Source: Desulfocarbo indianensis (GTDB lineage Bacteria; Desulfobacterota; Desulfarculia; Desulfarculales; Desulfarculaceae). Taken from it: a stretch of 64,000 nucleotides of DNA. Below the pieces are notes generated by a model. It was given only the letters and a program-made list of their open reading frames with translations, ran no database searches and was not told the DNA's origin. Below, piece after piece: positions 1 through 64,000 of this stretch (position 1 is its first letter; every line of letters begins with the position of its first letter). The position numbers and the translations under genes were made by a program. The stretch spans positions 1,330,001 through 1,394,000 of the forward strand of contig LBMP01000001.1 in NCBI GenBank assembly GCA_001184205.1, in the 5' to 3' direction.

Positions 1-55
1 CCAGGTCGTAGCGCCCGAAGCTTTCGCCCATGTCGCAGTTTATGTCTATCCTCAT
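1..55 (-). CDS. pxpA: 5-oxoprolinase subunit PxpA (LamB/YcsF family), N-terminus only
   Basis: Only the first 18 codons lie in the window, reading leftwards from an ATG at 55. They give MRIDINCDMGESFGRYDL, which matches the highly conserved YcsF/PxpA N-terminus (consensus (K/R)IDLNCDLGESFG-Y). PxpA is the hydrolytic subunit of the ATP-dependent PxpABC 5-oxoprolinase, which opens pyroglutamate to glutamate in the cytoplasm. The rest of the gene lies outside the window. It is divergent from a ycsI-family gene. In Bacillus, ycsF and ycsI are in the same neighbourhood, which supports the call. The identification rests on a short but very diagnostic motif. Confidence 0.8.
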   Translation of the reverse strand, partial: MRIDINCDMGESFGRYDL

Positions 56-146
56 ACGCGCCCTTCGCGGAAACCAAGCCGGCGGATTTTTGGCGCCAAG
101 CTGAAACCCGCTGATTGCCTTAGGGGTTTTGGCGCTTAAAAACCGC

Positions 147-176
147 TTGGTAATACTCTAAGCCATTATCTATAAT
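147..176 (+). promoter_or_regulatory. Candidate sigma70 promoter for the ycsI-family gene
   Basis: TTGGTA (147-152, 4 of 6 matches to the -35 consensus) and a perfect TATAAT (171-176) are separated by 18 bases in the AT-rich stretch between the divergent pxpA and ycsI genes. Transcription would start near 183, leaving a leader of about 105 bases. This is read from sequence only. Confidence 0.5.
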
Positions 177-186
177 TTGCTAATAG

Positions 187-198
187 CATGTAAACATG
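187..198. promoter_or_regulatory. Short palindrome, possible operator
   Basis: CATGT-AA-ACATG is a 5+5 inverted repeat at the expected transcription start of the ycsI promoter. Its position would suit a repressor site acting on the ycsI or pxpA promoters, but no regulator gene is in the window and a repeat this short can occur by chance. Confidence 0.25.
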
Positions 199-289
199 AT
201 AAAGAAGTGCCTCGCCTCGGATTACGCATCATAGACAAGCAGAGGGGGGGATCAACCAACATGCCCCGGGACAGGAGGATTTGCCTGCC

Positions 290-1111
290 TTGGAACATGA
301 AGAGCAAAGCCCCGCCAACATCCGCGCCAGCATAGGCGCTGGACGCATCACCTGCAACACCAGCAGCCTTTGTCCTGGTTACGTCCAGGCCAACTTGGTG
401 ATCCTGCCCCTGGCGTGGGCCGAGGACTTTTTTCTGTTTTGCCGGGCCAACCCCAGGTCTTGCCCCTTGCTGGAGGTGCTGCCGCCCGGCGAGCCCACAA
501 CCAGCCGCCTGGCCAAGGGCGCCGACGTGCGCTGGGAGCTGCCCCGCTACCGGGTTTGGCGAGAGGGGCAATTGGAAGGGGAGCCGATCGACATCGGCCA
601 CCTCTGGCGCTCCGATCTGGTCAGTTTTTTCCTGGGTTGCAGTTTTTCCTTTGACCTGGCCCTGCAAAGAGCCGGTTTGCCGGTGCGGCACCTGGAGCAG
701 GGATGCAACGTGCCCATGTACGTGACCAACCTGCCCAACGCCCCGGCCGGGCGCCTGGGCGGCCCCCTGGTGGTTTCCATGCGGCCCCTGCCCGGCGAGC
801 TGGTGGACAAGGCGGCGGAGGTCTCGGGCCGCTACGGCGGAGCCCACGGCGCGCCGGTGCACCAGGGCGACCCGGACCTCATCGGCATCGCGGATTTGAG
901 CCGCCCCGAGTTCGGGGAGGCGGTGGAAATGAGGCCCGGCGAGGTGCCGGTGTTCTGGGCCTGCGGGGTGACGCCCCAGGCGGCGCTCATGCACGCCCGG
1001 CCGCCTTTAGCCATAACCCATGCCCCCGGTCACATGTTCATCAGCGATTTGCTCTCCGAGGAATTGGACCAGTTGGGCCAACTGCCCACGGAACCACCCT
1101 GGCGGCGCTGA
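290..1111 (+). CDS. ycsI: YcsI family putative hydro-lyase (DUF1445)
   Basis: This protein of about 273 residues spans the whole family. Visible family blocks are GYVQANLVILP, FFLFCRANPRSCPLLEV, DLVSFFLGCSFSFDLAL, NVPMYVTNLPNAPAGR, GPLVVSMRPLP, HGAPVHQGDPDLIGIADL, GEVPVFWACGVTPQAA and ITHAPGHMFISDL. The family is annotated as a putative hydro-lyase, and its mammalian relative is part of the D-glutamate cyclase protein; the reaction of the bacterial enzyme is not established. The shine-dalgarno AGGAGG is at 273-278, so TTG at 290 (11-base spacing) is preferred to TTG at 281 (2-base spacing). The usual TAG-AP segment before GYVQ is NTSSLCP here, a mild deviation. Divergence from pxpA suggests a role in pyroglutamate or D-glutamate metabolism. 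Confidence 0.85.
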   Translation: MEHEEQSPANIRASIGAGRITCNTSSLCPGYVQANLVILPLAWAEDFFLFCRANPRSCPLLEVLPPGEPTTSRLAKGADVRWELPRYRVWREGQLEGEPIDIGHLWRSDLVSFFLGCSFSFDLALQRAGLPVRHLEQGCNVPMYVTNLPNAPAGRLGGPLVVSMRPLPGELVDKAAEVSGRYGGAHGAPVHQGDPDLIGIADLSRPEFGEAVEMRPGEVPVFWACGVTPQAALMHARPPLAITHAPGHMFISDLLSEELDQLGQLPTEPPWRR

Positions 1112-1172
1112 TTCCGCCGGACAGTTAATAAATCCATTGTCGATTCACACGCAAATTTAGGGAGGTGGACCT

Positions 1173-2474
1173 ATGCGCAAAACCATGTTTTTGATGGTGG
1201 CCCTCTTGGCGGCGACCCTGGCGTTTTCTGCGGCGGGTCTGGCGGCCGACAAGGAGGTCAAGATCGGCGTGCTGTATCCCCTGACCGGCGGCGCGGCGGC
1301 GGCGGGCCGGGTGCTGCGGGCCGGGGCCGAGCTGGCCGCCGAGATCGCCAACCAGCAGATGAGCGGCATAGACATGGACATGGCCAAGAACGCGGGCGTC
1401 AAGTCCATGGGCGGGGCCAAGATCGTGCTCATCGTGAAAGACCACCAGGGCAACCCCCAGCTCGGCGCGGATTTGGCCAAGAAGCTCATCAAGGACGACA
1501 AGGTGGCGGGCATCCTGGGCTGCTACCACAGCTCGGTGACCAAGACCGTCTCGGCGGTGTGCGAACGCTACGGCGTGCCCATGATAAACGGCTCCTCCAC
1601 CAGCCCGGCCCTGACCACCCGCGACTTCAAATGGTTCTGGCGCACCACCCCCCATGACAAATGGTTCACCAAGGACCTGTTCGAGCTTTTGATCGGCCTG
1701 ACCGAGGGCAAGGTGAAGGGCGTGAAAGCGGTTCCCCGCCAGGAGCTGAACATCCTGGCCGCGGCCTGCGAAAAGACCGAATGGGGCAGCCACGTGAGCG
1801 AGGAGATCAAGAACTTCGCCGGCGAATACAAGTTCGAGCTGGCGGTGAATCTGCTCTACGCCGCCAAGAGCCCCGACCTCTCCTCCGAGGTGCAGAGCAT
1901 GATAGCCCCCAAGCCCGGCGCCATGCTTTTCGCTTCCTACGCCTCCGACGCCATCCTCATGGTGAAGACTTTAAAGTCGCTCAAGGCCAAGCCCAAGCTG
2001 ATCTGGGGCCAGGACGCGGGCTTTGACAAGCCCGAGTTCCGCGAGATGGGGGCCGACATCGAGGGCATCCTCACCCGCAGCGTGTTCCTGCCCAGCGTGG
2101 CCAGGGTCAAGAAGGTCTCCGGCCAGGTCAACGAGCTGTTCAAGCAAAAGAACGGCGTGGATCTGGACGGGGCCAGCGCCCGGTCCTTCACCGGCCTGCA
2201 GACCTGGGTCTATGTGTTGGAAAAGGCCGGCTCCAGCGACCCCAAGGCCATCCAGAAGGCCTGCAACGAGATCACCATCCCCGGCGATCAGCTGGTGGTG
2301 CCCTGGGCCGGCGTGAAGTTCGAGAACGTGGGCGGCGAGACCGGCCAGAACGTCCTGGGCATGGGCCTCATCGGCCAGTACCAGATGCAAAAGGACGGCA
2401 AAATTGGCCTGGAGATCGTCTATCCCTTCAACCTGGCCACGGCCGACATGATCTATCCCATAAAGGGATTCTAG
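1173..2474 (+). CDS. ABC transporter substrate-binding protein, branched-chain amino acid (LivJ/K) type
   Basis: A 433-residue periplasmic binding protein. A signal peptide (MRKTMFLMVALLAATLAFS, cleavage near AAG-LAAD) precedes a type I periplasmic-binding fold of the Peripla_BP_6 class, with IGVLYPLTGGAAAAGR at the start of the mature protein and the GILGCYHSSVTKTVSAVCERYGVP ligand-lobe segment. The ligand cannot be read from sequence: members bind leucine/isoleucine/valine, other amino acids, amides, urea or aromatic acids. GGGAGG at 1160-1165 lies 7 bases before the ATG. It is first in a five-gene importer operon and is 61 bases after ycsI, so read-through from ycsI is possible. Confidence 0.9.
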   Translation: MRKTMFLMVALLAATLAFSAAGLAADKEVKIGVLYPLTGGAAAAGRVLRAGAELAAEIANQQMSGIDMDMAKNAGVKSMGGAKIVLIVKDHQGNPQLGADLAKKLIKDDKVAGILGCYHSSVTKTVSAVCERYGVPMINGSSTSPALTTRDFKWFWRTTPHDKWFTKDLFELLIGLTEGKVKGVKAVPRQELNILAAACEKTEWGSHVSEEIKNFAGEYKFELAVNLLYAAKSPDLSSEVQSMIAPKPGAMLFASYASDAILMVKTLKSLKAKPKLIWGQDAGFDKPEFREMGADIEGILTRSVFLPSVARVKKVSGQVNELFKQKNGVDLDGASARSFTGLQTWVYVLEKAGSSDPKAIQKACNEITIPGDQLVVPWAGVKFENVGGETGQNVLGMGLIGQYQMQKDGKIGLEIVYPFNLATADMIYPIKGF

Positions 2475-2483
2475 TGAACCCAA

Positions 2484-2525
2484 GACGACCCCGCCTCCCC
2501 GCCGTATGCGGGAGGCGGGATCGTC
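2484..2525. other. Intercistronic hairpin between the binding-protein gene and livH
   Basis: A 16-base arm at 2484-2499 pairs with 2510-2525 with a single mismatch, closing a 10-base loop. No T-run follows, so it is not a simple intrinsic terminator. Hairpins in this position of ABC importer operons commonly stabilise the upstream binding-protein mRNA or partly block read-through, giving excess binding protein over membrane subunits. Confidence 0.7.
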
Positions 2526-2563
2526 ATGACTCCGGCGCGCCCGGCGCGTCAGGTGCGTAAAAC

Positions 2564-3490
2564 ATGGAAGCTCTGTTTTTGGCTATGTTCAAGGCCCTGG
2601 TGGCCGGGCTCCTCATGGGCCTGGTGTTCGCCCTGGTGGCCTTGGGGCTCACCATCATCTTCGGGGTGATGGACGTGGTCAACTTCGCCCACGGCGAGTT
2701 CCTCATGGTGGGCATGTACGCCACCCTGCTCACCGCGCCGCTTCTGGGGGTGGACCCGGTGCTGACTCTGCCCTTCAGCGCCCTGGTGGGGGCCGGGCTG
2801 GGGGTGCTTTGCTACCACGGGCTGATCCGCCATCTTTTGCGCGGGCCCACCATAGCCCAGCTTTTCGGCACCTTCGGGCTCATGCTTTTCCTGCGCAACC
2901 TGGCGCTGATGATCATGGGTTCCGAGCCCATGATCGTGCACCAGGGGATTCTGGTGGGCAAGAGCTTCGTGGTGGGGCCGGGCATCGTGCTGGGGGCCAC
3001 CAAGCTGGCCGCCGCCGCCCTGAGCCTGGGCGCCTTTTGGGGGGCCTGGTGGCTCATCGACCGCACCAAGACCGGCAAGGCCCTGACCGCCACCAGCCTG
3101 GACAAGGAGGCGGCCATGTACATGGGCATCTCCACCGAGCGGGTCAACGCCCTGGCCTGGGCCCTGGGCGGGGCCTCGGTGGCGGTGGCCGGCGGGCTCT
3201 TGGTGAATTTCTGGCCGGTGGACCCCAACGTGGGCCTGTTGTTCACCATGATAGCCTTCGCCACGGTGGCCCTGGGCGGCTTCGGCAGCATCAAGGGGGC
3301 CTTGGTGGCCGGGGTGCTCATCGGCATGATCGTGCAGGCCCCGCCGGTGTGGGACGCCATGCTGCGCCTGGTGGGCTCGGACGCCGCCGAGGGCTTCACC
3401 ATTCACAGTTTGAAGTACACCTTCGTCTATTTGATTTACTTCCTCATCATGGTGGTCAGGCCCCAGGGATTGTTCGGATGGAAGCAATAA
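2564..3490 (+). CDS. livH: Branched-chain amino acid-type ABC transporter permease LivH
   Basis: A 308-residue integral membrane protein with about eight hydrophobic segments, typical LivH length. The conserved opening GLVFALVALGLTIIFGVMDVVNFAHGEF and the cytoplasmic coupling segment TATSLDKEAAMYMGISTERVNALAWALGG are both present. The C-terminal YLIYFLIMVVRPQGLFG is also standard. It forms a permease heterodimer with LivM. The gene lies 89 bases after the binding-protein gene, across the hairpin at 2484-2525, and its last 13 bases overlap livM. Confidence 0.93.
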   Translation: MEALFLAMFKALVAGLLMGLVFALVALGLTIIFGVMDVVNFAHGEFLMVGMYATLLTAPLLGVDPVLTLPFSALVGAGLGVLCYHGLIRHLLRGPTIAQLFGTFGLMLFLRNLALMIMGSEPMIVHQGILVGKSFVVGPGIVLGATKLAAAALSLGAFWGAWWLIDRTKTGKALTATSLDKEAAMYMGISTERVNALAWALGGASVAVAGGLLVNFWPVDPNVGLLFTMIAFATVALGGFGSIKGALVAGVLIGMIVQAPPVWDAMLRLVGSDAAEGFTIHSLKYTFVYLIYFLIMVVRPQGLFGWKQ

Positions 3491-4485
3491 GAAACGCCTT
3501 TGACTTTTCGGACTTTCCGCGCCTGGATATGACCGTGGCCGGAGCGGCCCTGGTCTTTCTGCTGGCCTTCCCGGCGCTGCCCCATTCCAGCTTCGCCATG
3601 GCCACCATGATCCAGTTCCTCATGTTCAGCCTCTACGGCATGGGCTGGAACACCATCGGCGGCTACGCGGGGCAGGTGGATTTGGGCAAGGCCCAGTACG
3701 TGGGCATCGGCGCCTACACCACGGCGGTGATGATGGTGCGCTGGGACGTGCCCTTCTGGGTGTCCATGCCGGTGGGCATGGCCCTGGCCGTGGGCTGGTC
3801 CTTCATCATCGGCTATCCCCTGTTCAAGCTGAAGGGCCATTACTTCGCCATCGCCACCATCGCCACCAGCCTGGTGCTCAAGGACCTCTTCGAGGTCTGG
3901 GATTTCGTGGGCGGGGCCAAGGGCCTGGAGCTGCCGCTCAGGGGCAATTTCCCGGATTTCCTCTATCTGCAGTTCCGGGAGGATTATTATTATTTCTACA
4001 TTCTCCTGGCCATGTTTCTGGCCGGGCTCTTGTTCATCAACGGCTTCCGCCACTCCCGGCTGGGCTACCAGCTCCGGGCCATCAAGGACAACGAGGACGT
4101 GGCCCGCTCTTTAGGCATCAACGTGCACTGGTGCAAGATCAAGGCCTACGCCGTGGCCACCGCCTACGTGGCCATGGTGGGCTCCTTCCACGCCTGCTAC
4201 AACTTCAACATCGAGCCCGAGGACACCATGAGCCTGGACCTTTCCGTGTTGATCGCCATGATGGCCATGCTGGGCGGGGCGGGCTCCCTGTGGGGGCCCA
4301 TCATCGGGGCCTCCATCCTGGTGCCCATGCGCTCCTACCTGGGCTCCTGGCTGGGCGGCCAGGCGGGCCTGGCCGGCCTGGACCTGGTCATCTACGGCGC
4401 CATTATCATGCTCATCGCGGCGGTGCAGCCCAGGGGGGTGTGGGGCATGGTGGAGGCGGTGCGCGGCAGAAGGAGGGGCGTGTGA
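3478..4485 (+). CDS. livM: Branched-chain amino acid-type ABC transporter permease LivM
   Basis: A 335-residue permease. The ATG at 3478 lies inside the end of livH (stop at 3488-3490), implying translational coupling; a longer open frame upstream is only an out-of-frame reading of livH. The family core LYGMGWNTIGGYAGQVDLGKA, the GHYFAIATIATS segment and the coupling helix RLGYQLRAIKDNEDVARSLGI are present, followed by the usual GGAGSLWGPIIGA stretch. It partners LivH in the membrane and is followed by livG with a TGATG overlap. Confidence 0.93.
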   Translation: MEAIRNAFDFSDFPRLDMTVAGAALVFLLAFPALPHSSFAMATMIQFLMFSLYGMGWNTIGGYAGQVDLGKAQYVGIGAYTTAVMMVRWDVPFWVSMPVGMALAVGWSFIIGYPLFKLKGHYFAIATIATSLVLKDLFEVWDFVGGAKGLELPLRGNFPDFLYLQFREDYYYFYILLAMFLAGLLFINGFRHSRLGYQLRAIKDNEDVARSLGINVHWCKIKAYAVATAYVAMVGSFHACYNFNIEPEDTMSLDLSVLIAMMAMLGGAGSLWGPIIGASILVPMRSYLGSWLGGQAGLAGLDLVIYGAIIMLIAAVQPRGVWGMVEAVRGRRRGV

Positions 4486-5228
4486 TGGCGCTTCTGGAGG
4501 TCAGGGAGGTTAGCAAGGATTTCGGCGGGCTGCGCGCCAACGACCGCATCAGCTTTCAGGTGGGGGCGGACGAGGTGGTGGGGCTCATCGGCCCCAACGG
4601 CGCGGGCAAGACCACCCTTTTCAACTGCGTGGCCGGCTACTACCCGGTGAGCGGCGGCCAGGTGTTTTTCGACGGCCAGGACATCACGCCGCTCAAGGAT
4701 TTTCAGGTCTGCCGCCTGGGCCTGGCCCGCACCTTTCAGATTTTTCAGGCCTCGGGCGATCTTTCCGTGGCGGAAAACGTCATGGTGGGCGCTTTCGTGC
4801 GCACCGGCTCCCGCAGGAAAGCCAGGGCCAAGGCCGAGGAATGGCTGGAGTTCCTGGGCATCGCCGACGCGGGCGGCCTGATGCTCTCCGAACTGCCGGT
4901 GGCCCGCCAAAAGCGGGTGGCCCTGGCCACCGCCCTGGCCAGCGATCCCAAGCTGCTGCTTCTGGACGAGGTGGCCGCGGGCCTGAACGCGGCCGAGGTG
5001 GACGGCCTGGTGAAGCTCCTCACCCGCATCCACCGGGAAAAGGGGCTGGCGCTGCTTCTCACCGAGCACGTCATGGAGATGGTGATGGCCTTGAGCCACC
5101 GGGTGGTGGTGCTGGAAAGCGGGCGCAAGATCGCCGAGGGCGAGCCCGCCCAGGTGGTCAAGGACCCGGAGGTCATCCGGGCCTATCTGGGCGACCATCT
5201 GGTGAGCGGGGAGAACGGCCATGCTTGA
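4485..5228 (+). CDS. livG: ABC transporter ATP-binding protein LivG
   Basis: A 247-residue ATPase starting at the ATG of a TGATG overlap with livM. Walker A is GPNGAGKTT and Walker B is KLLLLDE. The signature region reads LPVARQKRVALA rather than LSGGQ, and Walker B is followed by VAAGLN in place of P-GL. Both departures are tolerated in this LivG subfamily, so they are not evidence of inactivity. The C-terminal LLTEHVMEMVMALSHRVVVL block is typical. It energises import with LivF. Confidence 0.92.
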   Translation: MALLEVREVSKDFGGLRANDRISFQVGADEVVGLIGPNGAGKTTLFNCVAGYYPVSGGQVFFDGQDITPLKDFQVCRLGLARTFQIFQASGDLSVAENVMVGAFVRTGSRRKARAKAEEWLEFLGIADAGGLMLSELPVARQKRVALATALASDPKLLLLDEVAAGLNAAEVDGLVKLLTRIHREKGLALLLTEHVMEMVMALSHRVVVLESGRKIAEGEPAQVVKDPEVIRAYLGDHLVSGENGHA

Positions 5229-5925
5229 GATCAAGGACCTGGTGGTGAGCTATGCGGGCCTGCCGGTCTTGCAGGGCGTGTCGCTCAAGGTGGAAAAAGG
5301 CCAGGCGGTGAGCGTGGTGGGCAGCAACGGCGCGGGCAAGTCCACCCTTTTAAAGGCGGTCATGGGCCGCGCCCGGGTGAGCTCGGGTCGGGCCGTCTTC
5401 CGGGGCCAAGACCTGGCCGGCCTGCGGACCGAGAAGATCGTGCGCCTGGGGCTGGTCTACGTGCCCGAGGACCGCAAGCTGTTCAAGCCGCTCAGCGTGG
5501 AGGAGAACCTCAAGCTGGGGGCCTTCATCGTGGATGACCCGGCCCAGGTTCAGGGCCGCCTGGAATACGTATACGAGCTGTTCCCCCGGCTCGCCGAGCG
5601 CCGGCAACAGGCCGCTGGCTCCATGTCCGGCGGGGAGCAGCAGATGCTGGCCATCGGACGGGGTCTCATGAGCGGGCCCAAGCTCCTCATGCTGGACGAA
5701 CCCAGCCTGGGCCTGGCCCCCCTCATGGTGTCCGAGGTCTTCGAGACGGTGCGCAGGCTGCGCCAAGAGGGGCTCACCGTGCTTTTGGTGGAGCAGAACG
5801 TGCGGGAGGCCTTGGAACTGACCGACCACGGCTATATATTACAGACCGGACGCATAAGGCAGGAAGGGCCTTCCAGCGATCTTTTGCGGTCGGACATGGT
5901 GCGCGAGGCCTTTTTGGGCATGTAG
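5221..5925 (+). CDS. livF: ABC transporter ATP-binding protein LivF
   Basis: A 234-residue ATPase, the usual LivF length, overlapping livG by 8 bases. Walker A GSNGAGKSTLLKAV, the LivF-specific YVPEDRKLF segment, signature MSGGEQQMLAIGRGL, Walker B LLMLDEPSLGLAP and VLLVEQNVREAL are all present. It is the last gene of the importer operon and is followed by a GC-rich hairpin that may terminate transcription. Confidence 0.93.
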   Translation: MLEIKDLVVSYAGLPVLQGVSLKVEKGQAVSVVGSNGAGKSTLLKAVMGRARVSSGRAVFRGQDLAGLRTEKIVRLGLVYVPEDRKLFKPLSVEENLKLGAFIVDDPAQVQGRLEYVYELFPRLAERRQQAAGSMSGGEQQMLAIGRGLMSGPKLLMLDEPSLGLAPLMVSEVFETVRRLRQEGLTVLLVEQNVREALELTDHGYILQTGRIRQEGPSSDLLRSDMVREAFLGM

Positions 5926-5949
5926 CCGGCGAGCGACATGCGAACCTTG

Positions 5950-5982
5950 CCGCCGCCCGCCCCTGGGGCGGCGGTCGATTTT
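5950..5982 (+). terminator. Possible terminator after livF
   Basis: A perfect 9-bp stem (5950-5958 with 5966-5974) with a 7-base loop is followed by TCGATTTT. The T-run is short, so termination may be partial. Confidence 0.45.
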
Positions 5983-5996
5983 GGCGGGAATGAGTG

Positions 5997-7433
5997 ATGG
6001 AGTTGCGAGGCGATTATCCCCTGCGGGCGGCCAAGGTGGCGGTCATCGGCCTGGACTGCGTGCCCGCCTCCCTGGCGCTGGATGAGCTGGGCCCGGAGCT
6101 GCCGGTTTTGCGCGGCCTGGCCCAGAGCGGCGTGGCCGGGGTGCTGCGCAGCATAACGCCGCCCATCACGGTGCCGGCCTGGAGCTGCATGCTGAGCGGC
6201 CGCGATCCGGGCGAGCTGGGCATCTACGGCTTCCGCAACCGCCGCGACTATTCCTACGGCTCCCTGGCCGTGGCCGATTCCGGCATGGTCAAGGCCCCCA
6301 GGGTTTGGGATTACCTGGGCCGGGCCGGCAAAACCAGCATCCTCCTGGGCGTGCCGCAGACCTATCCGCCGCCGCCGGTCAAGGGGCTCTTGGTGGGCTG
6401 CTTTCTGGCGCCGGGCAAGGACGCGGCCTTCACCCATCCCGCCCGGCTGCGCGAGCGCCTGGACGCCTGGGCCGGGGGGGAATACCTCCTGGACGTGGCC
6501 GGGTTCCGCGCCGGGGACAAGGCCCGCATCCTGGGTGACATCCACGCCATGACCGGGGCGCGCTTCAAGCTGGCGCAGCGCCTGCTGGAAGAGCCCTGGG
6601 ATTTCTTCATGATGGTGGAGATGGGGCCGGACCGCCTGCATCATGCCTTCTGGCGCTATCACGACCCCGGCCACCGCCTGCACGAGCCGGACAGCCCTTT
6701 CGTCACGGCCCTGCGCAAATACTACCGGCGCCTTGACGGGCTCATCGGCGGCCTGGTGGAGCGCCTGCCTGAAGGCACGCTTATCCTGGTGGTCTCGGAC
6801 CACGGGGCCCAGGCCATGCGGGGCGGCCTGGCCATCAACCAATGGCTGGTGAACCAGGGCTATCTGACGCTGAAAGACGCCTCGGCCAGCGGCGGCCTGG
6901 AGCCGGCCATGGTGGATTGGCCGCGCAGCCGGGCCTGGAGCAGCGGCGGCTATTACGCCCGCATATTCCTGAATATAAAGGGCCGCGAACCCCAGGGGGC
7001 CGTGCCGCCGGAAGGGGCCGGGGAGCTGAAGGCGGAACTGGTTGCCAAGCTGGAGGCCCTGCCCGGCCCCGATGGCGCTCCCCTGGGCAACCGGGTTTTC
7101 CGGCCCGAGGAGCTGTACCGCCGGGTGGAGGGCGTCCCGCCCGATCTGATCCTGCTGCCCGGCGGCCTGCGCTGGCGGGCGGTGGGCGCGGTGGGCCTGC
7201 CCGGCATATACACCCAGGGCAACGACACCGGGCCCGACGACGCCAATCATCACCCCGACGGCCTGGTGATCGCCGCCCTCAAGGGCCGGCCCCTGCCCGC
7301 GCCGCCGGGAGGCCGCCGCCTGACCCGTCCGGCGCACATCTGCCAGATAGCCCCCACCATCCTGGCCGCCCTGGGGCTGCCCCCCGGCGATGATCTGGCC
7401 CGGGGGCCCCTGGACCCCTGGCAGGGGAGCTGA
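5997..7433 (+). CDS. Alkaline phosphatase superfamily protein (type I phosphodiesterase/nucleotide pyrophosphatase-like)
   Basis: About 478 residues. The N-terminus VAVIGLDCVPASLAL carries the first metal-binding Asp of the superfamily. The segment TPPITVPAWSCMLSGRDPGELGIYGFRNR carries the catalytic Thr/Ser nucleophile region. MGPDRLHHAFWRYHDP and VVSDHGAQAM give the further metal-binding Asp and His residues. No signal peptide is visible, so it is probably cytoplasmic. The family hydrolyses phosphodiesters or transfers phosphate; the substrate is unknown. ATG 5997 is chosen because GGGAA lies 6 bases upstream; GTG 5994 is the alternative. It converges on a PP-loop-like/ApgM pair, the second of which belongs to the same superfamily. 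Confidence 0.8.
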   Translation: MELRGDYPLRAAKVAVIGLDCVPASLALDELGPELPVLRGLAQSGVAGVLRSITPPITVPAWSCMLSGRDPGELGIYGFRNRRDYSYGSLAVADSGMVKAPRVWDYLGRAGKTSILLGVPQTYPPPPVKGLLVGCFLAPGKDAAFTHPARLRERLDAWAGGEYLLDVAGFRAGDKARILGDIHAMTGARFKLAQRLLEEPWDFFMMVEMGPDRLHHAFWRYHDPGHRLHEPDSPFVTALRKYYRRLDGLIGGLVERLPEGTLILVVSDHGAQAMRGGLAINQWLVNQGYLTLKDASASGGLEPAMVDWPRSRAWSSGGYYARIFLNIKGREPQGAVPPEGAGELKAELVAKLEALPGPDGAPLGNRVFRPEELYRRVEGVPPDLILLPGGLRWRAVGAVGLPGIYTQGNDTGPDDANHHPDGLVIAALKGRPLPAPPGGRRLTRPAHICQIAPTILAALGLPPGDDLARGPLDPWQGS

Positions 7434-7448
7434 CCCCAGGCAAAAGGC

Positions 7449-8300
7449 CTAGGGCGTGAGCCGGCCCATGACCTCCAGGGCGATGTCCAGGTGGGGCGGC
7501 TCGTTTCCGGCCAAATATTCCGCCACCACCTCGCGGGCCACCGGCAGGGCGAACTCCTGGAGATAGGCCTCCAAGGCGGCGGGATCATGCGGCGCGCCGC
7601 CCGCCATATCCCGGTAGTTGCCCGAGAGCACGCAGCCCAGTTGCTCGCCGCCCTCGGGCCAGGCCAGGCCCAGTATCTCCTGGATGCGCCGGCCGCTGGC
7701 CTCGCGGCGGATGGGCAGCATGAGCTCGACCCCGAACTCGGCGCAGAGGGCGGCATAGGCCTCCAGGGCCGGGGCCACCTGGTTCAGCTTGAGCTTGCCG
7801 TCGTGGCTTTCCCTTTCGCCGGAGATGATGGGCGCGCCTTGGCCGCCTTGGCCCAGGGCGCGGGCCAGGGGGATGCGGGCGGCGTGCAAATAAAGATGGC
7901 AGCCCAGACAGACGGTGGGAAAACCGTAGCGGCGGTTAAGCTCGCCCAGGAGCCTGCCGTTCAAGGCCCGCCAGAAACCGGGCGACCCGAAAACCAGGGG
8001 GGGCAGCAGCTCAATCCCGGCGGGCAGGCGGGCGGCCAGGCGCTTGAGCGCCTCCTCCACCCAGGAGAAAGGCCCGTATTCGCTGCCCGTGTACACATAG
8101 GTGGGCAAGAAGGCCTCCAGCCCTCCTCGGCCCGCCGCGGCCAGGGCGGCGGCCACGCTGTCCCGGCCGGCCAGCTCCACGATGGCCAGGCCCGGCCGCC
8201 CGGCCAGGCGCTCCAGCCCGGCGCTTGCCTGGGGGTCGTCCTTGAAGCGCATCATGCCTTCCGGCTTGTCCCGGAAAAGTCGCTCCCAGCTTTGCTGCAT
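7449..8300 (-). CDS. Uncharacterised protein, possibly an ATP-pyrophosphatase (PP-loop/HUP-like) relative
   Basis: A 283-residue soluble protein. The segment VELAGRDSVAAALAA resembles a PP-loop with SGGxDS changed to LAGRDS, and FLPTYVYTGSEYG looks like the following strand of a HUP-type fold. It also has a CLGCH pair of cysteines, SGERESHDGKLKLNQ, and LPIRREASGRRIQEILGL. PP-loop enzymes adenylate substrates such as tRNA bases or cofactors, but no substrate can be assigned. It begins 3 bases after the apgM stop and is surely cotranscribed with it. The fold assignment is a pattern judgement and could be wrong. Confidence 0.5.
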   Translation of the reverse strand: MQQSWERLFRDKPEGMMRFKDDPQASAGLERLAGRPGLAIVELAGRDSVAAALAAAGRGGLEAFLPTYVYTGSEYGPFSWVEEALKRLAARLPAGIELLPPLVFGSPGFWRALNGRLLGELNRRYGFPTVCLGCHLYLHAARIPLARALGQGGQGAPIISGERESHDGKLKLNQVAPALEAYAALCAEFGVELMLPIRREASGRRIQEILGLAWPEGGEQLGCVLSGNYRDMAGGAPHDPAALEAYLQEFALPVAREVVAEYLAGNEPPHLDIALEVMGRLTP

Positions 8301-8303
8301 GCC

Positions 8304-9635
8304 TCAGGCCTTTCTGGGCAGGATAAGAGCTTCGCGGGGGCCGGGGTAATAGGGCAGGTCAGCGGGGCTGTCGCGCATGCCCCACAATTTTCCCCGGTCC
8401 AGGTAATTCAGGATGGTCTGCATGAGTTCGGTCCCCCTCAAGAGCCCCAAGGCGCCTTGGGCGCAGCGCACCTCGTCGAAACCGGCGGCCGCGTCTTGCC
8501 AGACGCCCGCGCCGTGCAGCAAGAGGGGCGAGCATTCGCCCGAATGCACCATCTCGCCCGAGCTGGGGGTGGCGTGATCGCCGGTCACCGCGATGAGCAG
8601 ATCGCCGCGCTTTTGGGAAGCCTCCACCAGCCCGGCCAGGCCGGCGTCCAGGGCCTCGATCACCCGGGCCTTCAGCCTGGGGTCCTTTTGATGGGCCGCC
8701 TCGTCCGGGGCCTTGGAATGCACGTGGATGAAATCGAAATCGTCCAGGCGCTCCAGGGCCGCCTCGATTTTGGCCGCCAGGTCGCGCGCCGGGTCCTCTC
8801 GCTCCTCCAGCAGCAGGGCCTCCGCGCCCAGCGCCCGGAACACCCCGCGGTAGATGGCGGCCGAGGAAAGGCTCAGCACCTTGAGGCCCCAGCGCAGGCC
8901 CACGGGCTCCACCGGGGTGGCCTGGCCGGCGCGCTGGGTCACCACCCCGTTCACCGGGGCCAGGCCCTGCTCCGCCCGCGCCAGGTTCAGAGGGTGTTCG
9001 GCCAGGGTCTGATGGGCGTGCTGCAGATAGGCGCTCAGCAGGCTGGCGGTGCGCCGGGCGGCCAGGTCTTCCCCGTGGCCGGCCCAGGGCAGGGGCTTAA
9101 GCAGGGGCTCGCCGGAAAGCAGGGGGTCGCTGTCGGTGACCCGCCGGGAAAGGCCGGCTCCCCGTAGAATGAGCGCGCCCGAGGAGCCCTTGGTGGGAAG
9201 CAGGCGGGCCAGGCCCAAGGGGCTGGCGTATTCGGCCGCGGCGCGGAAAAGCTCGGCCGCCAGGTTGGGCTCCAGCCTGGGCTTGCGCTCCACCAGCGAC
9301 AGCCGGCCCTCCTGGGGCCGGAACATGGCCAAATGGGCCAGAAAGGCCACGTCGCCGGGCTGGAGCTCCAAGCCGAACCCCAGGGCCTCCAAGTAGCCCC
9401 GGCCGGGAAATACCTCCTGGTCGTAGCCCATGAGGAAGAAATGGGCCGCCTCGCTGGGCAGGGCGGCGCCGGGGCTCAGGGCGTGGAAATGGCCGCAGGC
9501 CCCTTCTTTAGCCAGGCGGTCCAGGTTGGGCGTGGCCGCCTTTTGCAGAGGGGTCAGCCCGCCCAGGCAGTCGTGGCCGCGATCGGCCAGACCATCCAAC
9601 AAGACCAATACGCATTTGGCCGGCAATTGTCCCAT
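8304..9635 (-). CDS. apgM: 2,3-bisphosphoglycerate-independent phosphoglycerate mutase, archaeal type
   Basis: A 443-residue cytoplasmic enzyme interconverting 3- and 2-phosphoglycerate. Family blocks in order are VLLDGLADRG (metal Asp), TPNLDRLAKEGACG, the PSEAAHFFLMGYD segment holding the probable catalytic Ser, GRGYLEALGFG, HVHSKAPDEAAHQKDP, and VTGDHATPSSGEMVHSGECSPLLL with the Asp/His metal ligands. The length is slightly above the usual 400-410. The Ser block usually reads G-S-D-x-A-H, so the P-S-E-A-A-H here is a variant. It heads a two-gene minus-strand operon, and a good promoter lies at 9676-9704. Confidence 0.88.
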   Translation of the reverse strand: MGQLPAKCVLVLLDGLADRGHDCLGGLTPLQKAATPNLDRLAKEGACGHFHALSPGAALPSEAAHFFLMGYDQEVFPGRGYLEALGFGLELQPGDVAFLAHLAMFRPQEGRLSLVERKPRLEPNLAAELFRAAAEYASPLGLARLLPTKGSSGALILRGAGLSRRVTDSDPLLSGEPLLKPLPWAGHGEDLAARRTASLLSAYLQHAHQTLAEHPLNLARAEQGLAPVNGVVTQRAGQATPVEPVGLRWGLKVLSLSSAAIYRGVFRALGAEALLLEEREDPARDLAAKIEAALERLDDFDFIHVHSKAPDEAAHQKDPRLKARVIEALDAGLAGLVEASQKRGDLLIAVTGDHATPSSGEMVHSGECSPLLLHGAGVWQDAAAGFDEVRCAQGALGLLRGTELMQTILNYLDRGKLWGMRDSPADLPYYPGPREALILPRKA

Positions 9636-9675
9636 GCGCCCTCCCGAAGCTGATCGCCGTCATGGCTCGGGGCAA

Positions 9676-9704
9676 ATCATATCATCAGCCGGCCCGCCTG
9701 AAAA
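9676..9704 (-). promoter_or_regulatory. Candidate sigma70 promoter for apgM
   Basis: Reading the minus strand, TTTTCA (9704-9699, 4 of 6) and TATGAT (9681-9676, 5 of 6) are separated by exactly 17 bases. The start codon of apgM is about 40 bases downstream. On the plus strand a TATAAT at 9760-9765 could serve the divergent maoC gene, but it has no clear -35. Confidence 0.5.
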
Positions 9705-9831
9705 ACCACGGGTTGCTTGGCGGGGGGGCGGGAACGCCCGTGGCCTTGGCCGGCCTTTATATAATATGCTATCCCAAAAGGCCTAAAGTCTTGACCTAGG
9801 GCCTGTCTGACCAAGGGGCAAGGAGCCGACC

Positions 9832-10305
9832 ATGTCACAAATGCGCGCGAGGGCCGCGGCCGGGATCGCCCTGGGCGACACCTTCACCGTATCCCGCACC
9901 TTCAGCCGGGAGGACACTCAGGCCTTCGGCCATCTCACCCGCGATTACAACCCGGTGCATTACGATGACGGCTTCGCGGAGGTCAAGGGGTTCAGCGGCC
10001 TGATTTGCCACGGTCTTTTGACCGGCAGCCTGATTTGCCAGGTGGGCGGCCAAGTGGGCTGGCTGGCCAGCGGCATGGAGTTCAAATTCAAGCGGCCGGT
10101 GTATTTCGGGGATACCGTCACCTGTAGCCTCACCATCACCAAGCTGGAGGACGGCGGCAAGGCCGAGGCCAGGGCGCTAATGACCAACCAGCATGGCGAG
10201 GAGGTGGTGGAGGCCCGGCTGGAAGGCATTCTGCCCGGCCGGGCCGAAAGGGAGGAACTGCGCAGGATGCGGGCCCAGGGCGACCCCGGCAATCCCCTGG
10301 CCTAA
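9832..10305 (+). CDS. MaoC family dehydratase (R-specific enoyl-CoA hydratase type)
   Basis: A 157-residue single hot-dog domain protein. The hydratase-2 active-site motif is clear: FSREDTQAFGHLTRDYNPVHYDD with its catalytic Asp and His, then GLICHGLLTGSL. YFGDTVTCSLTI is the usual third block. PhaJ-like enzymes hydrate trans-2-enoyl-CoA to (R)-3-hydroxyacyl-CoA. It stands alone, so whether it serves fatty-acid or other acyl-CoA metabolism is open. It is divergent from apgM and followed by the folded element at 10320-10453. Confidence 0.9.
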   Translation: MSQMRARAAAGIALGDTFTVSRTFSREDTQAFGHLTRDYNPVHYDDGFAEVKGFSGLICHGLLTGSLICQVGGQVGWLASGMEFKFKRPVYFGDTVTCSLTITKLEDGGKAEARALMTNQHGEEVVEARLEGILPGRAEREELRRMRAQGDPGNPLA

Positions 10306-10319
10306 CCCGCCTATTTCAC

Positions 10320-10453
10320 GAGGGCCGCGCGTCCGGCGCAGCCAGCCGGCGGCGCCCTGAGTTGCCGGCCGCTCTCGGGCCTTGAGGTGGCTTTGGCTGC
10401 GCCCGCGGCCCTCGCTTGCCAGGCGCCTTGTCTGCCGGCGGCTGGCTGTGCCG
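10320..10453. ncRNA. Folded intergenic element with two competing long stems
   Basis: This lies in the 353-base gap between maoC and a small ORF; the rest of the gap shows nothing else I can name. 10320-10329 pairs perfectly with 10404-10413, and 10335-10343 with 10395-10403, giving a nearly continuous 19-bp stem interrupted by a 5-base bulge. The same left arm (10334-10353) also pairs with 10434-10453 at about 17 of 20 positions. The two pairings exclude each other. A T5 run at 10492-10496 follows. It may be a terminator/antiterminator-like fold, a REP-type repeat, or a small RNA; no protein reading is convincing. Confidence 0.4.
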
Positions 10454-10658
10454 GGCCCGAGTGCGAACCGTCCCTCGATCATGACGCGGCCTTTTTCATA
10501 TTGGTCCCATGAATACTAACTCATCGCTTAATACCGACCGCCCCCCGTGAAATATGCGGGCTGGAAATTTTGCCGGCAAGGGGCGTTTTTCGCTCAAGTC
10601 GACCGCCGGTTTTCCCGATGTACTTTTCAACAGGGCAAACACACCCAAGGAGGTCGAC

Positions 10659-10805
10659 ATGGAAGTCGCTGCCATCTTGCTGAGCCTGACGGGATTGGGG
10701 GTCGCTGTGACCCTGGCACTCAAGGACGAGCGCCGCGCCCAGACCCGGATGGCCGAATGCCTGGCCAACCTCAAATGCTCCAACGCCAGGCGCGGACCCA
10801 CCTAG
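10659..10805 (+). CDS. 48-residue hypothetical membrane peptide
   Basis: A strong AAGGAGG (10647-10653) lies 5 bases before the ATG at 10659. The product begins with a hydrophobic stretch (VAAILLSLTGLGVAVTLAL), followed by a charged tail with two cysteines (ECLANLKCSN). One membrane helix with a basic cytoplasmic tail is likely. The open frame extends upstream to 10554 but without a ribosome site. It has no recognisable family. A good terminator at 10954-10990 is the next plus-strand signal. The strong ribosome site is the main argument that it is real. Confidence 0.55.
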   Translation: MEVAAILLSLTGLGVAVTLALKDERRAQTRMAECLANLKCSNARRGPT

Positions 10806-10953
10806 TCACCCAAGATCCCTGCTGACCGCCTTTGGCTCTCCGGACCGGTTGTGGAGTATTGCGCGCCGCCGGGGGAATCATAGGCCGCCGATATCAGCGG
10901 TAAGGAGGGGATCTGTCCGGTGGCGGCCGGCCCGGAGGCCGGCGGAATCAGAC

Positions 10954-10990
10954 AAGCCCCCGGCCGGGAAGAACGCCCGGTGGGGGCTTT
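10954..10990 (+). terminator. Intrinsic terminator between the small ORF and the converging sensor kinase
   Basis: AAGCCCCC (10954-10961) pairs with GGGGGCTT (10982-10989) and CCGGG (10964-10968) with CCCGG (10976-10980), leaving a 7-base loop and a TTTAT tail. It could serve both converging transcripts. Confidence 0.6.
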
Positions 10991-11021
10991 ATCCATTGGC
11001 TCGTTGCATTGGGACGCCGGG

Positions 11022-12797
11022 TCAGGCCGGCAGGAGCAGGCGGAAGCTGCTGCCTTTGCCGGGTTGGCTCTGCACCTCCACCTGCCCGCCCTGGGTCTGG
11101 GTCAGGTGCTTGACGATGGAGAGCCCCAGGCCGGTGCCGCCCATCTCCCGCGAACGGTTTTTATCCACCCGGTAGAAGCGCTCGAAAATGCGGGGCAGGT
11201 GCTCGGCCGCGATGCCCACGCCGGTGTCCTTGACCTCGATCACCACCCGGCCGGGCTCCTTTTCCACCGAAAGCGTCACCTTGCCGCCGGGGTCGGTGTA
11301 TTTGATGGCGTTGTCCAAAAGGTTCAGAGCCGCCTGTTCCAGCTTCCGGCGGTCGGCCTTGAAGCGCAGCCCCTCCTCCGGCAGGCGGCAGTCCAGATCG
11401 ATGCCGCGCAGGCCGGCCATGTCTTCCACGATGCCCATGAGCGATTCGCATAAATCCTTGGCCGACACTTCCTCCATCTGGATATCCAGGGAGCCCGATT
11501 CCAGGGCGGCCAGGTCCATGAGGTCCTGCACCAGGCATTGCAGACGCACCACCTGGCGGGCGATCATTTCCGCGAAATGGCGCGCGTCCTCCGGAGAGTC
11601 CAGGGCCCCGTCCAGGAGGGTTTCCACCGATCCCCGGATGGCGGCCAGGGGGGTGCGCAGCTCATGGCTCACGTTGGCCACGAAATCGCGCCGCACCTCC
11701 TCGGTGCGCTTGCGTTCGGTGATGTCGTGCAGCACCGCCACGCAGCCCGCCCCCAGTTCGTTGTCGTCCAGACTCGCCACGCTCACCTCCAGATAGCGCT
11801 TGGGGGGGCCCAGGGTACGCATTTGACTGGTGACCAGATGTTTTTCCTGCCGGGCCTGGTTGATGGCCGACAGCAGATCCGCGTTGCGGATGCAATCGGA
11901 GGCCACCTGCCCCACCGGCTCCACGCTCAGGTTCAGCATGCGCTTGAGCGCCTGATTGGCCAGGAGCACGTGGTTGTCCCGGTCCACCAGGAGCACGCCC
12001 TCCACCATGCCCCTCAGCACGGCCTCCAGGCGGTCCCTGGCGCTGGTTACGGCGGTGATCTGCTGCTGGAGGCTGTCGGCCATGCGGTCGAAGGCGCGGC
12101 CCAGGTCTCCCACCTCGTGGCTGGGATAGCGGATGAGCCGGCGGGAGAGGTCGCCGCCGGCTATGCTGGCCGCGGTCTTGGTCAGCTCCTTCACCGGCCG
12201 GGAGATGCGCCGGGCCACCAGATAGGCCACGCCGAAGGAGAGCACCAGGCCCAAGAGGACCGCGCCGAAGATGAGGCGGCGGGTATGGGCCAGGGTCTGG
12301 TCCACTTCGGAAAGGGGCAGGGCCAGGCGCACCACCAGGGGCGGCCGCTCCGGCAGCCGCAGGACGTCGGCCATGTAAAGGAGGTCCGCGCCCACCGTGG
12401 TGCTGCGCCGGATGGAGGCGCCCTGGCCGTTTTGCATGGCCGCCTGCACCTCGGGACGGCCGGCGTGGTTTTCCAGGCGCTCCAGGGCCTCGGGCGCCAC
12501 GTGGGAATCGCCGATCACCTCGCCGTTCAAACGGATCAGGGTGACCCGCAAGTTCAGGCGGCGGCCGATCTGGTCGGCCAGCTTGTCGTTTTCGGCCAGG
12601 GAGGCCTCGGGCCGCCAGCGGTCCTTCATGACCGCTTCCACCAGGCTAAGCTCCTGGGAAAGGTTGGCTTGGATGTGCTGGACCAGCTGGTTGCGCAGGG
12701 AGCCTTGCAGGATCACCGCCACGAAAACCAACGTGCAAAGCACCACCAGGAAACAGCCCGTCAGTATCCAGCCCTGGAAGGAGAGCCGGAAATTCAT
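11022..12797 (-). CDS. Sensor histidine kinase, PhoR-like (HAMP-PAS-HisKA-HATPase)
   Basis: A 591-residue inner-membrane kinase. One helix at about residues 10-30, an extracytoplasmic sensor of about 130 residues, and a second helix near 165-190 (LIFGAVLLGLVLSFGVAYLV) are followed by HAMP, a PAS domain near 250-350, HisKA with FVANVSHELRTPLAAIRG (phospho-accepting His378), and HATPase with NLLDNAIKYT, DTGVGI and GGTGLGLSIVKH. This is the PhoR layout, but no phosphate genes are adjacent, so the signal is unknown. Its start overlaps the regulator stop by 4 bases. Confidence 0.9.
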   Translation of the reverse strand: MNFRLSFQGWILTGCFLVVLCTLVFVAVILQGSLRNQLVQHIQANLSQELSLVEAVMKDRWRPEASLAENDKLADQIGRRLNLRVTLIRLNGEVIGDSHVAPEALERLENHAGRPEVQAAMQNGQGASIRRSTTVGADLLYMADVLRLPERPPLVVRLALPLSEVDQTLAHTRRLIFGAVLLGLVLSFGVAYLVARRISRPVKELTKTAASIAGGDLSRRLIRYPSHEVGDLGRAFDRMADSLQQQITAVTSARDRLEAVLRGMVEGVLLVDRDNHVLLANQALKRMLNLSVEPVGQVASDCIRNADLLSAINQARQEKHLVTSQMRTLGPPKRYLEVSVASLDDNELGAGCVAVLHDITERKRTEEVRRDFVANVSHELRTPLAAIRGSVETLLDGALDSPEDARHFAEMIARQVVRLQCLVQDLMDLAALESGSLDIQMEEVSAKDLCESLMGIVEDMAGLRGIDLDCRLPEEGLRFKADRRKLEQAALNLLDNAIKYTDPGGKVTLSVEKEPGRVVIEVKDTGVGIAAEHLPRIFERFYRVDKNRSREMGGTGLGLSIVKHLTQTQGGQVEVQSQPGKGSSFRLLLPA

Positions 12798-13483
12798 GCG
12801 GACTCCTGGAAGCGGTAACCGATGCCGCGCACGGTTTCGATCAGGTCGGCCAGCTCGCCCAGCTTTTTGCGCAGGCGGCGCACGTGGGTATCCACGGTGC
12901 GGGCGTAGCCCTCATAGGCGTAGCCCCAGACCCGCTCCAAAAGCACCTCGCGGGTCTGCACCTTGCCGGCGTTCACCGCCAGATGATGCAAAAGGCGGAA
13001 CTCGGTGGCGGTGAGTTGCAGGTCGCGCCCCGCCGCCTCGGCCAGATGGCGCTCCGGGTCTATGAGCAAGTCGCCCATGGATATCCGGCCGCCGCCGCTC
13101 ACCGGCTCCTGGGTGCGGCGCAGGATGGCCTGGGAGCGCAGGACGAGCTCCCTGGTGCTGAAGGGTTTGGTCAGGTAGTCGTCCGCGCCCAATTCAAACC
13201 CGATTATGCGGTCGGTTTCGCCGGCCAGGGCGGTCAGCATGAGAATGGGAATGGCGCGGGTGCCTTCGCCCTGGCGCAGACGGCGGCAAACTTCCTTGCC
13301 GTCCATGCCGGGCAGCATGAGGTCCAAGATCACCAAGTCCGGTTTTTCGCTTTGCGCCAGGCGCAGTCCCTCGGTTCCATCCAGGGCCTTCAGAACCTTG
13401 CAGCCGGCTTGGCGGAGGTTGAAGTCCACCACGTCCAGGATGTCACGTTCGTCCTCGACGATCAAGACCGTGGGTTTGCTCAT
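12794..13483 (-). CDS. Response regulator, OmpR/PhoB family
   Basis: 229 residues from the ATG at 13483, which has GGAGAG about 8 bases upstream; a longer frame to 13519 lacks a ribosome site. The receiver domain has acidic E10, D11, E12, phospho-acceptor Asp54 (VILDLMLPGMDG), the switch Thr in MLTALAG, and Lys in YLTKPFS. The C-terminal winged helix reads EVLLERVWGYAYEGYARTVDTHVRRLRKKL. It is the DNA-binding partner of the downstream kinase. Palindromes at 13574-13593 and 13645-13657 lie just upstream, between it and lutABC. Confidence 0.92.
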   Translation of the reverse strand: MSKPTVLIVEDERDILDVVDFNLRQAGCKVLKALDGTEGLRLAQSEKPDLVILDLMLPGMDGKEVCRRLRQGEGTRAIPILMLTALAGETDRIIGFELGADDYLTKPFSTRELVLRSQAILRRTQEPVSGGGRISMGDLLIDPERHLAEAAGRDLQLTATEFRLLHHLAVNAGKVQTREVLLERVWGYAYEGYARTVDTHVRRLRKKLGELADLIETVRGIGYRFQESA

Positions 13484-13573
13484 CGGGTTTCTCTCCGCTG
13501 GGCTCCGCCCGCTCGGCAAAAACCAAGCGGAGCCGGGTCACATAATGGGGGCGCCGCCGGCGTCCCGGCCACA

Positions 13574-13593
13574 GTGTCACCTTATCTTGACAC
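13574..13593. promoter_or_regulatory. Palindromic operator candidate GTGTCA-N8-TGACAC
   Basis: A perfect 6+6 inverted repeat with an 8-base spacer lies in the divergent region between the response regulator and lutABC. The half-site TGTCA also occurs in pho boxes, but pho boxes are direct repeats, so an unidentified dimeric regulator is equally possible. Confidence 0.4.
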
Positions 13594-13644
13594 ACCCGAA
13601 GAAGCTGGCCGCTGCTTTGAGCAGTGTCCAGGCATATTTAACTA

Positions 13645-13657
13645 TTTTGTCACAAAA
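13645..13657. promoter_or_regulatory. Inverted repeat TTTTGT-C-ACAAAA upstream of lutA
   Basis: A 6+6 inverted repeat around one central base, about 70 bases before lutA in the most AT-rich part of the intergenic region. A GC hairpin at 13691-13711 (GCCCGCC with GGCGGGC) follows within the leader, and no clear ribosome site precedes lutA. Confidence 0.35.
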
Positions 13658-13725
13658 CCCGTCGCCTGTGCAAAATTGCTGGCCAGGCTTGCCCGCCGGG
13701 CCCGGGCGGGCTATCTTAACATGCC

Positions 13726-14472
13726 ATGACAGCCATCCCCACATTGCGGCCGGCCTTTTTCGCCACCTGCCTGGTGGATGCCCTGGCGCCCCAGGTGGGC
13801 CGCGCCGCTTTGCGCCTGCTGGCCCGCCGGGGCATGCGGCCCCAGGTCCCGGCCCGCCAGGTCTGCTGCGGGCAATCGCTGTTCAAGGCAGGCCATTCGG
13901 CGGCCGCCCGCCGGGTGGCCCGGGCCTGGGTGCAGGCCTTCAGCGGCGCGGAGCTCATCGTATCTCCCTCCGGCTCCTGCGTGGCCCACGTGCGGCGCAA
14001 CCTGCCCGGCCTTTTGGAGCCCTGGCCCGAGTTGGCCGCCCAGGCCCGCGAACTGGCCGCCCGCACCTTCGAGCTCAGCCAGTTCCTTTATAGAGTGACG
14101 GGCCTGGACTCCACCGGCGCGGCCGCGCCATCCCCGGCCTGGACCTATCATCCTTCCTGCGGCCTGCATCGGGCCCTGGGCGAGGACGAGGCCCCCTACC
14201 GCCTTTTGGACGCCCTGGCCGGCGAGCCCCGGCGGCCCCTGCCCGAGGCCGAGCGCTGCTGCGGTTTCGGCGGGTCCTTCAGCGTTACCCATCCGGAACT
14301 ATCGGCCCGCCTGCTGGCCGATAAGCTGGCCGCCGCGCGCCAGGCCGGGGCCCGGACCCTGGTGGTGGGCGACGTGGGCTGTTTCCTGCACCTCTCCTGC
14401 GGCGCGGCCCAAAGCGATCCCGAGCTCAGGGTGATTCACCTGGCTGAGGCCCTGGCCGGGGAGGGGGCCTGA
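13726..14472 (+). CDS. lutA: L-lactate oxidation complex subunit LutA (LldE/YkgE)
   Basis: A 248-residue cytoplasmic (Fe-S) protein with two cysteine-rich CCG-type domains, as in heterodisulfide reductase HdrD. Visible motifs are FFATCLVDALAPQVG, ARQVCCGQSLFKAGH, SPSGSCVAHVR, YHPSCGLHR, ERCCGFGGSFSV and VGDVGCFLHLSCG. LutABC oxidises L-lactate to pyruvate, passing electrons to the respiratory chain. No convincing ribosome site is visible; a GC hairpin sits 15 bases upstream. The stop overlaps lutB. Confidence 0.88.
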   Translation: MTAIPTLRPAFFATCLVDALAPQVGRAALRLLARRGMRPQVPARQVCCGQSLFKAGHSAAARRVARAWVQAFSGAELIVSPSGSCVAHVRRNLPGLLEPWPELAAQARELAARTFELSQFLYRVTGLDSTGAAAPSPAWTYHPSCGLHRALGEDEAPYRLLDALAGEPRRPLPEAERCCGFGGSFSVTHPELSARLLADKLAAARQAGARTLVVGDVGCFLHLSCGAAQSDPELRVIHLAEALAGEGA

Positions 14473-15845
14473 TGGCCGGCCGCCTCAAGCCCGTCAGCCA
14501 GGAGCGCCTGGCCCAGGCCCTGGCCGGCTTCACCGGCCGCCTGCGCCAGCTCAGGGCCCAGGGTTTCAGCGATCCCGCGCTGACCGCCTCCTTCCGCGCC
14601 AGGGCCAGGGCGGCCAAGCTGGAGTATCTCTCCCGCCCGGCCTTTTATCTGGCCAGGCTGGCCGAAAGAGTGGAGGACGAGGGCGGCCGGGTGCATTTCG
14701 CCGGCGACGCGGCCGAGGCCCGGCAACAGGTGGTGGCTATCTGCGCGCGGGCAGGCGTCAGCCGCCTGGTCAAGGGCAAATCCATGACCTGCGAGGAGAT
14801 AGAGCTCAACCCCGCCCTGGAGGCGGTCGGCATCCAGGCCACCGAGACCGATCTGGGCGAGTTCATTATCCAATTGGCCGGCGAAACGCCCTTTCACATC
14901 CTGGGGCCGGCCCTGCACCGCACCCGCCGGGAGATCGCCGAGCTGTTTTCCCGGCATTTCGAGCCGGTGGACCCCGACCCCAAGGCCCTGACCGCCCTGG
15001 CCCGCAAAGTGCTGCGGGAACGCTTTCTGCAAGCCGAGGCGGGGCTCACCGGGGTCAACGTCATGGCCTGCGACAGCGGAACCATGGCGCTGGTCACCAA
15101 CGAGGGCAACGGCCGTTTTTGCTCGACCCTGCCCAGGGTGCACATCGCGGTGATGGGTCTGGAAAAGCCGGTGCCCACCCTGGGCGACCTGGCGCTGATA
15201 TCCACCCTGTTGCCCAGGGCGGCGGTGGGCTGGCCGCTTTCGTCTTATGTGTCCTGGCTGCGCGGCGCGGCCGGCCGCAGCGCCGGCGCGGGCCCCCGGG
15301 AGTTTCACCTGGTAATCGTGGACAATGGGCGTTCGCGGATATTGGCCAGTGACTATCGGGAGATCCTGCTTTGCCTGCGCTGTTCAAGCTGCCTTAATCA
15401 TTGCCCGATTTACATAGCGGCCGGCGGCCACCAATACGGCTGGGTCTACACCGGGCCCATGGGCAGCGTGCTGACGCCGCTGCTGCGCGGCGAGGAGGGC
15501 GACGAAGACCTGTCCCAAGCCTCCACCCTGTGCGGCGTCTGCCGGGAAAAATGCCCCATGGGCATCGACCTGCCCGGCCTGCTCCTGCGCCGCCGCCAGG
15601 AGGCCCGGCCGCCGCTGCATGGACTGCTGCCGCGCCTGGCCGCGGAAATGCTTTCCCACCGGGAGCTGTTCCAGGGGGCCTGCCGACTGGCCGCGCCGCT
15701 GCTCAAGGGCCTGAGCCATCTGGATGACAAGCATTTGCCGCCCGGACCCTGGCGGGGCTGGCGCCGGGGCCGCCGGCTGCCCCCTATGAGCGGCTCCACC
15801 TTGCTGGGCGCCCTGCGGCATTCCAAGGATAGAACCCGTGGATAA
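14472..15845 (+). CDS. lutB: L-lactate oxidation complex subunit LutB (LldF/YkgF)
   Basis: A 457-residue protein with an N-terminal LUD (DUF162) domain, containing SRLVKGKSMTCEEIELN and GVNVMACDSGTMALVTNEGNGR, followed by two 4Fe-4S motifs, CLRCSSCLNHCPIY and CGVCREKCPMGIDLP. The C-terminal tail is typical. It is the central Fe-S subunit of the lactate complex. It overlaps lutA by one base and lutC by 8. A lactate permease is not in the window. Confidence 0.9.
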   Translation: MAGRLKPVSQERLAQALAGFTGRLRQLRAQGFSDPALTASFRARARAAKLEYLSRPAFYLARLAERVEDEGGRVHFAGDAAEARQQVVAICARAGVSRLVKGKSMTCEEIELNPALEAVGIQATETDLGEFIIQLAGETPFHILGPALHRTRREIAELFSRHFEPVDPDPKALTALARKVLRERFLQAEAGLTGVNVMACDSGTMALVTNEGNGRFCSTLPRVHIAVMGLEKPVPTLGDLALISTLLPRAAVGWPLSSYVSWLRGAAGRSAGAGPREFHLVIVDNGRSRILASDYREILLCLRCSSCLNHCPIYIAAGGHQYGWVYTGPMGSVLTPLLRGEEGDEDLSQASTLCGVCREKCPMGIDLPGLLLRRRQEARPPLHGLLPRLAAEMLSHRELFQGACRLAAPLLKGLSHLDDKHLPPGPWRGWRRGRRLPPMSGSTLLGALRHSKDRTRG

Positions 15846-16494
15846 AAAAGAATTTCTGGCCCGCCTGCCCCAAGGGGCCGTCACGGCCCCGGCCCGGCCG
15901 CCGGGGCCGGCCGAGGCTCCCCCCCGCGATCTCCTGGCCGAGCTGAGCGCCAAATTAAAGGGCGCGGGCATGGGCGTGCACCTGCGGGAAACCCCGGCGG
16001 AGGCGCTGGCCCATGCCCTTGATTTAATAAGGCAAAGCGGCGCGGAGCGGGTGGGGGCGGCCGACCTGGGCCCCGAACTCAACGGCCGCTTGCCCCAGGC
16101 CGCGCGCCAGGCGGGCCTGGAACTGGTGGCCGCGGGCGACGGCCAGGCGGAGCCGCGGCAACTGGAGCCGCTCCAGGCCGGCTTGACCAGGGCGGACCTG
16201 GCCCTGGCCTCGGTGGGCGGCCTGGTGCAGGCGGCCCGGCCGGGCGGCGGGCGGCTCATGTCCCTGCTGCCGTGGCTGCACGTGGTTTTGTTGAGCGCCG
16301 GCGACGTGTTGCCCTCCCTGGACGATCTGCCGGCGGCGCTCAATGATCCCGCCCGCTTTCCCGGCGGGCCGCCGCCCGCGGTGAGCATCATAGGCGGGCC
16401 CTCCAAGACCGGCGACATAGAGGCGGTGATCGTTCTGGGGGCGCACGGCCCGGGGCGGGTGGAGGTGGTGGTCTGGAGCCAAGCGGGGGCCTGA
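15838..16494 (+). CDS. lutC: L-lactate oxidation complex subunit LutC (LldG/YkgG)
   Basis: A 218-residue LUD-domain protein starting at a GTG inside the end of lutB. DLALASVGGLVQAARPGGGRLMS and the C-terminal SIIGGPSKTGDIEAVIVLGAHGP are the LutC hallmarks. It is the third subunit of the LutABC complex. No strong ribosome site is visible, so translation is probably coupled to lutB. Confidence 0.88.
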   Translation: MDKKEFLARLPQGAVTAPARPPGPAEAPPRDLLAELSAKLKGAGMGVHLRETPAEALAHALDLIRQSGAERVGAADLGPELNGRLPQAARQAGLELVAAGDGQAEPRQLEPLQAGLTRADLALASVGGLVQAARPGGGRLMSLLPWLHVVLLSAGDVLPSLDDLPAALNDPARFPGGPPPAVSIIGGPSKTGDIEAVIVLGAHGPGRVEVVVWSQAGA

Positions 16495-16538
16495 GGTGGA
16501 GCTTCACGTAATTACAATAGGATATCAAGATCGCGGCG

Positions 16539-16567
16539 TTGACAGGCCGGGCCGGGGGGGGTAAGGT
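16539..16567 (+). promoter_or_regulatory. Candidate sigma70 promoter for the ClC gene
   Basis: A perfect TTGACA (16539-16544) is followed after 17 bases by TAAGGT (16562-16567, 3 of 6 matches). The coding start is about 48 bases further on. Confidence 0.5.
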
Positions 16568-16614
16568 AATCCGCTGAATCCGGCTATGGTTTAAGCCCCC
16601 AGGGAGATGGAACC

Positions 16615-18429
16615 TTGCCCGAACCCGGCCAGCCCGCCGACCGCAAACGCGGCTTCTGGCGCAATCTTTTCGCCTTTTTCGGCAGCGACGCCACCAAGCG
16701 CATACTCATATCCGTACTCATCGGCGTGGTTTCCGGCTTGGGGGCCATGGCCTTTTTCTTCTGCCTGGAATGGCTGCGCTGGTTCTGCCTGGGCTACCTG
16801 GCCGGCGCTCCCGCCCCGGCGCCTGCCGGCGAGCAACTGGTTCATATCGCGGTGGAAACCCCTTACCGCGCCTGGGCGTTGTTTTTGGTGCCCGTCATAG
16901 GCGGGCTGATCTCGGGCTTCGTGGTCTATACCTGGGCCCCCGAGGCCGAGGGCCATGGCACCGACGCCATGATCGACGCCTTTCACAACCTCAAGGGCAT
17001 CATCCGCACCAGGGTGCCCTTCATCAAATCCTTCGCTTCCATCGTGACCCTTTCCACCGGCGGCTCGGCCGGACGGGAAGGCCCCATCGCCCAGATCGGC
17101 GCGGGCTTCGGCTCCTGGCTGGGCCGCGCCCTGGGGCTTTCGGTGCGCGAAAGGCGCATTTTCCTCCTGGCGGGCTGCGCCGCCGGCCTGGGGGCCATCT
17201 TCCGGGCCCCCCTGGGCGCGGCCATCACCTCGGTGGAGGTGCTCTACCGGGAGGATTTCGAGTCCGAGGCCATCATCCCCTGCGTCATAGCCTCGGTCAT
17301 CGCCTTCAGCATGTTTTCCTTTACCTTCGGCTTCGAGCCCATCTTCGCCACGCCCAAGTTCGCCTTCCGCGATCCCCGCGAACTGATCTTCTACGCCATC
17401 CTGGGCCTGGTCTGCGCGCCGGTGGGCATGATTTACGTGCGCACCTTTTACGGCACCCGCGATCTCTTCCGCAAGCTCACCATACCCAAGCACCTGCGGC
17501 CGGCCCTGGGCGGCATGGGGGTGGGCCTGGTGGCCCTGTTCGTGCCCCAGGCCATCGGCGGCGGCTACGGCTATCTGCAGCAGGCCATCCACGGCGAATT
17601 GGCCCTGCGGGTGATGCTCCTGGCCGCGGCCTTCAAGATAATCACCACCAGCCTCACCATCGGCTCCGGCGGCTCCGGCGGCGTGTTCGGGCCCACCTTG
17701 TTCATCGGCGGCATGCTGGGCGGGGTGGTGGGGCTTTTGGGCAACATGCTGTTCCCGGAGGTGGTGCAGCAGCCGGGCGCCTTCGTTTTGGTGGGCATGG
17801 CCGCCTTTTTCGCCGGCGCGGCCAAGGCCCCCCTGGGCGCCATGCTGATGGTCTCGGAAATGACCTGGTCCTACGGCCTCTTGCCGCCTCTGATGCTGGT
17901 TTCGGTGATAGCCATACTCTTCAACCGCCATTCCAGCATCTATGAAAAGCAGGTGCGCAACAAGTTCCAGTCGCCGGCCCACGAGGGCGACGTCACGGTC
18001 AACGTGCTTTCCGACCTGAAGGTGGAGGACATTTTTTCGCCGGACCAGCCCTTCGTGGCGCTGAAAGCCTCCACCCGCTTTCACGAGTTGCAACACGTCA
18101 TCAGCCAGAGCGGCCAGAACGTGTTCCCGGTGGTGGACCAGGAAGGCCGGGTGATCGGGCTCTTGTCGCTCAAGAACATCCGCACGGTCCTTTTCGAGGA
18201 TTCCCTGCGCGAGCTGTTGGTGGTGGGCGAATTGGCCACCGAGCCGGTGACCCTCACCGCCGAGCAAAACCTGTACGACGCGCTGATCACCTTCCTCAAT
18301 TCGGGCTACAATCAAATCCCGGTGGTGGATTACTCCTCCAACCGCCAGCAGGTGCGGGGCATGCTCAATCACGAGGACGTGATCGCGGCCTACCACCGGG
18401 AAGTCTCCCGCCGCATGCAGGCCGAGTAG
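16615..18429 (+). CDS. ClC family chloride channel/antiporter with C-terminal CBS pair
   Basis: 604 residues from a TTG with AGGGAG 8 bases upstream; no in-frame ATG fits. The ClC selectivity motifs are present: GHGTDAMIDAF (GSGIP equivalent), GSAGREGPIAQIGAGFG with the gating glutamate, and GSGGSGGVFGPTLFIGG (GxFxP). About ten to twelve membrane helices precede two CBS domains near residues 460-520 and 530-595, which often bind nucleotides. Members move Cl- alone or in exchange for H+; the choice cannot be made by eye. It appears to be a single-gene transcript. Confidence 0.92.
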   Translation: MPEPGQPADRKRGFWRNLFAFFGSDATKRILISVLIGVVSGLGAMAFFFCLEWLRWFCLGYLAGAPAPAPAGEQLVHIAVETPYRAWALFLVPVIGGLISGFVVYTWAPEAEGHGTDAMIDAFHNLKGIIRTRVPFIKSFASIVTLSTGGSAGREGPIAQIGAGFGSWLGRALGLSVRERRIFLLAGCAAGLGAIFRAPLGAAITSVEVLYREDFESEAIIPCVIASVIAFSMFSFTFGFEPIFATPKFAFRDPRELIFYAILGLVCAPVGMIYVRTFYGTRDLFRKLTIPKHLRPALGGMGVGLVALFVPQAIGGGYGYLQQAIHGELALRVMLLAAAFKIITTSLTIGSGGSGGVFGPTLFIGGMLGGVVGLLGNMLFPEVVQQPGAFVLVGMAAFFAGAAKAPLGAMLMVSEMTWSYGLLPPLMLVSVIAILFNRHSSIYEKQVRNKFQSPAHEGDVTVNVLSDLKVEDIFSPDQPFVALKASTRFHELQHVISQSGQNVFPVVDQEGRVIGLLSLKNIRTVLFEDSLRELLVVGELATEPVTLTAEQNLYDALITFLNSGYNQIPVVDYSSNRQQVRGMLNHEDVIAAYHREVSRRMQAE

Positions 18430-18685
18430 AAACCCTTCCGCTTCCACTGGCGCGCCGCCCATGGACGATGCTACACTTTTTACATGCGCGTTTTGTCTCA
18501 GCAACGGGAATGCCTGCCCGCGCGTCGATCCTTGCCCCGCGGCTCGATTGTATTCTCGTTACAAACAGCCCTTTGGCCCTCATTCCGGGCCGACCAGTAA
18601 TGCCGCCCACGCAGAAGGAGTTACACTTGCATATAAGGTTTAGGCGTCGCTTTTGCTGGCATAATTCCAACCGGAGTTGACCATC

Positions 18686-20788
18686 TTGTTAAGTTCGTTT
18701 TTCCATCCCAAGGCCGTGGCCGTGGTGGGGGCCTCATCAAAGCCCGGCAAGGTGGGATATGACATCCTGGACAACCTCCTCAAGTTCACCTACCAGGGAG
18801 AGGTGTACCCGGTTAACCCATCGGGCGGCGCCATCCTGGATAAAAAGGTGTACCAGTCGGTGGCGGACCTGCCCGCCGGCATAGACTTGGGGGTTATCGC
18901 GGTAAAGGCCCATTTGGTACCGCAAAGCGTAAGAGACTTGGCCGCCCGGGGGGTCATGGCCCAGGTGGTGGTGTCGGCCGGCTTCAAGGAGGTGGGCGGC
19001 CAGGGCCGGGTGCTGGAAAGGGAGCTGGCCCAGGCGGTGGCCGACACCGGCGTGCGCCTCATCGGCCCCAATTGCATCGGCATCATGGATACCGAGAGCG
19101 GCCTCAACGCCACCTTCGCCGCCGACATGGCCCGCCAGGGGCATATCGGCTTCTTTTCCCAGTCCGGGGCCATGTGCCTGGCCATCCTGGACTGGGCCCT
19201 GGACAACGAGATAGGCTTTTCCAAGTTCATCAGCCTGGGCAACAAGGTGGACATCACCGAATCGGAGGTCCTGGAGCTTTTGGCCGAGGACCCGGAGACC
19301 AGGGTGATCATGGGCTATCTGGAGGCGGTGGAAGACGGACGCCGCTTCATGGAGGTGGCCCGCCGGGTGACCCGCCACAAGCCGGTGGTCTTGGTGAAAA
19401 GCGGCGTCACCACCGCCGGGGCCAAGGCGGCTTCCAGCCACACCGGCGCCCTGGCCGGGGCCGACGCGGCCTATTCCGCGGCCTTCAAGCAATGTGGAGT
19501 GCTGCGGGCCAAGTCGGTGCGCGAGCTGTTCAACCTGGCCCAATCCCTGGCCAATCAGCCCCTGCCCCAGGGGCCGGCCATGGCCATCGTGACCAACTCC
19601 GGCGGGCCGGGCATAATCTGCGCCGACGCGGTGGAGAACGCGGGCATGCATCTGGCCGGCCTGAAGGCCGAGACCGTGGAGGAGTTGCGCTCCTTTCTGC
19701 CGCCCATCGCCTCCTTCTACAATCCGGTGGATCTGACCGGCGGCGCTCCGGCCGAGATGTACGGCCACTCCCTGCGCACGGTCTGCCAGGATGAAAACGT
19801 GGACGGCGTGTTGGTCATCATGACCCCGGCCGCCACGGTGAATCCCTTGGAGTTGGCCAAGCTGATCTGCCAGGTGAAAACCGATAAGCCGGTGTTCGCC
19901 GCCCTCATGGGCAGCCATTCGGTCATCCAGAGCCGCATATACTGCATGGGCGAGGGCGTGCCGGCCTTTGATTTCCCCGAGGAGGCGGTGCAAGCCGTGC
20001 GCGGCATGCTGGCCTATCACGATTGGGTCCGCGCCAAGCCGCGCCAGCCGGCTCTGAATCACGGCGACAAGGATAAGGTGGCGGGCATCATCGCCAACCT
20101 GCGCTCCCAGGGCAGGCTGCAGATGTCCGAGACCGAGGCCAGGGAGTGCTTCGCCGCCTACGGCATCCCGGTGGCGCGCTCCCTGCCGGCGGCCACCAGC
20201 GCCGAGGCGGCGGCCGCCGCGGCCGAACTGGGCCTGCCCGTGGTCATGAAGATCGATTCGCCGGCCGTGGTGCACAAATCCGACGTGGGCGGCGTCAAGG
20301 TGGGGCTGAAGACCCCCCAGGAGGTGGCCGACGCCTTTTTGGAGATGACCAGCCGGGTGCAGCGCCGCTATCCCCGCGCCTGGATCAGGGGCGTTTTGGT
20401 GCAGGAGATGGTGAAGGGCGGCAGGGAAACCATTCTGGGACTCAGCCAGGACCCCCAATTCGGGCCCCTGCTCATGTTCGGCCTGGGGGGCATCTACGTG
20501 GAGGTGCTGAAGGACGTGTCTTTCCGGGTGGGCCCCTTAAGCCGGGAAGACGCCGATGAGATGGTCAAGGGGATAAGATCGTTTCCGCTGCTGCGGGGCG
20601 TGCGCGGCGAGCCGCCGGCGGACATGGCGGCCCTGGCCGAGGCCCTGCTGGCGCTTTCCAGCCTGGCCCATGATTTCCCCATGCTGGCCGAGGCCGATAT
20701 CAACCCCATGTTGGCGCTGCCCAGGGGCGAAGGCGTGGTGGCGGTGGATGCGCGGATTTCCTTGAGCCCTCCCAAAGGAGACGACTAG
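18686..20788 (+). CDS. Acetyl/acyl-CoA synthetase (ADP-forming), fused alpha-beta
   Basis: About 700 residues. TTG 18686 is preferred because GGAG at 18673-18676 is 9 bases upstream; TTG 18677 abuts it. Domains: CoA-binding Rossmann (VAVVGASSKPGKVGYDILDNL), succinyl-CoA-ligase-like domain with the phospho-His in AASSHTGALAG, a flavodoxin-like domain (TNSGGPGIICADA), and a C-terminal ATP-grasp domain (VMKIDSPAVVHKSDVGGVKVG). It converts acyl-CoA, ADP and phosphate to acid, CoA and ATP (or the reverse). The next gene, 2 bases on, encodes a DRTGG protein that probably works with it. The upstream gap 18430-18685 shows nothing certain. Confidence 0.9.
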   Translation: MLSSFFHPKAVAVVGASSKPGKVGYDILDNLLKFTYQGEVYPVNPSGGAILDKKVYQSVADLPAGIDLGVIAVKAHLVPQSVRDLAARGVMAQVVVSAGFKEVGGQGRVLERELAQAVADTGVRLIGPNCIGIMDTESGLNATFAADMARQGHIGFFSQSGAMCLAILDWALDNEIGFSKFISLGNKVDITESEVLELLAEDPETRVIMGYLEAVEDGRRFMEVARRVTRHKPVVLVKSGVTTAGAKAASSHTGALAGADAAYSAAFKQCGVLRAKSVRELFNLAQSLANQPLPQGPAMAIVTNSGGPGIICADAVENAGMHLAGLKAETVEELRSFLPPIASFYNPVDLTGGAPAEMYGHSLRTVCQDENVDGVLVIMTPAATVNPLELAKLICQVKTDKPVFAALMGSHSVIQSRIYCMGEGVPAFDFPEEAVQAVRGMLAYHDWVRAKPRQPALNHGDKDKVAGIIANLRSQGRLQMSETEARECFAAYGIPVARSLPAATSAEAAAAAAELGLPVVMKIDSPAVVHKSDVGGVKVGLKTPQEVADAFLEMTSRVQRRYPRAWIRGVLVQEMVKGGRETILGLSQDPQFGPLLMFGLGGIYVEVLKDVSFRVGPLSREDADEMVKGIRSFPLLRGVRGEPPADMAALAEALLALSSLAHDFPMLAEADINPMLALPRGEGVVAVDARISLSPPKGDD

Positions 20789-20790
20789 CG

Positions 20791-21861
20791 ATGGTAATGA
20801 TATTTCTGGGCTCGGTGCGGGCCTATGCTGGCAAGAACGTGATGGCTTTGGGTTTGGGCCGGCGCCTTTTGGACGATGGCTACAGCCTGGCCTTTTGCAA
20901 GCCTTACGGCTCCAATCCCCTGAAGGTCGGCGACGCCTACACCGACGGCGACGCCTGGCAGATCAGCCAGGCCCTGGGCCTGGACCAGTCGCCGGCCGAT
21001 TGCTGCGCGGTTCTGCGCACCCAGGACCTGGTTTCCCAGGCCCTGCGCGGCCAGGATGACGGCCTGATGGACAAGGCGCTGGCGCACTGCCAGAAAATGG
21101 CCCAGGGCAAGGACGTGCTGCTGCTTTCCGGCGCGGGCACCCTGCGCTCCGGAGCCATGTTCCACCTCACCGGCTACGAACTGGTCCTGAAACTGGGCGC
21201 CAAGGTGATCATCGTGGAGCCCTATGAAAACGAGTTCTTCCTGGACGATCTGCTCTCGGCGGCCCACCGCCTGCGCGAAGTCATGGCCGGGGTGGTGATA
21301 AACAAGGTTGACCAGGACATGAACGAGGCCCTGGACGAGCAGGTGAAGCCCTTCCTGCAAAAACACGGCGTGACCTGCTTCGGCCGGCTGGCCAAGGACG
21401 AGCTTTTGGCCTCGGTCACCGTGCAGGAGCTTTCCGACGCCCTGGGCGCCAAGCCGGTGTGCTGCTTCAAGCAGATGGACCGCCTGGTCAAGCGGTTTCT
21501 GATCGGCGCCATGCAGGTGGGCAGCGCCCAGCATTTCTTCGGGAGCCAGCGGGATTTCGGCTGCATCGTGGGCGGAGACCGGCCGGACATGCAGATGGCG
21601 GCGCTGGAAGGCGGCGCCGCCTGCCTGATTCTGACCGGCAACTTCTATCCCAACGACCTGATCCTCTCCAAGGCCGAGGAAAACGAGATTCCGGTCCTGG
21701 TGGTGAGGAACGACACCTACAGCGTGGCCCGCTCCCTGGAGGTGGTGCGCACCAGGGGGTCGCTGCGGGGGCCCAAGAAAATACAAAAGGCCATCGACTT
21801 GGTTTACGAGGGCGTCGATTTCAAGGCGATCTATGAGAGCGTGGGCCTGCCGCCTAAATGA
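20791..21861 (+). CDS. Phosphotransacetylase-family protein (BioD-like P-loop plus DRTGG domain)
   Basis: A 356-residue protein resembling the N-terminal part of long bacterial phosphotransacetylases. The N-terminal domain is dethiobiotin-synthetase-like, though its P-loop equivalent VRAYAGKNVMALGLGRRL is degenerate. A DRTGG domain follows (LIGAMQVGSAQHFF, then CIVGGDRPDMQMAALEGGAACLILTG). The catalytic PTA_PTB domain is absent. The role is probably regulatory or accessory to the preceding acyl-CoA synthetase, with which it is clearly cotranscribed. The family annotation is common, the function unproven. Confidence 0.8.
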   Translation: MVMIFLGSVRAYAGKNVMALGLGRRLLDDGYSLAFCKPYGSNPLKVGDAYTDGDAWQISQALGLDQSPADCCAVLRTQDLVSQALRGQDDGLMDKALAHCQKMAQGKDVLLLSGAGTLRSGAMFHLTGYELVLKLGAKVIIVEPYENEFFLDDLLSAAHRLREVMAGVVINKVDQDMNEALDEQVKPFLQKHGVTCFGRLAKDELLASVTVQELSDALGAKPVCCFKQMDRLVKRFLIGAMQVGSAQHFFGSQRDFGCIVGGDRPDMQMAALEGGAACLILTGNFYPNDLILSKAEENEIPVLVVRNDTYSVARSLEVVRTRGSLRGPKKIQKAIDLVYEGVDFKAIYESVGLPPK

Positions 21862-21906
21862 TGCGGTTCGGCCTCGACCCAGGAGGCGGGCGGGGCTTAT
21901 GAGGGG

Positions 21907-23232
21907 TTAGTGCTGCTTTTTGGTGAAAGCCTCGGCCAGTTCCTCTTCCTCCAGGGCCTGGTCGAGATAGCCGTGGGCGCGCAGGATGCCGGCCATGAGG
22001 CGGCGTATCTCCGGGTCGCGGGGGGACAGGTTGACCGCCTTGCGGGCCTCGCCCACGGCCTCCAGCACCTCGCCGGCCTCGGATTGCAGCAGGGCCATCT
22101 CCAGATGGGGCTCCGGGGCCAGGGGGTTCTGGTGCATGGCCTTGTGCAGCATGTGCATGCCTTCCTTGCGGTCGCCCTGGGCCCGCAACACCATGCCCAG
22201 GATAAAGGTCGCGCGCCAGTCGTGGGGATGGTCGCGGTTCAGGGTCTCGGCCTGCTGGCGGGCCTGCTCCAGATTGCCGCTGTCCAGAAGCACCCTGACC
22301 AGGGCCGTGCTGACCTCCAGGGGGTCCTTGCTCTGCTTGGCGGCCTCCATGGTGCTGACCAGGCTTAAGTGCTGCTCCGCCTTCTGGTGGTCGCCTTCCC
22401 TCTGATAGGCCCGGCCCAAAAGGTAATGGGCCTTGATGTCTATGGGGTCCAGGGCCACCGCCTGGGAAAGGGCGGCGATGGCCTCGGGGTGCTGGCGTTC
22501 CTCCAGGAGTATCTCGCCGCGCAGGCGGTGCAGGCCGGCCTTGTCCTCGTTGCCTTGCAGGCATTTTTCAACCAGCATGAGCGCGCGCTTGCGGTGTCCG
22601 CTGGACAGGAACTGGCGCATGGCCCGGTCCACCGCCTCGGAATTGCCCGGGTCCTTGGCCACCCCCTTCAGGGCCTCGGCCATGGCCCCGGCCTTGGTGG
22701 CCTGCTGGGTTATCTTGGCGTCGCTCAAGTTTTTGGCCAGGGCCTCGTAGTGGGACGCCTCCAGGGGCTCGTGGCGGATAAGTTCGGCGAGCACGTTGGA
22801 GGCGCGGGTGAAGTTGCGGTTTTTGCGGAAGGCTTCCGCCGCCAGCTTCAATACCTCCGGCTTGCGGGGGGCCAGCTTGACGGCGTAATCCAGATGGGCG
22901 GCGGCCCGGCTGAACATCTCTTTTTCCATGAGGGCGGCCGCCAGTTCCAGGCGGGGCTCCAGGTCGTCGGGATTGTGCTCCAGCCGGGAAAGGGAATCGC
23001 CGATTTTGGCCTCGCGCAGGGCTTCGGGCCTTAAGCCCATGGCCTGATAGGCCAGGCTCAATCCCAGATAGCCGTCCGGCCGGCTGGGCCATTGGCCTAC
23101 CACTTCCCGATAAACGTTGAGGGCCGAGACGTTTCTCTCCGTGGAGAGCAGCCTGCGGCCTTCCAGAAGGTAGGCTTTCAACTTTGAGCCCGTGAGGAGG
23201 GTCCACAACCAGAATCGTAAGCCCAAGCCCAT
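21907..23232 (-). CDS. Tetratricopeptide-repeat protein
   Basis: A 441-residue protein made almost entirely of TPR-like helical pairs. Clear repeats include HLDYAVKLAPRKPEVLKLA, ALSQAVALDPIDIKAHYLLGRAY and MLHKAMHQNPLAPEPHLEMA. The N-terminus (MGLGLRFWLWTLLTGSKLKAYLL) is hydrophobic enough to be a weak signal or anchor. TPR proteins scaffold other proteins; no partner is suggested by the neighbours, which are an acyl-CoA synthetase operon (convergent) and ispDF (divergent). Confidence 0.8.
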   Translation of the reverse strand: MGLGLRFWLWTLLTGSKLKAYLLEGRRLLSTERNVSALNVYREVVGQWPSRPDGYLGLSLAYQAMGLRPEALREAKIGDSLSRLEHNPDDLEPRLELAAALMEKEMFSRAAAHLDYAVKLAPRKPEVLKLAAEAFRKNRNFTRASNVLAELIRHEPLEASHYEALAKNLSDAKITQQATKAGAMAEALKGVAKDPGNSEAVDRAMRQFLSSGHRKRALMLVEKCLQGNEDKAGLHRLRGEILLEERQHPEAIAALSQAVALDPIDIKAHYLLGRAYQREGDHQKAEQHLSLVSTMEAAKQSKDPLEVSTALVRVLLDSGNLEQARQQAETLNRDHPHDWRATFILGMVLRAQGDRKEGMHMLHKAMHQNPLAPEPHLEMALLQSEAGEVLEAVGEARKAVNLSPRDPEIRRLMAGILRAHGYLDQALEEEELAEAFTKKQH

Positions 23233-23405
23233 GGAGAACTTCCCTTGCTAAGCAAAAGCCGGACTCTAGTATAGCAAAAGCTTGCCCGCTGGTCAGCGCC
23301 GGCGATGAGGGGCTTGGCGGCGGCCGGCCCCTCGGCGGTTGAGGGGTTGCCGCGGCGCGCCAGGCGGTCTAGAATTCGTTTTTACGCACCCGGAGGAGCC
23401 GCGAC

Positions 23406-24599
23406 ATGCCAGAGAGGACAATGGCGGTGGTGCCGGCCGCCGGCAGCGGAAGCCGCATGGGTTCCGGCCAGGCCAAGCAGTTCATGCCGCTCTGCGGAGC
23501 GCCTCTTTTGACCCGCACCCTATGGGCCCTGGAGCGAGCGCCGGTGGTGGAAGGCGTGGTGGTGGCGGCGCCGCCCGGCGGCGAGGCCGAGCTGCGCGCC
23601 CGTTGCCTGGAGCCCTACGGCCTGGCCAAGGTGGCGGACGTGGTGGCCGGCGGCGCCCAGCGGCAGGACAGCGTGGCCGCCGGCGTGGCGCGGGCGGCGG
23701 AACTGGGCGCCGCCTGGGTGCTGGTGCACGACGCGGCCCGTCCCCTGGTGCGGCCCGAGCTGTTCGCCCAGGTCTTGCAGGCCGCCCGCCGGACCGGGGC
23801 GGCGGTGGCCGCGCTGCCTTGCCAGGATACGGTAAAGGAAGCCGGGGAGCGGGAAATGGTGCGCAGCACCCTGGACCGGGGGCGGCTCTGGCTGGTGCAG
23901 ACTCCCCAGGGCTTCCGCGTGGACCTTTTGCTGGCCGCCCTGGCCAAGGCCAAGGAGGAGGGCTTTTACGCCACCGACGAGGCCGGGCTCATGGAGCGCG
24001 CGGGGCACGGGGTGAAGCTGGTGATGGGCGACAAGCGAAATATCAAGATAACCACCCCCGAGGACCTGAGCCTGGCCAGGGCTTGGCTGGGAGGCGACGG
24101 CCCGGATATGCGGGTGGGGCAGGGCATGGACGTGCACAGATTCGCGCCCGACCGGGCCTTGATCCTGGGCGGGGTGCGCATAGATTACGAAATGGGCCTT
24201 TTGGGCCACTCGGACGCGGACGTGGCGACCCATGCGGTGATGGACGCCCTCCTGGCCGCCGCCGGGCTGGGCGACATCGGCGGCATGTTCCCCGACGACG
24301 ACCCGGCCTATGCCGGGGCGGACAGCCTGGCGCTCCTGGAGCGGGTGGTGGAGCGCCTGGCCGCCCAGGGCTGGCGTCCCCGCCAGGTGAGCCTCACCTG
24401 CGTGGCGCAAAAACCCAAGCTGGCCCCTTATCGCCAGGCCATGCGCCGCAACCTGGCCGCGCGTCTGGGCCTGGCCGACGGCCTGGTCAACGTGGCCGCC
24501 ACCACCAGCGAGGGGCTGGGATTCACGGGACGCGGCGAGGGCATCGCGGCCCTGGCCACCGCGGTCATCGCGCCGCTGGCCGCGGAAAGCAGGTTTTAG
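23406..24599 (+). CDS. ispDF: Bifunctional IspD/IspF of the MEP isoprenoid pathway
   Basis: A 397-residue fusion. Residues 1-230 are IspD (cytidylyltransferase): VVPAAGSGSRMGSGQAKQF, VLVHDAARPLV, PCQDTVKEA, QTPQGFR and GDKRNIKITTPEDL. From about residue 237 it is IspF (MEcPP synthase): GQGMDVHRF, LLGHSDADV, GDIGGMFPDDDPAYAGADS and GFTGRGEGIAA. Both sets of active-site motifs look intact. GGAGGAG at 23391-23397 is 8 bases before the ATG. The fusion is common in Proteobacteria. cysS follows after a small hairpin. Confidence 0.95.
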   Translation: MPERTMAVVPAAGSGSRMGSGQAKQFMPLCGAPLLTRTLWALERAPVVEGVVVAAPPGGEAELRARCLEPYGLAKVADVVAGGAQRQDSVAAGVARAAELGAAWVLVHDAARPLVRPELFAQVLQAARRTGAAVAALPCQDTVKEAGEREMVRSTLDRGRLWLVQTPQGFRVDLLLAALAKAKEEGFYATDEAGLMERAGHGVKLVMGDKRNIKITTPEDLSLARAWLGGDGPDMRVGQGMDVHRFAPDRALILGGVRIDYEMGLLGHSDADVATHAVMDALLAAAGLGDIGGMFPDDDPAYAGADSLALLERVVERLAAQGWRPRQVSLTCVAQKPKLAPYRQAMRRNLAARLGLADGLVNVAATTSEGLGFTGRGEGIAALATAVIAPLAAESRF

Positions 24600-24603
24600 C
24601 TCG

Positions 24604-24622
24604 CCCGCCGCCAGCCGGCGGG
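24604..24622. other. Small intercistronic hairpin between ispDF and cysS
   Basis: CCCGCCG (24604-24610) pairs perfectly with CGGCGGG (24616-24622) across a 5-base loop, immediately after the ispDF stop. No T-run follows, so it may affect mRNA stability rather than terminate. Confidence 0.45.
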
Positions 24623-24643
24623 ACATCATAGCAGGGAGAAGCA

Positions 24644-26086
24644 ATGGCGCTTACCGTGTACAACTCCAAGACCCGCGCAAAGGAAGAGCTGCGAACCCTG
24701 GAACCGGGCAAGGTTCGCATGTACGTGTGCGGGGTGACGGTTTACGACGACCCCCACGTGGGCCACGCCCGCTGCTACGTGGCCTTCGACGCCATCGTGC
24801 GCCACCTCAAGGCCAGGGGCTACGAGGTCACCTACGCCCGCAACTTCACCGACGTGGACGACAAGATCATAAAGCGGGCCGCCGAGACCGGCGTCTCCTG
24901 CGAGGAGCTGGCCGGCCGCTACATGGAGTCCTTCAGCCAGGACATGTCCGCCTTGGGGGTGCTGCCCGCCGATCTGGAGCCCCGCGCCACCCAGCACATC
25001 CCCGAGATAATCGAGACCGTGCAAAAGCTGATCGAAAAGGGCCACGCCTACGAGGTGGACGGCGACGTGTATTTCGCGGTGCGCAGCTTCCCCCGCTACG
25101 GCCAGCTATCGGGCCGCGACGTGGACGACATGCGCTCCGGGGCCCGGGTGCAGGTGGACGAGCGCAAGAACGACCCCCTGGATTTCGCCTTGTGGAAGTC
25201 CTCCAAGCCGGGCGAGCCCAGTTGGGAGAGCCCCTGGGGGCCGGGCCGGCCGGGCTGGCACATAGAGTGCTCGGTGATGAGCACCAAGTACCTGGGGGCC
25301 GGTTTCGACATCCACGGCGGCGGCAAGGACCTCATCTTCCCCCATCATGAAAACGAGGTGGCCCAGGCCGAGGCGGCCACGGACCAGCCCTTTGCCAGCT
25401 ATTGGATTCATAACGGCTTCGTGCGGGTGAACCAGGAGAAGATGTCCAAGTCCCTGGGCAACTTCTTCACCATCAAGGACATCTTGAAAAGCAACCGGCC
25501 CGAGGCCTTGCGCCTTTTTCTCTTGTCCAAGCACTACCGCTCGCCCCTGGATTTCTCCGACGCGGCCCTGGCGGAATCGGCCCAGGGCCTGGAACGCCTC
25601 TACACCGCGCTCTTGAGCGCCGATGAGGGGGCGGCCGGGGCCGAGCCGCTTCCGCCCCAAGACGATCCCCGCCTGGCCGAGTTGCAAGAAAACGCGCAGC
25701 GCTTCGAGGACGGCATGGACGACGACTTCAACACCGCCGCCGCCACCGGGGCGCTGTTCGGCCTGGCCCGCGCGGTTAACCGCCTGGCCGGCGAGGAAAA
25801 GACGCCGGCCCGCGACGCGCTTTTGGCTTACGCCGCCCGGCTGATGCGCCAATTGGGCGGCCGCCTGGGATTGCTGAACCAGGACCCGCAGGAATTCATG
25901 CGGGCCGCGGCCAGCCCCATGGCCGCCGGCCCGGACCCCGCGCGGATAGAGGAACTGGTCAACCAGCGCAACGCGGCGCGCAAGGCCAAGGATTTCGCCA
26001 AGGCTGATCAGATCCGCGACGAGCTGGCCGCCCAGGGCGTCATCCTGGAGGACACCCCCCAGGGCACCCGCTGGAAGCTGCAATGA
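24644..26086 (+). CDS. cysS: Cysteine--tRNA ligase
   Basis: A 480-residue class I synthetase. The zinc and HIGH regions read [20 protein letters not shown], and [10 protein letters not shown] is the KMSKS loop. WHIECSVM and [15 protein letters not shown], both with zinc ligands, are present. Length and C-terminal helical anticodon region are normal. GGGAG precedes the ATG. Its stop overlaps the next gene (ATGA). Confidence 0.97.
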
Positions 26087-26679
26087 ATATATTGCTAGTC
26101 TTGGGCCATCCCAGCGGGGATAGCTTTTGCGCGGCCATAGCCCAAAGCGCCAGGACGGCGCTGGAGGAGCTGGGCCATGAGGTGATATTCCACGACCTCT
26201 ACCGCGAGGGGTTCGATCCCCTCATCAGCGCCCGGGAGATACCCCAGGACGCCCCGCTGGACCCGGTGGCGGCCCGCCATTGCCGGGAGCTGGCCCAGGC
26301 CGAGGGAATCGTGGTGGTGCATCCCAACTATTGGGGACAGCCGCCGGCCATGTTGAAGGGCTGGATCGACCGGGTATTCCGCCCCGGCGTGGCCTACCGG
26401 TTTCTGGAGGGCGACGGCGGCGAGGGCGTGCCCGAGGGCCTGCTCAAGGCGCGCCTGGCCGTGGTGCTCAACACCTCCAACACCTTCGAGGATAGGGAAA
26501 TGGCGGTCTTCGGCGATCCCCTGGAAAACATCTGGCGCAAATGCCTGTTCCAGTTCTGCGGGGTGCCGGATTTTTACCGCCATACTTTCCGGGTGATCGT
26601 GACCAGCAGCCTGGAGCAGCGCCGGCAATGGCTGGAAGAAGCGGCCCAGACCCTGCGGCGCTTGTTCCCCCGCGCCTAG
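26083..26679 (+). CDS. NAD(P)H-dependent oxidoreductase, flavodoxin-like (quinone reductase/KefF type)
   Basis: 198 residues. [19 protein letters not shown] is the FMN phosphate-binding start of the family; HDLYREGFDPLIS, VVVHPNYWGQPPAMLKGWIDRVFRPGVAY and the C-terminal FRVIVTSS are characteristic. Relatives are NQO-type quinone reductases that transfer two electrons from NAD(P)H via FMN or FAD, and regulators of potassium efflux. It is coupled to cysS by an ATGA overlap, although the functions are unrelated. Confidence 0.87.
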   Translation: MNILLVLGHPSGDSFCAAIAQSARTALEELGHEVIFHDLYREGFDPLISAREIPQDAPLDPVAARHCRELAQAEGIVVVHPNYWGQPPAMLKGWIDRVFRPGVAYRFLEGDGGEGVPEGLLKARLAVVLNTSNTFEDREMAVFGDPLENIWRKCLFQFCGVPDFYRHTFRVIVTSSLEQRRQWLEEAAQTLRRLFPRA

Positions 26680-26695
26680 GCCGCCGGCCCGGCCA

Positions 26696-26806
26696 GCGCC
26701 AAGGCCTGATCGGCCTCGCCCCCGGCGGCCGCCAAGCGGGCCGCTGAAACCGCCGCCAAGCGAGTCGTTGCCGGCCGTGGCTCGATTGGCGCGTTGGCTT
26801 TATAAT
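26696..26806 (+). promoter_or_regulatory. GC-rich folded stretch with a -10 hexamer upstream of the 7-TM HisKA gene
   Basis: GCGCCAA (26696-26702) pairs with TTGGCGC (26786-26792), enclosing an 11-base direct repeat GCCGCCAAGCG (26728-26738 and 26752-26762) and a local hairpin GCGGCC...GGCCGC. A perfect TATAAT follows at 26801-26806 without a clear -35. It probably holds the promoter of the gene at 26923. Confidence 0.35.
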
Positions 26807-26922
26807 GAACAATGACGCCGGGGCACCCTCGGCGGATTTCTTCATGGCCTGGCATAGCGTCCGAGACCTCTCATCCAGCCTCGTGTCCAAAACTTGAAAC
26901 TTGGCGGCATGGTCAACGGGAG

Positions 26923-28281
26923 ATGACCGTACTAACAAACTACTATATCTTCGCGCTGCTGTTCACCGTCGCCTACGTCATCGTATTCTGGCGGTTTCTG
27001 CGGCGCTTTGACGAAGGCGATCCCAAGATAGGGCCTTTCAAAAGAGTGCTTTTGGGGGTCACCGGCTGGGCCTTGTTCGACTTCCTGCTGGCGAGCATAT
27101 TCCAGTATCACGGCGCGCGGGCCGCCGTGGCGGCCTTCCCCTGGCTGTGCATTCTTTTTCTTTTATTCCCGCCCGCCGCCTTCGAGCTGATCCTGGCCTT
27201 GCTGGGCCACGCCGGCAAACGGGAGAAGCTGTTGGTTTACGGGCCCTACGCCCTTCTATACGCGGCCGCCTTGCTCTTTCCCGGCCAGGTCGGCGGCGGC
27301 ACCTACAGCATCCCCAATCCAGGGCCCGACCACGGCGAGCTTTGGAATCAGGCTTTCCGCGGGATCACTTTCTGCGCGGCGATCGTTCTTTTCCCCTGGC
27401 TTTTAATCGGTGCGCTTCGGCAGCAAGATAAAGAGCGCCGCAATGAAATGCTGATCCTTTTCACCGGCGGCGCTTTGACCGGCCTGGGCAACGTGGCCGC
27501 CCGCCTTCTCATGGACCTCCGGGGGCCCGGCTTTCCTTTCACGGGCAGCCTGTGGATGGTTTTCACCTGCCTGGCCGCCTTTTGGGGCGCGCGGCTGTAT
27601 GGCCGGGTTCTTTCGCCGCGCATCTTGTACAAGGCCATTCTCAAGTCATCGCCCAACGGCATGATGCGTATCGGCCAAGGGAATATTTTGTGGACCAACG
27701 AAGCCATGGCCAAGATACTGGGAGCCGAGGGCGAGGAAAATCCGCCCGGCAGGTCCTTGCCGGAGCTGTTCGACCCAAGGGCGCACCCGGAAGCCGAGCG
27801 GGAGGAGATAGCCAGGCTGGTGGCCGAGGGCCTGGCCGCCAACCTGGAGGTGGCGCTGGCCCGCGGCTCCGGCGAGCCCCTGTGGTGCCTGGTCAGTTCC
27901 GCCCTCCTGGAGCCCCACGCGCCCAGGCATGGGGCGCTGGCGGTTTTCGCGGATATCTCCGCCCGCAAGCGCGAAGAGGAGCAGAGGCTGGTGAGCGAGA
28001 AGCTGAAGGCGGCCATGGAAACCGCGGGCGCGGTGTGCCATGAAATGAATCAGCCCTTGCAGGTGCTCTCCGCCCGTTTGGAGCTGATGCTGCTGCATGG
28101 CGGGGACCAGGAATCCTTGGGGAAAGAACTGGAGGAACTGCGGCGCCAGGTGGCGCGCCTGGGCGAGATCACCAGACGCCTGATCGCGCTCACCCATTAC
28201 CGCACCAAGGCCTACAGCGAGGACCGGGAAATACTGGATTTGGAGCGCTCCGCCCCGGACGAGCCGCAGAGTTTTTCCTAG
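26923..28281 (+). CDS. 7-TM PAS-HisKA protein lacking the HATPase domain
   Basis: 452 residues from ATG 26923; the frame extends to 26812 but without other start support, and the ribosome-like GGGAG abuts this ATG. Seven hydrophobic segments occupy about residues 5-235. A PAS domain follows (AILKSSPNGMMRIGQGNILWTNEAMAKILG) and then a HisKA dimerisation helix with AVCHEMNQPLQVL, His373. The protein then ends about 80 residues later with no N, G1 or G2 boxes, so it cannot bind ATP as a normal kinase. It may be phosphorylated in trans, act as a sensory adaptor, or be a remnant. No regulator gene is adjacent. Confidence 0.82.
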   Translation: MTVLTNYYIFALLFTVAYVIVFWRFLRRFDEGDPKIGPFKRVLLGVTGWALFDFLLASIFQYHGARAAVAAFPWLCILFLLFPPAAFELILALLGHAGKREKLLVYGPYALLYAAALLFPGQVGGGTYSIPNPGPDHGELWNQAFRGITFCAAIVLFPWLLIGALRQQDKERRNEMLILFTGGALTGLGNVAARLLMDLRGPGFPFTGSLWMVFTCLAAFWGARLYGRVLSPRILYKAILKSSPNGMMRIGQGNILWTNEAMAKILGAEGEENPPGRSLPELFDPRAHPEAEREEIARLVAEGLAANLEVALARGSGEPLWCLVSSALLEPHAPRHGALAVFADISARKREEEQRLVSEKLKAAMETAGAVCHEMNQPLQVLSARLELMLLHGGDQESLGKELEELRRQVARLGEITRRLIALTHYRTKAYSEDREILDLERSAPDEPQSFS

Positions 28282-28307
28282 GCGTCCCCAGGACCGGTAA
28301 CGTCGGC

Positions 28308-28401
28308 GGCTCCGCCGGTGAGCGCTACGGCCCTGCCGGACCTCTGCCCGGCGGCCGTACTTTCCCGCCTGGCGGCTCCCCCCTCTGGCACTGGCGGAGC
28401 C
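28308..28401. ncRNA. Folded intergenic element upstream of uvrB
   Basis: GGCTCCGCCGGTG (28308-28320) pairs with CACTGGCGGAGCC (28389-28401), 13 bp including one G-U. Nested inside, TACGGCC (28326-28332) pairs with GGCCGTA (28353-28359) and GCCGG (28335-28339) with CCGGC (28348-28352). The result is a compact two-stem structure of 94 bases in a gap of 196. A competing local hairpin GGCGGCTCCGCC exists at the left arm. It could be a small RNA, an uvrB leader or a GC-rich repeat. It is not followed by a T-run. Confidence 0.4.
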
Positions 28402-28477
28402 CAGCCAGTATCCTTAATCACTTGAAACAAAGCGGGACCGTGTTTTCATCCCCCCAGGAAAAGGGATAAACGGGGTC

Positions 28478-30517
28478 ATGGCCTACGAGAGCGAACCCAC
28501 CTTCACCTATTGGCGCACCTCGCCCAGCCCGGCCGAGTTCGAGCTGGTCAGCGAGTTCTCGCCCCAGGGTGATCAGCCCCGCGCCATCCAGGAATTGGCC
28601 CAGGGCCTGAGCGCCGGGGTGAAGCACCAGGTGCTTCTGGGCGTCACCGGCAGCGGCAAGACCTTCACCATGGCCAACGTCATCGCCGCGGCCAAGAAGC
28701 CGGCCCTGGTGCTGGCCCCCAACAAGACCCTGGCCGCCCAGCTTTACGGCGAGTTCAAGTCCCTGTTCCCCCACAACGCGGTGGAGTATTTCGTATCGTA
28801 CTATGATTACTACCAGCCCGAGGCCTATATCCCGGCCAGCGACACCTTCATCGAGAAGGACAGCTCCATAAACGAGCAGATCGACAAGATGCGCCACGCG
28901 GCCACCTTCGCCCTCCTGACCCGGCGCGACGTGGTGATCGTGGCCTCGGTGTCCTGCATCTACGGCCTGGGCTCGCCCGAGGTTTACCGCGACCAGATCC
29001 TCTATCTTCAGCGGGGGGACGAGCCGGGCCGCGAGGCGGTCCTGCGCAAGCTGGTGGACATCCTCTACGAGCGCAACGAGTATGATTTCCACCGCGGCAC
29101 CTTCCGGGTGCGCGGCGACACGGTGGAGGTGTTCCCGGCCTATGAGGAGGACCGGGCGGTGCGCATCAGCTTTTTCGGCGACGAGGTGGAGGACATCGCC
29201 TTCATAGACCCCCTGCGCGGCCAGGTGCTGGCCCGCGAGCCCCGGGTGACCATTTTCCCGGCCAGCCACTACGTGACCACCGAGGAAATCCGCACGGAAG
29301 CCACCGCGGCCATCAGGAGCGAGCTGGCCGAACGCATGAAGTATTTCGAGGACAACCGCCAGTTGATAGAGGCTCAGCGCATCAGGGAGCGCACCCTGTT
29401 CGACCTGGAGATGATGAAGGAACTGGGCTGGTGCCACGGCATAGAGAACTACTCGCGCCATCTCACCGGCCGCGCCCCCGGTGAGGCGCCGCCCACCCTG
29501 CTGGATTATTTCCCCAGGGAATGGCTGCTCGTGGTGGATGAAAGCCACATCACCGTGCCCCAGGTGGGCGGCATGTACCGGGGGGACCGTTCGCGCAAGA
29601 CCACCCTGGTGGAATTTGGTTTCCGCCTGCCCAGCGCCCTGGACAACCGCCCCCTGAACTTCGAGGAGTTCGAAGAGCATCTGGATCAGGTGGTCTACGT
29701 CTCGGCCACGCCGGGGGATTACGAGCTCAAGCAGGCCGGCGGCGTGGTGGTGGAACAGATCATCCGCCCCACCGGGCTCATGGACCCCCAGATCGAGGTG
29801 CGGCCGGCCAGCGGCCAGGTGGACGATCTTCTGGGCGAGCTGCGCAAGGTGGTGAAGCGCAAGGAGCGCGCCCTGGTGACCACCCTGACCAAGCGCATGG
29901 CCGAGGAGCTGAGCGAGTATCTGGGCGAGCAGGGGCTGAAGGTGAAATACCTGCACAGCGACATCAAGACCATAGAGCGGGTGCAGATTCTGCAAGATTT
30001 GCGGCGCGGGGTGTTCGACGTGCTGGTGGGCATCAACCTCTTGCGCGAGGGCCTGGACCTGCCCGAGGTGAGCCTGGTGGCCATCCTGGACGCGGACCGC
30101 GAGGGATTCCTGCGCTCCACCCGCAGCCTGATCCAGACCACCGGCCGCGCCGCCCGCAACCTGGGGGGCCGGGTGGTGCTCTACGCCGATCACGTTACCG
30201 ATTCCATGGCCAGGGCCATAGAAGAAACCGAGCGCCGGCGGACCGTGCAGGAGGAATTCAACGCGGTCCACGGCATCACCCCCAAGAGCATCAAGAAGAA
30301 GATCAGCGCCATGCTGCCCCACGAGCTGGAGGCGGATTACTCCACCGTGCCGCTGCAAGCCGAGGAGCCCGAGCTGGCCCCGGAGGAAATTCCCCGCCTG
30401 GTGGTCCAGCTCCGGAAAAAGATGGTTGCCGCGGCCGACGACCTGCGCTTCGAGGAGGCGGCTCTCATCCGCGACCGCATCAAGGATCTGGAGGCCGAGG
30501 AGCTGAAGTGGCGCTGA
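28478..30517 (+). CDS. uvrB: Excinuclease ABC subunit B
   Basis: A 679-residue helicase-like DNA-damage verification subunit of nucleotide excision repair. Walker [15 protein letters not shown], the beta-hairpin region [16 protein letters not shown] box [11 protein letters not shown], motif [26 protein letters not shown] and QTTGRAARN, and a C-terminal UVR domain ([21 protein letters not shown]) for UvrC contact are all present. No SOS-type operator was recognised upstream. Confidence 0.97.
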
Positions 30518-30644
30518 GAGCCGGGGCGGGCCCGGAGCAGAGCTGAATCCCGCCTAAAGCGCGACACGCGCAGCCTGGCCGCCCCGCGGCGGCGGGGACT
30601 TGTCAAACCCCTGCTAATGACGAGGCTTTTCTCTTGCCGCCCGG

Positions 30645-30674
30645 TTGGGAAGGGCCGGGCAGGCATGGTAAACT
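30645..30674 (+). promoter_or_regulatory. Candidate sigma70 promoter for the ferredoxin-like gene
   Basis: TTGGGA (30645-30650, 4 of 6) and TAAACT (30669-30674, 4 of 6) with an 18-base spacer, about 50 bases before the start codon at 30725. Confidence 0.4.
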
Positions 30675-30724
30675 AGCCTCCGCCCGCACGAGCTTCACCA
30701 CGCCCCCACCGAAAGGGAACCCCC

Positions 30725-31852
30725 ATGGCCCAGGACGTGTATCTGAAGCTGCGCCGTCATCTGGACAATCTGCCCGGCGGCTATCCCGCCACCGACAGCG
30801 GCGTGGAACTGCGCATTTTGCGCCGGCTCTTTTCCCCGGAGGAGGCCGGGCTGGCCATCAAGCTCACCCTCATCCCGGAGGCCGGCCCGGTGGTGGCCCG
30901 CCGCGCCAGGCTGCCCCTGGCCGAGGCCACGCGCCGCCTGGATGAGATGGCGCGCAAGGGCCTGGTGTTCCGCTATGAATACAAGGGCGAGGTCTATTAC
31001 ATGGCCGCCCAGTACGTCATCGGCATCTGGGAATACCATGTCAACGACCTGGACCCCGAGCTCATCCGGGACATGAACGAGTACATCCCCCATCTCTTCA
31101 CGCCCGAGGCGTGGAAGAAGGCTCCCCAGCTCCGCACCATCCCGGTGGGGCGCAGCATCACTCCGGAGCACGAGGTGATGCCCTACGAAATGGCCGAGGA
31201 GCTGGTGCGCGGGCAGAAGAAAATCCTGGTGGCGCCCTGCATCTGCCGCCGCGAGCACGAGATGGTGGGCGAGGGCTGCGACAAGCCCAAGGAGACCTGC
31301 CTGGTGTTCGGGGCGGGCGTGGATTATTACCAGGCCAACGGCCTGGGCCGCCGCATAGACGCCGACGAGGCCCTGGCCATCCTCAAGCAGGCCGATAAGA
31401 AGGGCCTGGTGCTGCAACCCACCAACGCCAAGAAGATAATGAACATCTGCTGCTGCTGCGGCTGCTGCTGCCAGGTGCTCAAGACCTTCAAGCGCCACCC
31501 CAAGCCGGCCCAGATGGTCTCCAGCCCCTTCATAGCGGCGGCCGATCCGGCCTCCTGCAAGGGCTGCGGGGTGTGCGTCGATCGCTGCCAAATGGAGGCG
31601 CTAAGCCTGGACGGGGATAAGAAGGTGGTGCTGGATTTGGACCGCTGCATTGGCTGCGGCCTGTGCGTCTCCACCTGTCCCACCAAGTCCCTGACCCTTG
31701 CGCGCAAGCCGGAGAACGAGCAGCCCAGGGTTCCCAAAAACAACCTGGAGGCGCTCATGAACACCGCCCGGGCCAGGGGCAAGCTGAGCCCGGCCAGGCT
31801 TGCCGTGATGAGCCTCAAATCCAAGATGGACCGGCTTTTGGCCAGCCGCTAA
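30725..31852 (+). CDS. 4Fe-4S binding protein with a cysteine-cluster motif
   Basis: A 375-residue soluble protein. The N-terminal 100 residues look like a winged-helix segment (LAEATRRLDEMARKGLVFRYE). The middle has APCICRREHEMVGEGCDKPKETCL and then NICCCCGCCCQVL, with seven cysteines in eight positions. Two ferredoxin clusters follow: CKGCGVCVDRCQMEAL and CIGCGLCVSTCPTKSL. Proteins of this layout are frequent in sulfate-reducing deltaproteobacteria, but I know of no assigned reaction. It is a single gene bounded by a strong terminator. Confidence 0.8.
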   Translation: MAQDVYLKLRRHLDNLPGGYPATDSGVELRILRRLFSPEEAGLAIKLTLIPEAGPVVARRARLPLAEATRRLDEMARKGLVFRYEYKGEVYYMAAQYVIGIWEYHVNDLDPELIRDMNEYIPHLFTPEAWKKAPQLRTIPVGRSITPEHEVMPYEMAEELVRGQKKILVAPCICRREHEMVGEGCDKPKETCLVFGAGVDYYQANGLGRRIDADEALAILKQADKKGLVLQPTNAKKIMNICCCCGCCCQVLKTFKRHPKPAQMVSSPFIAAADPASCKGCGVCVDRCQMEALSLDGDKKVVLDLDRCIGCGLCVSTCPTKSLTLARKPENEQPRVPKNNLEALMNTARARGKLSPARLAVMSLKSKMDRLLASR

Positions 31853-31872
31853 GGGGCTGATGTGAAAAAAAC

Positions 31873-31912
31873 AAAAGCGCCGCGCCGGGCTAATCTCCGG
31901 CGCGGCGCTTTT
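31873..31912. terminator. Strong bidirectional intrinsic terminator
   Basis: A 16-base arm at 31873-31888 pairs perfectly with 31897-31912 around an 8-base loop. The arms carry A4 on the left and T-runs on the right, so it can end both the ferredoxin-like gene and the convergent HAD gene. Confidence 0.92.
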
Positions 31913-31964
31913 TCATCGGCCGGGTAAAAGAGCTTGGGCCTTGGGGCAAGGGAGTTGCCGGCGG

Positions 31965-32630
31965 CTAAAAAAAGAGGATGGGCCAGCCGTTCTTGTGGGC
32001 CGCGTGGCGCAGGCCCGCGTTGGGATTGACCGCCCGGGGGTTGCCCACCAGGCGCAGAAGGTCCACATCGGAATGATGATCTCCATAGGCATAGGAATTG
32101 GCCAGGTCCAGGTTGTGGGCCTGGGCCAGCTCGCGCACCAGGCGCGCCTTTTCCGGGCCATAGGGCCGCAGGTTGGCCAAGGCGCCGGAGAGGATGCCGC
32201 CGGAGACCTCCAGCTTGGCGGCCACGGCCAGATCCGCCCCCAAGTCGCGGCGCATCAGCTCGGCCAGGGGCGTGAGCGAGCCGGTGACCAGCACCACCAG
32301 ATGCCCGGCCCGGCGGTGCTCGCCGACCGCGCGGCGGCCGGCCTGGCTCACCCTGGGCTTGATGCGCATCTGAAAACACTCCTCGGCCAGGCGGTCCAGC
32401 TCCAGGGGGTCCTTGTGCTTGAAGTGGGATTTGTTGGTGTGCAGCAGGCCGCCGGGCAGGCCGCCCAGGTTTTTGGCCATGAACCCCAGATAGCGGGCCA
32501 AGTCCCCGGCCCGCAGGTAGCGCCGGCGGATCAGAAAAGGTATGAACAGCCGCTCCATGGAGTGGGGCCAGATCAAGGTGCGGTCGATGTCGAAAAAGGC
32601 GGCCGGCTTGGCGGGGCTGGGCAGTTTCAT
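31965..32630 (-). CDS. HAD superfamily IB phosphatase
   Basis: A 221-residue phosphatase. AAFFDIDRTLIWPHS is motif I with the nucleophile Asp; VVLVTGSLTPLAELM is motif II; the lysine is in GPEKARLVREL; AYGDHHSDVDLLRLVG is motif III/IV. Subfamily IB includes phosphoserine phosphatase and the phosphatidylglycerophosphatase PgpC. It overlaps the CDP-alcohol phosphatidyltransferase gene by 4 bases, which favours a phospholipid-phosphate substrate, by inference. Confidence 0.85.
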   Translation of the reverse strand: MKLPSPAKPAAFFDIDRTLIWPHSMERLFIPFLIRRRYLRAGDLARYLGFMAKNLGGLPGGLLHTNKSHFKHKDPLELDRLAEECFQMRIKPRVSQAGRRAVGEHRRAGHLVVLVTGSLTPLAELMRRDLGADLAVAAKLEVSGGILSGALANLRPYGPEKARLVRELAQAHNLDLANSYAYGDHHSDVDLLRLVGNPRAVNPNAGLRHAAHKNGWPILFF

Positions 32631-33265
32631 TCGGATTTTTCCAGGTCAGGCGTTTCCAGCAGCTCGCGGGTGTCCAAGAGAACCGGTATCCCCCGCGCCA
32701 CGCAGAGGGCTACCGATAAATATACCAAAACCGGCTCGGCCCAAAATACCCAGGCCCAATCTTCCGTGGCCGGCGGCCCCAGGGCCGATAGGGCCGAGGC
32801 CAGGGCCAGAGCGCCGAAGGCCAGGCCCTTGGCCAGGCCGTAGAGCCCCCGCATGAAGCGGCCGGCCACCAGAAAGCGGCCCCATTTGGAATGCATCATG
32901 CCGAAGGCGCTGCGGCCCCGGGCCGCCAGGGCATAGCTCCGCAGCCCGTCCACCACGAAGCTGCGCACGATGAAGAGGATGGGCACCCACACCGGCACCT
33001 TGTGCTGGTGGGCGAAGACGATCCAGAGCACGTTTTCCACCACCCGGTCCAGGGCGATGTCCAGCACGCTGCCCAGATCGGTCACCTGGTTCTTATGGCG
33101 CGCCACGTAGCCGTCGAACCAGTCCATCAGGTAGAGGATGGGCAGCAGGAAAAGGGCCGTGAACAGGGCCCAGGCCCAGGGCGCATAGAGGAGCAGCGCC
33201 ACCAAGAGCAACAAAGGCAGACGGGAAAGCGTTATAATATTGGCGGTGGACATTCGCACGGGCAT
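32627..33265 (-). CDS. CDP-alcohol phosphatidyltransferase family protein
   Basis: 212 residues, mostly membrane helices. The complete CDP-OH-P motif is present: DWFDGYVARHKNQVTDLG followed by SVLDIALD, giving all four Asp residues, the Gly residues and AR. Members make phosphatidylglycerophosphate, phosphatidylserine or phosphatidylinositol phosphate. AGGAA lies about 8 bases before the ATG at 33265. Its partner HAD phosphatase downstream suggests PGP synthesis and dephosphorylation to phosphatidylglycerol. Confidence 0.87.
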   Translation of the reverse strand: MPVRMSTANIITLSRLPLLLLVALLLYAPWAWALFTALFLLPILYLMDWFDGYVARHKNQVTDLGSVLDIALDRVVENVLWIVFAHQHKVPVWVPILFIVRSFVVDGLRSYALAARGRSAFGMMHSKWGRFLVAGRFMRGLYGLAKGLAFGALALASALSALGPPATEDWAWVFWAEPVLVYLSVALCVARGIPVLLDTRELLETPDLEKSE

Positions 33266-33397
33266 GGGAAGAAGTTCCTTTGCCGCGCCGGCCGGAAAAG
33301 GTGGATCGAGGTTGTGATCTTGAAACTCTCGCCGCGAACTTCGGCCAGTCTAGGGCATGGGCGGCGGCCTGTCAACGCCGCCCGGAGGAGGAGGGCC

Positions 33398-33712
33398 GTG
33401 AAAACCGCGTTTATGCTAGCGATTATACTGCTGGTCGCCGCCGGGCCCTCTTGGGGCTTAAGCACGGAAGAGGTGATCAAGCTTAAAAAAGCCGGCGTGA
33501 GCGATGAAACCATCCAGATGATGCTGGAGCAGGAAAAGGCCGGGGGCGACGTGAAGCCGCCGGTGGAGGATACCGGCGAGGAGGTGATCTACCGCGCCGG
33601 ACAAAACAGCAAGGCCCAGGCCGAGCGCAACGCGCGCCATGAAGCCTGGAAGGAGAAGAAGAGCCTGGAGGCGGTGGGCGGGGTGATTATCGACAAGCGC
33701 CAAAACCAATAG
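33398..33712 (+). CDS. Small secreted hypothetical protein
   Basis: 104 residues from a GTG at 33398 with a strong GGAGGAGGAGGG just upstream. A signal peptide (MKTAFMLAIILLVAAGPSWG) precedes a mature part starting LSTEEVIKLKKAGVSDETI, a short helical motif seen in many small exported proteins of this group. The rest is charged and probably flexible (QAERNARHEAWKEKK). No function is known. It is divergent from the phospholipid pair. Confidence 0.75.
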   Translation: MKTAFMLAIILLVAAGPSWGLSTEEVIKLKKAGVSDETIQMMLEQEKAGGDVKPPVEDTGEEVIYRAGQNSKAQAERNARHEAWKEKKSLEAVGGVIIDKRQNQ

Positions 33713-33811
33713 GCCGGCTTATTTCGGGGCGGGGCACGCCGTTAAAAATATCCGTACTCCAGCACGCGGCGGCCCCTGGCCCCCTCGCCGCCGACCGCGC
33801 CGCGTCCGAGC

Positions 33812-34297
33812 CTAGGCGTTCAAGTAGTCGCCCCGGTTGAACTTCACGCTTTCCGCCGCCACCCGCATCACCACCTCCTGCACGATGCCGTGCAACTGGT
33901 CGGCGGGGTCCAGGCTGTCGGCCACCTCGGCCAGGCCCTTGGCCTCTTCCTGCAGGGCGGCCAGGGAGGGCTCCAGCTCCTTGAGGCTCAGATCGGGCCG
34001 GCCCAATTGCCCGGCATAGCGCTCCAAAAGGTCCAAGGCCCTTTCGGCCCGGCTCACGCACTCCTGCTGCAGGGCGTTCAACCCCTGGGAGGCGGACAAG
34101 GCTTGGGCTGACTGGGGAGCGGCCACCGAGGCCGGCGCGGCGGCGGTGGGCTGGGCGGCCTGGGCCGGGCCGGAAACCTGGCGGTCCAGGGCCTGGTCCA
34201 GGAGCTTGGCGAAGTCGCCCTCTTCCTTGCGCACCGTCTTGGCGTCCGGCTGGGGTTGGCCCAATTGCCCCGGATGCAGCTGGTCAATCTTAGTCAT
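33812..34297 (-). CDS. Hypothetical protein, 161 residues
   Basis: A soluble protein with a polar N-terminus, an Ala/Pro/Gln-rich linker (residues about 40-65, AAQPTAAAPASVAAPQS), and a helical C-terminal half ending KFNRGDYLNA. No cysteines in a metal pattern, no signal peptide and no membrane segment are seen. The helical half with a disordered linker resembles small flagellar or scaffold-type proteins, but there is no supporting neighbour. It has an excellent promoter at 34342-34370, so it is probably expressed on its own. Confidence 0.65.
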   Translation of the reverse strand: MTKIDQLHPGQLGQPQPDAKTVRKEEGDFAKLLDQALDRQVSGPAQAAQPTAAAPASVAAPQSAQALSASQGLNALQQECVSRAERALDLLERYAGQLGRPDLSLKELEPSLAALQEEAKGLAEVADSLDPADQLHGIVQEVVMRVAAESVKFNRGDYLNA

Positions 34298-34341
34298 GGC
34301 TCTTTTGCCTTTGATGATCGGTAGTTGCCCAATCGGCTTTC

Positions 34342-34370
34342 ATTATAGGCCGCCGGGACGCGCTTTTCAA
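34342..34370 (-). promoter_or_regulatory. Strong candidate sigma70 promoter for the 161-residue hypothetical
   Basis: On the minus strand, TTGAAA (34370-34365, 5 of 6) and TATAAT (34347-34342, 6 of 6) are separated by exactly 17 bases, 45 bases before the ATG at 34297. This is the best promoter match in the window. Confidence 0.75.
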
Positions 34371-34460
34371 TGATCAGCCCTCCCCGCCGAGCCCGGAGTC
34401 GGGCAGCCTCTTACATGCTTAATCGGCCTTCGGCTCCCTGGCCTTGAGACTTTTTCCGGC

Positions 34461-34889
34461 TTATAGGCCCCAAACGAAAGCCTGCAAAACCTGCCAGCCT
34501 TCCCATATCTGCCACAGGGCCAAAACCACGCAGACCGCGTTGGCCAGACCGTGCAGCAAGGGGAAAAGCACCCGTTTTCGGCGGGAGAATTCCAGGTAAA
34601 GCCCGGAGATCAGTCCCCAGGCCATGAGCGGCGCCATGACGGCCGCCAAGACCGCGTGGTCTCCGGTGATGAAGTTGCCGTGCCAAAAGGTTTTGGTCAT
34701 GTAAACCCCGCCGGCCATGCCCAACAGCCATCCGGCCAAGACTATTTTGCCCAATAAAATATGGCGCTTGCGGGCAAAGGCCGTGCCCTGGCCCAAATGC
34801 AGGGAGCGGAAACGGCCAATCCCCAGATACAGAACGTAAATGGAGAGCAAGGTCAGAATAAATTGCATAATCGGGTGGATATAGAGCAT
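34461..34889 (-). CDS. Four-helix membrane protein (DUF4079-like)
   Basis: 142 residues from ATG 34889, which has AAAGGAG 5 bases upstream; a longer frame to 34946 lacks a ribosome site. It starts [21 protein letters not shown] and has four hydrophobic helices, with histidines in [19 protein letters not shown] and LLHGLAN. The pattern resembles DUF4079 and cytochrome b561-like four-helix proteins in which such histidines may bind haem. Haem binding is inference only. Confidence 0.65.
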
Positions 34890-35173
34890 CTGGCTCCTTT
34901 CCGGAAGCCGCGAACGGCTCCTTGGCCGCAGAGGCCTTACCTCCAAAATGCTCCCGCCGGGCGCTTGGGGTCAAGGCCCCCGGCCCCCAAGTCCGGCCGG
35001 CCGCTTGCGCCGGGGCCGGGCAGCCTTTAACTTTTATACAATACGAGCAAGGTTCCAGTTCACGGGCCTGGCCGCCAAGGCCCCGGCTGGATTGGCGACC
35101 TCCCTGGCCGGGCGGCCCCCCAGGCCCCGCCACAAACGCCCATGATGCAAGGCCTGAAAGGAACGTGAGCCCC

Positions 35174-37228
35174 ATGCCCAACCGCTTGGCCCAGGAAAAG
35201 AGCCCCTATTTATTGCAGCACGCCCACAATCCGGTGGACTGGTTCCCCTGGGGCGAGGAGGCCTTTGCCAAGGCCAAGGCCGAGGAAAAGCCCGTGTTTC
35301 TTTCGGTGGGCTACGCCACCTGCCATTGGTGCCACGTCATGGCGCACGAGTGTTTCGAGGACCAGGAGGTGGCCGAGGCCTTGAACCGGGATTTCGTGAG
35401 CATCAAGGTGGACCGCGAGGAGCGGCCCGACTTGGACGGGGTGTACATGAACGTGTGCCAGGCGCTCACCGGCGCGGGCGGCTGGCCCTTGAGCGTGTTC
35501 CTGACCCCGGAGCAAAAGCCTTTTTTCGCGGGGACCTATTTCCCCAAGACCTCCCGTTTGGGCAGGCCGGGCTTCCTGGATCTCCTGGCCAACATCAGCC
35601 GCATGTGGAGCCAGGACCGCGGCCGGATTTTGAGCACCGGCGACAGGATCACCGAGGCGGTGCGGCCCCGGCCGGACAAGGAACGGGCGGAACTGGATAT
35701 GAGCGTCCTGGAAAAGGCCTATTGGCAACTGGCCGGGGCCTATGACCCCAAGTGGGGCGGCTTCGGCCGGGCCCCCAAGTTCCCCACGCCCCATCACCTC
35801 AATCTGCTCCTGCGCTGGCACGCGCGGCAGCCGGGCGGCAAGGCCCTGGAAATGGTGGAGGCCACGTTGAAAGCCATGCGCCGGGGGGGCATTTGGGACC
35901 ATCTGGGCCTGGGCTTTCACCGTTATTCGGTGGACGAGCGCTGGCTGGCCCCCCATTTCGAGAAAATGCTCTACGATCAGGCCCTCCTGGCCCATGCCTA
36001 TCTGGAAGCCCACCAGGTCACGGGCAACGAGCTCTACGCCCAGACCGCCCGCGATATTTTCGCCTACGCGCTGCGCGACCTGACCTCGCCGGAGGGCGCG
36101 TTTTATTCGGCCGAGGACGCGGACAGCGAGGGCGAGGAGGGCCTGTTCTACGTCTGGACGCCGCCGCAGGTGGCCGAAGTTCTGGAGGACCAGGACCTGG
36201 CCGACTTTTTCTGCGCCTATCACGACGTCGGCCAGCATGGCAATTTCGAGCACGGCCGCTCCATTATCTGGGAGAACCAATCCCTGGAGCCCTTGGCCCG
36301 GCATCACGGCCTGAGCCTGGAGCAGGCCTCCCAGCGCCTGGCCCAGGCGCGGGAAAAACTTTTCCAGGCGCGGGAGAAGCGGCCCCGGCCCCTGAGGGAC
36401 GACAAGGTGCTGGCCGCCTGGAACGGGCTCATGATAGCGGCCCTGGCCAAGGGGGCGGCGGTGCTGGGCCGGGATGAATACCGCGAGGCCGCGGCCCGGG
36501 CCGCCGAGTTCGTGCTGGCCAAACTGCGCGACCGTCAGGGGCGGCTCTTAAGGCGCTGGCGGCAGGGCCAGGCCCAGGGGCCCGGCTATTTGGATGACCA
36601 CGCCTTCATGATCTGGGGCCTGATCGAGCTGTACGAATCCGGCTTCGACCCGGCGCATCTGGCCGCGGCCCTGGAACTGGCGGATGCGGCCAATCGTTTC
36701 TTCTGGGACGATCTGCATCACGGCTATTTTTTTACCCCCCACCACGGCGAGAACCTGATCGTGCGGGAAAAGGACCTCTACGACGGGGCTCTGCCCTCGG
36801 GCAACTCCAGCATGGCCCTGAACCTCCTGCGCCTGGCCCGGCTCACCGGCGACCAGGCCTGGGAAAACCGGGCCCACAAGCTCATGGCCGCCATGAGCGC
36901 CCAGGTGGCGCAGCAGCCCATGGCCTACACCCAATTCCTCATGGCCCTGGATTTCGCCCTGGGCCCGGCCAGGGAGGTCGTGGTGGCGGGCGAGCCGGAA
37001 CACCCCATGGTCCAGGAGCTTCTGGGGGTGGCCAAGCGGCGTTTTTTGCCCAACCGGGCCCTGCTCTTAAAGCCCGGCGGCGCTCCGGGCCGGCGCCTGG
37101 CCCAACTGGCGCCCTTTACCGAAGACATGTCGCCGGGCGAAAGCGGCGCGGCGGCCTATGTTTGCCGCGATTTCGCCTGCCAGCGGCCGGTGGCAACCCC
37201 GGCCGATCTTATCGAGGCGCTGAAATGA
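35174..37228 (+). CDS. Thioredoxin domain-containing protein, YyaL/SSP411 (DUF255) family
   Basis: 684 residues from ATG 35174 (AAGGA 11 bases upstream; GTG 35165 is too close). The N-terminal DUF255 thioredoxin fold has [13 protein letters not shown] and [20 protein letters not shown] with the CxxC-like CHWCH. The remainder is an alpha/alpha barrel of the six-hairpin glycosidase type ([35 protein letters not shown]). Widespread but with no established reaction. It overlaps sfsA by 4 bases. Confidence 0.9.
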
Positions 37229-38004
37229 GCCCCAGACGCCCCGCCCCCAAGGCAAGCGCCGCCGGCGGGCAAGCGCCGGCTCCTTCGGCCCTGCGCGAGG
37301 TGGCTTGGCGGTTCCCCCGGCCCCTGGTGCCGGGCCGCCTCATCCGCCGCTATAAAAGATTCCTGGCCGAGGTTGAGTTGGAAGGCGGCGAGCGGGTCAC
37401 GGCCCATTGCCCCAATTCCGGCTCCATGCTGGGCTGCCTGGAGGACCGCGCCCCGGTCTACCTGAGCCACCAGGACAAGCCGGGCCGCCGCACGGCGCAC
37501 ACCTGGGAGATGATCTACCTCAACCAGGGCTGGGTGGGCATCAACACCATGCTGCCCAACCGCTTGGCCCTGGAGGCCGCCCGCCTGCGGGCCCTGGATA
37601 TATTCGCTGATTGCCGGGAGCGGCGGGGCGAAGTGAAGGTCTCGGACCACAGCCGCATAGACCTTTGGGCGCGGGGGCCCGAGGGCGAAATCTTCGTGGA
37701 GGTGAAAAACGTCACCCTGGCCCAGGATGGGCTGGCCCGCTTCCCCGACGCCAAAACCACCAGGGGCGCCAAGCATTTGGAAGAACTGATGCGCTTAAAA
37801 AGCCAGGGCGCCGGCGCCGCCATGCTCTACATCGTGCAGCGCGGCGACGCCCAGGCCTTTGCCCCGGCCGCGGACATAGACCCGGCCTATGCCCGGCTCT
37901 TTCACCAGGCGCGCGCCGCCGGCGTGCTCATGCGGGTGGTGCAGGCCGCGGTGACGCCCCAGGCGGTGAGCCTATGGCGCGAGCTGCCCTTGGCCGAGGA
38001 CTAA
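37225..38004 (+). CDS. sfsA: SfsA family DNA/RNA nuclease (sugar fermentation stimulation protein homologue)
   Basis: 259 residues from ATG 37225 in an ATGA overlap. [64 protein letters not shown] and MLYIVQR are the SfsA blocks, including the PD-(D/E)xK-like core. An N-terminal extension of about 25 Ala/Pro-rich residues is unusual. Early work linked SfsA to maltose gene expression in E. coli; the fold suggests a nuclease. Confidence 0.9.
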
Positions 38005-38025
38005 GCCCCTTGCCGAGCCGGAAAG

Positions 38026-38193
38026 CTAGGTCAAACGCTGGACCAAAACCGCGGTGCAAGCCGGCCGCGGCCAGCGCACCGGCACTTCCCGGCCCAGCAC
38101 GCACATCTCGCGGCCGGGATGGCGGCTGGGGTCCTCATAGTCCATGTGTCGGGGCGGCTGCTGAATTTGGGGGATTTGCTGCGTGGGTTCCAT
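38026..38193 (-). CDS. 55-residue small ORF upstream of the tmc operon
   Basis: An ATG at 38193 is preceded by a perfect GGAGG (38205-38201) at 7 bases. The product is soluble, starts MEPTQQIPQIQQPP, contains HMDYEDPSRHPGREMCVLGREV, and ends at TAG 38028-38026. It is Pro/Arg-rich with two cysteines and no recognised family. It lies antisense to no gene and is divergent from tmcC. The ideal ribosome site and position argue that it is real. Confidence 0.6.
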   Translation of the reverse strand: MEPTQQIPQIQQPPRHMDYEDPSRHPGREMCVLGREVPVRWPRPACTAVLVQRLT

Positions 38194-38300
38194 GATTCTG
38201 CCTCCGCTTGATAGTATTATCGGCAGTCAAGGCCCAGTTCATAAATCGGCATGAAAACTATTGGCAGACTGGTTATTCACCCCTTGTGATAGGGTTCGCC

Positions 38301-38317
38301 AATGGTGTACCATTTTT
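38301..38317. promoter_or_regulatory. Palindrome AATGG-TGTA-CCATT upstream of tmcC
   Basis: A 5+5 inverted repeat followed by a T-run in the AT-rich divergent region between the small ORF and tmcC, about 80 bases before tmcC. A very similar TGGTGTTACCATTT occurs upstream of korA at 50558-50571. A regulator binding site is plausible. Confidence 0.4.
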
Positions 38318-38393
38318 TAGCTAAGTATCATTATAGCCGACTCGACAGCAAAAGAGCCATCATAAGGTCATTTTTGCGGGGAGCTAGGCGCCG

Positions 38394-39071
38394 ATGCAGG
38401 GACTCTACGATTTTCTTACCGGCCCGGCCCTATGGCTGACCTTTATCATTTTCTTTGGCGGCCTGTTGGCGCGCGGCGCGTTCTATTGGGGCCTAAGTCT
38501 GGAAAGAGACAAGATTTTCTGGGATCATTTCGATCCGGTCTGGTCCTGGCGCTCCATATACCACTGGCTGCTGCCCTGGGGCGGCGTATCCTTCCGCCAA
38601 CAACCGGTCTTCGGGCTGGCGTTTTTTCTGTTTCATCTTTGCCTGCTGGGCATTCCCGTCTTTCTCGACGCGCACAATATCATGTGGGAGGAATATTTCG
38701 GCTGGAGCCTGCCCACCCTGCCCGACCCGGTGGCGGATTGGGGGGTGCTGGTTCTCTTGGCCTGCGTGGCGTTCCTTTTCGCGCGCCGGCTGGTAAAGCC
38801 GGAGGTGCGCATCCTCTCCACCCTGTGGGACTACGCCCTGCTCCTCCTCACCGCCGCGCCTTTCGTCACCGGATATCTGGCTTATCACCAATACGGAGAT
38901 TACCTGACTTGGCTGGTGCTGCACATTCTGTGCAGCGAGGTTCTCATGATCATCGTGCCCTTCAGCAAGCTGGGTCATTTGATGCTCTTTTTCTTCACCC
39001 GGGCCTTCATCGGCTCGGACATGGGCGCGCGCCGCGATCAATACGGCCGCTTGGGCGCGCGCACTTGGTAG
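38394..39071 (+). CDS. tmcC: Transmembrane complex cytochrome b subunit (TmcC/HmcE, NarI-like)
   Basis: 225 residues with five to six membrane helices, the length of HmcE/TmcC. Histidines in IYHWLLPWGG, FFLFHLCLLG, LVLHILCSEV and PFSKLGH suit haem b ligands of the NarI-like fold. It anchors the HdrD-like protein encoded next and would exchange electrons with the menaquinone pool. First gene of a three-gene operon. Confidence 0.8.
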   Translation: MQGLYDFLTGPALWLTFIIFFGGLLARGAFYWGLSLERDKIFWDHFDPVWSWRSIYHWLLPWGGVSFRQQPVFGLAFFLFHLCLLGIPVFLDAHNIMWEEYFGWSLPTLPDPVADWGVLVLLACVAFLFARRLVKPEVRILSTLWDYALLLLTAAPFVTGYLAYHQYGDYLTWLVLHILCSEVLMIIVPFSKLGHLMLFFFTRAFIGSDMGARRDQYGRLGARTW

Positions 39072-39130
39072 GGAGGCTTGCCGGCCCGTAAAAGAGGGGG
39101 ACGTACCGCTTTTCCCAGAGAGGGCGAAAG

Positions 39131-40513
39131 ATGACTGAGCCAGCCGAGGAAATCCAGGCCCAGGAAACCCCGGAGCAAGACGACCGCCCGGTGGATTTAA
39201 AAAAAATCCAGAGCATTCTAAGCTCCAACAGCGGGGCCCGCATGCGGAGCTGGCTGGATATCTGCGCCCGTTGCGGCCTCTGCGCGGACAGCTGTTTTTT
39301 CTACCTGGCCAACGACAAGGACCCCAAGCTGAGCCCCGCCTACAAGGTCAAGAGCACCGTGGGCGAAATGTACAAGCGTAAAGGCCGGGTGGACCGCAAG
39401 TTCCTGCGGGAGGCCTACGAGGTGCTGTGGGGGCAATGCACCATGTGCCGCCGCTGTTCCATGTTCTGTCCCTTCGGCATAGACATGGCCGCCATGATCG
39501 GGGTGGGGCGGGCGGTGTGCACCTCCCAGGGAATCCTGCCCGCCGGCCTGGCCAAGGCGGTGGAAAACATCCGCGAGACCGGCAACCAGATGGCGGTGAG
39601 CCAGGAGGACTGGCTGGAGACCTGCGAATGGATGGCCGAGGAATACGGCGAGGAGATCGCGGGCCTCACCATCCCGGTGGATAAAAAGGGCGTCAAGTAC
39701 ATGTTCACCGTGAACCCCCGGGAGCCCGCCTTCTATCCCCAGGACGTGGGCATGATGGCCCAGATTCTCCACGTGGCCGAGGAAAGCTGGACCGTGCCCA
39801 GCACCGGCTGGGACAGCACCAACCTGGCCATGTTCGCCGCCAACAAGGAGATGGCCGCCTACCCGGTCAAGCTCATGTACGACAAGGCCCTGGAACTGGG
39901 CGTGGAGCAAATTCTGGTCACCGAATGCGGCCACGCCTACCGCTCCGCCGCCTTCGAGGGCCCCTATTTCCTGGGCCTGCCCGGCGGCAAGCCGCCGCTG
40001 CCGGTCAAGCACTCGGTGCAGCTTTTCTGGGAATACATAGTGCGCGACGGCCGCATCAAGATAGACCCGGAAAAGAAGGTGACGGTGCCGGTAACCGTGC
40101 AGGACCCCTGCAACCAATCGCGCAGCGCCGGGCTCTCCCAAATGCTGCGCGAGCTCAGCCAGGCGCTGTGCGCGGATTTCCGCGACATGAATCCCAACCG
40201 GGAATTCAATCACTGTTGCGGGGGCGGCGGCGGCTTCATCCCCATGGGCGCCGAGTTCAAGAAGCGGCGCATGATCTCGGGCAAGATCAAGGCCGAGCAG
40301 ATCAAGGCCACCGGCGCGAAGATCATCATCGTGCCCTGTCACAATTGCTTTGACCAGATCACCGACCTCAACAAGGAATACGAGCTGGGTCTCAAGGTGG
40401 TCTCCTTCAAGGAACTCATCTGCGAGAGCATGATCATCCCCGAAAAATTCATCCCCAAGGAGGAAGACGAGGAGCCCGCGAGCCAGCCGGGCGATGACGG
40501 CGGGGAGGAGTGA
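39131..40513 (+). CDS. tmcB: HdrD-like Fe-S subunit of the transmembrane complex (TmcB/HmcF)
   Basis: 460 residues. Two 4Fe-4S clusters are visible, CARCGLCADSC (Cys45, 48, 51, 55) and CTMCRRCSMFC (Cys103, 106, 109, 113). Two CCG domains follow, with HCCGGGGGF and VPCHNCFDQ near the C-terminus, as in heterodisulfide reductase HdrD and DsrK. It is the cytoplasmic catalytic or electron-relay subunit. The thiol or other partner in the cytoplasm is unknown. The tail is strongly acidic (KEEDEEPASQPGDDGGEE). Confidence 0.85.
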   Translation: MTEPAEEIQAQETPEQDDRPVDLKKIQSILSSNSGARMRSWLDICARCGLCADSCFFYLANDKDPKLSPAYKVKSTVGEMYKRKGRVDRKFLREAYEVLWGQCTMCRRCSMFCPFGIDMAAMIGVGRAVCTSQGILPAGLAKAVENIRETGNQMAVSQEDWLETCEWMAEEYGEEIAGLTIPVDKKGVKYMFTVNPREPAFYPQDVGMMAQILHVAEESWTVPSTGWDSTNLAMFAANKEMAAYPVKLMYDKALELGVEQILVTECGHAYRSAAFEGPYFLGLPGGKPPLPVKHSVQLFWEYIVRDGRIKIDPEKKVTVPVTVQDPCNQSRSAGLSQMLRELSQALCADFRDMNPNREFNHCCGGGGGFIPMGAEFKKRRMISGKIKAEQIKATGAKIIIVPCHNCFDQITDLNKEYELGLKVVSFKELICESMIIPEKFIPKEEDEEPASQPGDDGGEE

Positions 40514-40515
40514 AC

Positions 40516-40956
40516 ATGAAGCGCGGCAAGCCGGTTCTGCTCTTGGTTCTCACGGCGGCCCTGTCCGCCGCGCCCCTGGCCTGGTGCCAGGACGCGGTGA
40601 TGACCATCAACAGCGAATCCCTGGGAAAGCACGAGAGGCCCCTGGTGCGCTTCACCCACGAGAAGCACGCCGAGGTGGTGGAGTGCGTCACCTGTCATCA
40701 TGATTTCGACCAGTACTACAACAACACCGGCCCCCAGGAGGTCAAGTGCTCCGAATGCCATGTGGCCTCCCCCGCTTCCGGCGACAACCCGGTGCCGCTC
40801 AGATTGGCCATGCACACCAACTGCAAGACCTGCCACCGGGGGATGATGGCCAAGGGCCACAAAAGCGGCCCGGTGACCTGCGGGGCCTGCCACGTGCGCG
40901 GCGCCGGGGCCCAGGAACCTCCCGCACCCCAGGCCGCCGAGGGCAAAAAGCCGTAG
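40516..40956 (+). CDS. tmcA: Tetrahaem cytochrome c3 family protein (TmcA-like)
   Basis: 146 residues from ATG 40516 with GGGGAGG 7 bases upstream. A signal peptide (LLLVLTAALSAAPLAWC) exports it to the periplasm. Four CxxCH haem sites are present: CVTCH (57-61), CSECH (78-82), CKTCH (103-107) and CGACH (122-126), with distal histidines in RFTHEKHAEVVEC and CHHDF, the class III cytochrome c3 pattern. It would accept electrons from hydrogenases or the c3 network and pass them to the membrane subunits. In described Tmc loci tmcA comes first; here it is last. Confidence 0.85.
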   Translation: MKRGKPVLLLVLTAALSAAPLAWCQDAVMTINSESLGKHERPLVRFTHEKHAEVVECVTCHHDFDQYYNNTGPQEVKCSECHVASPASGDNPVPLRLAMHTNCKTCHRGMMAKGHKSGPVTCGACHVRGAGAQEPPAPQAAEGKKP

Positions 40957-40980
40957 AGGCCTTTATGACGCGTCCGGCGT

Positions 40981-41014
40981 AACCGCCGTCGCCGCGCAAG
41001 CGGCCGGCGGTTTT
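40981..41014 (+). terminator. Intrinsic terminator of the tmc operon
   Basis: AACCGCCG (40981-40988) pairs with CGGCGGTT (41005-41012), and GCCGC (40991-40995) with GCGGC (41000-41004) around a GCAA tetraloop, followed by TTTT. Confidence 0.85.
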
Positions 41015-41047
41015 CCCTTGCCGGCGGAGAGCAGGCCGCGGGGCGCG

Positions 41048-42016
41048 CTATAAATCGCGGCCCTTGCCGGAATCGCTGATCTCGATAAGCTCCAGGGGAT
41101 AGGGATTGAAATAGACCTGACCGGCCAGGTAGTCCCGCCCCCAGCGGGCAATCCAGACCCCCAGCACGGCCAACAGCGCGCTCAGCGGGGCCTTGCCCGC
41201 CCGGTAGCGCTCCAGCAAATCCAGGAAATGGGCCTTCTCCCGGCGGTTCAATTCATTCTTGAAATAGCCCATGGCGTGCATCAGGGCGTTGATATGGGAG
41301 GTGAGGGCCGCGTTGCGGGCCAGGGCGCGCTGGAGCCCGGCTTGGTAGGCGGCCAGCACCTGCGCCGGGGCCAGCTTGTCCGGGTTGGCCACCAGGCGGC
41401 CCAAGCGGCGCATGGCCTGCTGGCTGTAGGCCATGAGGAGCAGTTTGTGGTCGGCGTGAAAGGCGATCAGGCCCCGCATGGTTCCGGCGGCCTTGACCGC
41501 CCGGAAGCGGGCCAGGCAGAAGAGCTTGGTGAGGAAATGCTCCCGTATGGCGAAGTTGCGCACGCGGCCTTCGTGCTCCAGGGCGGCCTCGGGAAACCCG
41601 GCCGCCACCGCCTGGCCGAACATGCCCCGTCCCCGGTGGGAGGCCGCGCCCTTGGCAAGGCCGGCGTAAATTTTCACGTCCACCGGCCCGCAGGAGGGGG
41701 AGCGCCCCTTCAGCAGGAAGCCGTCCACCTCTGGCAGGCTATCCAGGAAAGCGGCGCAAAAGGCGCGCATCTCGCCGGTGCAATCGCGGCCCGTGTCCCA
41801 TTGCAGCAGATGGGGGCCGTCAGGAAAGTCAACCAGGCGCAGCGGCTTGCGCGGCGCGCCCAGGCCGATCTCCATTTCCGGGCACACCGGCAGAAAATCC
41901 GCCAGGCGCTTCAGCCTGGCCACGAACTCATCGTTGATGATATCGCCGTTCCAGCGGCAGGCCTCGAACCCCAGGCATTTGCTCACCACCAGCTTGGGGC
42001 GGGGAAACTCAGTCAT
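41048..42016 (-). CDS. DUF523 and DUF1722 domain protein (YbbK/YbgA fusion)
   Basis: 322 residues. The N-terminal DUF523 has VVSKCLGFEACRWNG, PVCPEMEIGLG and LLKGRSPSCGPVDVKIY, with conserved cysteines. The C-terminal DUF1722 (YbgA) has FLTKLFCLARFRA, LIAFHADHKLLLMAYS and HAMGYFKNELNRREKAHFLDLLERYR. This fusion is widespread and often sits beside photolyase, as here (divergent). DUF523 has been linked to tRNA thio-modification removal in some bacteria; for the fusion the role is unproven. Confidence 0.9.
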   Translation of the reverse strand: MTEFPRPKLVVSKCLGFEACRWNGDIINDEFVARLKRLADFLPVCPEMEIGLGAPRKPLRLVDFPDGPHLLQWDTGRDCTGEMRAFCAAFLDSLPEVDGFLLKGRSPSCGPVDVKIYAGLAKGAASHRGRGMFGQAVAAGFPEAALEHEGRVRNFAIREHFLTKLFCLARFRAVKAAGTMRGLIAFHADHKLLLMAYSQQAMRRLGRLVANPDKLAPAQVLAAYQAGLQRALARNAALTSHINALMHAMGYFKNELNRREKAHFLDLLERYRAGKAPLSALLAVLGVWIARWGRDYLAGQVYFNPYPLELIEISDSGKGRDL

Positions 42017-42147
42017 GCGTGACCTCCCTGGCCTTGTCCGGCCCTGCTAATAAAAGTGTGGGGGGCCGCGGCCGGCTTTGTCAATGCGCCTTGCCCGCGG
42101 CCCCGGCCAGGCCTTATCCTGAAAAGGCAAGCCCCGGGAGAATCTCG

Positions 42148-43614
42148 ATGTTCGCCCCCGCCACGCGTGTGTCGCCCCTGAATCAGGCTCCCCTGAACCC
42201 GGAGGGAGCCTGCGTGGTCTATTGGATGACCGCCGCCCGGCGCACGGCTTTCAATTTCGGCCTGGAGCACGCCGCGGCCTGGGCCAGGAAACTGGGCAAG
42301 GGCCTGGTGGTGCTGGAAGCCTTGCGCCTGGATTATCCCCACGCTTCGCCCCGGCTGCACGCCTTCATCTGCCAGGGCATGGCGGACAACGCCCGCGCCC
42401 TGGGCGGGCGGCCGCTGCTGTATCACCCCTACCTGGAGCCCCAGGCCGGCGCGGGCAAGGGGCTTTTGCGGGCCTGGGCCGCAAGGGCCTGCCTGGTGGT
42501 CTGCGACTGGTATCCCTGCTTTTTCCTGCCGCGCATGCTGGCCGCCGCCGGGCGCAGCCTGACGGTGCGCCTGGAGGCGGTGGATTCCTGCGGCCTGCTT
42601 CCCCTGGCCGCCGCGCCCAAGGTTTTCAGCCGCGCCTTTGACTTCCGCCGCTGGCTGCAGAAAAACCTGCCCGGCCACCTGGCCGAGGCGCCGCTGGCCG
42701 ACCCCCTGGCCGGGGACCTGCCCGCTCCCCCGGCCCTGCCCAGGGAGATGGCCCGGCGCTGGCCCGCCGCCACGGAGCGGGATCTGGCTTCCGGCGCGGC
42801 CTGGGCCAAGCTCCCTTTGCCGGCCGGCCCGCCTGCGGCGCGCGGCAGGCGGGGAGGCCCTCGGGCCGCCCTGGCCGCCTGGCGCGACTTTCTGCAAGGC
42901 GGGCTGGCCGAATATGCGGAAAGGCGCAACCAGCCCCGGCCGGGGGCCACCAGCGGGCTATCGCCCTATCTGCATTTCGGCCATATATCGGCCCATCAGG
43001 TGTTTCAGGAGTTGGCGGCCCAGGAGGCCTGGGCGCCCAGCGCCCTGGGCCCGGAAAGCAAGGGCCAGCGGGAGGGCTGGTGGGGAATGAGCGCCTCGGC
43101 CGAGGCGTTCCTGGATCAGCTCGTGACTTGGCGCGAATTGGGCTATAACTATTGCCAGGGCCGCCCTGATTACGACCGCTATGAATCCCTGCCCGCTTGG
43201 GCCAGGTCCACCCTGGAGGCTCACGCCAACGACCGCCGGCCCTATGTCTATGGGCCGGAGCAATTGGAGCGGGCGGCAAGCCACGATGAGATTTGGAACG
43301 CGGCCCAGCGGCAATTAAGAGAAGAAGGCGTCATGGCGGGCTATCTGCGGATGCTGTGGGGCAAGAAGATACTGGAATGGTCGCCTACTCCGCAACGAGC
43401 CGTGGAAACCATGATACGCCTCAACGATCGCTACGCCCTGGACGGCCGGGACCCCAATTCCTATGCCGGCATATTCTGGTGTCTGGGGCGTTATGACCGC
43501 GCCTTTGGGCCGGAACGGCCGGTTTTCGGCAAGGTGCGCTACATGAGTTCCGCGAGCACCCGGCGCAAACTGCGCCTGGCCGAATACCTGGCGCGTTTCG
43601 CGGCCGGGGCCTGA
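42148..43614 (+). CDS. phr: Class II deoxyribodipyrimidine photolyase
   Basis: 488 residues from ATG 42148 with CGGGAG 7 bases upstream. Blocks CVVYWMTAARRTAFNFGLEHA, RPGATSGLSPYLHFGHIS, FLDQLVTWRELGYNYC, YDRYESLPAWARSTLEAH, MLWGKKILEWS and DGRDPNSYAGIFWCLGRYDRA are class II features with the FAD pocket and the Trp-rich segment. It repairs cyclobutane pyrimidine dimers using light. Presence in a likely anaerobe suggests exposure to light in surface sediment or water, by inference. Confidence 0.93.
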   Translation: MFAPATRVSPLNQAPLNPEGACVVYWMTAARRTAFNFGLEHAAAWARKLGKGLVVLEALRLDYPHASPRLHAFICQGMADNARALGGRPLLYHPYLEPQAGAGKGLLRAWAARACLVVCDWYPCFFLPRMLAAAGRSLTVRLEAVDSCGLLPLAAAPKVFSRAFDFRRWLQKNLPGHLAEAPLADPLAGDLPAPPALPREMARRWPAATERDLASGAAWAKLPLPAGPPAARGRRGGPRAALAAWRDFLQGGLAEYAERRNQPRPGATSGLSPYLHFGHISAHQVFQELAAQEAWAPSALGPESKGQREGWWGMSASAEAFLDQLVTWRELGYNYCQGRPDYDRYESLPAWARSTLEAHANDRRPYVYGPEQLERAASHDEIWNAAQRQLREEGVMAGYLRMLWGKKILEWSPTPQRAVETMIRLNDRYALDGRDPNSYAGIFWCLGRYDRAFGPERPVFGKVRYMSSASTRRKLRLAEYLARFAAGA

Positions 43615-43665
43615 CGCTGGCTCTGGCGCGTGAATGCCGCGTAATTTACGGGAGAGAGCAAGGCC

Positions 43666-44706
43666 ATGGAGCCCTTGAGCGGCGCTGAGCTGCCTTTGAT
43701 AACGCCGGGGCTGATCGGCATCGGCGGCAGGATCAAGGAAGACCCCTCCCATTTCGTGGTGGAGGAACTGCCCCTGTACGAGCCCCAGGGCCAGGGCCCT
43801 CATCTGTACCTGAGAATCGAGCGCCAGGGCATGACCACCAGGGACCTGGTGCAGGCCCTGGCCAGGGAATTCGGGCTGGACGCCAACGAGATCGGCTATG
43901 CCGGGCTGAAGGACAAGGAGGCCCGCTGCATCCAAACCTTCAGCCTGCCCTCGGCCAGCCTGGCCGAGGAGGAGGCCGCCCGCCGGGTGGAGGAATCCCT
44001 GGGGCTCGCCGTGCACCTGGCCAAGCGCCACCAGAACAAGCTCAAACGGGGCCATTTGCTGGGCAACCGCTTCCGGGTGCTGGTGAGCGGGGTGGGCCCG
44101 GAGGCGCTGCCCTGCGCGCGCGCCGTGGCCCAGGAGCTCAACCAGCGCGGCCTGCCCAATTATTTCGGGGCCCAGCGTTTCGGCCTGGCCGGCGACAACG
44201 CCGAAGCCGGGCGGCGGGCGCTGAAGAGCAAGGGGCCCCGCCCCAAATGGCTGCGCGCCCTGTTGCTGAGCGCCTTTCAGTCGGATCTGTTCAACCGCTG
44301 GCTGGCCCAGCGCATAGGGGAGGGCGACTTCGAGCGCTTGCTGAAGGGCGATATCGCCAAGAAGACCGACACCGGGGGGCTTTTCGAGGTGGAAGACCCC
44401 GCCAGGGAACAGGAGCGCCTGCAACAGGGGGCCATCTCCTACACCGGCCCCATCTACGGCCACAAGATGCGGTATGCGCAAGATGAGGCGGGAGAGCGGG
44501 AAAAAGAGCTTCTGGCCGCCGAGGGGGTGAGCCAGGAGGAGCTGAAGCGGGCGGGGCTCAAGGGCTCCCGCCGCCTGGCCAGGTTGTTGCCAGGAACCAT
44601 AGAAATAACGGCGTCCCCTCAGAACGAGGCGCCGGGCTTGTGGTTTTCCTTTGCCCTACCCAAGGGCTCCTATGCCACGACCCTGCTGCGGGAGTTCATC
44701 AAATAG
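43666..44706 (+). CDS. truD: tRNA pseudouridine(13) synthase TruD
   Basis: 346 residues. FVVEELPLYEPQGQGPHLYLRIER opens the protein and AGLKDKEARCIQTFSL carries the catalytic Asp83. NYFGAQRFGLAGDN, LLSAFQSDLFNRWLAQR and GPIYGHKMRYAQDEAGERE follow. It isomerises U13 of tRNA. Its last 51 bases overlap the end of trmB on the opposite strand. Confidence 0.94.
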   Translation: MEPLSGAELPLITPGLIGIGGRIKEDPSHFVVEELPLYEPQGQGPHLYLRIERQGMTTRDLVQALAREFGLDANEIGYAGLKDKEARCIQTFSLPSASLAEEEAARRVEESLGLAVHLAKRHQNKLKRGHLLGNRFRVLVSGVGPEALPCARAVAQELNQRGLPNYFGAQRFGLAGDNAEAGRRALKSKGPRPKWLRALLLSAFQSDLFNRWLAQRIGEGDFERLLKGDIAKKTDTGGLFEVEDPAREQERLQQGAISYTGPIYGHKMRYAQDEAGEREKELLAAEGVSQEELKRAGLKGSRRLARLLPGTIEITASPQNEAPGLWFSFALPKGSYATTLLREFIK

Positions 44707-45627
44707 CCGGCCCTCGGCCAGCCCGGCGGCCAGCTCCACCGCCCGGCGCACGCCGCGGGTGGGCACCAGGCCGCAGCCCAGGGCGGGGCGCAGGAGCCAG
44801 CCGCCGTTATCCAGGCAGAACTCCAGCCAAAAGGCCTGCATGAAATCGTCCTCGTTGACCACGGCGTGCAAGAGCCCTATGTTTTTCAGGGGATCGAACA
44901 CCAATTCCTTGAAGGAGATGTGAGCCTCCTCCCCGCCGAAGTCGCGGTCTTGCACCGCCTCCTTGTCAAAGCTTTTCAGACGCAGCGGCTGCAGCACGAT
45001 ATCCTCTCCCAAGGGTAAATCCAGGTGGCGGGTTTTTCTGAGGCGCAGCTCATGGAATTCTTCCTGACCCTGCTGGCGCCACTTGCGTTCATATTTGGTT
45101 TCCAGACCGGGCCCCCGCACGCTGGTTTCCTTGGCAAAGCCCTGGCCGGGAACCTGGGAGGCCGCCCAGGCGAAAAAACGGGCATGGTCGGTGACCATGC
45201 GGAAACTGGCGCCGGGCGCCAGGCGGTTGTTCAAGATGGTCAGGAAGCGCCGGCTGAACAGCCGCCGCTTGCTCTGGCGCTGGGCGGGCCAGGGGCAGGG
45301 GAAAAGGGCCTCCACCGCGGCCAGGCTGTTGGGCGCGAAAAGGCGCAGGATGGCGGCCTCGGCGCTGGCTTGGACCAGGAGCACGTTGCCGGGCCGGGCC
45401 AGGGCGATTTTTCGCAAGCTCCGCCGCACCGCCGGCCAGGAAAGCTCCACGCCGATCAGGTTGATCTCCGGGTGAGCCAGGGCGTGGCGCAGCAGGCGCT
45501 CGCCGTTGCCGAAGCCGATCTCCAGCTCCAGGGCGGCGGAGCGCCCGAACAGGGCGGGCCAGTTCAAGGGGTGGGACATGCCCCGCCAGGACAACAGAGG
45601 TTTGAGAGAAAGGTAATGTTTGGCCAT
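44656..45627 (-). CDS. trmB: tRNA (guanine(46)-N7)-methyltransferase TrmB with C-terminal extension
   Basis: 323 residues. LELEIGFGNGERLL is the SAM-binding motif I, GVELSWPAVRRSLRKI follows, and FPCPWPAQRQSKRRLFSRRFL is a variant of the FPDPWxKxxHxKRR catalytic block. TDHARFFAWA and LETKYERKW are further TrmB blocks. About 100 extra C-terminal residues distinguish it from the 200-240 residue standard form; long forms are known in some bacteria. The end overlaps truD by 51 bases in convergent orientation. Confidence 0.88.
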   Translation of the reverse strand: MAKHYLSLKPLLSWRGMSHPLNWPALFGRSAALELEIGFGNGERLLRHALAHPEINLIGVELSWPAVRRSLRKIALARPGNVLLVQASAEAAILRLFAPNSLAAVEALFPCPWPAQRQSKRRLFSRRFLTILNNRLAPGASFRMVTDHARFFAWAASQVPGQGFAKETSVRGPGLETKYERKWRQQGQEEFHELRLRKTRHLDLPLGEDIVLQPLRLKSFDKEAVQDRDFGGEEAHISFKELVFDPLKNIGLLHAVVNEDDFMQAFWLEFCLDNGGWLLRPALGCGLVPTRGVRRAVELAAGLAEGRLFDELPQQGRGIGALG

Positions 45628-45790
45628 GATCCGGGAAACCGCTTAAAAGCAAGAGGCAAGCAATCCGTTTATCACAACGGCGGGAATTTTATCAGGCCGC
45701 GAAAAGCGACGTCCATGGCTTTTTCAAGTGCCACGGGTTAAGCTGTTATATAATTAATAACAATAAATTCCTGCATGGGAAGGACTTTTT

Positions 45791-48700
45791 GTGGCCATGA
45801 ATTCTGGCGGAGCCGATCCAGAGGATTTTGCGCCCCAAAGACTCTGGCGTTGGGTGGTGGTTTGCACCGTTATGCTGGCGGGGCTGCTGGTGGGCCTGGC
45901 CTTGCAGCAATTGGTGTCCAACTATCTGGGACAGCGGTTCCACGACCAATTTCAACAGCGCGCCGCCAGCCACGCGGCGGCGGTCAGGTCGGAGCTGGAG
46001 AACAACCTGGCCATAATGCGCATCGTGGCCAAGCTATTGAGCGAAGTGGAGGTGGCGGATCATGACCGCTTCCGCCGTTTCGCCAAATATCAAGTCGAAG
46101 AGGACAGCGGCCTGGAACTGCTGGCCTGGGCTCCCCGCGTGCTGGAGACGGAACGGGCGGCCTGGGAAAGGGAGATGAGTTCGTCGGGGGTTGACGAGTT
46201 CGTGGTGCGCGATCCCGGCGACGGCGGCACCGTGCGGCCCGCCGGCAAGCGCGCCTCGTACAACCCCGTGGTCTTTCTGTGCCGGCGGGGGATAGAATCG
46301 GGCAAAAGCAGGCAGAAGCTGAACGGGCTCGACCTGGCCGCTCTGCCGGAGGCCAGAGAGGCCATGGGCCGGGCGCGCGACAGCGGAGGGCTGGCGCTGG
46401 TCCGCATAGCCGGCTTGAGCATGCCGGGCGAGATCTGCGCGCTGGCGCCCATCGGCAGCAATAAAAAGCAAGACGCCTCGTCCGCCAAGCAGGCGGAGGC
46501 CCCCTCGGGCTTCGTCCTGGGGTGTTTCAATCTGAAAAGGCTGGTGGACAAGGCCCTGGAGCGCTTCAAGCCGGCCGGCCTGGACGTGTTGCTGGTGCTC
46601 TCGCCCGACGTTCCCGGCGAATCGCTGCAAGCCTACAGTCCCTCGCGCACCCGGGAGGACGTGGCGGCGGCCAAGGCCCTCAACCCCGGCGAGACCCCGA
46701 GCTGCCTCAGCGATTTCAGCGCCGGCGGCCGGCAGTGGCGCATAGTGGTGAGGCCGGCGCCGTCCTTCAAGCAAAATCAGCCCGTCTGGCCGCCCTGGCT
46801 GGCCTTGGGCGTGATGTTGGGCCTGGCGGCCATCGTGGCGGCCTATATCTTTTCCTTGCAGGGGCGCAATCTGCACGTCGAGGCCCTGGTGGCGCGCCGC
46901 ACCGCGGAGATGAAGGCGGCCAAGGAAGAGGCCGAACAGCTTTACGCCATGGTGCCCACGGCGACCATGATCGTGGATCCCAACCGGGTCATCACCGGCG
47001 TTAATCAACGCATGACCCTATACACGGGCTATACGGCCGAAGAAATGGTGGGAAGGGTCTGCACCGAATTCGTGCGGGAACCTTGCAGCTTCCGTTGCGG
47101 GCTTTTCGCCGAACCCAGCGACGCCCCGGTCTGGGGAAGGGAATGCAAGATCGAAACCAAGGACGGCCGCAAGTTGACCTTGCTGAAAAACGCCGACCTC
47201 TTGCGCGACCTCGATGGGAAAGTGACCGGCGGCATAGAAGTGTTGCAGGACATGAGCGAACATCAGGAGATGCTGGCCAACCTGCAGGAAAAGGAGGAGC
47301 GGCTCAGGCAGATCATCTCCACCAGCAACGAGGGATTCATCCTGGTGGACGACGAAATGAACATCCGGGACGTGAACCAATCCCTCTGCGACATGCTGGC
47401 CTATGCCAGGGAAGAGCTGCTGGGAGTGTCCATGTTCTCCCTGGTGCACCCCCAGGACATGGAGGCGTATCAGGCACAGGTCCGCCGCATCCGCAATACC
47501 GTCCATCGCAGCTATGAGATCAGGTTGAAGACGGCCGATGGCCGGGTGGTGTTCACCCAGTTTTCCGCCACCACTCTGCATGGGCCGGGCGGCGAGCATA
47601 GGGGGTCCTTCGCCTTTGTCAGCAATGTGACCGACCGCAAGCTCAACGAGGAGCGTCTGCGCAAGCTCTCCCAGGCGGTGGAGCAGAGCCCGGCCACGGT
47701 GGTCATCACCGATCTTAAGGGCAACATTGAATACGTGAACCCCAAGTTCACCCAATCCACCGGCTACAGCCGCGAGGAGGCCCTGGGCCAGAACCCGCGC
47801 ATCCTGAAATCCGGCCGCATGTCCGATAGCGAATACCGGGAGATGTGGCAGAACCTCTCCCGGGGCGGCGAATGGCGGGGGGAGCTGCTCAACAAGCGGA
47901 AAAACGGCGAACTCTATTGGGAGATGGCCTCCATCTCGGCCATCAAGGACAACACGGGCGCCATCACCCATTATCTGGCGGTCAAGGAGGATATCACCAG
48001 CCGCAAACAGGCCGAGGACGCGGCGCGGCGGGAGACCGCCAAGCTATCGGCCATGATCTCGGGCATGGAAGAGGGCATCGCCTTCGCGGACCGCGACAAC
48101 GTGGTGGTGGAGGTGAACGACTACCTCTGCCGGCTGGTGGGCGCCAAGCGCGAGGACATCATGGGCCGCGACCTTTGGAGCCTGCATGAGAAGCCGGTTT
48201 TGGGACGGGTCGAGGAGGTGGTGGAGCGCTTCCGCCGCGACCCCGCCAGCCCTCCCTTGCTCTTGCAGCGGCCCCTCGGCGACGCCGAGGTGATAATGCG
48301 GATGCAGGCCATTCAGCGCGACGGGCAATACGACGGCGTGTTGTTGAACGTGATAAACGTCACCGATCTGGTCAAGGCCCGGCGGCAGGCGGAGGAGGCC
48401 AGCCGCGCCAAAAGCGAATTCCTGGCCGTGATGAGCCACGAAATCCGCACCCCCATGAACGGCGTGATCGGCATGATCGATCTGCTCATGGACGGCGAGC
48501 TTTCCCCCGAGCAACTGGAATACCTGGCCCTGGCGCGCAACTCGGCCCAGGCCCTGCTCACCGTCATCAACGATATCCTGGATTTTTCCAAGATAGAGGC
48601 GGGCAAGCTGAAGCTGGAGGCGGTCGCCTTCAACCTGCGCGATACCTTGGGCGATTCCTTGCGCCTTCTGGCCGGCTGGGCCCAGGGAAAAGGCCTGGAG

Positions 48701-50317
48701 CTCACCGGCCGGGTGCGGCCGCAGGTGCCCGAGGTGGTCATAGGCGATCCCGGCCGCCTGCGCCAGGTGGTGGTCAATCTTCTGTCCAACGCGCTCAAGT
48801 TCACCGACACGGGAGAAGTGGACCTGGAGGTCGATCTGCTGCGCCAGGGCGACGACGAGGTGGAGCTGGGGCTGTCCGTCCGCGACACCGGGGTGGGCAT
48901 CCCGCTGGACAAGCAAAAGAGCGTGTTCCAGGCCTTCGAGCAGGCGGACATGTCCTCCACCAGGGTCTATGGCGGCACCGGTTTGGGCCTGGCCATCAGC
49001 TCGCAACTGGTCGAGCTGATGGGCGGCAGCATGTCGCTGCAGAGCGAACCCGGCCATGGCAGCACCTTCAGCTTCAATATGCGCCTGGGCCTGCCTTCCA
49101 TACCCGCCGCGCGCCAGGGCCCCTTGCCCGAGGCGGCCGGCATTCGCGCCCTGGTGGTGGATGACAACTTGAGCAGCCGGGAAGCCGTTTCCGAACTGCT
49201 GTGGGATTGGGGCATGGAGACGGTTACCGCCGGCAGCGCGGCCGAGGCCGCCGGGCTGCTCCAGGAAGCCCGACAAGCGGGAGGCCCCTTCGGCTTGGTT
49301 CTGCTGGACACCTTGCTCCCCGGCGAGGACGCCCTGGATTTCGCCGGACGCATTTCTGCCGATCACGGCATGTCCGGCAAGGTCATCATGATGCTGGCTT
49401 CGGCCAAGCGGCGCGATGAGCGCCAGATATGCCGCCGATCGGGCATGAACCTTTGCCTGGTCAAGCCGGTGCTGCAAGCGGAGCTTCGCGACATGGTGGC
49501 GCGGGTCCTGGGGCGGGAAGTAGACGGGGCGGCCGGCAACGACGATGCGGAAGACGTTGGGACGCAGGACAGCCTGAACATTCTTTTGGCCGAGGACAAC
49601 AAGGTCAACCAGCGCGTGGCCAGCGAATTGCTGCACCGCTGGGGGCACCGGGTGCGCCTGGTGGAAAACGGCGAAGAGGCCTTGGCGGCCCTGGAGGAAG
49701 AACCTTTCGACCTGGTGCTCATGGATGTGCAAATGCCGGTCATGGACGGCCTGGAGGCCGTGCGCTTCATTCGCCAAAAGGAGGCGGGCGGCGGGGAGCG
49801 GGTTCCCATCGTGGCCATGACCGCCCACGCCATGAAGGGCGACCGGGAGCGCTGCCTGGCCGCCGGCATGGACGATTACCTCACCAAGCCGCTGGATTCG
49901 GACCTCTTGCGGGAGGCGCTCTGCAGGATGGTGCCCGGCAAGTCCTGCGGCGCCCCGCCGGAGCCGCCCAAGGGCAAGGTGCTGGACCGGCGCAAGTTCA
50001 TCGAGCGTTTCGAGGGCGATGACGAACTGGCCCGGCAACTGATCGTGGTGTTTCTGGAAGAGCATCCCAAACTGATGAGCGAACTGCGGCAGGCCATGTA
50101 CCAGGACGACGTGGAGGCCTTGGCCCGCGTGGCCCACACCGTGAAAGGCTCCCTGGGCTATTTCGAGACGGCCCAGGCCTTGCGCGCCGCGGCGGAGGTG
50201 GAGCGGCTGGGGCGCGAAGGCGATCTGCCGGCCGCCCAGGCGGCGGTGGCGCGTTTGGAAAAAGAGGTGGATCTGGTGTGCGACGAACTGCGCAAGATGC
50301 TGGCGGAAAAGAGCTGA
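45791..50317 (+). CDS. Large hybrid sensor histidine kinase (CHASE-PASx4-HisKA-HATPase-REC-REC-Hpt)
   Basis: 1508 residues from GTG 45791 (AAGGA about 8 bases upstream). Helix 20-42, a periplasmic CHASE domain about 84-257 (LLAWAPRVLETERAAWE), helix 333-355, then four PAS domains about 384-493, 504-617, 624-740 and 747-860. HisKA has His883 (VMSHEIRTPMNG), HATPase spans about 982-1103, REC1 has Asp1173 in LLDTLLPGEDA, REC2 has Asp1312 in LMDVQMPVMDG, and an Hpt domain has His1449 in AHTVKGSLG. A full intramolecular phosphorelay is thus possible. CHASE domains bind small extracellular ligands. AT-rich DNA with TATAAT at 45749-45754 precedes it. No output regulator is adjacent. Confidence 0.93.
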   Translation: MAMNSGGADPEDFAPQRLWRWVVVCTVMLAGLLVGLALQQLVSNYLGQRFHDQFQQRAASHAAAVRSELENNLAIMRIVAKLLSEVEVADHDRFRRFAKYQVEEDSGLELLAWAPRVLETERAAWEREMSSSGVDEFVVRDPGDGGTVRPAGKRASYNPVVFLCRRGIESGKSRQKLNGLDLAALPEAREAMGRARDSGGLALVRIAGLSMPGEICALAPIGSNKKQDASSAKQAEAPSGFVLGCFNLKRLVDKALERFKPAGLDVLLVLSPDVPGESLQAYSPSRTREDVAAAKALNPGETPSCLSDFSAGGRQWRIVVRPAPSFKQNQPVWPPWLALGVMLGLAAIVAAYIFSLQGRNLHVEALVARRTAEMKAAKEEAEQLYAMVPTATMIVDPNRVITGVNQRMTLYTGYTAEEMVGRVCTEFVREPCSFRCGLFAEPSDAPVWGRECKIETKDGRKLTLLKNADLLRDLDGKVTGGIEVLQDMSEHQEMLANLQEKEERLRQIISTSNEGFILVDDEMNIRDVNQSLCDMLAYAREELLGVSMFSLVHPQDMEAYQAQVRRIRNTVHRSYEIRLKTADGRVVFTQFSATTLHGPGGEHRGSFAFVSNVTDRKLNEERLRKLSQAVEQSPATVVITDLKGNIEYVNPKFTQSTGYSREEALGQNPRILKSGRMSDSEYREMWQNLSRGGEWRGELLNKRKNGELYWEMASISAIKDNTGAITHYLAVKEDITSRKQAEDAARRETAKLSAMISGMEEGIAFADRDNVVVEVNDYLCRLVGAKREDIMGRDLWSLHEKPVLGRVEEVVERFRRDPASPPLLLQRPLGDAEVIMRMQAIQRDGQYDGVLLNVINVTDLVKARRQAEEASRAKSEFLAVMSHEIRTPMNGVIGMIDLLMDGELSPEQLEYLALARNSAQALLTVINDILDFSKIEAGKLKLEAVAFNLRDTLGDSLRLLAGWAQGKGLELTGRVRPQVPEVVIGDPGRLRQVVVNLLSNALKFTDTGEVDLEVDLLRQGDDEVELGLSVRDTGVGIPLDKQKSVFQAFEQADMSSTRVYGGTGLGLAISSQLVELMGGSMSLQSEPGHGSTFSFNMRLGLPSIPAARQGPLPEAAGIRALVVDDNLSSREAVSELLWDWGMETVTAGSAAEAAGLLQEARQAGGPFGLVLLDTLLPGEDALDFAGRISADHGMSGKVIMMLASAKRRDERQICRRSGMNLCLVKPVLQAELRDMVARVLGREVDGAAGNDDAEDVGTQDSLNILLAEDNKVNQRVASELLHRWGHRVRLVENGEEALAALEEEPFDLVLMDVQMPVMDGLEAVRFIRQKEAGGGERVPIVAMTAHAMKGDRERCLAAGMDDYLTKPLDSDLLREALCRMVPGKSCGAPPEPPKGKVLDRRKFIERFEGDDELARQLIVVFLEEHPKLMSELRQAMYQDDVEALARVAHTVKGSLGYFETAQALRAAAEVERLGREGDLPAAQAAVARLEKEVDLVCDELRKMLAEKS

Positions 50318-50389
50318 ACCGGTTTAGCCCCGCAGGACGCATCGCGGCGCCCCGCCGCTGAGCCGGCCCGCGGCCCCTGGCGTTCGCCC

Positions 50390-50468
50390 GGCCGGAGGGC
50401 TCGCCCGCCGGAGCGTCATTCGGCCAAGCCCTCCGGCCCGAGGTCTCCGGCGGGGGCTCGCGTTTTTT
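50390..50468 (+). other. Folded element after the hybrid kinase, terminator-like, with interleaved stems
   Basis: The gap 50318-50663 is 346 bases. GGCCGGAGGGCT (50390-50401) pairs perfectly with AGCCCTCCGGCC (50427-50438), and CCCGCCGGAG (50404-50413) with CTCCGGCGGG (50445-50454). The stems interleave, so they form either a pseudoknot or two alternative hairpins. A T6 run follows at 50463-50468. It is likely the terminator of the kinase gene with unusual geometry. The rest of the gap holds the motif at 50558-50571 and otherwise nothing clear. Confidence 0.5.
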
Positions 50469-50557
50469 CAAGGCTTGCAATGGGGAGAGGGAAAAGCCGA
50501 TCATATTAACAGAACCTGACCAACGCCCCTTTCACCTTCTTGGCGTGCCCACTGGCC

Positions 50558-50571
50558 TGGTGTTACCATTT
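50558..50571. promoter_or_regulatory. Operator-like TGGT-GTT-ACCA upstream of korA
   Basis: An inverted repeat TGGT-N3-ACCA followed by TTT, about 95 bases before korA. It fits the TNGT-N3-ACNA shape recognised by several GntR/FadR-type regulators (LldR, PdhR). A closely similar motif lies upstream of tmcC at 38303-38317. Confidence 0.4.
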
Positions 50572-50663
50572 AAAAATACGCTTTGGAATGAAGGCAAACC
50601 CATTGGCTGGGCCGCGTGGTTCGGCGCAGCCGCCGGCGTCGCGCAAATAAAAGGCGAGGGAGC

Positions 50664-52349
50664 ATGGCAAGAAAAACCGTCAATGTGATGATCGGGGGAG
50701 AGGCCGGCCAAGGCTTGGTCACCATCGGCAACGTGCTGGCCAAGGCCCTGGTGCACGCGGGCTATGAGATCGTGGTGAGCCAGGATTACATGTCGCGGGT
50801 GCGCGGGGGGCACAACACCTTTGTGATCCGCGCTGCGGTCCAGGCCATCCAGGCGCCCGAGGAAGGCCTCGACCTTTTGGTGGCGCTGAACCAGGAGACC
50901 CTGGAGCTGCACGGCTGGGAGCTGAAGCCGGGGGCCCTGGTGGTGGCGGACCGGGGACTGACCTGCGGCCAGGCCGCCTGCTTCAGCGTTCCCTACCAGG
51001 ACCTCACCGAGGGCCGCTACATCAACACCGTGGCCTTGGGGGTGGCGGCCTGCCTGCTGGGGCTTTCCCAGGAAACGGTGGGCAAGGCCCTGGAAAAGCA
51101 GTTGGGCAAGAAAAGCCAGGAGGTGGCCGACAAGAACGCGGACGCCCTGCAAAAGGCCTACGCCTTTTGCCAGGAACGCGCGCCGGAGTTCGCGGCCCTG
51201 GAGCCGGCGCCGGCCCAGGGTGAGAGGATCATGCTGGGCGGCAACGAGGCCATCGGCCTGGGCGCCCTGGCGGCCGGCCTCAAGTTCCTGTCTTTCTACC
51301 CCATGACGCCGGCCACCTCGGTGGCGCTCACCGTGATCGCGGCCGCCCAGAAAATGGGCGTGGTGGCCGAGCAGGCCGAGGATGAAATCGCGGCCATCAA
51401 CATGGCCCTGGGCGCCTCCTACGCCGGCGCGCCGGCCATGGTCTGCACCTCGGGCGGCGGCTACGCCCTGATGACCGAGGGCCTGAGCCTGGCCGGCATC
51501 ACGGAGACCCCCCTCGTCCTGGTCATCGCCCAGAGGCCGGGGCCGGCCACCGGCCTGCCCACCCGCACCGAGCAGGGCGATTTGGATTTCGCCCTTTACG
51601 GCGGCCACGGCGAGTTCCCCAGGGCCATCTTCGCTCCCGGCGATCTGAACCAGTGCTTTCAGCTCACGGTCAAGGCCTTTCATCTGGCCGAGAATTTTCA
51701 ATCGCCGGTGTTCGTGCTGACCGATCAATATCTGGCCGACAGCTACCGGGGGATAAAGCCGTTCGGCCTGGACGGCGTGCAGCCCGTGCAGGCCGGCGAC
51801 CCCCAGGCGGCGGACCAGGGCTGGGACTACGAGCGCTACGCCCTGAGCCCCAGCGGGGTGTCGCCCCGGGCCATCCCCGGCGCGGGGTCTTCCCTGGTGC
51901 TCTCCGACAGCGACGAGCACGACAACAAGGGCCACATCACCGAGCTCGCCATGGTGCGCCTGGCGCAGCATGAAAAGCGCTTAAGCAAACTGGACGGCCT
52001 GCGCGAGGAGGTGATCGCCCCCCAATTCGGCGGGCCGGAGTCGGCGGAGACGCTTCTGGTCTCCTGGGGCAGCTCCCTGGGCGCGGTGGCCGAGGCGGCC
52101 CAGCGCCTCAACGGCCAGGGCCGGCAAACCGCCACCTGCCATTTCAGCCAGGTGTGGCCCCTCAAGCCGGAGCAATTCCTGCCGCGCTTCGAAAAGGCCG
52201 GCAGGGTGGTGATGGTGGAGATGAACGCGGGCGGGCAACTGGCCCGGCTGATCCGCCGGGAGACCGGGTTCCAGGTCCACGGCCTGATCAACCGCTATGA
52301 CGGACGGCCCTTCACCCCGGACTATATCCTGCAAAAGCTTGCCGGGTAA
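50664..52349 (+). CDS. korA: 2-oxoacid:ferredoxin oxidoreductase, fused gamma-alpha subunit (KorA)
   Basis: 561 residues from ATG 50664 with GAGGGAG close upstream. Residues 1-180 are the gamma domain (VNVMIGGEAGQGLVTIGNVLAKAL, then MSRVRGGHNTFVIR). From about 190 it is the alpha (pyrimidine-binding) domain: GNEAIGLGALAAGLKFLSFYPMTPAT and AEDEIAAINMALGASYAGA. It works with KorB in CoA-dependent oxidative decarboxylation of 2-oxoacids such as 2-oxoglutarate, reducing ferredoxin. The exact oxoacid is not fixed by the sequence. Confidence 0.9.
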   Translation: MARKTVNVMIGGEAGQGLVTIGNVLAKALVHAGYEIVVSQDYMSRVRGGHNTFVIRAAVQAIQAPEEGLDLLVALNQETLELHGWELKPGALVVADRGLTCGQAACFSVPYQDLTEGRYINTVALGVAACLLGLSQETVGKALEKQLGKKSQEVADKNADALQKAYAFCQERAPEFAALEPAPAQGERIMLGGNEAIGLGALAAGLKFLSFYPMTPATSVALTVIAAAQKMGVVAEQAEDEIAAINMALGASYAGAPAMVCTSGGGYALMTEGLSLAGITETPLVLVIAQRPGPATGLPTRTEQGDLDFALYGGHGEFPRAIFAPGDLNQCFQLTVKAFHLAENFQSPVFVLTDQYLADSYRGIKPFGLDGVQPVQAGDPQAADQGWDYERYALSPSGVSPRAIPGAGSSLVLSDSDEHDNKGHITELAMVRLAQHEKRLSKLDGLREEVIAPQFGGPESAETLLVSWGSSLGAVAEAAQRLNGQGRQTATCHFSQVWPLKPEQFLPRFEKAGRVVMVEMNAGGQLARLIRRETGFQVHGLINRYDGRPFTPDYILQKLAG

Positions 52350-52361
52350 GCGAGGACGAGC

Positions 52362-53216
52362 ATGGTCAAGATGGAAGACTACGGAGATTTCGAAACCGCC
52401 TGGTGTCCGGGCTGCGGCAATTTCGGCATCCGGGCCGCCCTTATCCAGGCGCTGACCGAAAGCGGCCTGGCTCCCCATGAGATAGTGCTGGTGAGCGGCA
52501 TCGGCCAGGCGGCCAAGATGCCCCACTATCTGCGCTGCAACGGCTTCAACGGCCTGCATGGGCGCTCGGTGCCGGCGGCCACCGGCATCGCTTTGGCCAA
52601 TCACGGCGTCAAGGTTATCGTGAACAGCGGCGACGGCTGCAACTACGGCGAGGGCGGCAACCATTTCCTGGCCGCCCTGCGGCGCAACATCGACATCACG
52701 CTGCTGGTGCACGACAACCAGATATACGGGCTCACCAAGGGCCAGGCCAGCCCCACCTCCCAGCAGGGCATGGTGACCAAGGCCCAGCCCGAGGGCCAGC
52801 GCTCGCGGGCCTTCAACCCGGTGGCCACGGCGGTGGCCAACAAGGTCTCCTTCGTGGCGCGCGGTTTCGCCGGCGACCAGAAACAGCTGGCCGGGCTCAT
52901 CAAGGAGGCCATCGCCCACAAGGGCTTCAGCCTGGTGGACATCATGCAGCCCTGCGTGTCGTTCAACAAGGTAAACACCTGGGCCTGGTACAAGGAGCGC
53001 TGCCAACCCCTGCCCGCGGACCACGACCCCGCGGATTGGCACGCGGCCCTGCGGCAGGCCGACAAGTTCGGGGATGCGATCCCCACCGGCGTGATCTACA
53101 AGAACGAGGAGCGCAAGCCCTTCAGCGATCATTTCGAGATTCTGGCGCGGGGGCCGCTTTTCAAGCAGGGCACCGATTACGGCGCGCTCCAGGAGATCAT
53201 GGGCAAGTACGCTTAA
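52362..53216 (+). CDS. korB: 2-oxoacid:ferredoxin oxidoreductase beta subunit (KorB)
   Basis: 284 residues. AWCPGCGNFGIRAALIQAL holds two cluster cysteines, NGLHGRSVPAATGIALANH follows, and SGDGCNYGEGGNHFLAALRRNIDITLLVHDNQIYGLTKGQASPT is the thiamine diphosphate/Mg site (GDG...N). It starts 12 bases after korA and ends before a clear terminator. No separate ferredoxin (delta) subunit is present, usual for KorAB-type two-subunit enzymes. Confidence 0.92.
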   Translation: MVKMEDYGDFETAWCPGCGNFGIRAALIQALTESGLAPHEIVLVSGIGQAAKMPHYLRCNGFNGLHGRSVPAATGIALANHGVKVIVNSGDGCNYGEGGNHFLAALRRNIDITLLVHDNQIYGLTKGQASPTSQQGMVTKAQPEGQRSRAFNPVATAVANKVSFVARGFAGDQKQLAGLIKEAIAHKGFSLVDIMQPCVSFNKVNTWAWYKERCQPLPADHDPADWHAALRQADKFGDAIPTGVIYKNEERKPFSDHFEILARGPLFKQGTDYGALQEIMGKYA

Positions 53217-53238
53217 ATATAATTCTATAGTATGATGT

Positions 53239-53272
53239 TGCGGAGATTGGCCATGGCCAGTCTCCGCATTTT
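53239..53272 (+). terminator. Intrinsic terminator after korB
   Basis: TGCGGAGA (53239-53246) pairs with TCTCCGCA (53261-53268), with an inner self-complementary TGGCCATGGCCA, followed by TTTT. It marks the left edge of the AT-rich DUF4145 segment. Confidence 0.87.
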
Positions 53273-53340
53273 ACATCCATGTTGTTACTTTGTTTGTGCC
53301 ACATGACGAAATAAAAATTGATAATGGGGGATGTCAGACA

Positions 53341-54090
53341 ATGAATCATGAACTTTGGAATCATGTAGTAGATATATTCAGTCCTCCTACTTGGTTGTGC
53401 CCGGTCTGCGGGGCGGGTACCTTAATATTTGTTGATAAGAGCTACCGATCAGAGCCCGACTCTAACACGAGAAGGGGATGGGGACATGAATCGTGGGACC
53501 CTTCTTGTGATAGCGGTTATTTTTCCTGCCTTTTGAGGTGCGCCAACGCCAAATGCGAAGAGCCGGTTTTGGTAGCCGGACGGTATAAAACAGATGAAGT
53601 GCCGGATCAGCAATATGGTTCCCTCGCCAAGCAGATTCAGTATCCGGTCTCTTTGATTCCCCCACCATCCATAATTTCCATACCCGATTGTTGTCCCAGC
53701 GCTATCGCTGACATTATCAAAATTTCTTTTTCATTGTATTGGATGGATCCCGGCGCAGCCGCCAATAAATTGCGTTTAGCGATTGAAAGATATCTTGACT
53801 ATAAGAAGATAAGAAAGACAGGTAGAAATAGGAAAGATTGGCTAACAACACACCACAGAATTATAGATCTTGGAAAATATTCAGATAAAAACAAAGACAA
53901 AAGCGATATTTTACTTGCAATAAAATGGATTGGGAACACAGGAAGCCATAACGAATTGTCCCGTAAGGACGTACTGGACGCATACGAGATGTTGGAACAT
54001 GTTCTTGCGCTGGAGTTTTCTCCTAAAAATTCTCAAATACAGGCGCTAGCCAAGAAAATCAACAAAAAGAAAGGGCCTGTCAAACCATGA
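53341..54090 (+). CDS. DUF4145 domain protein in an AT-rich segment
   Basis: 249 residues from ATG 53341 (GGGGGA about 11 bases upstream). An N-terminal zinc-finger-like part has CPVCGAGTL and a later RCANAKCEE pair. The C-terminal DUF4145 region reads [31 protein letters not shown] and [14 protein letters not shown], the family's R-N-x-x-H-like core. Base and codon use (AAA, ATA, TTA, AAT) is strikingly unlike every neighbour. DUF4145 proteins are often found in restriction and other defence loci; no partner gene is here. The function is unknown and transfer is likely. Confidence 0.82.
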
Positions 54091-54503
54091 AATCCCATCG
54101 CAAGGAATTGTGGTTCCACGTGCCCACCCGCCGGGCCTATATCAACATAACGCCCCAGGTGGAGGACGCCCTGGCCGAAAGCGGGGTGCAAGAGGGCCTT
54201 TGCCTGGTGAACGCCATGCACATCACCGCCTCGGTGTTCATCAACGACGACGAGCCCGGCCTGCACCAGGATTATGACGAGTGGCTGGAGCGCCTGGCCC
54301 CCCACGCCCCGGTGGAGCAATACCGCCACAACGTGGGCGAGGACAACGCCGACGCCCACATGAAACGCCAGGTGATGGGGCGCGAGGTGGTGGTGGCGAT
54401 CAGCCAGGGCCGCCTGGACCTGGGCACCTGGGAACAGATTTTCTACGGCGAGTTCGACGGCCGCCGCAAAAAGCGCGCCCTGGTCAAGATCATAGGCGAG
54501 TGA
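54087..54503 (+). CDS. YjbQ family protein (secondary thiamine-phosphate synthase type, UPF0047)
   Basis: 138 residues, typical length. [57 protein letters not shown] and [21 protein letters not shown] are diagnostic, with conserved histidines. E. coli YjbQ shows weak thiamine-phosphate synthase activity; the true role is unclear. GC-rich like the core genome. Its ATG overlaps the stop of the AT-rich gene upstream. Confidence 0.92.
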
Positions 54504-54571
54504 GCCTGGCCGGTGGGGGCCGGAAGGTCGGGCGCGGGGGGGCTTGCCGTGGCCGGCGGGCCGGCGGCGGC

Positions 54572-55309
54572 TCAGCGGCCCAGGGGGCAATAGCGCTCCA
54601 GGTTCAGGAGCTTGGCCGCCCCGGCCACGGATATGCCGAAAAACACCACGGGCTTGCCGCCCGCCGCGGCCACGATGGAATCCATGCTGCGGTTGCACAG
54701 GGTGGAGCCGGTGGCCAGCACCAGGTCGGCGGAGGCCGTCACCTGCTCCAGCTCGCGGCGGCCGTCCCGGACCAGGGCGCCGGCGGTTTTCTGGCCTATG
54801 TTGTCCGGGTCCAGGTCGGCGATGCCCAGGTCATAGGCCGGGACCAGGGCCTCGGCCAGGGCCGGCTGCAAGCCCACCAGGGCCACGCTTTTGGCGGCGG
54901 GGTGGTTGGCCCGCAGATAGTCCACCAGCTTGGTGGAGCATTGCCCCGGCTCCTGGTCGCGGCAGTGCACCGTGCCCTCGACCAGCCCCAGGTGGCGCAG
55001 CACCGCGTTGGCCGAGGCGACGAAAACCGGGGCGTTGAAGGGGTCGGACAGGTCCAGCTCCAGGAGATCGGCCACGCGGCCCCGGTATTCGCCAAAGGCG
55101 TCGGTGAAGGCCTGGCCCTTGCTGCCCTGGAAGGCGGCCTCGATTATGCGTTCCTTGCCCTTTTGCAGCGGGAAGTCGCCCCGTTCCGGCAGGCCGATGG
55201 CCTGCTTGGCGGTGAGCGGTTTGATCTCCACCTGGATTTCCTCGGACAGGAGGTCTTCCCGCTGGGCGATTTTTCTGAATTCTTCGCGGAATCTCTCAAG
55301 GATGGTCAT
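54572..55309 (-). CDS. DUF364 domain protein (putative heavy-metal chelation fold)
   Basis: 245 residues. An N-terminal DUF4213-like part precedes the Rossmann-like DUF364 region VALVGLQPALAEALV, LGIADLDPDNIGQKTAGA, ADLVLATGSTLCNRSMDSIV and KPVVFFGISVAGAAKLLNL. The family is suspected of binding metals or metal cofactors. It converges with yjbQ and no partner is adjacent. Confidence 0.82.
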   Translation of the reverse strand: MTILERFREEFRKIAQREDLLSEEIQVEIKPLTAKQAIGLPERGDFPLQKGKERIIEAAFQGSKGQAFTDAFGEYRGRVADLLELDLSDPFNAPVFVASANAVLRHLGLVEGTVHCRDQEPGQCSTKLVDYLRANHPAAKSVALVGLQPALAEALVPAYDLGIADLDPDNIGQKTAGALVRDGRRELEQVTASADLVLATGSTLCNRSMDSIVAAAGGKPVVFFGISVAGAAKLLNLERYCPLGR

Positions 55310-55474
55310 GGCTTCGATTCCTTAGGCAGGGTGAACTCGCTGCGGCCCTCAACGTGACCAAGTCTTCAGGCTTGCATGTTTTGCCATGAAAAGCCCTCAC
55401 CCAAGGAACCTAGCACTTTTTGGCGGGACGCGCATCCGCTTTGGCCCCGCGCTATGCGCGGCGAGGCCGGGGGG

Positions 55475-55509
55475 TCAATAAAGGGGGGGCGCTTGCCTCC
55501 AGCGCCCCC
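55475..55509 (-). terminator. Intrinsic terminator of the universal stress protein gene
   Basis: On the minus strand GGGGGCGCT (55509-55501) pairs with AGCGCCCCC (55493-55485) around a 7-base loop, followed by CCTTTATT. It lies directly downstream of the usp stop. Confidence 0.75.
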
Positions 55510-55520
55510 GTGCCATTCTC

Positions 55521-56453
55521 TCAGCCCACCACCCATACCGCCAGATTGTTGGCCTTGGCCAACACCTTGTCGCTCACGTGCCCCAGCCAGAAAGCGCCGC
55601 CCTCGCCCCGGCGGCCCAGCACCACGGTGCCATAATCGCCGGCCTCGGCTTCCTTGATGATGGCGTTGGACACGCCGCCCTTTTCCGAGCGGCTGATGAT
55701 TTCCACCTTGGCGGGATCATGGCCGTGGTCTTGGAAGATGCGGCGGGTTTGGGCATGAAAGCCCGCGCTTTGTTCGCGGTCGTATTGATCCAGCTCCTTG
55801 GCCAGGTCCTTGGCGTCGCTTTCGGCCAGACCCACGGCGGGCAGGGCGGCCAGGTTGGGGCCGGCGTGAAACAGGCTTACTTGGCAATCCGGGCAGCCCT
55901 CCAGCATGAAGGCCAGGTGATCCACCGCCTTCAAGGAGCCCTGCGAATTATCCACCGCGCAAAGGATGCGGCGGCTTTTCACCTTGCCACCCACCACCCA
56001 GGTGGCCACCCGGTCGGCGTGCTGCACCACCTTGTTGGTGACGCTGCCCAGAAACACCTCCTGCATCTTGGAGAGCCCGCGCCGCCCCAAGACGATGGCG
56101 TCATAGAGCCCCTGCTCGCCCTCGAACACGATGTCGCGGGCCAGCCCCAGCCCCCGGGTGAGCGCCTTGGTCTGGATGCGCTCGGAGGGAAACCCGCTGG
56201 CCTCGAGCCGCTCCCGCGCCTGGTCCACGATGGCGCCGGCCCTCTCCTGCATCAACTGCTGCATGCGCTGGGCCAGGCGGAAGTTCTGCACGTCGCGGTT
56301 GTCGCCCTGCAAAACCGGGGGCGGCACCGAGCGCACCACGTGATAGATGGTGGCCGAGAGCTTGGTTATGATCTGGGACATGAGGCCCACGTATTCCACG
56401 GCCCACAAGGCCGGGTTGGAGCCGTCGACGCCGATGAGAACCTTTCTTTCCAT
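55521..56453 (-). CDS. Tandem universal stress protein
   Basis: 310 residues from ATG 56453 (AAGGAGG 10 bases upstream) forming two Usp domains. Domain 1 has KVLIGVDGSNPALWAVEYV and a full ATP motif LGRRGLSKMQEVFLGS (G-x2-G-x9-G-S). Domain 2 starts RRILCAVDNSQGS and ends GRRGEGGAFWLGH, where the spacing is shortened and the Ser lost, so only one ATP site may work. It lies downstream of a TRAP permease gene; in Halomonas the Usp TeaD regulates its TRAP transporter. Confidence 0.87.
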   Translation of the reverse strand: MERKVLIGVDGSNPALWAVEYVGLMSQIITKLSATIYHVVRSVPPPVLQGDNRDVQNFRLAQRMQQLMQERAGAIVDQARERLEASGFPSERIQTKALTRGLGLARDIVFEGEQGLYDAIVLGRRGLSKMQEVFLGSVTNKVVQHADRVATWVVGGKVKSRRILCAVDNSQGSLKAVDHLAFMLEGCPDCQVSLFHAGPNLAALPAVGLAESDAKDLAKELDQYDREQSAGFHAQTRRIFQDHGHDPAKVEIISRSEKGGVSNAIIKEAEAGDYGTVVLGRRGEGGAFWLGHVSDKVLAKANNLAVWVVG

Positions 56454-56703
56454 GGCAGGGGGGCCTCCTTCGGACGCCGCCCTGCCGCCCAAACGGCCTG
56501 GCCGCGCCCAGCGGGCCGAGGCGGGTCTGAAGTGGCGGGGTTTCCCGCCGGAATGAAAGTCCTGGGCCGCCTCGGAGTTTATATCCCAAAAATAAGGCGG
56601 CGGCGTTGCGAAAGGGAATAGACCGAGACCCTCAATCCGTGGCGGCGAAGGCCCCAAACATTATTGAGGGCGCCTCCCATGGCCGCCCCTGGGGCGGGCC
56701 GCC

Positions 56704-58011
56704 CTAACCCACGTTCCATCCCATGAGCCTGGGCAGCCAGAGCACCATGTCGGCCCAATAGGTGCAAAGGAAGAGCACGGCGATCTGGATCAAGAGCCAG
56801 GGCATGACCGCCCGCGAGACATAGACCAGGTCGCGGCCGGTCATGGAGCCGGTGATGTAGAGGCTCACCCCCAAAGGAGGCGTGCAATAGCCGATGGCCA
56901 AGTTCACGGTCATCAACAAGCCGAAGTGCACCGGGTTCACGCCGTATTTATCCAGCATGGGCAAGAAGATGGGCCCCAGGATCAGGGTGGCGGAGATGAT
57001 GTCCATGAACATGCCCACGATGAGCAGCAGGATGTTCACCGCCAGGAGGAACATCCAGGGGCTTTCTATGGCGGTCACCACCACTTCGCTGATCTTGGCG
57101 GGAATGGCCTCCAGGGTCAGGAAACGGCCGAAGGTGGTGGCCCCGGCCACGATTATCAAAAGGGTGGCGCTGGTCACCGCCGAGTTGACCATCACGGTGC
57201 GCACGGTCTTGAACCCGATGCTGCGGTGGATGAAAAGCTCCACCAAAAGGGCGTAGACGCAGGCCACCACCGCCGCCTCGTTGGCGGTGAAGACGCCGGA
57301 AAAAATGCCGCCGAAGATGATCACCGGCAGCATGAGAGCCCAGAAACCCTTGGCCAGAGCGTCGGCGGCCTCCTTGAGGGTGGGCCGGGGGGCCTGGATG
57401 AAGCCGGGGCTGAGCCTGGCCCAAATATAGGCGTAGCCGCACATGCCGGCCATGATGAGGACGCCGGGCAGGAAGCCGGTGAGGAAAAGGCCCTCCAGGC
57501 TTACCGCACTCACCATGGAGTAGAGGATCATGGATATGGAGGGGGGGATGATGACTCCCAGGTTGGGCGCGGCGGTCATGCAGCCGATGGAAAATTTCTC
57601 GCCGTATTTGTTGTCCATGAGGGCGGGGATCATGAAGCCGCCGATGGCCACCACCGTGGCCACGGTGGAGCCGCTTATGGCCCCGAACAGCCCGCAGGCC
57701 AGGACGCCGGCCATGGCCAGGCCGCCGGGCAGCCAGCCCACCAGCACGTTGGCCAGGCGCACCAGCTTGGCCACGATGGAGCCCGAGGTCATGATGTTGC
57801 CGCAAAGAATGAAGAAAAGCACCACCACCAGCGAGAAGTTATCCAGGGAGCGGAACAGGCTTTCCGCCACCAGCAGGGGTGAGACATTGGTGAACAGGAG
57901 GAATCCGGCCAGGGCGGTGAAAACCAGGCAAATGAAGACCGGCACCGTGACGGCCATGGCGCCCAAAAGGACGCAGAGGATGACCAGACTGACTTGGCTG
58001 AGGTGATCCAT
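56704..58011 (-). CDS. TRAP transporter large permease (DctM type), without DctP or DctQ nearby
   Basis: 435 residues, a normal DctM length, with about 12 membrane helices. Features include GNIMTSGSIVAKLVRLANVLVGWLPGGLAMAG, AISGSTVATVVAIGG, IIPPSISMILYSMVSAVSLEGLF, GVFTANEAAVVAC and GLLMTVNLAIGYCTPPLGVSLYI. The start at 58011 begins the conserved N-terminal helix. TRAP systems use Na+ gradients and a periplasmic binding protein; both the binding protein and small permease are absent from this window. Confidence 0.9.
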   Translation of the reverse strand: MDHLSQVSLVILCVLLGAMAVTVPVFICLVFTALAGFLLFTNVSPLLVAESLFRSLDNFSLVVVLFFILCGNIMTSGSIVAKLVRLANVLVGWLPGGLAMAGVLACGLFGAISGSTVATVVAIGGFMIPALMDNKYGEKFSIGCMTAAPNLGVIIPPSISMILYSMVSAVSLEGLFLTGFLPGVLIMAGMCGYAYIWARLSPGFIQAPRPTLKEAADALAKGFWALMLPVIIFGGIFSGVFTANEAAVVACVYALLVELFIHRSIGFKTVRTVMVNSAVTSATLLIIVAGATTFGRFLTLEAIPAKISEVVVTAIESPWMFLLAVNILLLIVGMFMDIISATLILGPIFLPMLDKYGVNPVHFGLLMTVNLAIGYCTPPLGVSLYITGSMTGRDLVYVSRAVMPWLLIQIAVLFLCTYWADMVLWLPRLMGWNVG

Positions 58012-58324
58012 GGGCGCTATCCGTTGGGGGGTGGGGAGCCAGCCCGGAGCGGCCCGTGGACCATGGTGCGGCGGCATGATGATTATCGGGACGCCGGTCA
58101 GGGATTGTTGCCGTACAAATTGCGCGCCAATGCTTAACTATCTGTTTGGGCAGGTATTATCAGGATAATTCCCGGCGCGGTGAGGAAGCCGCGTTTCCGC
58201 TTGCCGCGCGGCCGGCTTGGGCTGTCCCAGCTAACCGGTTGCAATTTAATAGGTAACCGCCATGGGAAACATGGCTTCCGGCTGGCCGGCGCTGGCTGCC
58301 GGCCGATTTCCGGGAAACCGGGGC
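58012..58324. other. Intergenic region of 313 bases between dctM and yrbG
   Basis: No gene seen. GGCCGGC (58284-58290) pairs with GCCGGCC (58298-58304), and CCATG...CATGG forms a small hairpin nearby. The first lies downstream of yrbG on the minus strand but lacks a T-run, so it is a weak terminator candidate. No clear promoter for dctM was found. Confidence 0.4.
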
Positions 58325-59275
58325 TTAGCCGTGGAACAACCAGGCCAGATAGGCCCCGTAACCGGCCAGCAGAACGCCGCCCTCCATGCGGTTCAAGCGC
58401 CAGCCCGTGGCCAAAAACGGCAGTAAGGCCAAGGCCGCGGCCAACATCACCCATACGTCCACCTGGGCCATGGCCGGATTGACCGCCAGCGGCCCGGCGG
58501 CGGCCGATATGCCCAATATACCGAGAGTATTGAAAATATTGCTGCCGATCACGTTGCCCACCGCCACGTCGGCCTGCCTGCGCCAGGCCGCCACCAGGCT
58601 GGTGGCCATCTCGGGCAGGGAGGTGCCCACCGAAACCAGGCTGAGCCCGATGACCGCTTCGGAGACCCCGGCGGCCCTGGCCAGGGCCACGGCCCCGCTG
58701 ATGAGCGCCTGGGAGCCGCCCGCCAAAGCCAATAAACCCAGCGCCGCCAGGCCGGCGGCGGTCCAGGCCTTGGGAACCGGCAGGTTGGGGGCGGGGCGCT
58801 CCTCGGGCGGCAGCGCGGAGGAGGGGCCCACGCCCCGCCGCTCGGCCCGGTAGGAAGCCCATAGCAGCCCGGCCAGGATCAACAGCATGCCCAGGCCGGC
58901 CCCACGGCTCACCAGGCCCCACCAGGCCAGACCCACCAGGAGCAGGCTGGCCGCCAGCATGGCCATGCCATCTCGCCAGACCACCCTAGGCAGGCAACGC
59001 AAGGGCCGCACCAGGGCGGCCGATCCCAGAATCAACAGTATGTTGGCGATGTTGCTGCCGATGACGTTGCCCAGGGCGATGTCGGGACGGTTTTGTAAGG
59101 AGGCCTGCAAGGAAACCACCAGCTCGGGGGTGGAGGTGCCCCAGGCCACCACGGTGAGCGCGATCAGGCCCGGAGACAATTTAAAGCGATAGGCCAGTCC
59201 CACGGCTCCGCGCACCAATAGCTCGCCTCCCCCAAAAAGCAGGGTCAATCCCAAGATAGTCAGCAAGAACATCAT
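58325..59275 (-). CDS. yrbG: Calcium/sodium antiporter (YrbG, CaCA family)
   Basis: 316 residues with about ten membrane helices and two inverted alpha repeats: VVAWGTSTPELVVSL...GNVIGSNIANILL and SLVSVGTSLPEMATSL...GNVIGSNIFNTLG. These carry the acidic ion ligands of the sodium/calcium exchanger family. It moves Ca2+ out in exchange for Na+ or H+. GGGGA precedes the start at 59275. Divergent from tkt. Confidence 0.93.
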   Translation of the reverse strand: MMFLLTILGLTLLFGGGELLVRGAVGLAYRFKLSPGLIALTVVAWGTSTPELVVSLQASLQNRPDIALGNVIGSNIANILLILGSAALVRPLRCLPRVVWRDGMAMLAASLLLVGLAWWGLVSRGAGLGMLLILAGLLWASYRAERRGVGPSSALPPEERPAPNLPVPKAWTAAGLAALGLLALAGGSQALISGAVALARAAGVSEAVIGLSLVSVGTSLPEMATSLVAAWRRQADVAVGNVIGSNIFNTLGILGISAAAGPLAVNPAMAQVDVWVMLAAALALLPFLATGWRLNRMEGGVLLAGYGAYLAWLFHG

Positions 59276-59580
59276 GAATATTTCCCCAATTCACGGCTCA
59301 ATCCAGGTCCGGCGTTTGCATGCCTCCGGTTCAGGCGTCGTAAACAAAAGGCGAAGCGAAAACCATGCCATGGCTTACCGGCGGCCGCCCGGCCCCGCTA
59401 AAAAGGGGGGCGTGCACGGGCGGGCAAACGTGTTATCCTATAGCCCGAAAAAACAATTTCGCCGGCCGGACCTGAAAACCGTCTGGCCGGCGGCCTTGCC
59501 GCGCCTCCCGGTCGGAGGATCGCGCGCCCAGCTTTCAACCGGGGCCGCAGGCCCCCAGCAAAACAGTGGAGATACTAGCC
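59276..59580. other. Intergenic region of 305 bases upstream of tkt
   Basis: Divergent promoter region of yrbG and tkt. A CCATGCCATGG palindrome lies in the middle part, and TATCCT/TATAGC-like -10 candidates follow near 59435-59445 with no convincing -35. I see no gene or stable hairpin with a T-run. Confidence 0.35.
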
Positions 59581-61587
59581 ATGGCCGAGTCTAGGGCCGA
59601 ACTGGATCAGCTTTGCGTAAATACCATCCGCATGCTGGCGGTGGACATGGTGGAGGCGGCCAACTCGGGCCATCCGGGCATGCCCCTGGGCGCGGCGCCC
59701 ATGGCCTATGCCCTGTGGTCGCGCTTTTTGCGCCACAACCCGGCCGACCCGGCCTGGCCGGCCCGCGACCGCTTCATTCTGTCCGCCGGCCACGGTTCGG
59801 CGCTTTTGTACGCTCTGCTCCACCTGAGCGGCTACGGGCTTTCCCTGGACGAGGTGAAGAACTTCCGCCAGTGGGGCTCGCTCACCGCCGGCCACCCGGA
59901 ATACGGCCTGTGCCCCGGCGTGGAAGCCACCACCGGCCCCCTGGGCCAGGGCTTCGCCATGGGCGTGGGCATGGCCATGGCCCAGCGCTATCTGGCCGGC
60001 CGCTATCAGCGCCCCGGCTTCCCGGTGATGGATCATCACGTGTACGCCATCGTCTCCGACGGCGATCTCATGGAAGGCGTGGCCTCGGAGGCCGCCTCCC
60101 TGGCCGGCACCCTGGGTTTGGGCCGGCTGATCTACCTTTACGACGACAACCGCATCTCCATAGAGGGCGGCACCGAGTTGGCCTTCAAGGAGGACCCCGG
60201 CCGCCGTTTCGAGGCCTACGGCTGGCAGGTGCTCAAGGTGGCCGACGGCAACGATATCCAGGCCATCGCGGCGGCCGTCGAGGAAGCCCGGGCCGACAGC
60301 GAGCGCCCCAGCCTGATCCGGGTGCGGACCCATATCGGCTTCGGCAGCCCCAAGGTGGACACCGCCGGGGTGCACGGCGAGCCCCTGGGCGCCGAGGCCA
60401 TGGCCGAGACCCGCAAGCGCCTGGCCTGGCCCGCGGAGAGCTTCCACATTCCGCCCCAGGTAAAGGAGCACATGGGCAAGGCCCTGACGCGGGGCAAGGA
60501 CTGGCAGGATGACTGGCGGCTATTGATGGCCGGCTATCAGGCCAAGTTCCCCCAGGAGGCCGCGGAATTCCAGCGGGTGCTGGCCGGGGAGCTGCCCCGG
60601 GGCTGGCAGGATGCCGCGCCGGTGTTCCAGCCCAAGGAAGGCCCCCTGGCCACCAGGGCGGCCTCGGGCAAGGTGCTGAACGCCCTGGCCCAGAAGCTGC
60701 CCGAACTGGTGGGCGGCTCGGCGGATCTGGCGCCTTCCACCAAGACCGTCATCGCCGGCTCCGGCGACATGCGGGGGCGCGGGGCCGAATGCGGCCGCAA
60801 CGTGCATTTCGGCGTGCGCGAGCACGGCATGGCCGCGGCGGTGAACGGCATGGCCCTGCACGGCGGGGTGATCCCCTATGGGGCCACCTTCTTCGTGTTC
60901 GCCGATTATTGCCGGCCCAGCCTGCGCCTGGCCGCGCTCATGAAATGCCATTCCATTTTCGTATTCACCCATGACAGCCTGGGCGTGGGCGAGGACGGCC
61001 CCACCCACCAGCCGGTGGAGCAACTGGCCTCCCTGCGGGCCATGCCCGGCCTGACCACCATCCGCCCGGCCGACGCCAACGAGACCTCGGCGGCCTGGCA
61101 GGTGGCCTTGAGCCGCAAGACCCCCACCTGTCTGGTGCTCACCCGCCAGAAGCTGCCCATCCTGGACCCCCGGCTCTACGCCGGCAGCCAGGGCGTGGCC
61201 AAGGGGGCCTACGTGCTGGATGAAGGCGGCGGCGAGCCCCAGCTCATCCTGCTGGCCAGCGGCTCGGAGGTGCATCTGGCCCTGGCCGCCGCCCAGGAAC
61301 TGGGCGCCGGCGGCGTCAAGACCAGGGTGGTTTCCATGCCCTCCTGGGAGCTTTTCCGCGAGCAGGACCAGGCCTACCGGGACGCCGTGCTGCCGCCCCA
61401 GGTGAAGGCCCGCCTGGCCATCGAGGCCGGCGCCAGCCTGGGCTGGGAGCGCTGGGTGGGCGACGGCGGCGATATAATAGGAGTGGACCGTTTCGGGGCC
61501 TCGGCGCCGGGCGGCAAGGTGTTGGCTGAATACGGCCTGAACCAGGAGAACGTGGCGGCCAGGGCCAAGGCCTTGCTCAAAGGCTGA
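59581..61587 (+). CDS. tkt: Transketolase
   Basis: 668 residues from ATG 59581 (TGGAG 10 bases upstream; a GTG at 59566 is less likely). [57 protein letters not shown] with the DDNRIS thiamine diphosphate/Mg site, [19 protein letters not shown] and [19 protein letters not shown] are all present. It transfers two-carbon units in the non-oxidative pentose phosphate pathway. First of a tkt-gnd-zwf cluster. Confidence 0.95.
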
Positions 61588-61609
61588 AAGCCCAGCCGGG
61601 GAGGTCCGG

Positions 61610-62518
61610 ATGCAAGTCGGCATGATCGGCCTGGGGCGCATGGGCCTGGGCCTGGCGAAACGCCTTTTGCAAAAGGGCCATCAGGTGGCGGCCTATAACC
61701 GCACCTTTGCCAAGGCGGAAAAGCTGGCCGCCCAGGGCGCGCACCCGGCGCGGACTTTAGCCGAGCTGACCCGGCTCTTAAGCCCGCCCCGCGCGGTTTG
61801 GCTGATGCTGCCGGCCGGGGCGGTGCAGCCCATCCTGGATGAACTGGCCGGGCTCTTGGAGCCGGGCGATATCGTGCTGGAGGGCGGCAACAGCCCCTAC
61901 GCCGAGGACGCTCCCCGGGCCGCCCAACTGGCCCGCGGCGGCGTGCAATACCTGGACGTGGGCGTGAGCGGCGGCGTCTGGGGGCTGGAGAAAGGCTTCT
62001 GCCTCATGGCCGGCGGCCCCCGCGGGGCCTTCCGGCAGGTGGAGCCGCTTCTGGCCAGCCTGGCTCCGCCGGGCGGCTATCTTTATTGCGGCCCCTCCGG
62101 TGCGGGCCACTTCGTCAAGATGATCCACAACGGCATAGAGTACGCCATGATGCAGGCCTATGCCGAGGGCTTCGCCCTGTTGGATTCCAGCCCCTTCGCC
62201 GAGCACCTGGACTACGGCCAGGTTTCCCATCTCTGGAATCAGGGCAGCGTGATACGTTCCTGGCTCCTGGAGCTGATGGAGGGGGCCTTTGCCGATGACC
62301 CCCGGCTGGACGGCCTGCAAGCCTACGTGGAGGATTCGGGAGAGGGGCGCTGGACCGTGGAGCAGGCTATTAAAAGCGCCACGCCGGCCCCGGTCATCGC
62401 CCTGGCCCTCATGGAGCGTTTCCGCTCCCGGCAGGACAACTCATTCGCCGACCGGGTGCTGGCCGCCTTGCGCCACGGCTTCGGCGGCCACCGGGTGCGG
62501 CGAAAGGAAGAGCCATGA
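61610..62518 (+). CDS. gnd: 6-phosphogluconate dehydrogenase, short (GndA/YqeC-like) form
   Basis: 302 residues, the short bacterial form. MQVGMIGLGRMGLGLAKRLL is the nucleotide-binding start, GVSGGVWGLEKGFCLMAGG the substrate motif, and GAGHFVKMIHNGIEYAMMQ holds the catalytic Lys. It oxidatively decarboxylates 6-phosphogluconate to ribulose 5-phosphate. Short forms often prefer NAD+. It overlaps zwf by 4 bases. Confidence 0.92.
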   Translation: MQVGMIGLGRMGLGLAKRLLQKGHQVAAYNRTFAKAEKLAAQGAHPARTLAELTRLLSPPRAVWLMLPAGAVQPILDELAGLLEPGDIVLEGGNSPYAEDAPRAAQLARGGVQYLDVGVSGGVWGLEKGFCLMAGGPRGAFRQVEPLLASLAPPGGYLYCGPSGAGHFVKMIHNGIEYAMMQAYAEGFALLDSSPFAEHLDYGQVSHLWNQGSVIRSWLLELMEGAFADDPRLDGLQAYVEDSGEGRWTVEQAIKSATPAPVIALALMERFRSRQDNSFADRVLAALRHGFGGHRVRRKEEP

Positions 62519-64000
62519 GCGACTTCGGCGGCCAAGGCGGGGCGGGCGAGGCCGCCCTGACCCGGGGAGCGGCCTTGCTCAACGGCGATGCTCCGGCCTC
62601 TTGTCTTCTGGACGGACCCCTGGACCCTTGCGCCATCGTCATCTTCGGGGCCTCGGGCGATCTCACCGCGCGCAAGCTCATCCCCGCGCTTTACAATCTT
62701 TTCATCAACCAGGGGCTGCCCGAGGCTTTTCTGGTGGTGGGCGCGGCCCGCACCGCCATGGGCGACGAGCAATTCCGTGACAAGATGCGGGAGGCCCTGG
62801 GCCGCCACCAGAACCTGGACGAGGCCCGCTGGCCGGAGTTCGCCCGCCGCCTGCATTACCAGGAACTGGACTACGACCAGGACGATTCCTACGCGGCCCT
62901 GGCCCAGCGCCTGGAATATCTTTGCCGCGAGCAGGGCGTGGGCGGCAACCGAGTTTTCAACCTGGCCATCCCGCCCCAGCTTTACGCCACGGTGGCCAGG
63001 GGCCTGGGCCGGGCCGGACTGGCCGGCGAGGAGCGCGGCTGGGCGCGGCTGGTGGTGGAAAAGCCCTTTGGCCACGACCTGGCCAGCGCCGAGGAACTGG
63101 ACCGGGCCATCGCCGAGGCCTTTCAGGAGCACCAGGTTTTCCGCATCGACCATTACCTGGCCAAGGAGACCGTGCAGAACGTCTTGCTGCTGCGCTTCGC
63201 CAACGCCATCTTCGAGCCGCTCTGGAACCGCAATTACGTGGATCACGTCATCATCATGGCCACCGAGACCCTGGGGGTGGAGCACCGGGCCGGCTATTAC
63301 GAAAAGGCCGGCGTGCTGCGCGACATGTTCCAGAACCACATGATGCAGCTTCTCTCGCTGATCGCCATGGAGCCGCCCAGCCGCTACGGCGCGGACCGGG
63401 TGCGCGACGAAAAAACCAAGGTGTTCCGTTCCTTAAGGCCCTTCCCCGTGGACCACGTGTACGATCACCTGGTCCTGGGCCAATACGGGGAGGGCCGGAT
63501 CAAGGGCAAGCCGGCGCCGGCCTATCGCGCAGAGCCCGAGGTGGCCGGCGATTCGCTGTCGCCCACCTTCGCCCTCATGCGCGCCTTCGTGGACAACTGG
63601 CGCTGGCAGGGCGTGCCTTTTTACCTGGTTTCCGGCAAGAGGCTCCAGGCCAAGCGCACCCGCATGGTGATCCAGTTCAAGGAGGTGCCCCACTCGCTTT
63701 TCCGCGAGACCCTGGGCGAGCACATCTCGGCCAACCGCCTGACCCTGGGGGTGCATCCCGAGGAGGATATCACCCTCACCTTTCAGACCAAGAATCCGGG
63801 AGCCAGGCTCTGCCTGCGCTCGGTGAAGATGCTCTTCGATTACAAGCAGGGGCACGAGGGGCCTCTCTTGGACGCCTATGAAAAGGCGCTGTTGGATTGC
63901 ATGCTGGGCGACCACATGCTTTTCTGGCGGCAGGACGGCATCGCGCTGACCTGGAGCTACCTGGACCCCATCCTGCGGCGCTGCGAAAGCTGCGACCAGC
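62515..64000 (+). CDS. zwf: Glucose-6-phosphate 1-dehydrogenase, 3' end beyond the window
   Basis: 495 codons are visible with no stop, so only a short C-terminus is missing if the length is typical. IVIFGASGDLTARKLIPALY is the NADP-binding motif, VEKPFGHDL follows, and RIDHYLAKE (residues 210-218) is the active site with His213. The usual sequence is RIDHYLGKE, so Gly is Ala here. An N-terminal extension of about 40 residues precedes the Rossmann motif. Translationally coupled to gnd by ATGA. It commits glucose 6-phosphate to the oxidative pentose phosphate pathway. Confidence 0.94.
   Translation, partial: MSDFGGQGGAGEAALTRGAALLNGDAPASCLLDGPLDPCAIVIFGASGDLTARKLIPALYNLFINQGLPEAFLVVGAARTAMGDEQFRDKMREALGRHQNLDEARWPEFARRLHYQELDYDQDDSYAALAQRLEYLCREQGVGGNRVFNLAIPPQLYATVARGLGRAGLAGEERGWARLVVEKPFGHDLASAEELDRAIAEAFQEHQVFRIDHYLAKETVQNVLLLRFANAIFEPLWNRNYVDHVIIMATETLGVEHRAGYYEKAGVLRDMFQNHMMQLLSLIAMEPPSRYGADRVRDEKTKVFRSLRPFPVDHVYDHLVLGQYGEGRIKGKPAPAYRAEPEVAGDSLSPTFALMRAFVDNWRWQGVPFYLVSGKRLQAKRTRMVIQFKEVPHSLFRETLGEHISANRLTLGVHPEEDITLTFQTKNPGARLCLRSVKMLFDYKQGHEGPLLDAYEKALLDCMLGDHMLFWRQDGIALTWSYLDPILRRCESCDQ

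Follow-up and report, generated by a model that had tools for sequence, protein, structure and literature searches.

The gene studied here occupies positions 26923..28281 (+) of the window, by which we mean the whole 64,000-nucleotide stretch of DNA analysed. It encodes a 452-aa protein in which a membrane region is followed by a PAS domain, a DHp (HisKA) domain and a conserved C-terminal tail, with no HATPase domain. The ORF ends with a stop codon at 28279..28281 (+), which is also the conserved end point of the family described below. The longest form, starting at an upstream in-frame ATG (26812), would have 489 aa, and 26923 is the likelier start because homology to relatives begins at about residue 40 of that form. 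The PAS domain (27625..27960 (+), residues 272-383 of the 489-aa form) scored above the Pfam cut-offs of PAS_9, PAS_4, PAS and PAS_8 and was modelled by AlphaFold with a pLDDT mostly above 90. The DHp helical hairpin follows at 27994..28194 (+). Its HisKA match (residues 405-461 of the longer form, E 9.2e-6) reached 26.1 bits, slightly below the Pfam cut-off of 26.9, and 29.9 bits, above the cut-off, in a whole-genome Pfam search. The phospho-accepting histidine claimed in an earlier reading made from the letters alone (hereafter the sequence-only reading) was confirmed as His373 of the 452-aa form, encoded at 28039..28041 (+) within the H-box AGAVCHEMNQPLQVL. The family signature tail, YRTKAYSEDREILDLERSA, lies at 28198..28254 (+) and includes a predicted beta-hairpin at about 28204-28236. 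No HATPase was detected in the protein by Pfam at E ≤ 1, as that reading had also claimed, and because the ATPase domain is missing, the protein is unable to phosphorylate itself alone. An ordinary kinase with a diverged HATPase was rejected, with no match at E ≤ 1 and too few residues left, and so was an HPt domain (PF01627), with no Pfam match at E ≤ 1.

The N-terminal membrane input region (26923..27627 (+)) is probably of the seven-transmembrane (7-TM), HisKA_7TM-like type, as suggested by its homology to larger proteins from genomes of the same family and class (L032-L043). The 7-TM label of the sequence-only reading found indirect backing here: homologue L032 aligned with the window N-terminus at 154 bits (phmmer) and itself matched HisKA_7TM (PF16927) at E 5.4e-5, under the cut-off of that family. 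In the window protein itself, Pfam matched nothing in this region at E ≤ 1, PF16927 included, and a Kyte-Doolittle scan returned only four strong hydrophobic windows. AlphaFold placed helices in this region with low confidence (low pLDDT). The output parts differ among the N-terminal homologues. Since a homologous N-terminus heads a HisKA_2-HATPase protein (L032) and a GGDEF protein (L041) in Pfam, the input part is a shuffled sensor, probably 7-TM, that is attached here to a different output.

The gene has no adjoining signalling genes. Upstream lies a Flavodoxin_2 family gene (26083..26679 (+), Pfam), itself preceded by cysS, and downstream is uvrB (28478..30517 (+), Pfam), which excludes a continuing HATPase. 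The 196 bases between the stop codon and uvrB, read by eye in all forward frames, hold no HATPase, in line with the earlier statement that no nearby frame continues into this domain. Within the 64-kb window, HATPase matches (E ≤ 0.01) were found near 11.0 and 48.7 kb, both in other ORFs. Further downstream, positions 30725-31852 encode a 375-aa protein with C-terminal 4Fe-4S dicluster domains preceded by a striking run, CCCCGCCC.

Among the matches listed for 60 related genomes are many ORFs that align with the last ~105 residues of the protein up to the ORF ends, with about 30-47% identity. An alignment and HMM (A1) made from 17 relatives and the window sequence covers the last ~100 residues in 102 model positions. 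The window protein scored 131.1 bits against A1, with 5 residues after the match, and 120.3 bits against A3, its own sequence being a seed row of A1 and also a row of A3. Scanning named genomes with the fixed pattern AG..HE..Q and keeping the best 80 of 545 loci recovered mostly Desulfobacterota, along with two Calditrichota, two Spirochaetaceae and one Fibrobacteres record. As this pattern makes His and Glu invariant by construction in the 80 loci, residue counts were drawn from a second set of 130 loci, 20 obtained by a single-protein search and the others by an HMM search, which takes in most of the strong matches listed. This set gave 122 distinct modules above 60 bits, 18 of them A1 seed rows.

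The sequence-only reading had proposed looking for homologues that end at the same point, and these are the rule. A stop codon follows the match within 21 residues in 79 of the 80 named homologues (best 80 of 545) and follows the module within 30 residues in 116 of the 122 distinct modules, where 0-26 residues remain. With so widely shared an end point, we are dealing with a family and not with a fragment. The exception among the named homologues, L098, continues for 119 residues after the match, and this extension is presumably the single PilZ match among 81 scanned members. None of the six longer modules runs straight from the family DHp into an ATPase domain, and over all loci in hand, repeats included, 223 of the 236 matches above 50 bits are ORFs that have the tail and stop within 30 residues. 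Because the 60-bit cut favours modules with a tail, our claim is limited to these: no ATPase domain follows a module that has the tail. HATPase was not among the 25 families listed, of 26, in a Pfam scan of 81 members. The family combines a DHp carrying an invariant His with the lack of an ATP-binding domain. Neither of the outcomes that would have contradicted the sequence-only reading was seen, as no frameshift restores an HATPase and the homologues do not all carry one. Below 60 bits, L252 (43.8 bits) has a stop inside the module, and the other matches are the L063 kinase or separate ORFs within the loci used. At the same place as L252, L319 has a stop codon ~60 residues into the module, which reflects either the decay of a member or an error in the sequence. 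There are also short DHp proteins with no tail (L315, L316). Hence, not every HATPase-less DHp belongs to the tail-bearing family, and single members can decay.

The module ends with the signature Y.T..Y.....IIDI..S. Across the 122 modules, the phospho-acceptor His is invariant (122/122) and the Pro at H+5 nearly so (121/122), while H+4 is Gln in 108, Thr in 7 and Asn in 4, the window protein reading H-E-M-N-Q. Glu occupies H+1 in 110 modules; the acid is lost in the other 12 and the His never. In the tail, the second Tyr is kept in 116 modules, the Ile in 117, the Asp in 114 and the first Tyr in 101, with Phe replacing it in 13. With the His exchanged in silico, the modules lost an average of 3.3 bits in HMM score and all 122 stayed above the 60-bit cut, so members without His would not have been missed on that account. 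The genome carrying the window has three ORFs matching the family HMM at 131, 116 and 102 bits, after which scores drop to 46. The tail starts at model position 80, and of the 43 weaker matches in this genome, whose ends fall between positions 71 and 88 of the 102, 38 do not reach it. By sequence, the signature is absent from the other HisKA matches of this genome. One of its paralogues, L062 (C268:246291), has a DUF484/GAF-like input and reads CHNLAQPL, with Asn replacing the Glu after the His; the autokinase acid is gone and the His retained. Members of ~405 aa that end in IVDIWG form another set of observations (L097, L101, L104, L111, L118, L124, L142, L158). A same-strand gene of 1.3-1.5 kb follows the members L097, L111, L118, L124 and L142, and in the two cases scanned (L097 and L118) it encodes a serine dehydratase alpha-chain protein.

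An AlphaFold2 monomer of the module (mean pLDDT 85) was predicted as two long helices followed by a beta-hairpin, which spans the tail, and then by a short helix; the strands lie at module positions 81-85 and 88-91 (block pLDDT 83-90). In a fold search of the module against the PDB, kinase DHp domains (CpxA) ranked first, but their E exceeded 1 and their VIA-align Z of ~8 falls where helical hairpins are said to score commonly, and we gave this match no weight. No structure carrying the tail was found in this search. FixL-containing chains were among the best PDB profile matches to the family, the match ending at position 77, before the tail, and the NCBIfam FixL model matched 56 of 80 modules at E ≤ 0.001, in the DHp part only. 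The HisKA H-box of FixL/DctB-type kinases, H-E-[LIM]-N-Q-P, shares the Gln at H+4 with the window family. FixL and DctB differ from the family in carrying an ATPase domain.

We compared the family with ordinary kinases in trees of 77 DHp columns, tail excluded, using every second or third member. The 64 members and 33 kinases of the genome carrying the window were split on one branch with support of 99/96, and 49 members were split from 47 kinases of the loci in hand with support of 99/99; both trees are unrooted, and their supports come from bootstraps that had not settled, with long-branch warnings. Midpoint rooting of the 64 versus 33 tree places the kinases inside the family side. The trees are compatible with one origin and make repeated recent truncation unlikely, and either side of these unrooted trees could be the derived one. 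Residues also separate the two groups: H+4 is Gln in the family versus Asn or Thr in ordinary kinases, Glu is conserved in the family at H-7 and H-14, and the helix 2 end conserved in kinases (L.FS) is not kept.

The module was detected by HMM (E ≤ 1e-16) in 80 of 297 sampled Desulfobacterota genomes, representing 56 of 199 genera, with up to five modules per genome when at most 16 candidates were scored. The Calditrichota and Spirochaetaceae loci come from four genomes, in which the module scored 117-143 bits, and the other listed matches, where there were any, 51 bits or less. The inputs are diverse. Among 81 members, Pfam identified PAS_9 in 48, REC in 25, GAF_2 in 12 and HAMP in 2, as well as single cases of Cache and CHASE5. 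No REC was detected in 56 of the 81 members. In a regular-expression scan of 189 members, the receiver Asp was present in 28 of the 29 REC-like ones.

Several fusions place the module within longer chains. L278 and L295 are REC-HisKA-REC-GGDEF proteins (Pfam), with the DHp between two receivers. By eye, four of the six longer modules (L278, L288, L295, L298) have a second receiver after the module, that of L278 lacking the Asp, and L298 also has a GGDEF domain. Four further ORFs (L312, L313, L317, L318) have a receiver-like continuation by eye, with a degraded tail in L312 and L313. Such DHp-then-receiver chains, which are REC-DHp-REC wherever the whole chain was read, occur in several Desulfobacterota families and have the appearance of a whole phosphorelay with a diguanylate cyclase output and no ATPase domain. 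A different arrangement is found in L273, which is PAS-module-HisKA-HATPase in Pfam, and in L285, similar by eye, in which a second HisKA precedes the HATPase. In these tandem DHp kinases, the HATPase-less module retains the tail and has Thr at H+4.

The gene neighbourhoods were analysed for 72 of the 80 named loci, as greedy longest-ORF gene calling missed the family gene in 8, which were dropped. Response_reg was found in 14 of 138 adjacent genes versus 2 of 88 control genes located five places away (Fisher p 0.019, with repeated loci all counted). HATPase_c was found in 13 of the 138 versus at most 1 of the 88 (Fisher p 0.008); it was absent among the 25 families listed, of 113, for the control genes, and its control count was set to the possible maximum of 1. 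The HATPase_c excess falls to p 0.075 once a repeated Desulfosarcina locus, whose six upstream proteins share 73-84% identity with the one in L089, is counted singly. Either domain was present in at most 27 of the 138 adjacent genes, and the neighbourhoods of most members are uninformative. Seventeen hand-picked neighbours were scanned one by one. Five are kinases, each with its own DHp: L105, L106 and L160 have hybrid kinases directly upstream, with two receivers each in L105 (which also has an Hpt) and L106 and one in L160, while the neighbour is a PAS-GAF kinase in L108 and a HisKA_2 kinase in L089. The kinase and family genes of L105 overlap by 20 bases. The neighbour of L127 is a REC-SpoIIE-HATPase_c_2-STAS protein and the gene upstream of L113 is CheC/CheX-like; the others comprise nine unrelated proteins and one with no match. 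In the Desulfosarcina pair (L089 4443-6045), a HisKA_2 kinase gene of ~310 aa is followed after 1 base by a 233-aa REC-DHp gene, and the upstream kinase gene is orthologous in L091, L094, L095, L096 and L131. This pair is a candidate two-gene relay. No specific operon partner was found outside the Desulfosarcina group.

HisKA proteins with no HATPase are in print as a class (Galperin 2005, 2018; Amin 2013). One census counted 1556 of them among 42417 HisKA proteins in SMART (PMC3591291), an Archaeoglobus group (AF_1472) has been noted (PMC1183210, PMC5847659), and P2CS files HisKA proteins with neither HATPase nor receiver as phosphotransfer proteins (PMC2716373). The later of the two papers on the Archaeoglobus group describes the class as having no experimentally studied member (PMC5847659). 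Like the window family, the AF_1472 group and the censused proteins have a sensor or REC with HisKA and no HATPase (PMC5847659, PMC1183210, PMC3591291), but the accessible text of these censuses counts a class and describes no family with a shared C-terminal tail. We found neither a description of the family or its tail nor biochemistry on it in the open-access literature searched.

We propose, with a probability of about one half, that the protein is a sensor-coupled DHp phosphotransferase resembling Spo0B, ChpT and PhyT. For the mechanism as a whole, including the dimer, the direction of transfer, the partners and the gating by signal, we infer the following. The membrane/PAS part would sense a signal and control a dimeric HisKA helical bundle, which the short conserved beta-hairpin would cap at the place where a kinase has its ATPase domain. 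The conserved His would receive phosphate from the phosphorylated receiver of a hybrid kinase or REC protein, and not from ATP bound within the protein, and it could pass this phosphate to another receiver or drain phosphate backwards, as in Spo0B, ChpT and PhyT. The signal would set whether the relay is open. Spo0B and ChpT keep a degenerate ATPase-like domain. No residual domain of this kind is present in the window family, given the 0-26 residues that follow 116 of the 122 modules, and varied sensor inputs are fused to its DHp, unlike in Spo0B, ChpT and PhyT. PhyT likewise keeps a degenerate ATPase-like domain (PMC5898713), where the window family has instead the short predicted beta-hairpin tail. 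What these proteins share with the proposed role is that they are kinase-derived His phosphotransferases acting between receivers (PMC5898713, PMC3433190).

Phosphotransfer is favoured because the His is kept in all 122 modules while the H+1 acid, which is required for HisKA autophosphorylation (PMC3510030), is lost in 12, and because the DHp of the GGDEF fusions is flanked by a receiver on either side. The REC in 25 of 81 members, with some REC-DHp genes adjoining kinase genes, the adjacent Response_reg genes (14/138 versus 2/88) with the hybrid kinases upstream in L105, L106 and L160, and the precedents of kinase-derived phosphotransferases (PMC5898713) all argue in the same direction. It is weakened by the retention of the H+1 acid in 110 of 122 modules, which fits the ATPase domain of a partner equally well, by the 56 of 81 members with no detected REC and the lack of a signalling neighbour for the window gene, and by the HATPase_c excess at p 0.075 and the second receiver of L278 with no Asp. 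The fold comparison gave weak DHp matches, and to our knowledge nothing like the tail is known from Spo0B or ChpT, which also counts against it. Of the three options offered by the sequence-only reading, the lost catalytic domain is contradicted by the family, and the other two, phosphorylation by another kinase and an adaptor role, stand as rivals. The main rival is phosphorylation in trans. Here the protein would supply the His of a split or heterodimeric kinase; the catalytic domain of a second kinase would phosphorylate that His with ATP, and the protein would then phosphorylate a response regulator. The retained H+1 acid, the tandem arrangements of L273 (Pfam) and L285 (by eye) and the kinases flanking some members speak for it, and split kinases do function in vitro and in Rhodobacter (PMC3591291). 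In the known pairs CheA3/CheA4 and Hik36/Hik43, the His carrier and the catalytic domain are on separate proteins, as this reading supposes, but these pairs use HPt/P1 domains as carriers and their catalytic partner is known, whereas the carrier here is a DHp. The genome carrying the window also encodes HATPases with no HisKA. Since each of the five flanking kinases has its own DHp, none is a free ATPase half, and with the L.FS end of helix 2 not kept and 12 of 122 members having no H+1 acid, we judge this explanation unlikely.

DHp domains dock receivers, and a signal-gated phosphatase or sequestering adaptor, whose DHp would bind a response regulator and remove or block its phosphate, could be imagined on that ground and from the CheC/CheX-like gene upstream of L113. 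The seven Thr and four Asn found at H+4 among the 122 modules could suit a phosphatase, and FixL-type kinases also have Gln there. Such a role appears more improbable still, as Thr or Asn at H+4 is required for HisKA phosphatase activity (PMC3510030) and the H-E/D-x-x-T/N motif is absent from the window protein, which has Gln at this position like 108 of the 122 modules. The same Asn-to-Gln change in CrdS (N375Q) left no measurable phosphatase activity, and the His, invariant here, is dispensable for the phosphatase activity of EnvZ, though not of PleC (PMC3510030). It is very hard to sustain that the gene is what is left of a histidine kinase, through decay or truncation, or that it results from an assembly error. 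A HisKA match slightly under the Pfam cut-off and the in-module stop of L252/L319 would agree with decay, and against it are an end point conserved across many genomes, the conserved tail, the invariant His, the one-branch split from kinases and the absence of any HATPase remnant downstream of the window gene. Truncation, frameshift and assembly error were rejected on the shared end point and the lack of a downstream HATPase.

Extending the phosphotransferase reading to the whole family, we put forward as a tentative and rather doubtful generalization that its members may be single-origin 'phosphate-routing receptors', in which membrane, PAS, GAF or receiver inputs sit on a DHp whose ATPase domain has been permanently replaced by a beta-hairpin cap. 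Their inputs would gate a relay, and several such receptors per genome would tap the phosphate of a few hybrid kinases. The censuses (Galperin 2005, P2CS) treat HisKA proteins with no HATPase as incomplete kinases or truncations. With one signature and their separation from kinases, many of these supposedly 'broken' genes become a component that can be tested, and structural studies could make use of the family's small, naturally DHp-only module. If the proposal is true, these receptors would act on the flow of phosphate rather than on its generation, the cell sensing by opening or closing a phosphorelay rather than by starting a kinase, and signalling in sulfate reducers and related bacteria would have to be mapped differently.
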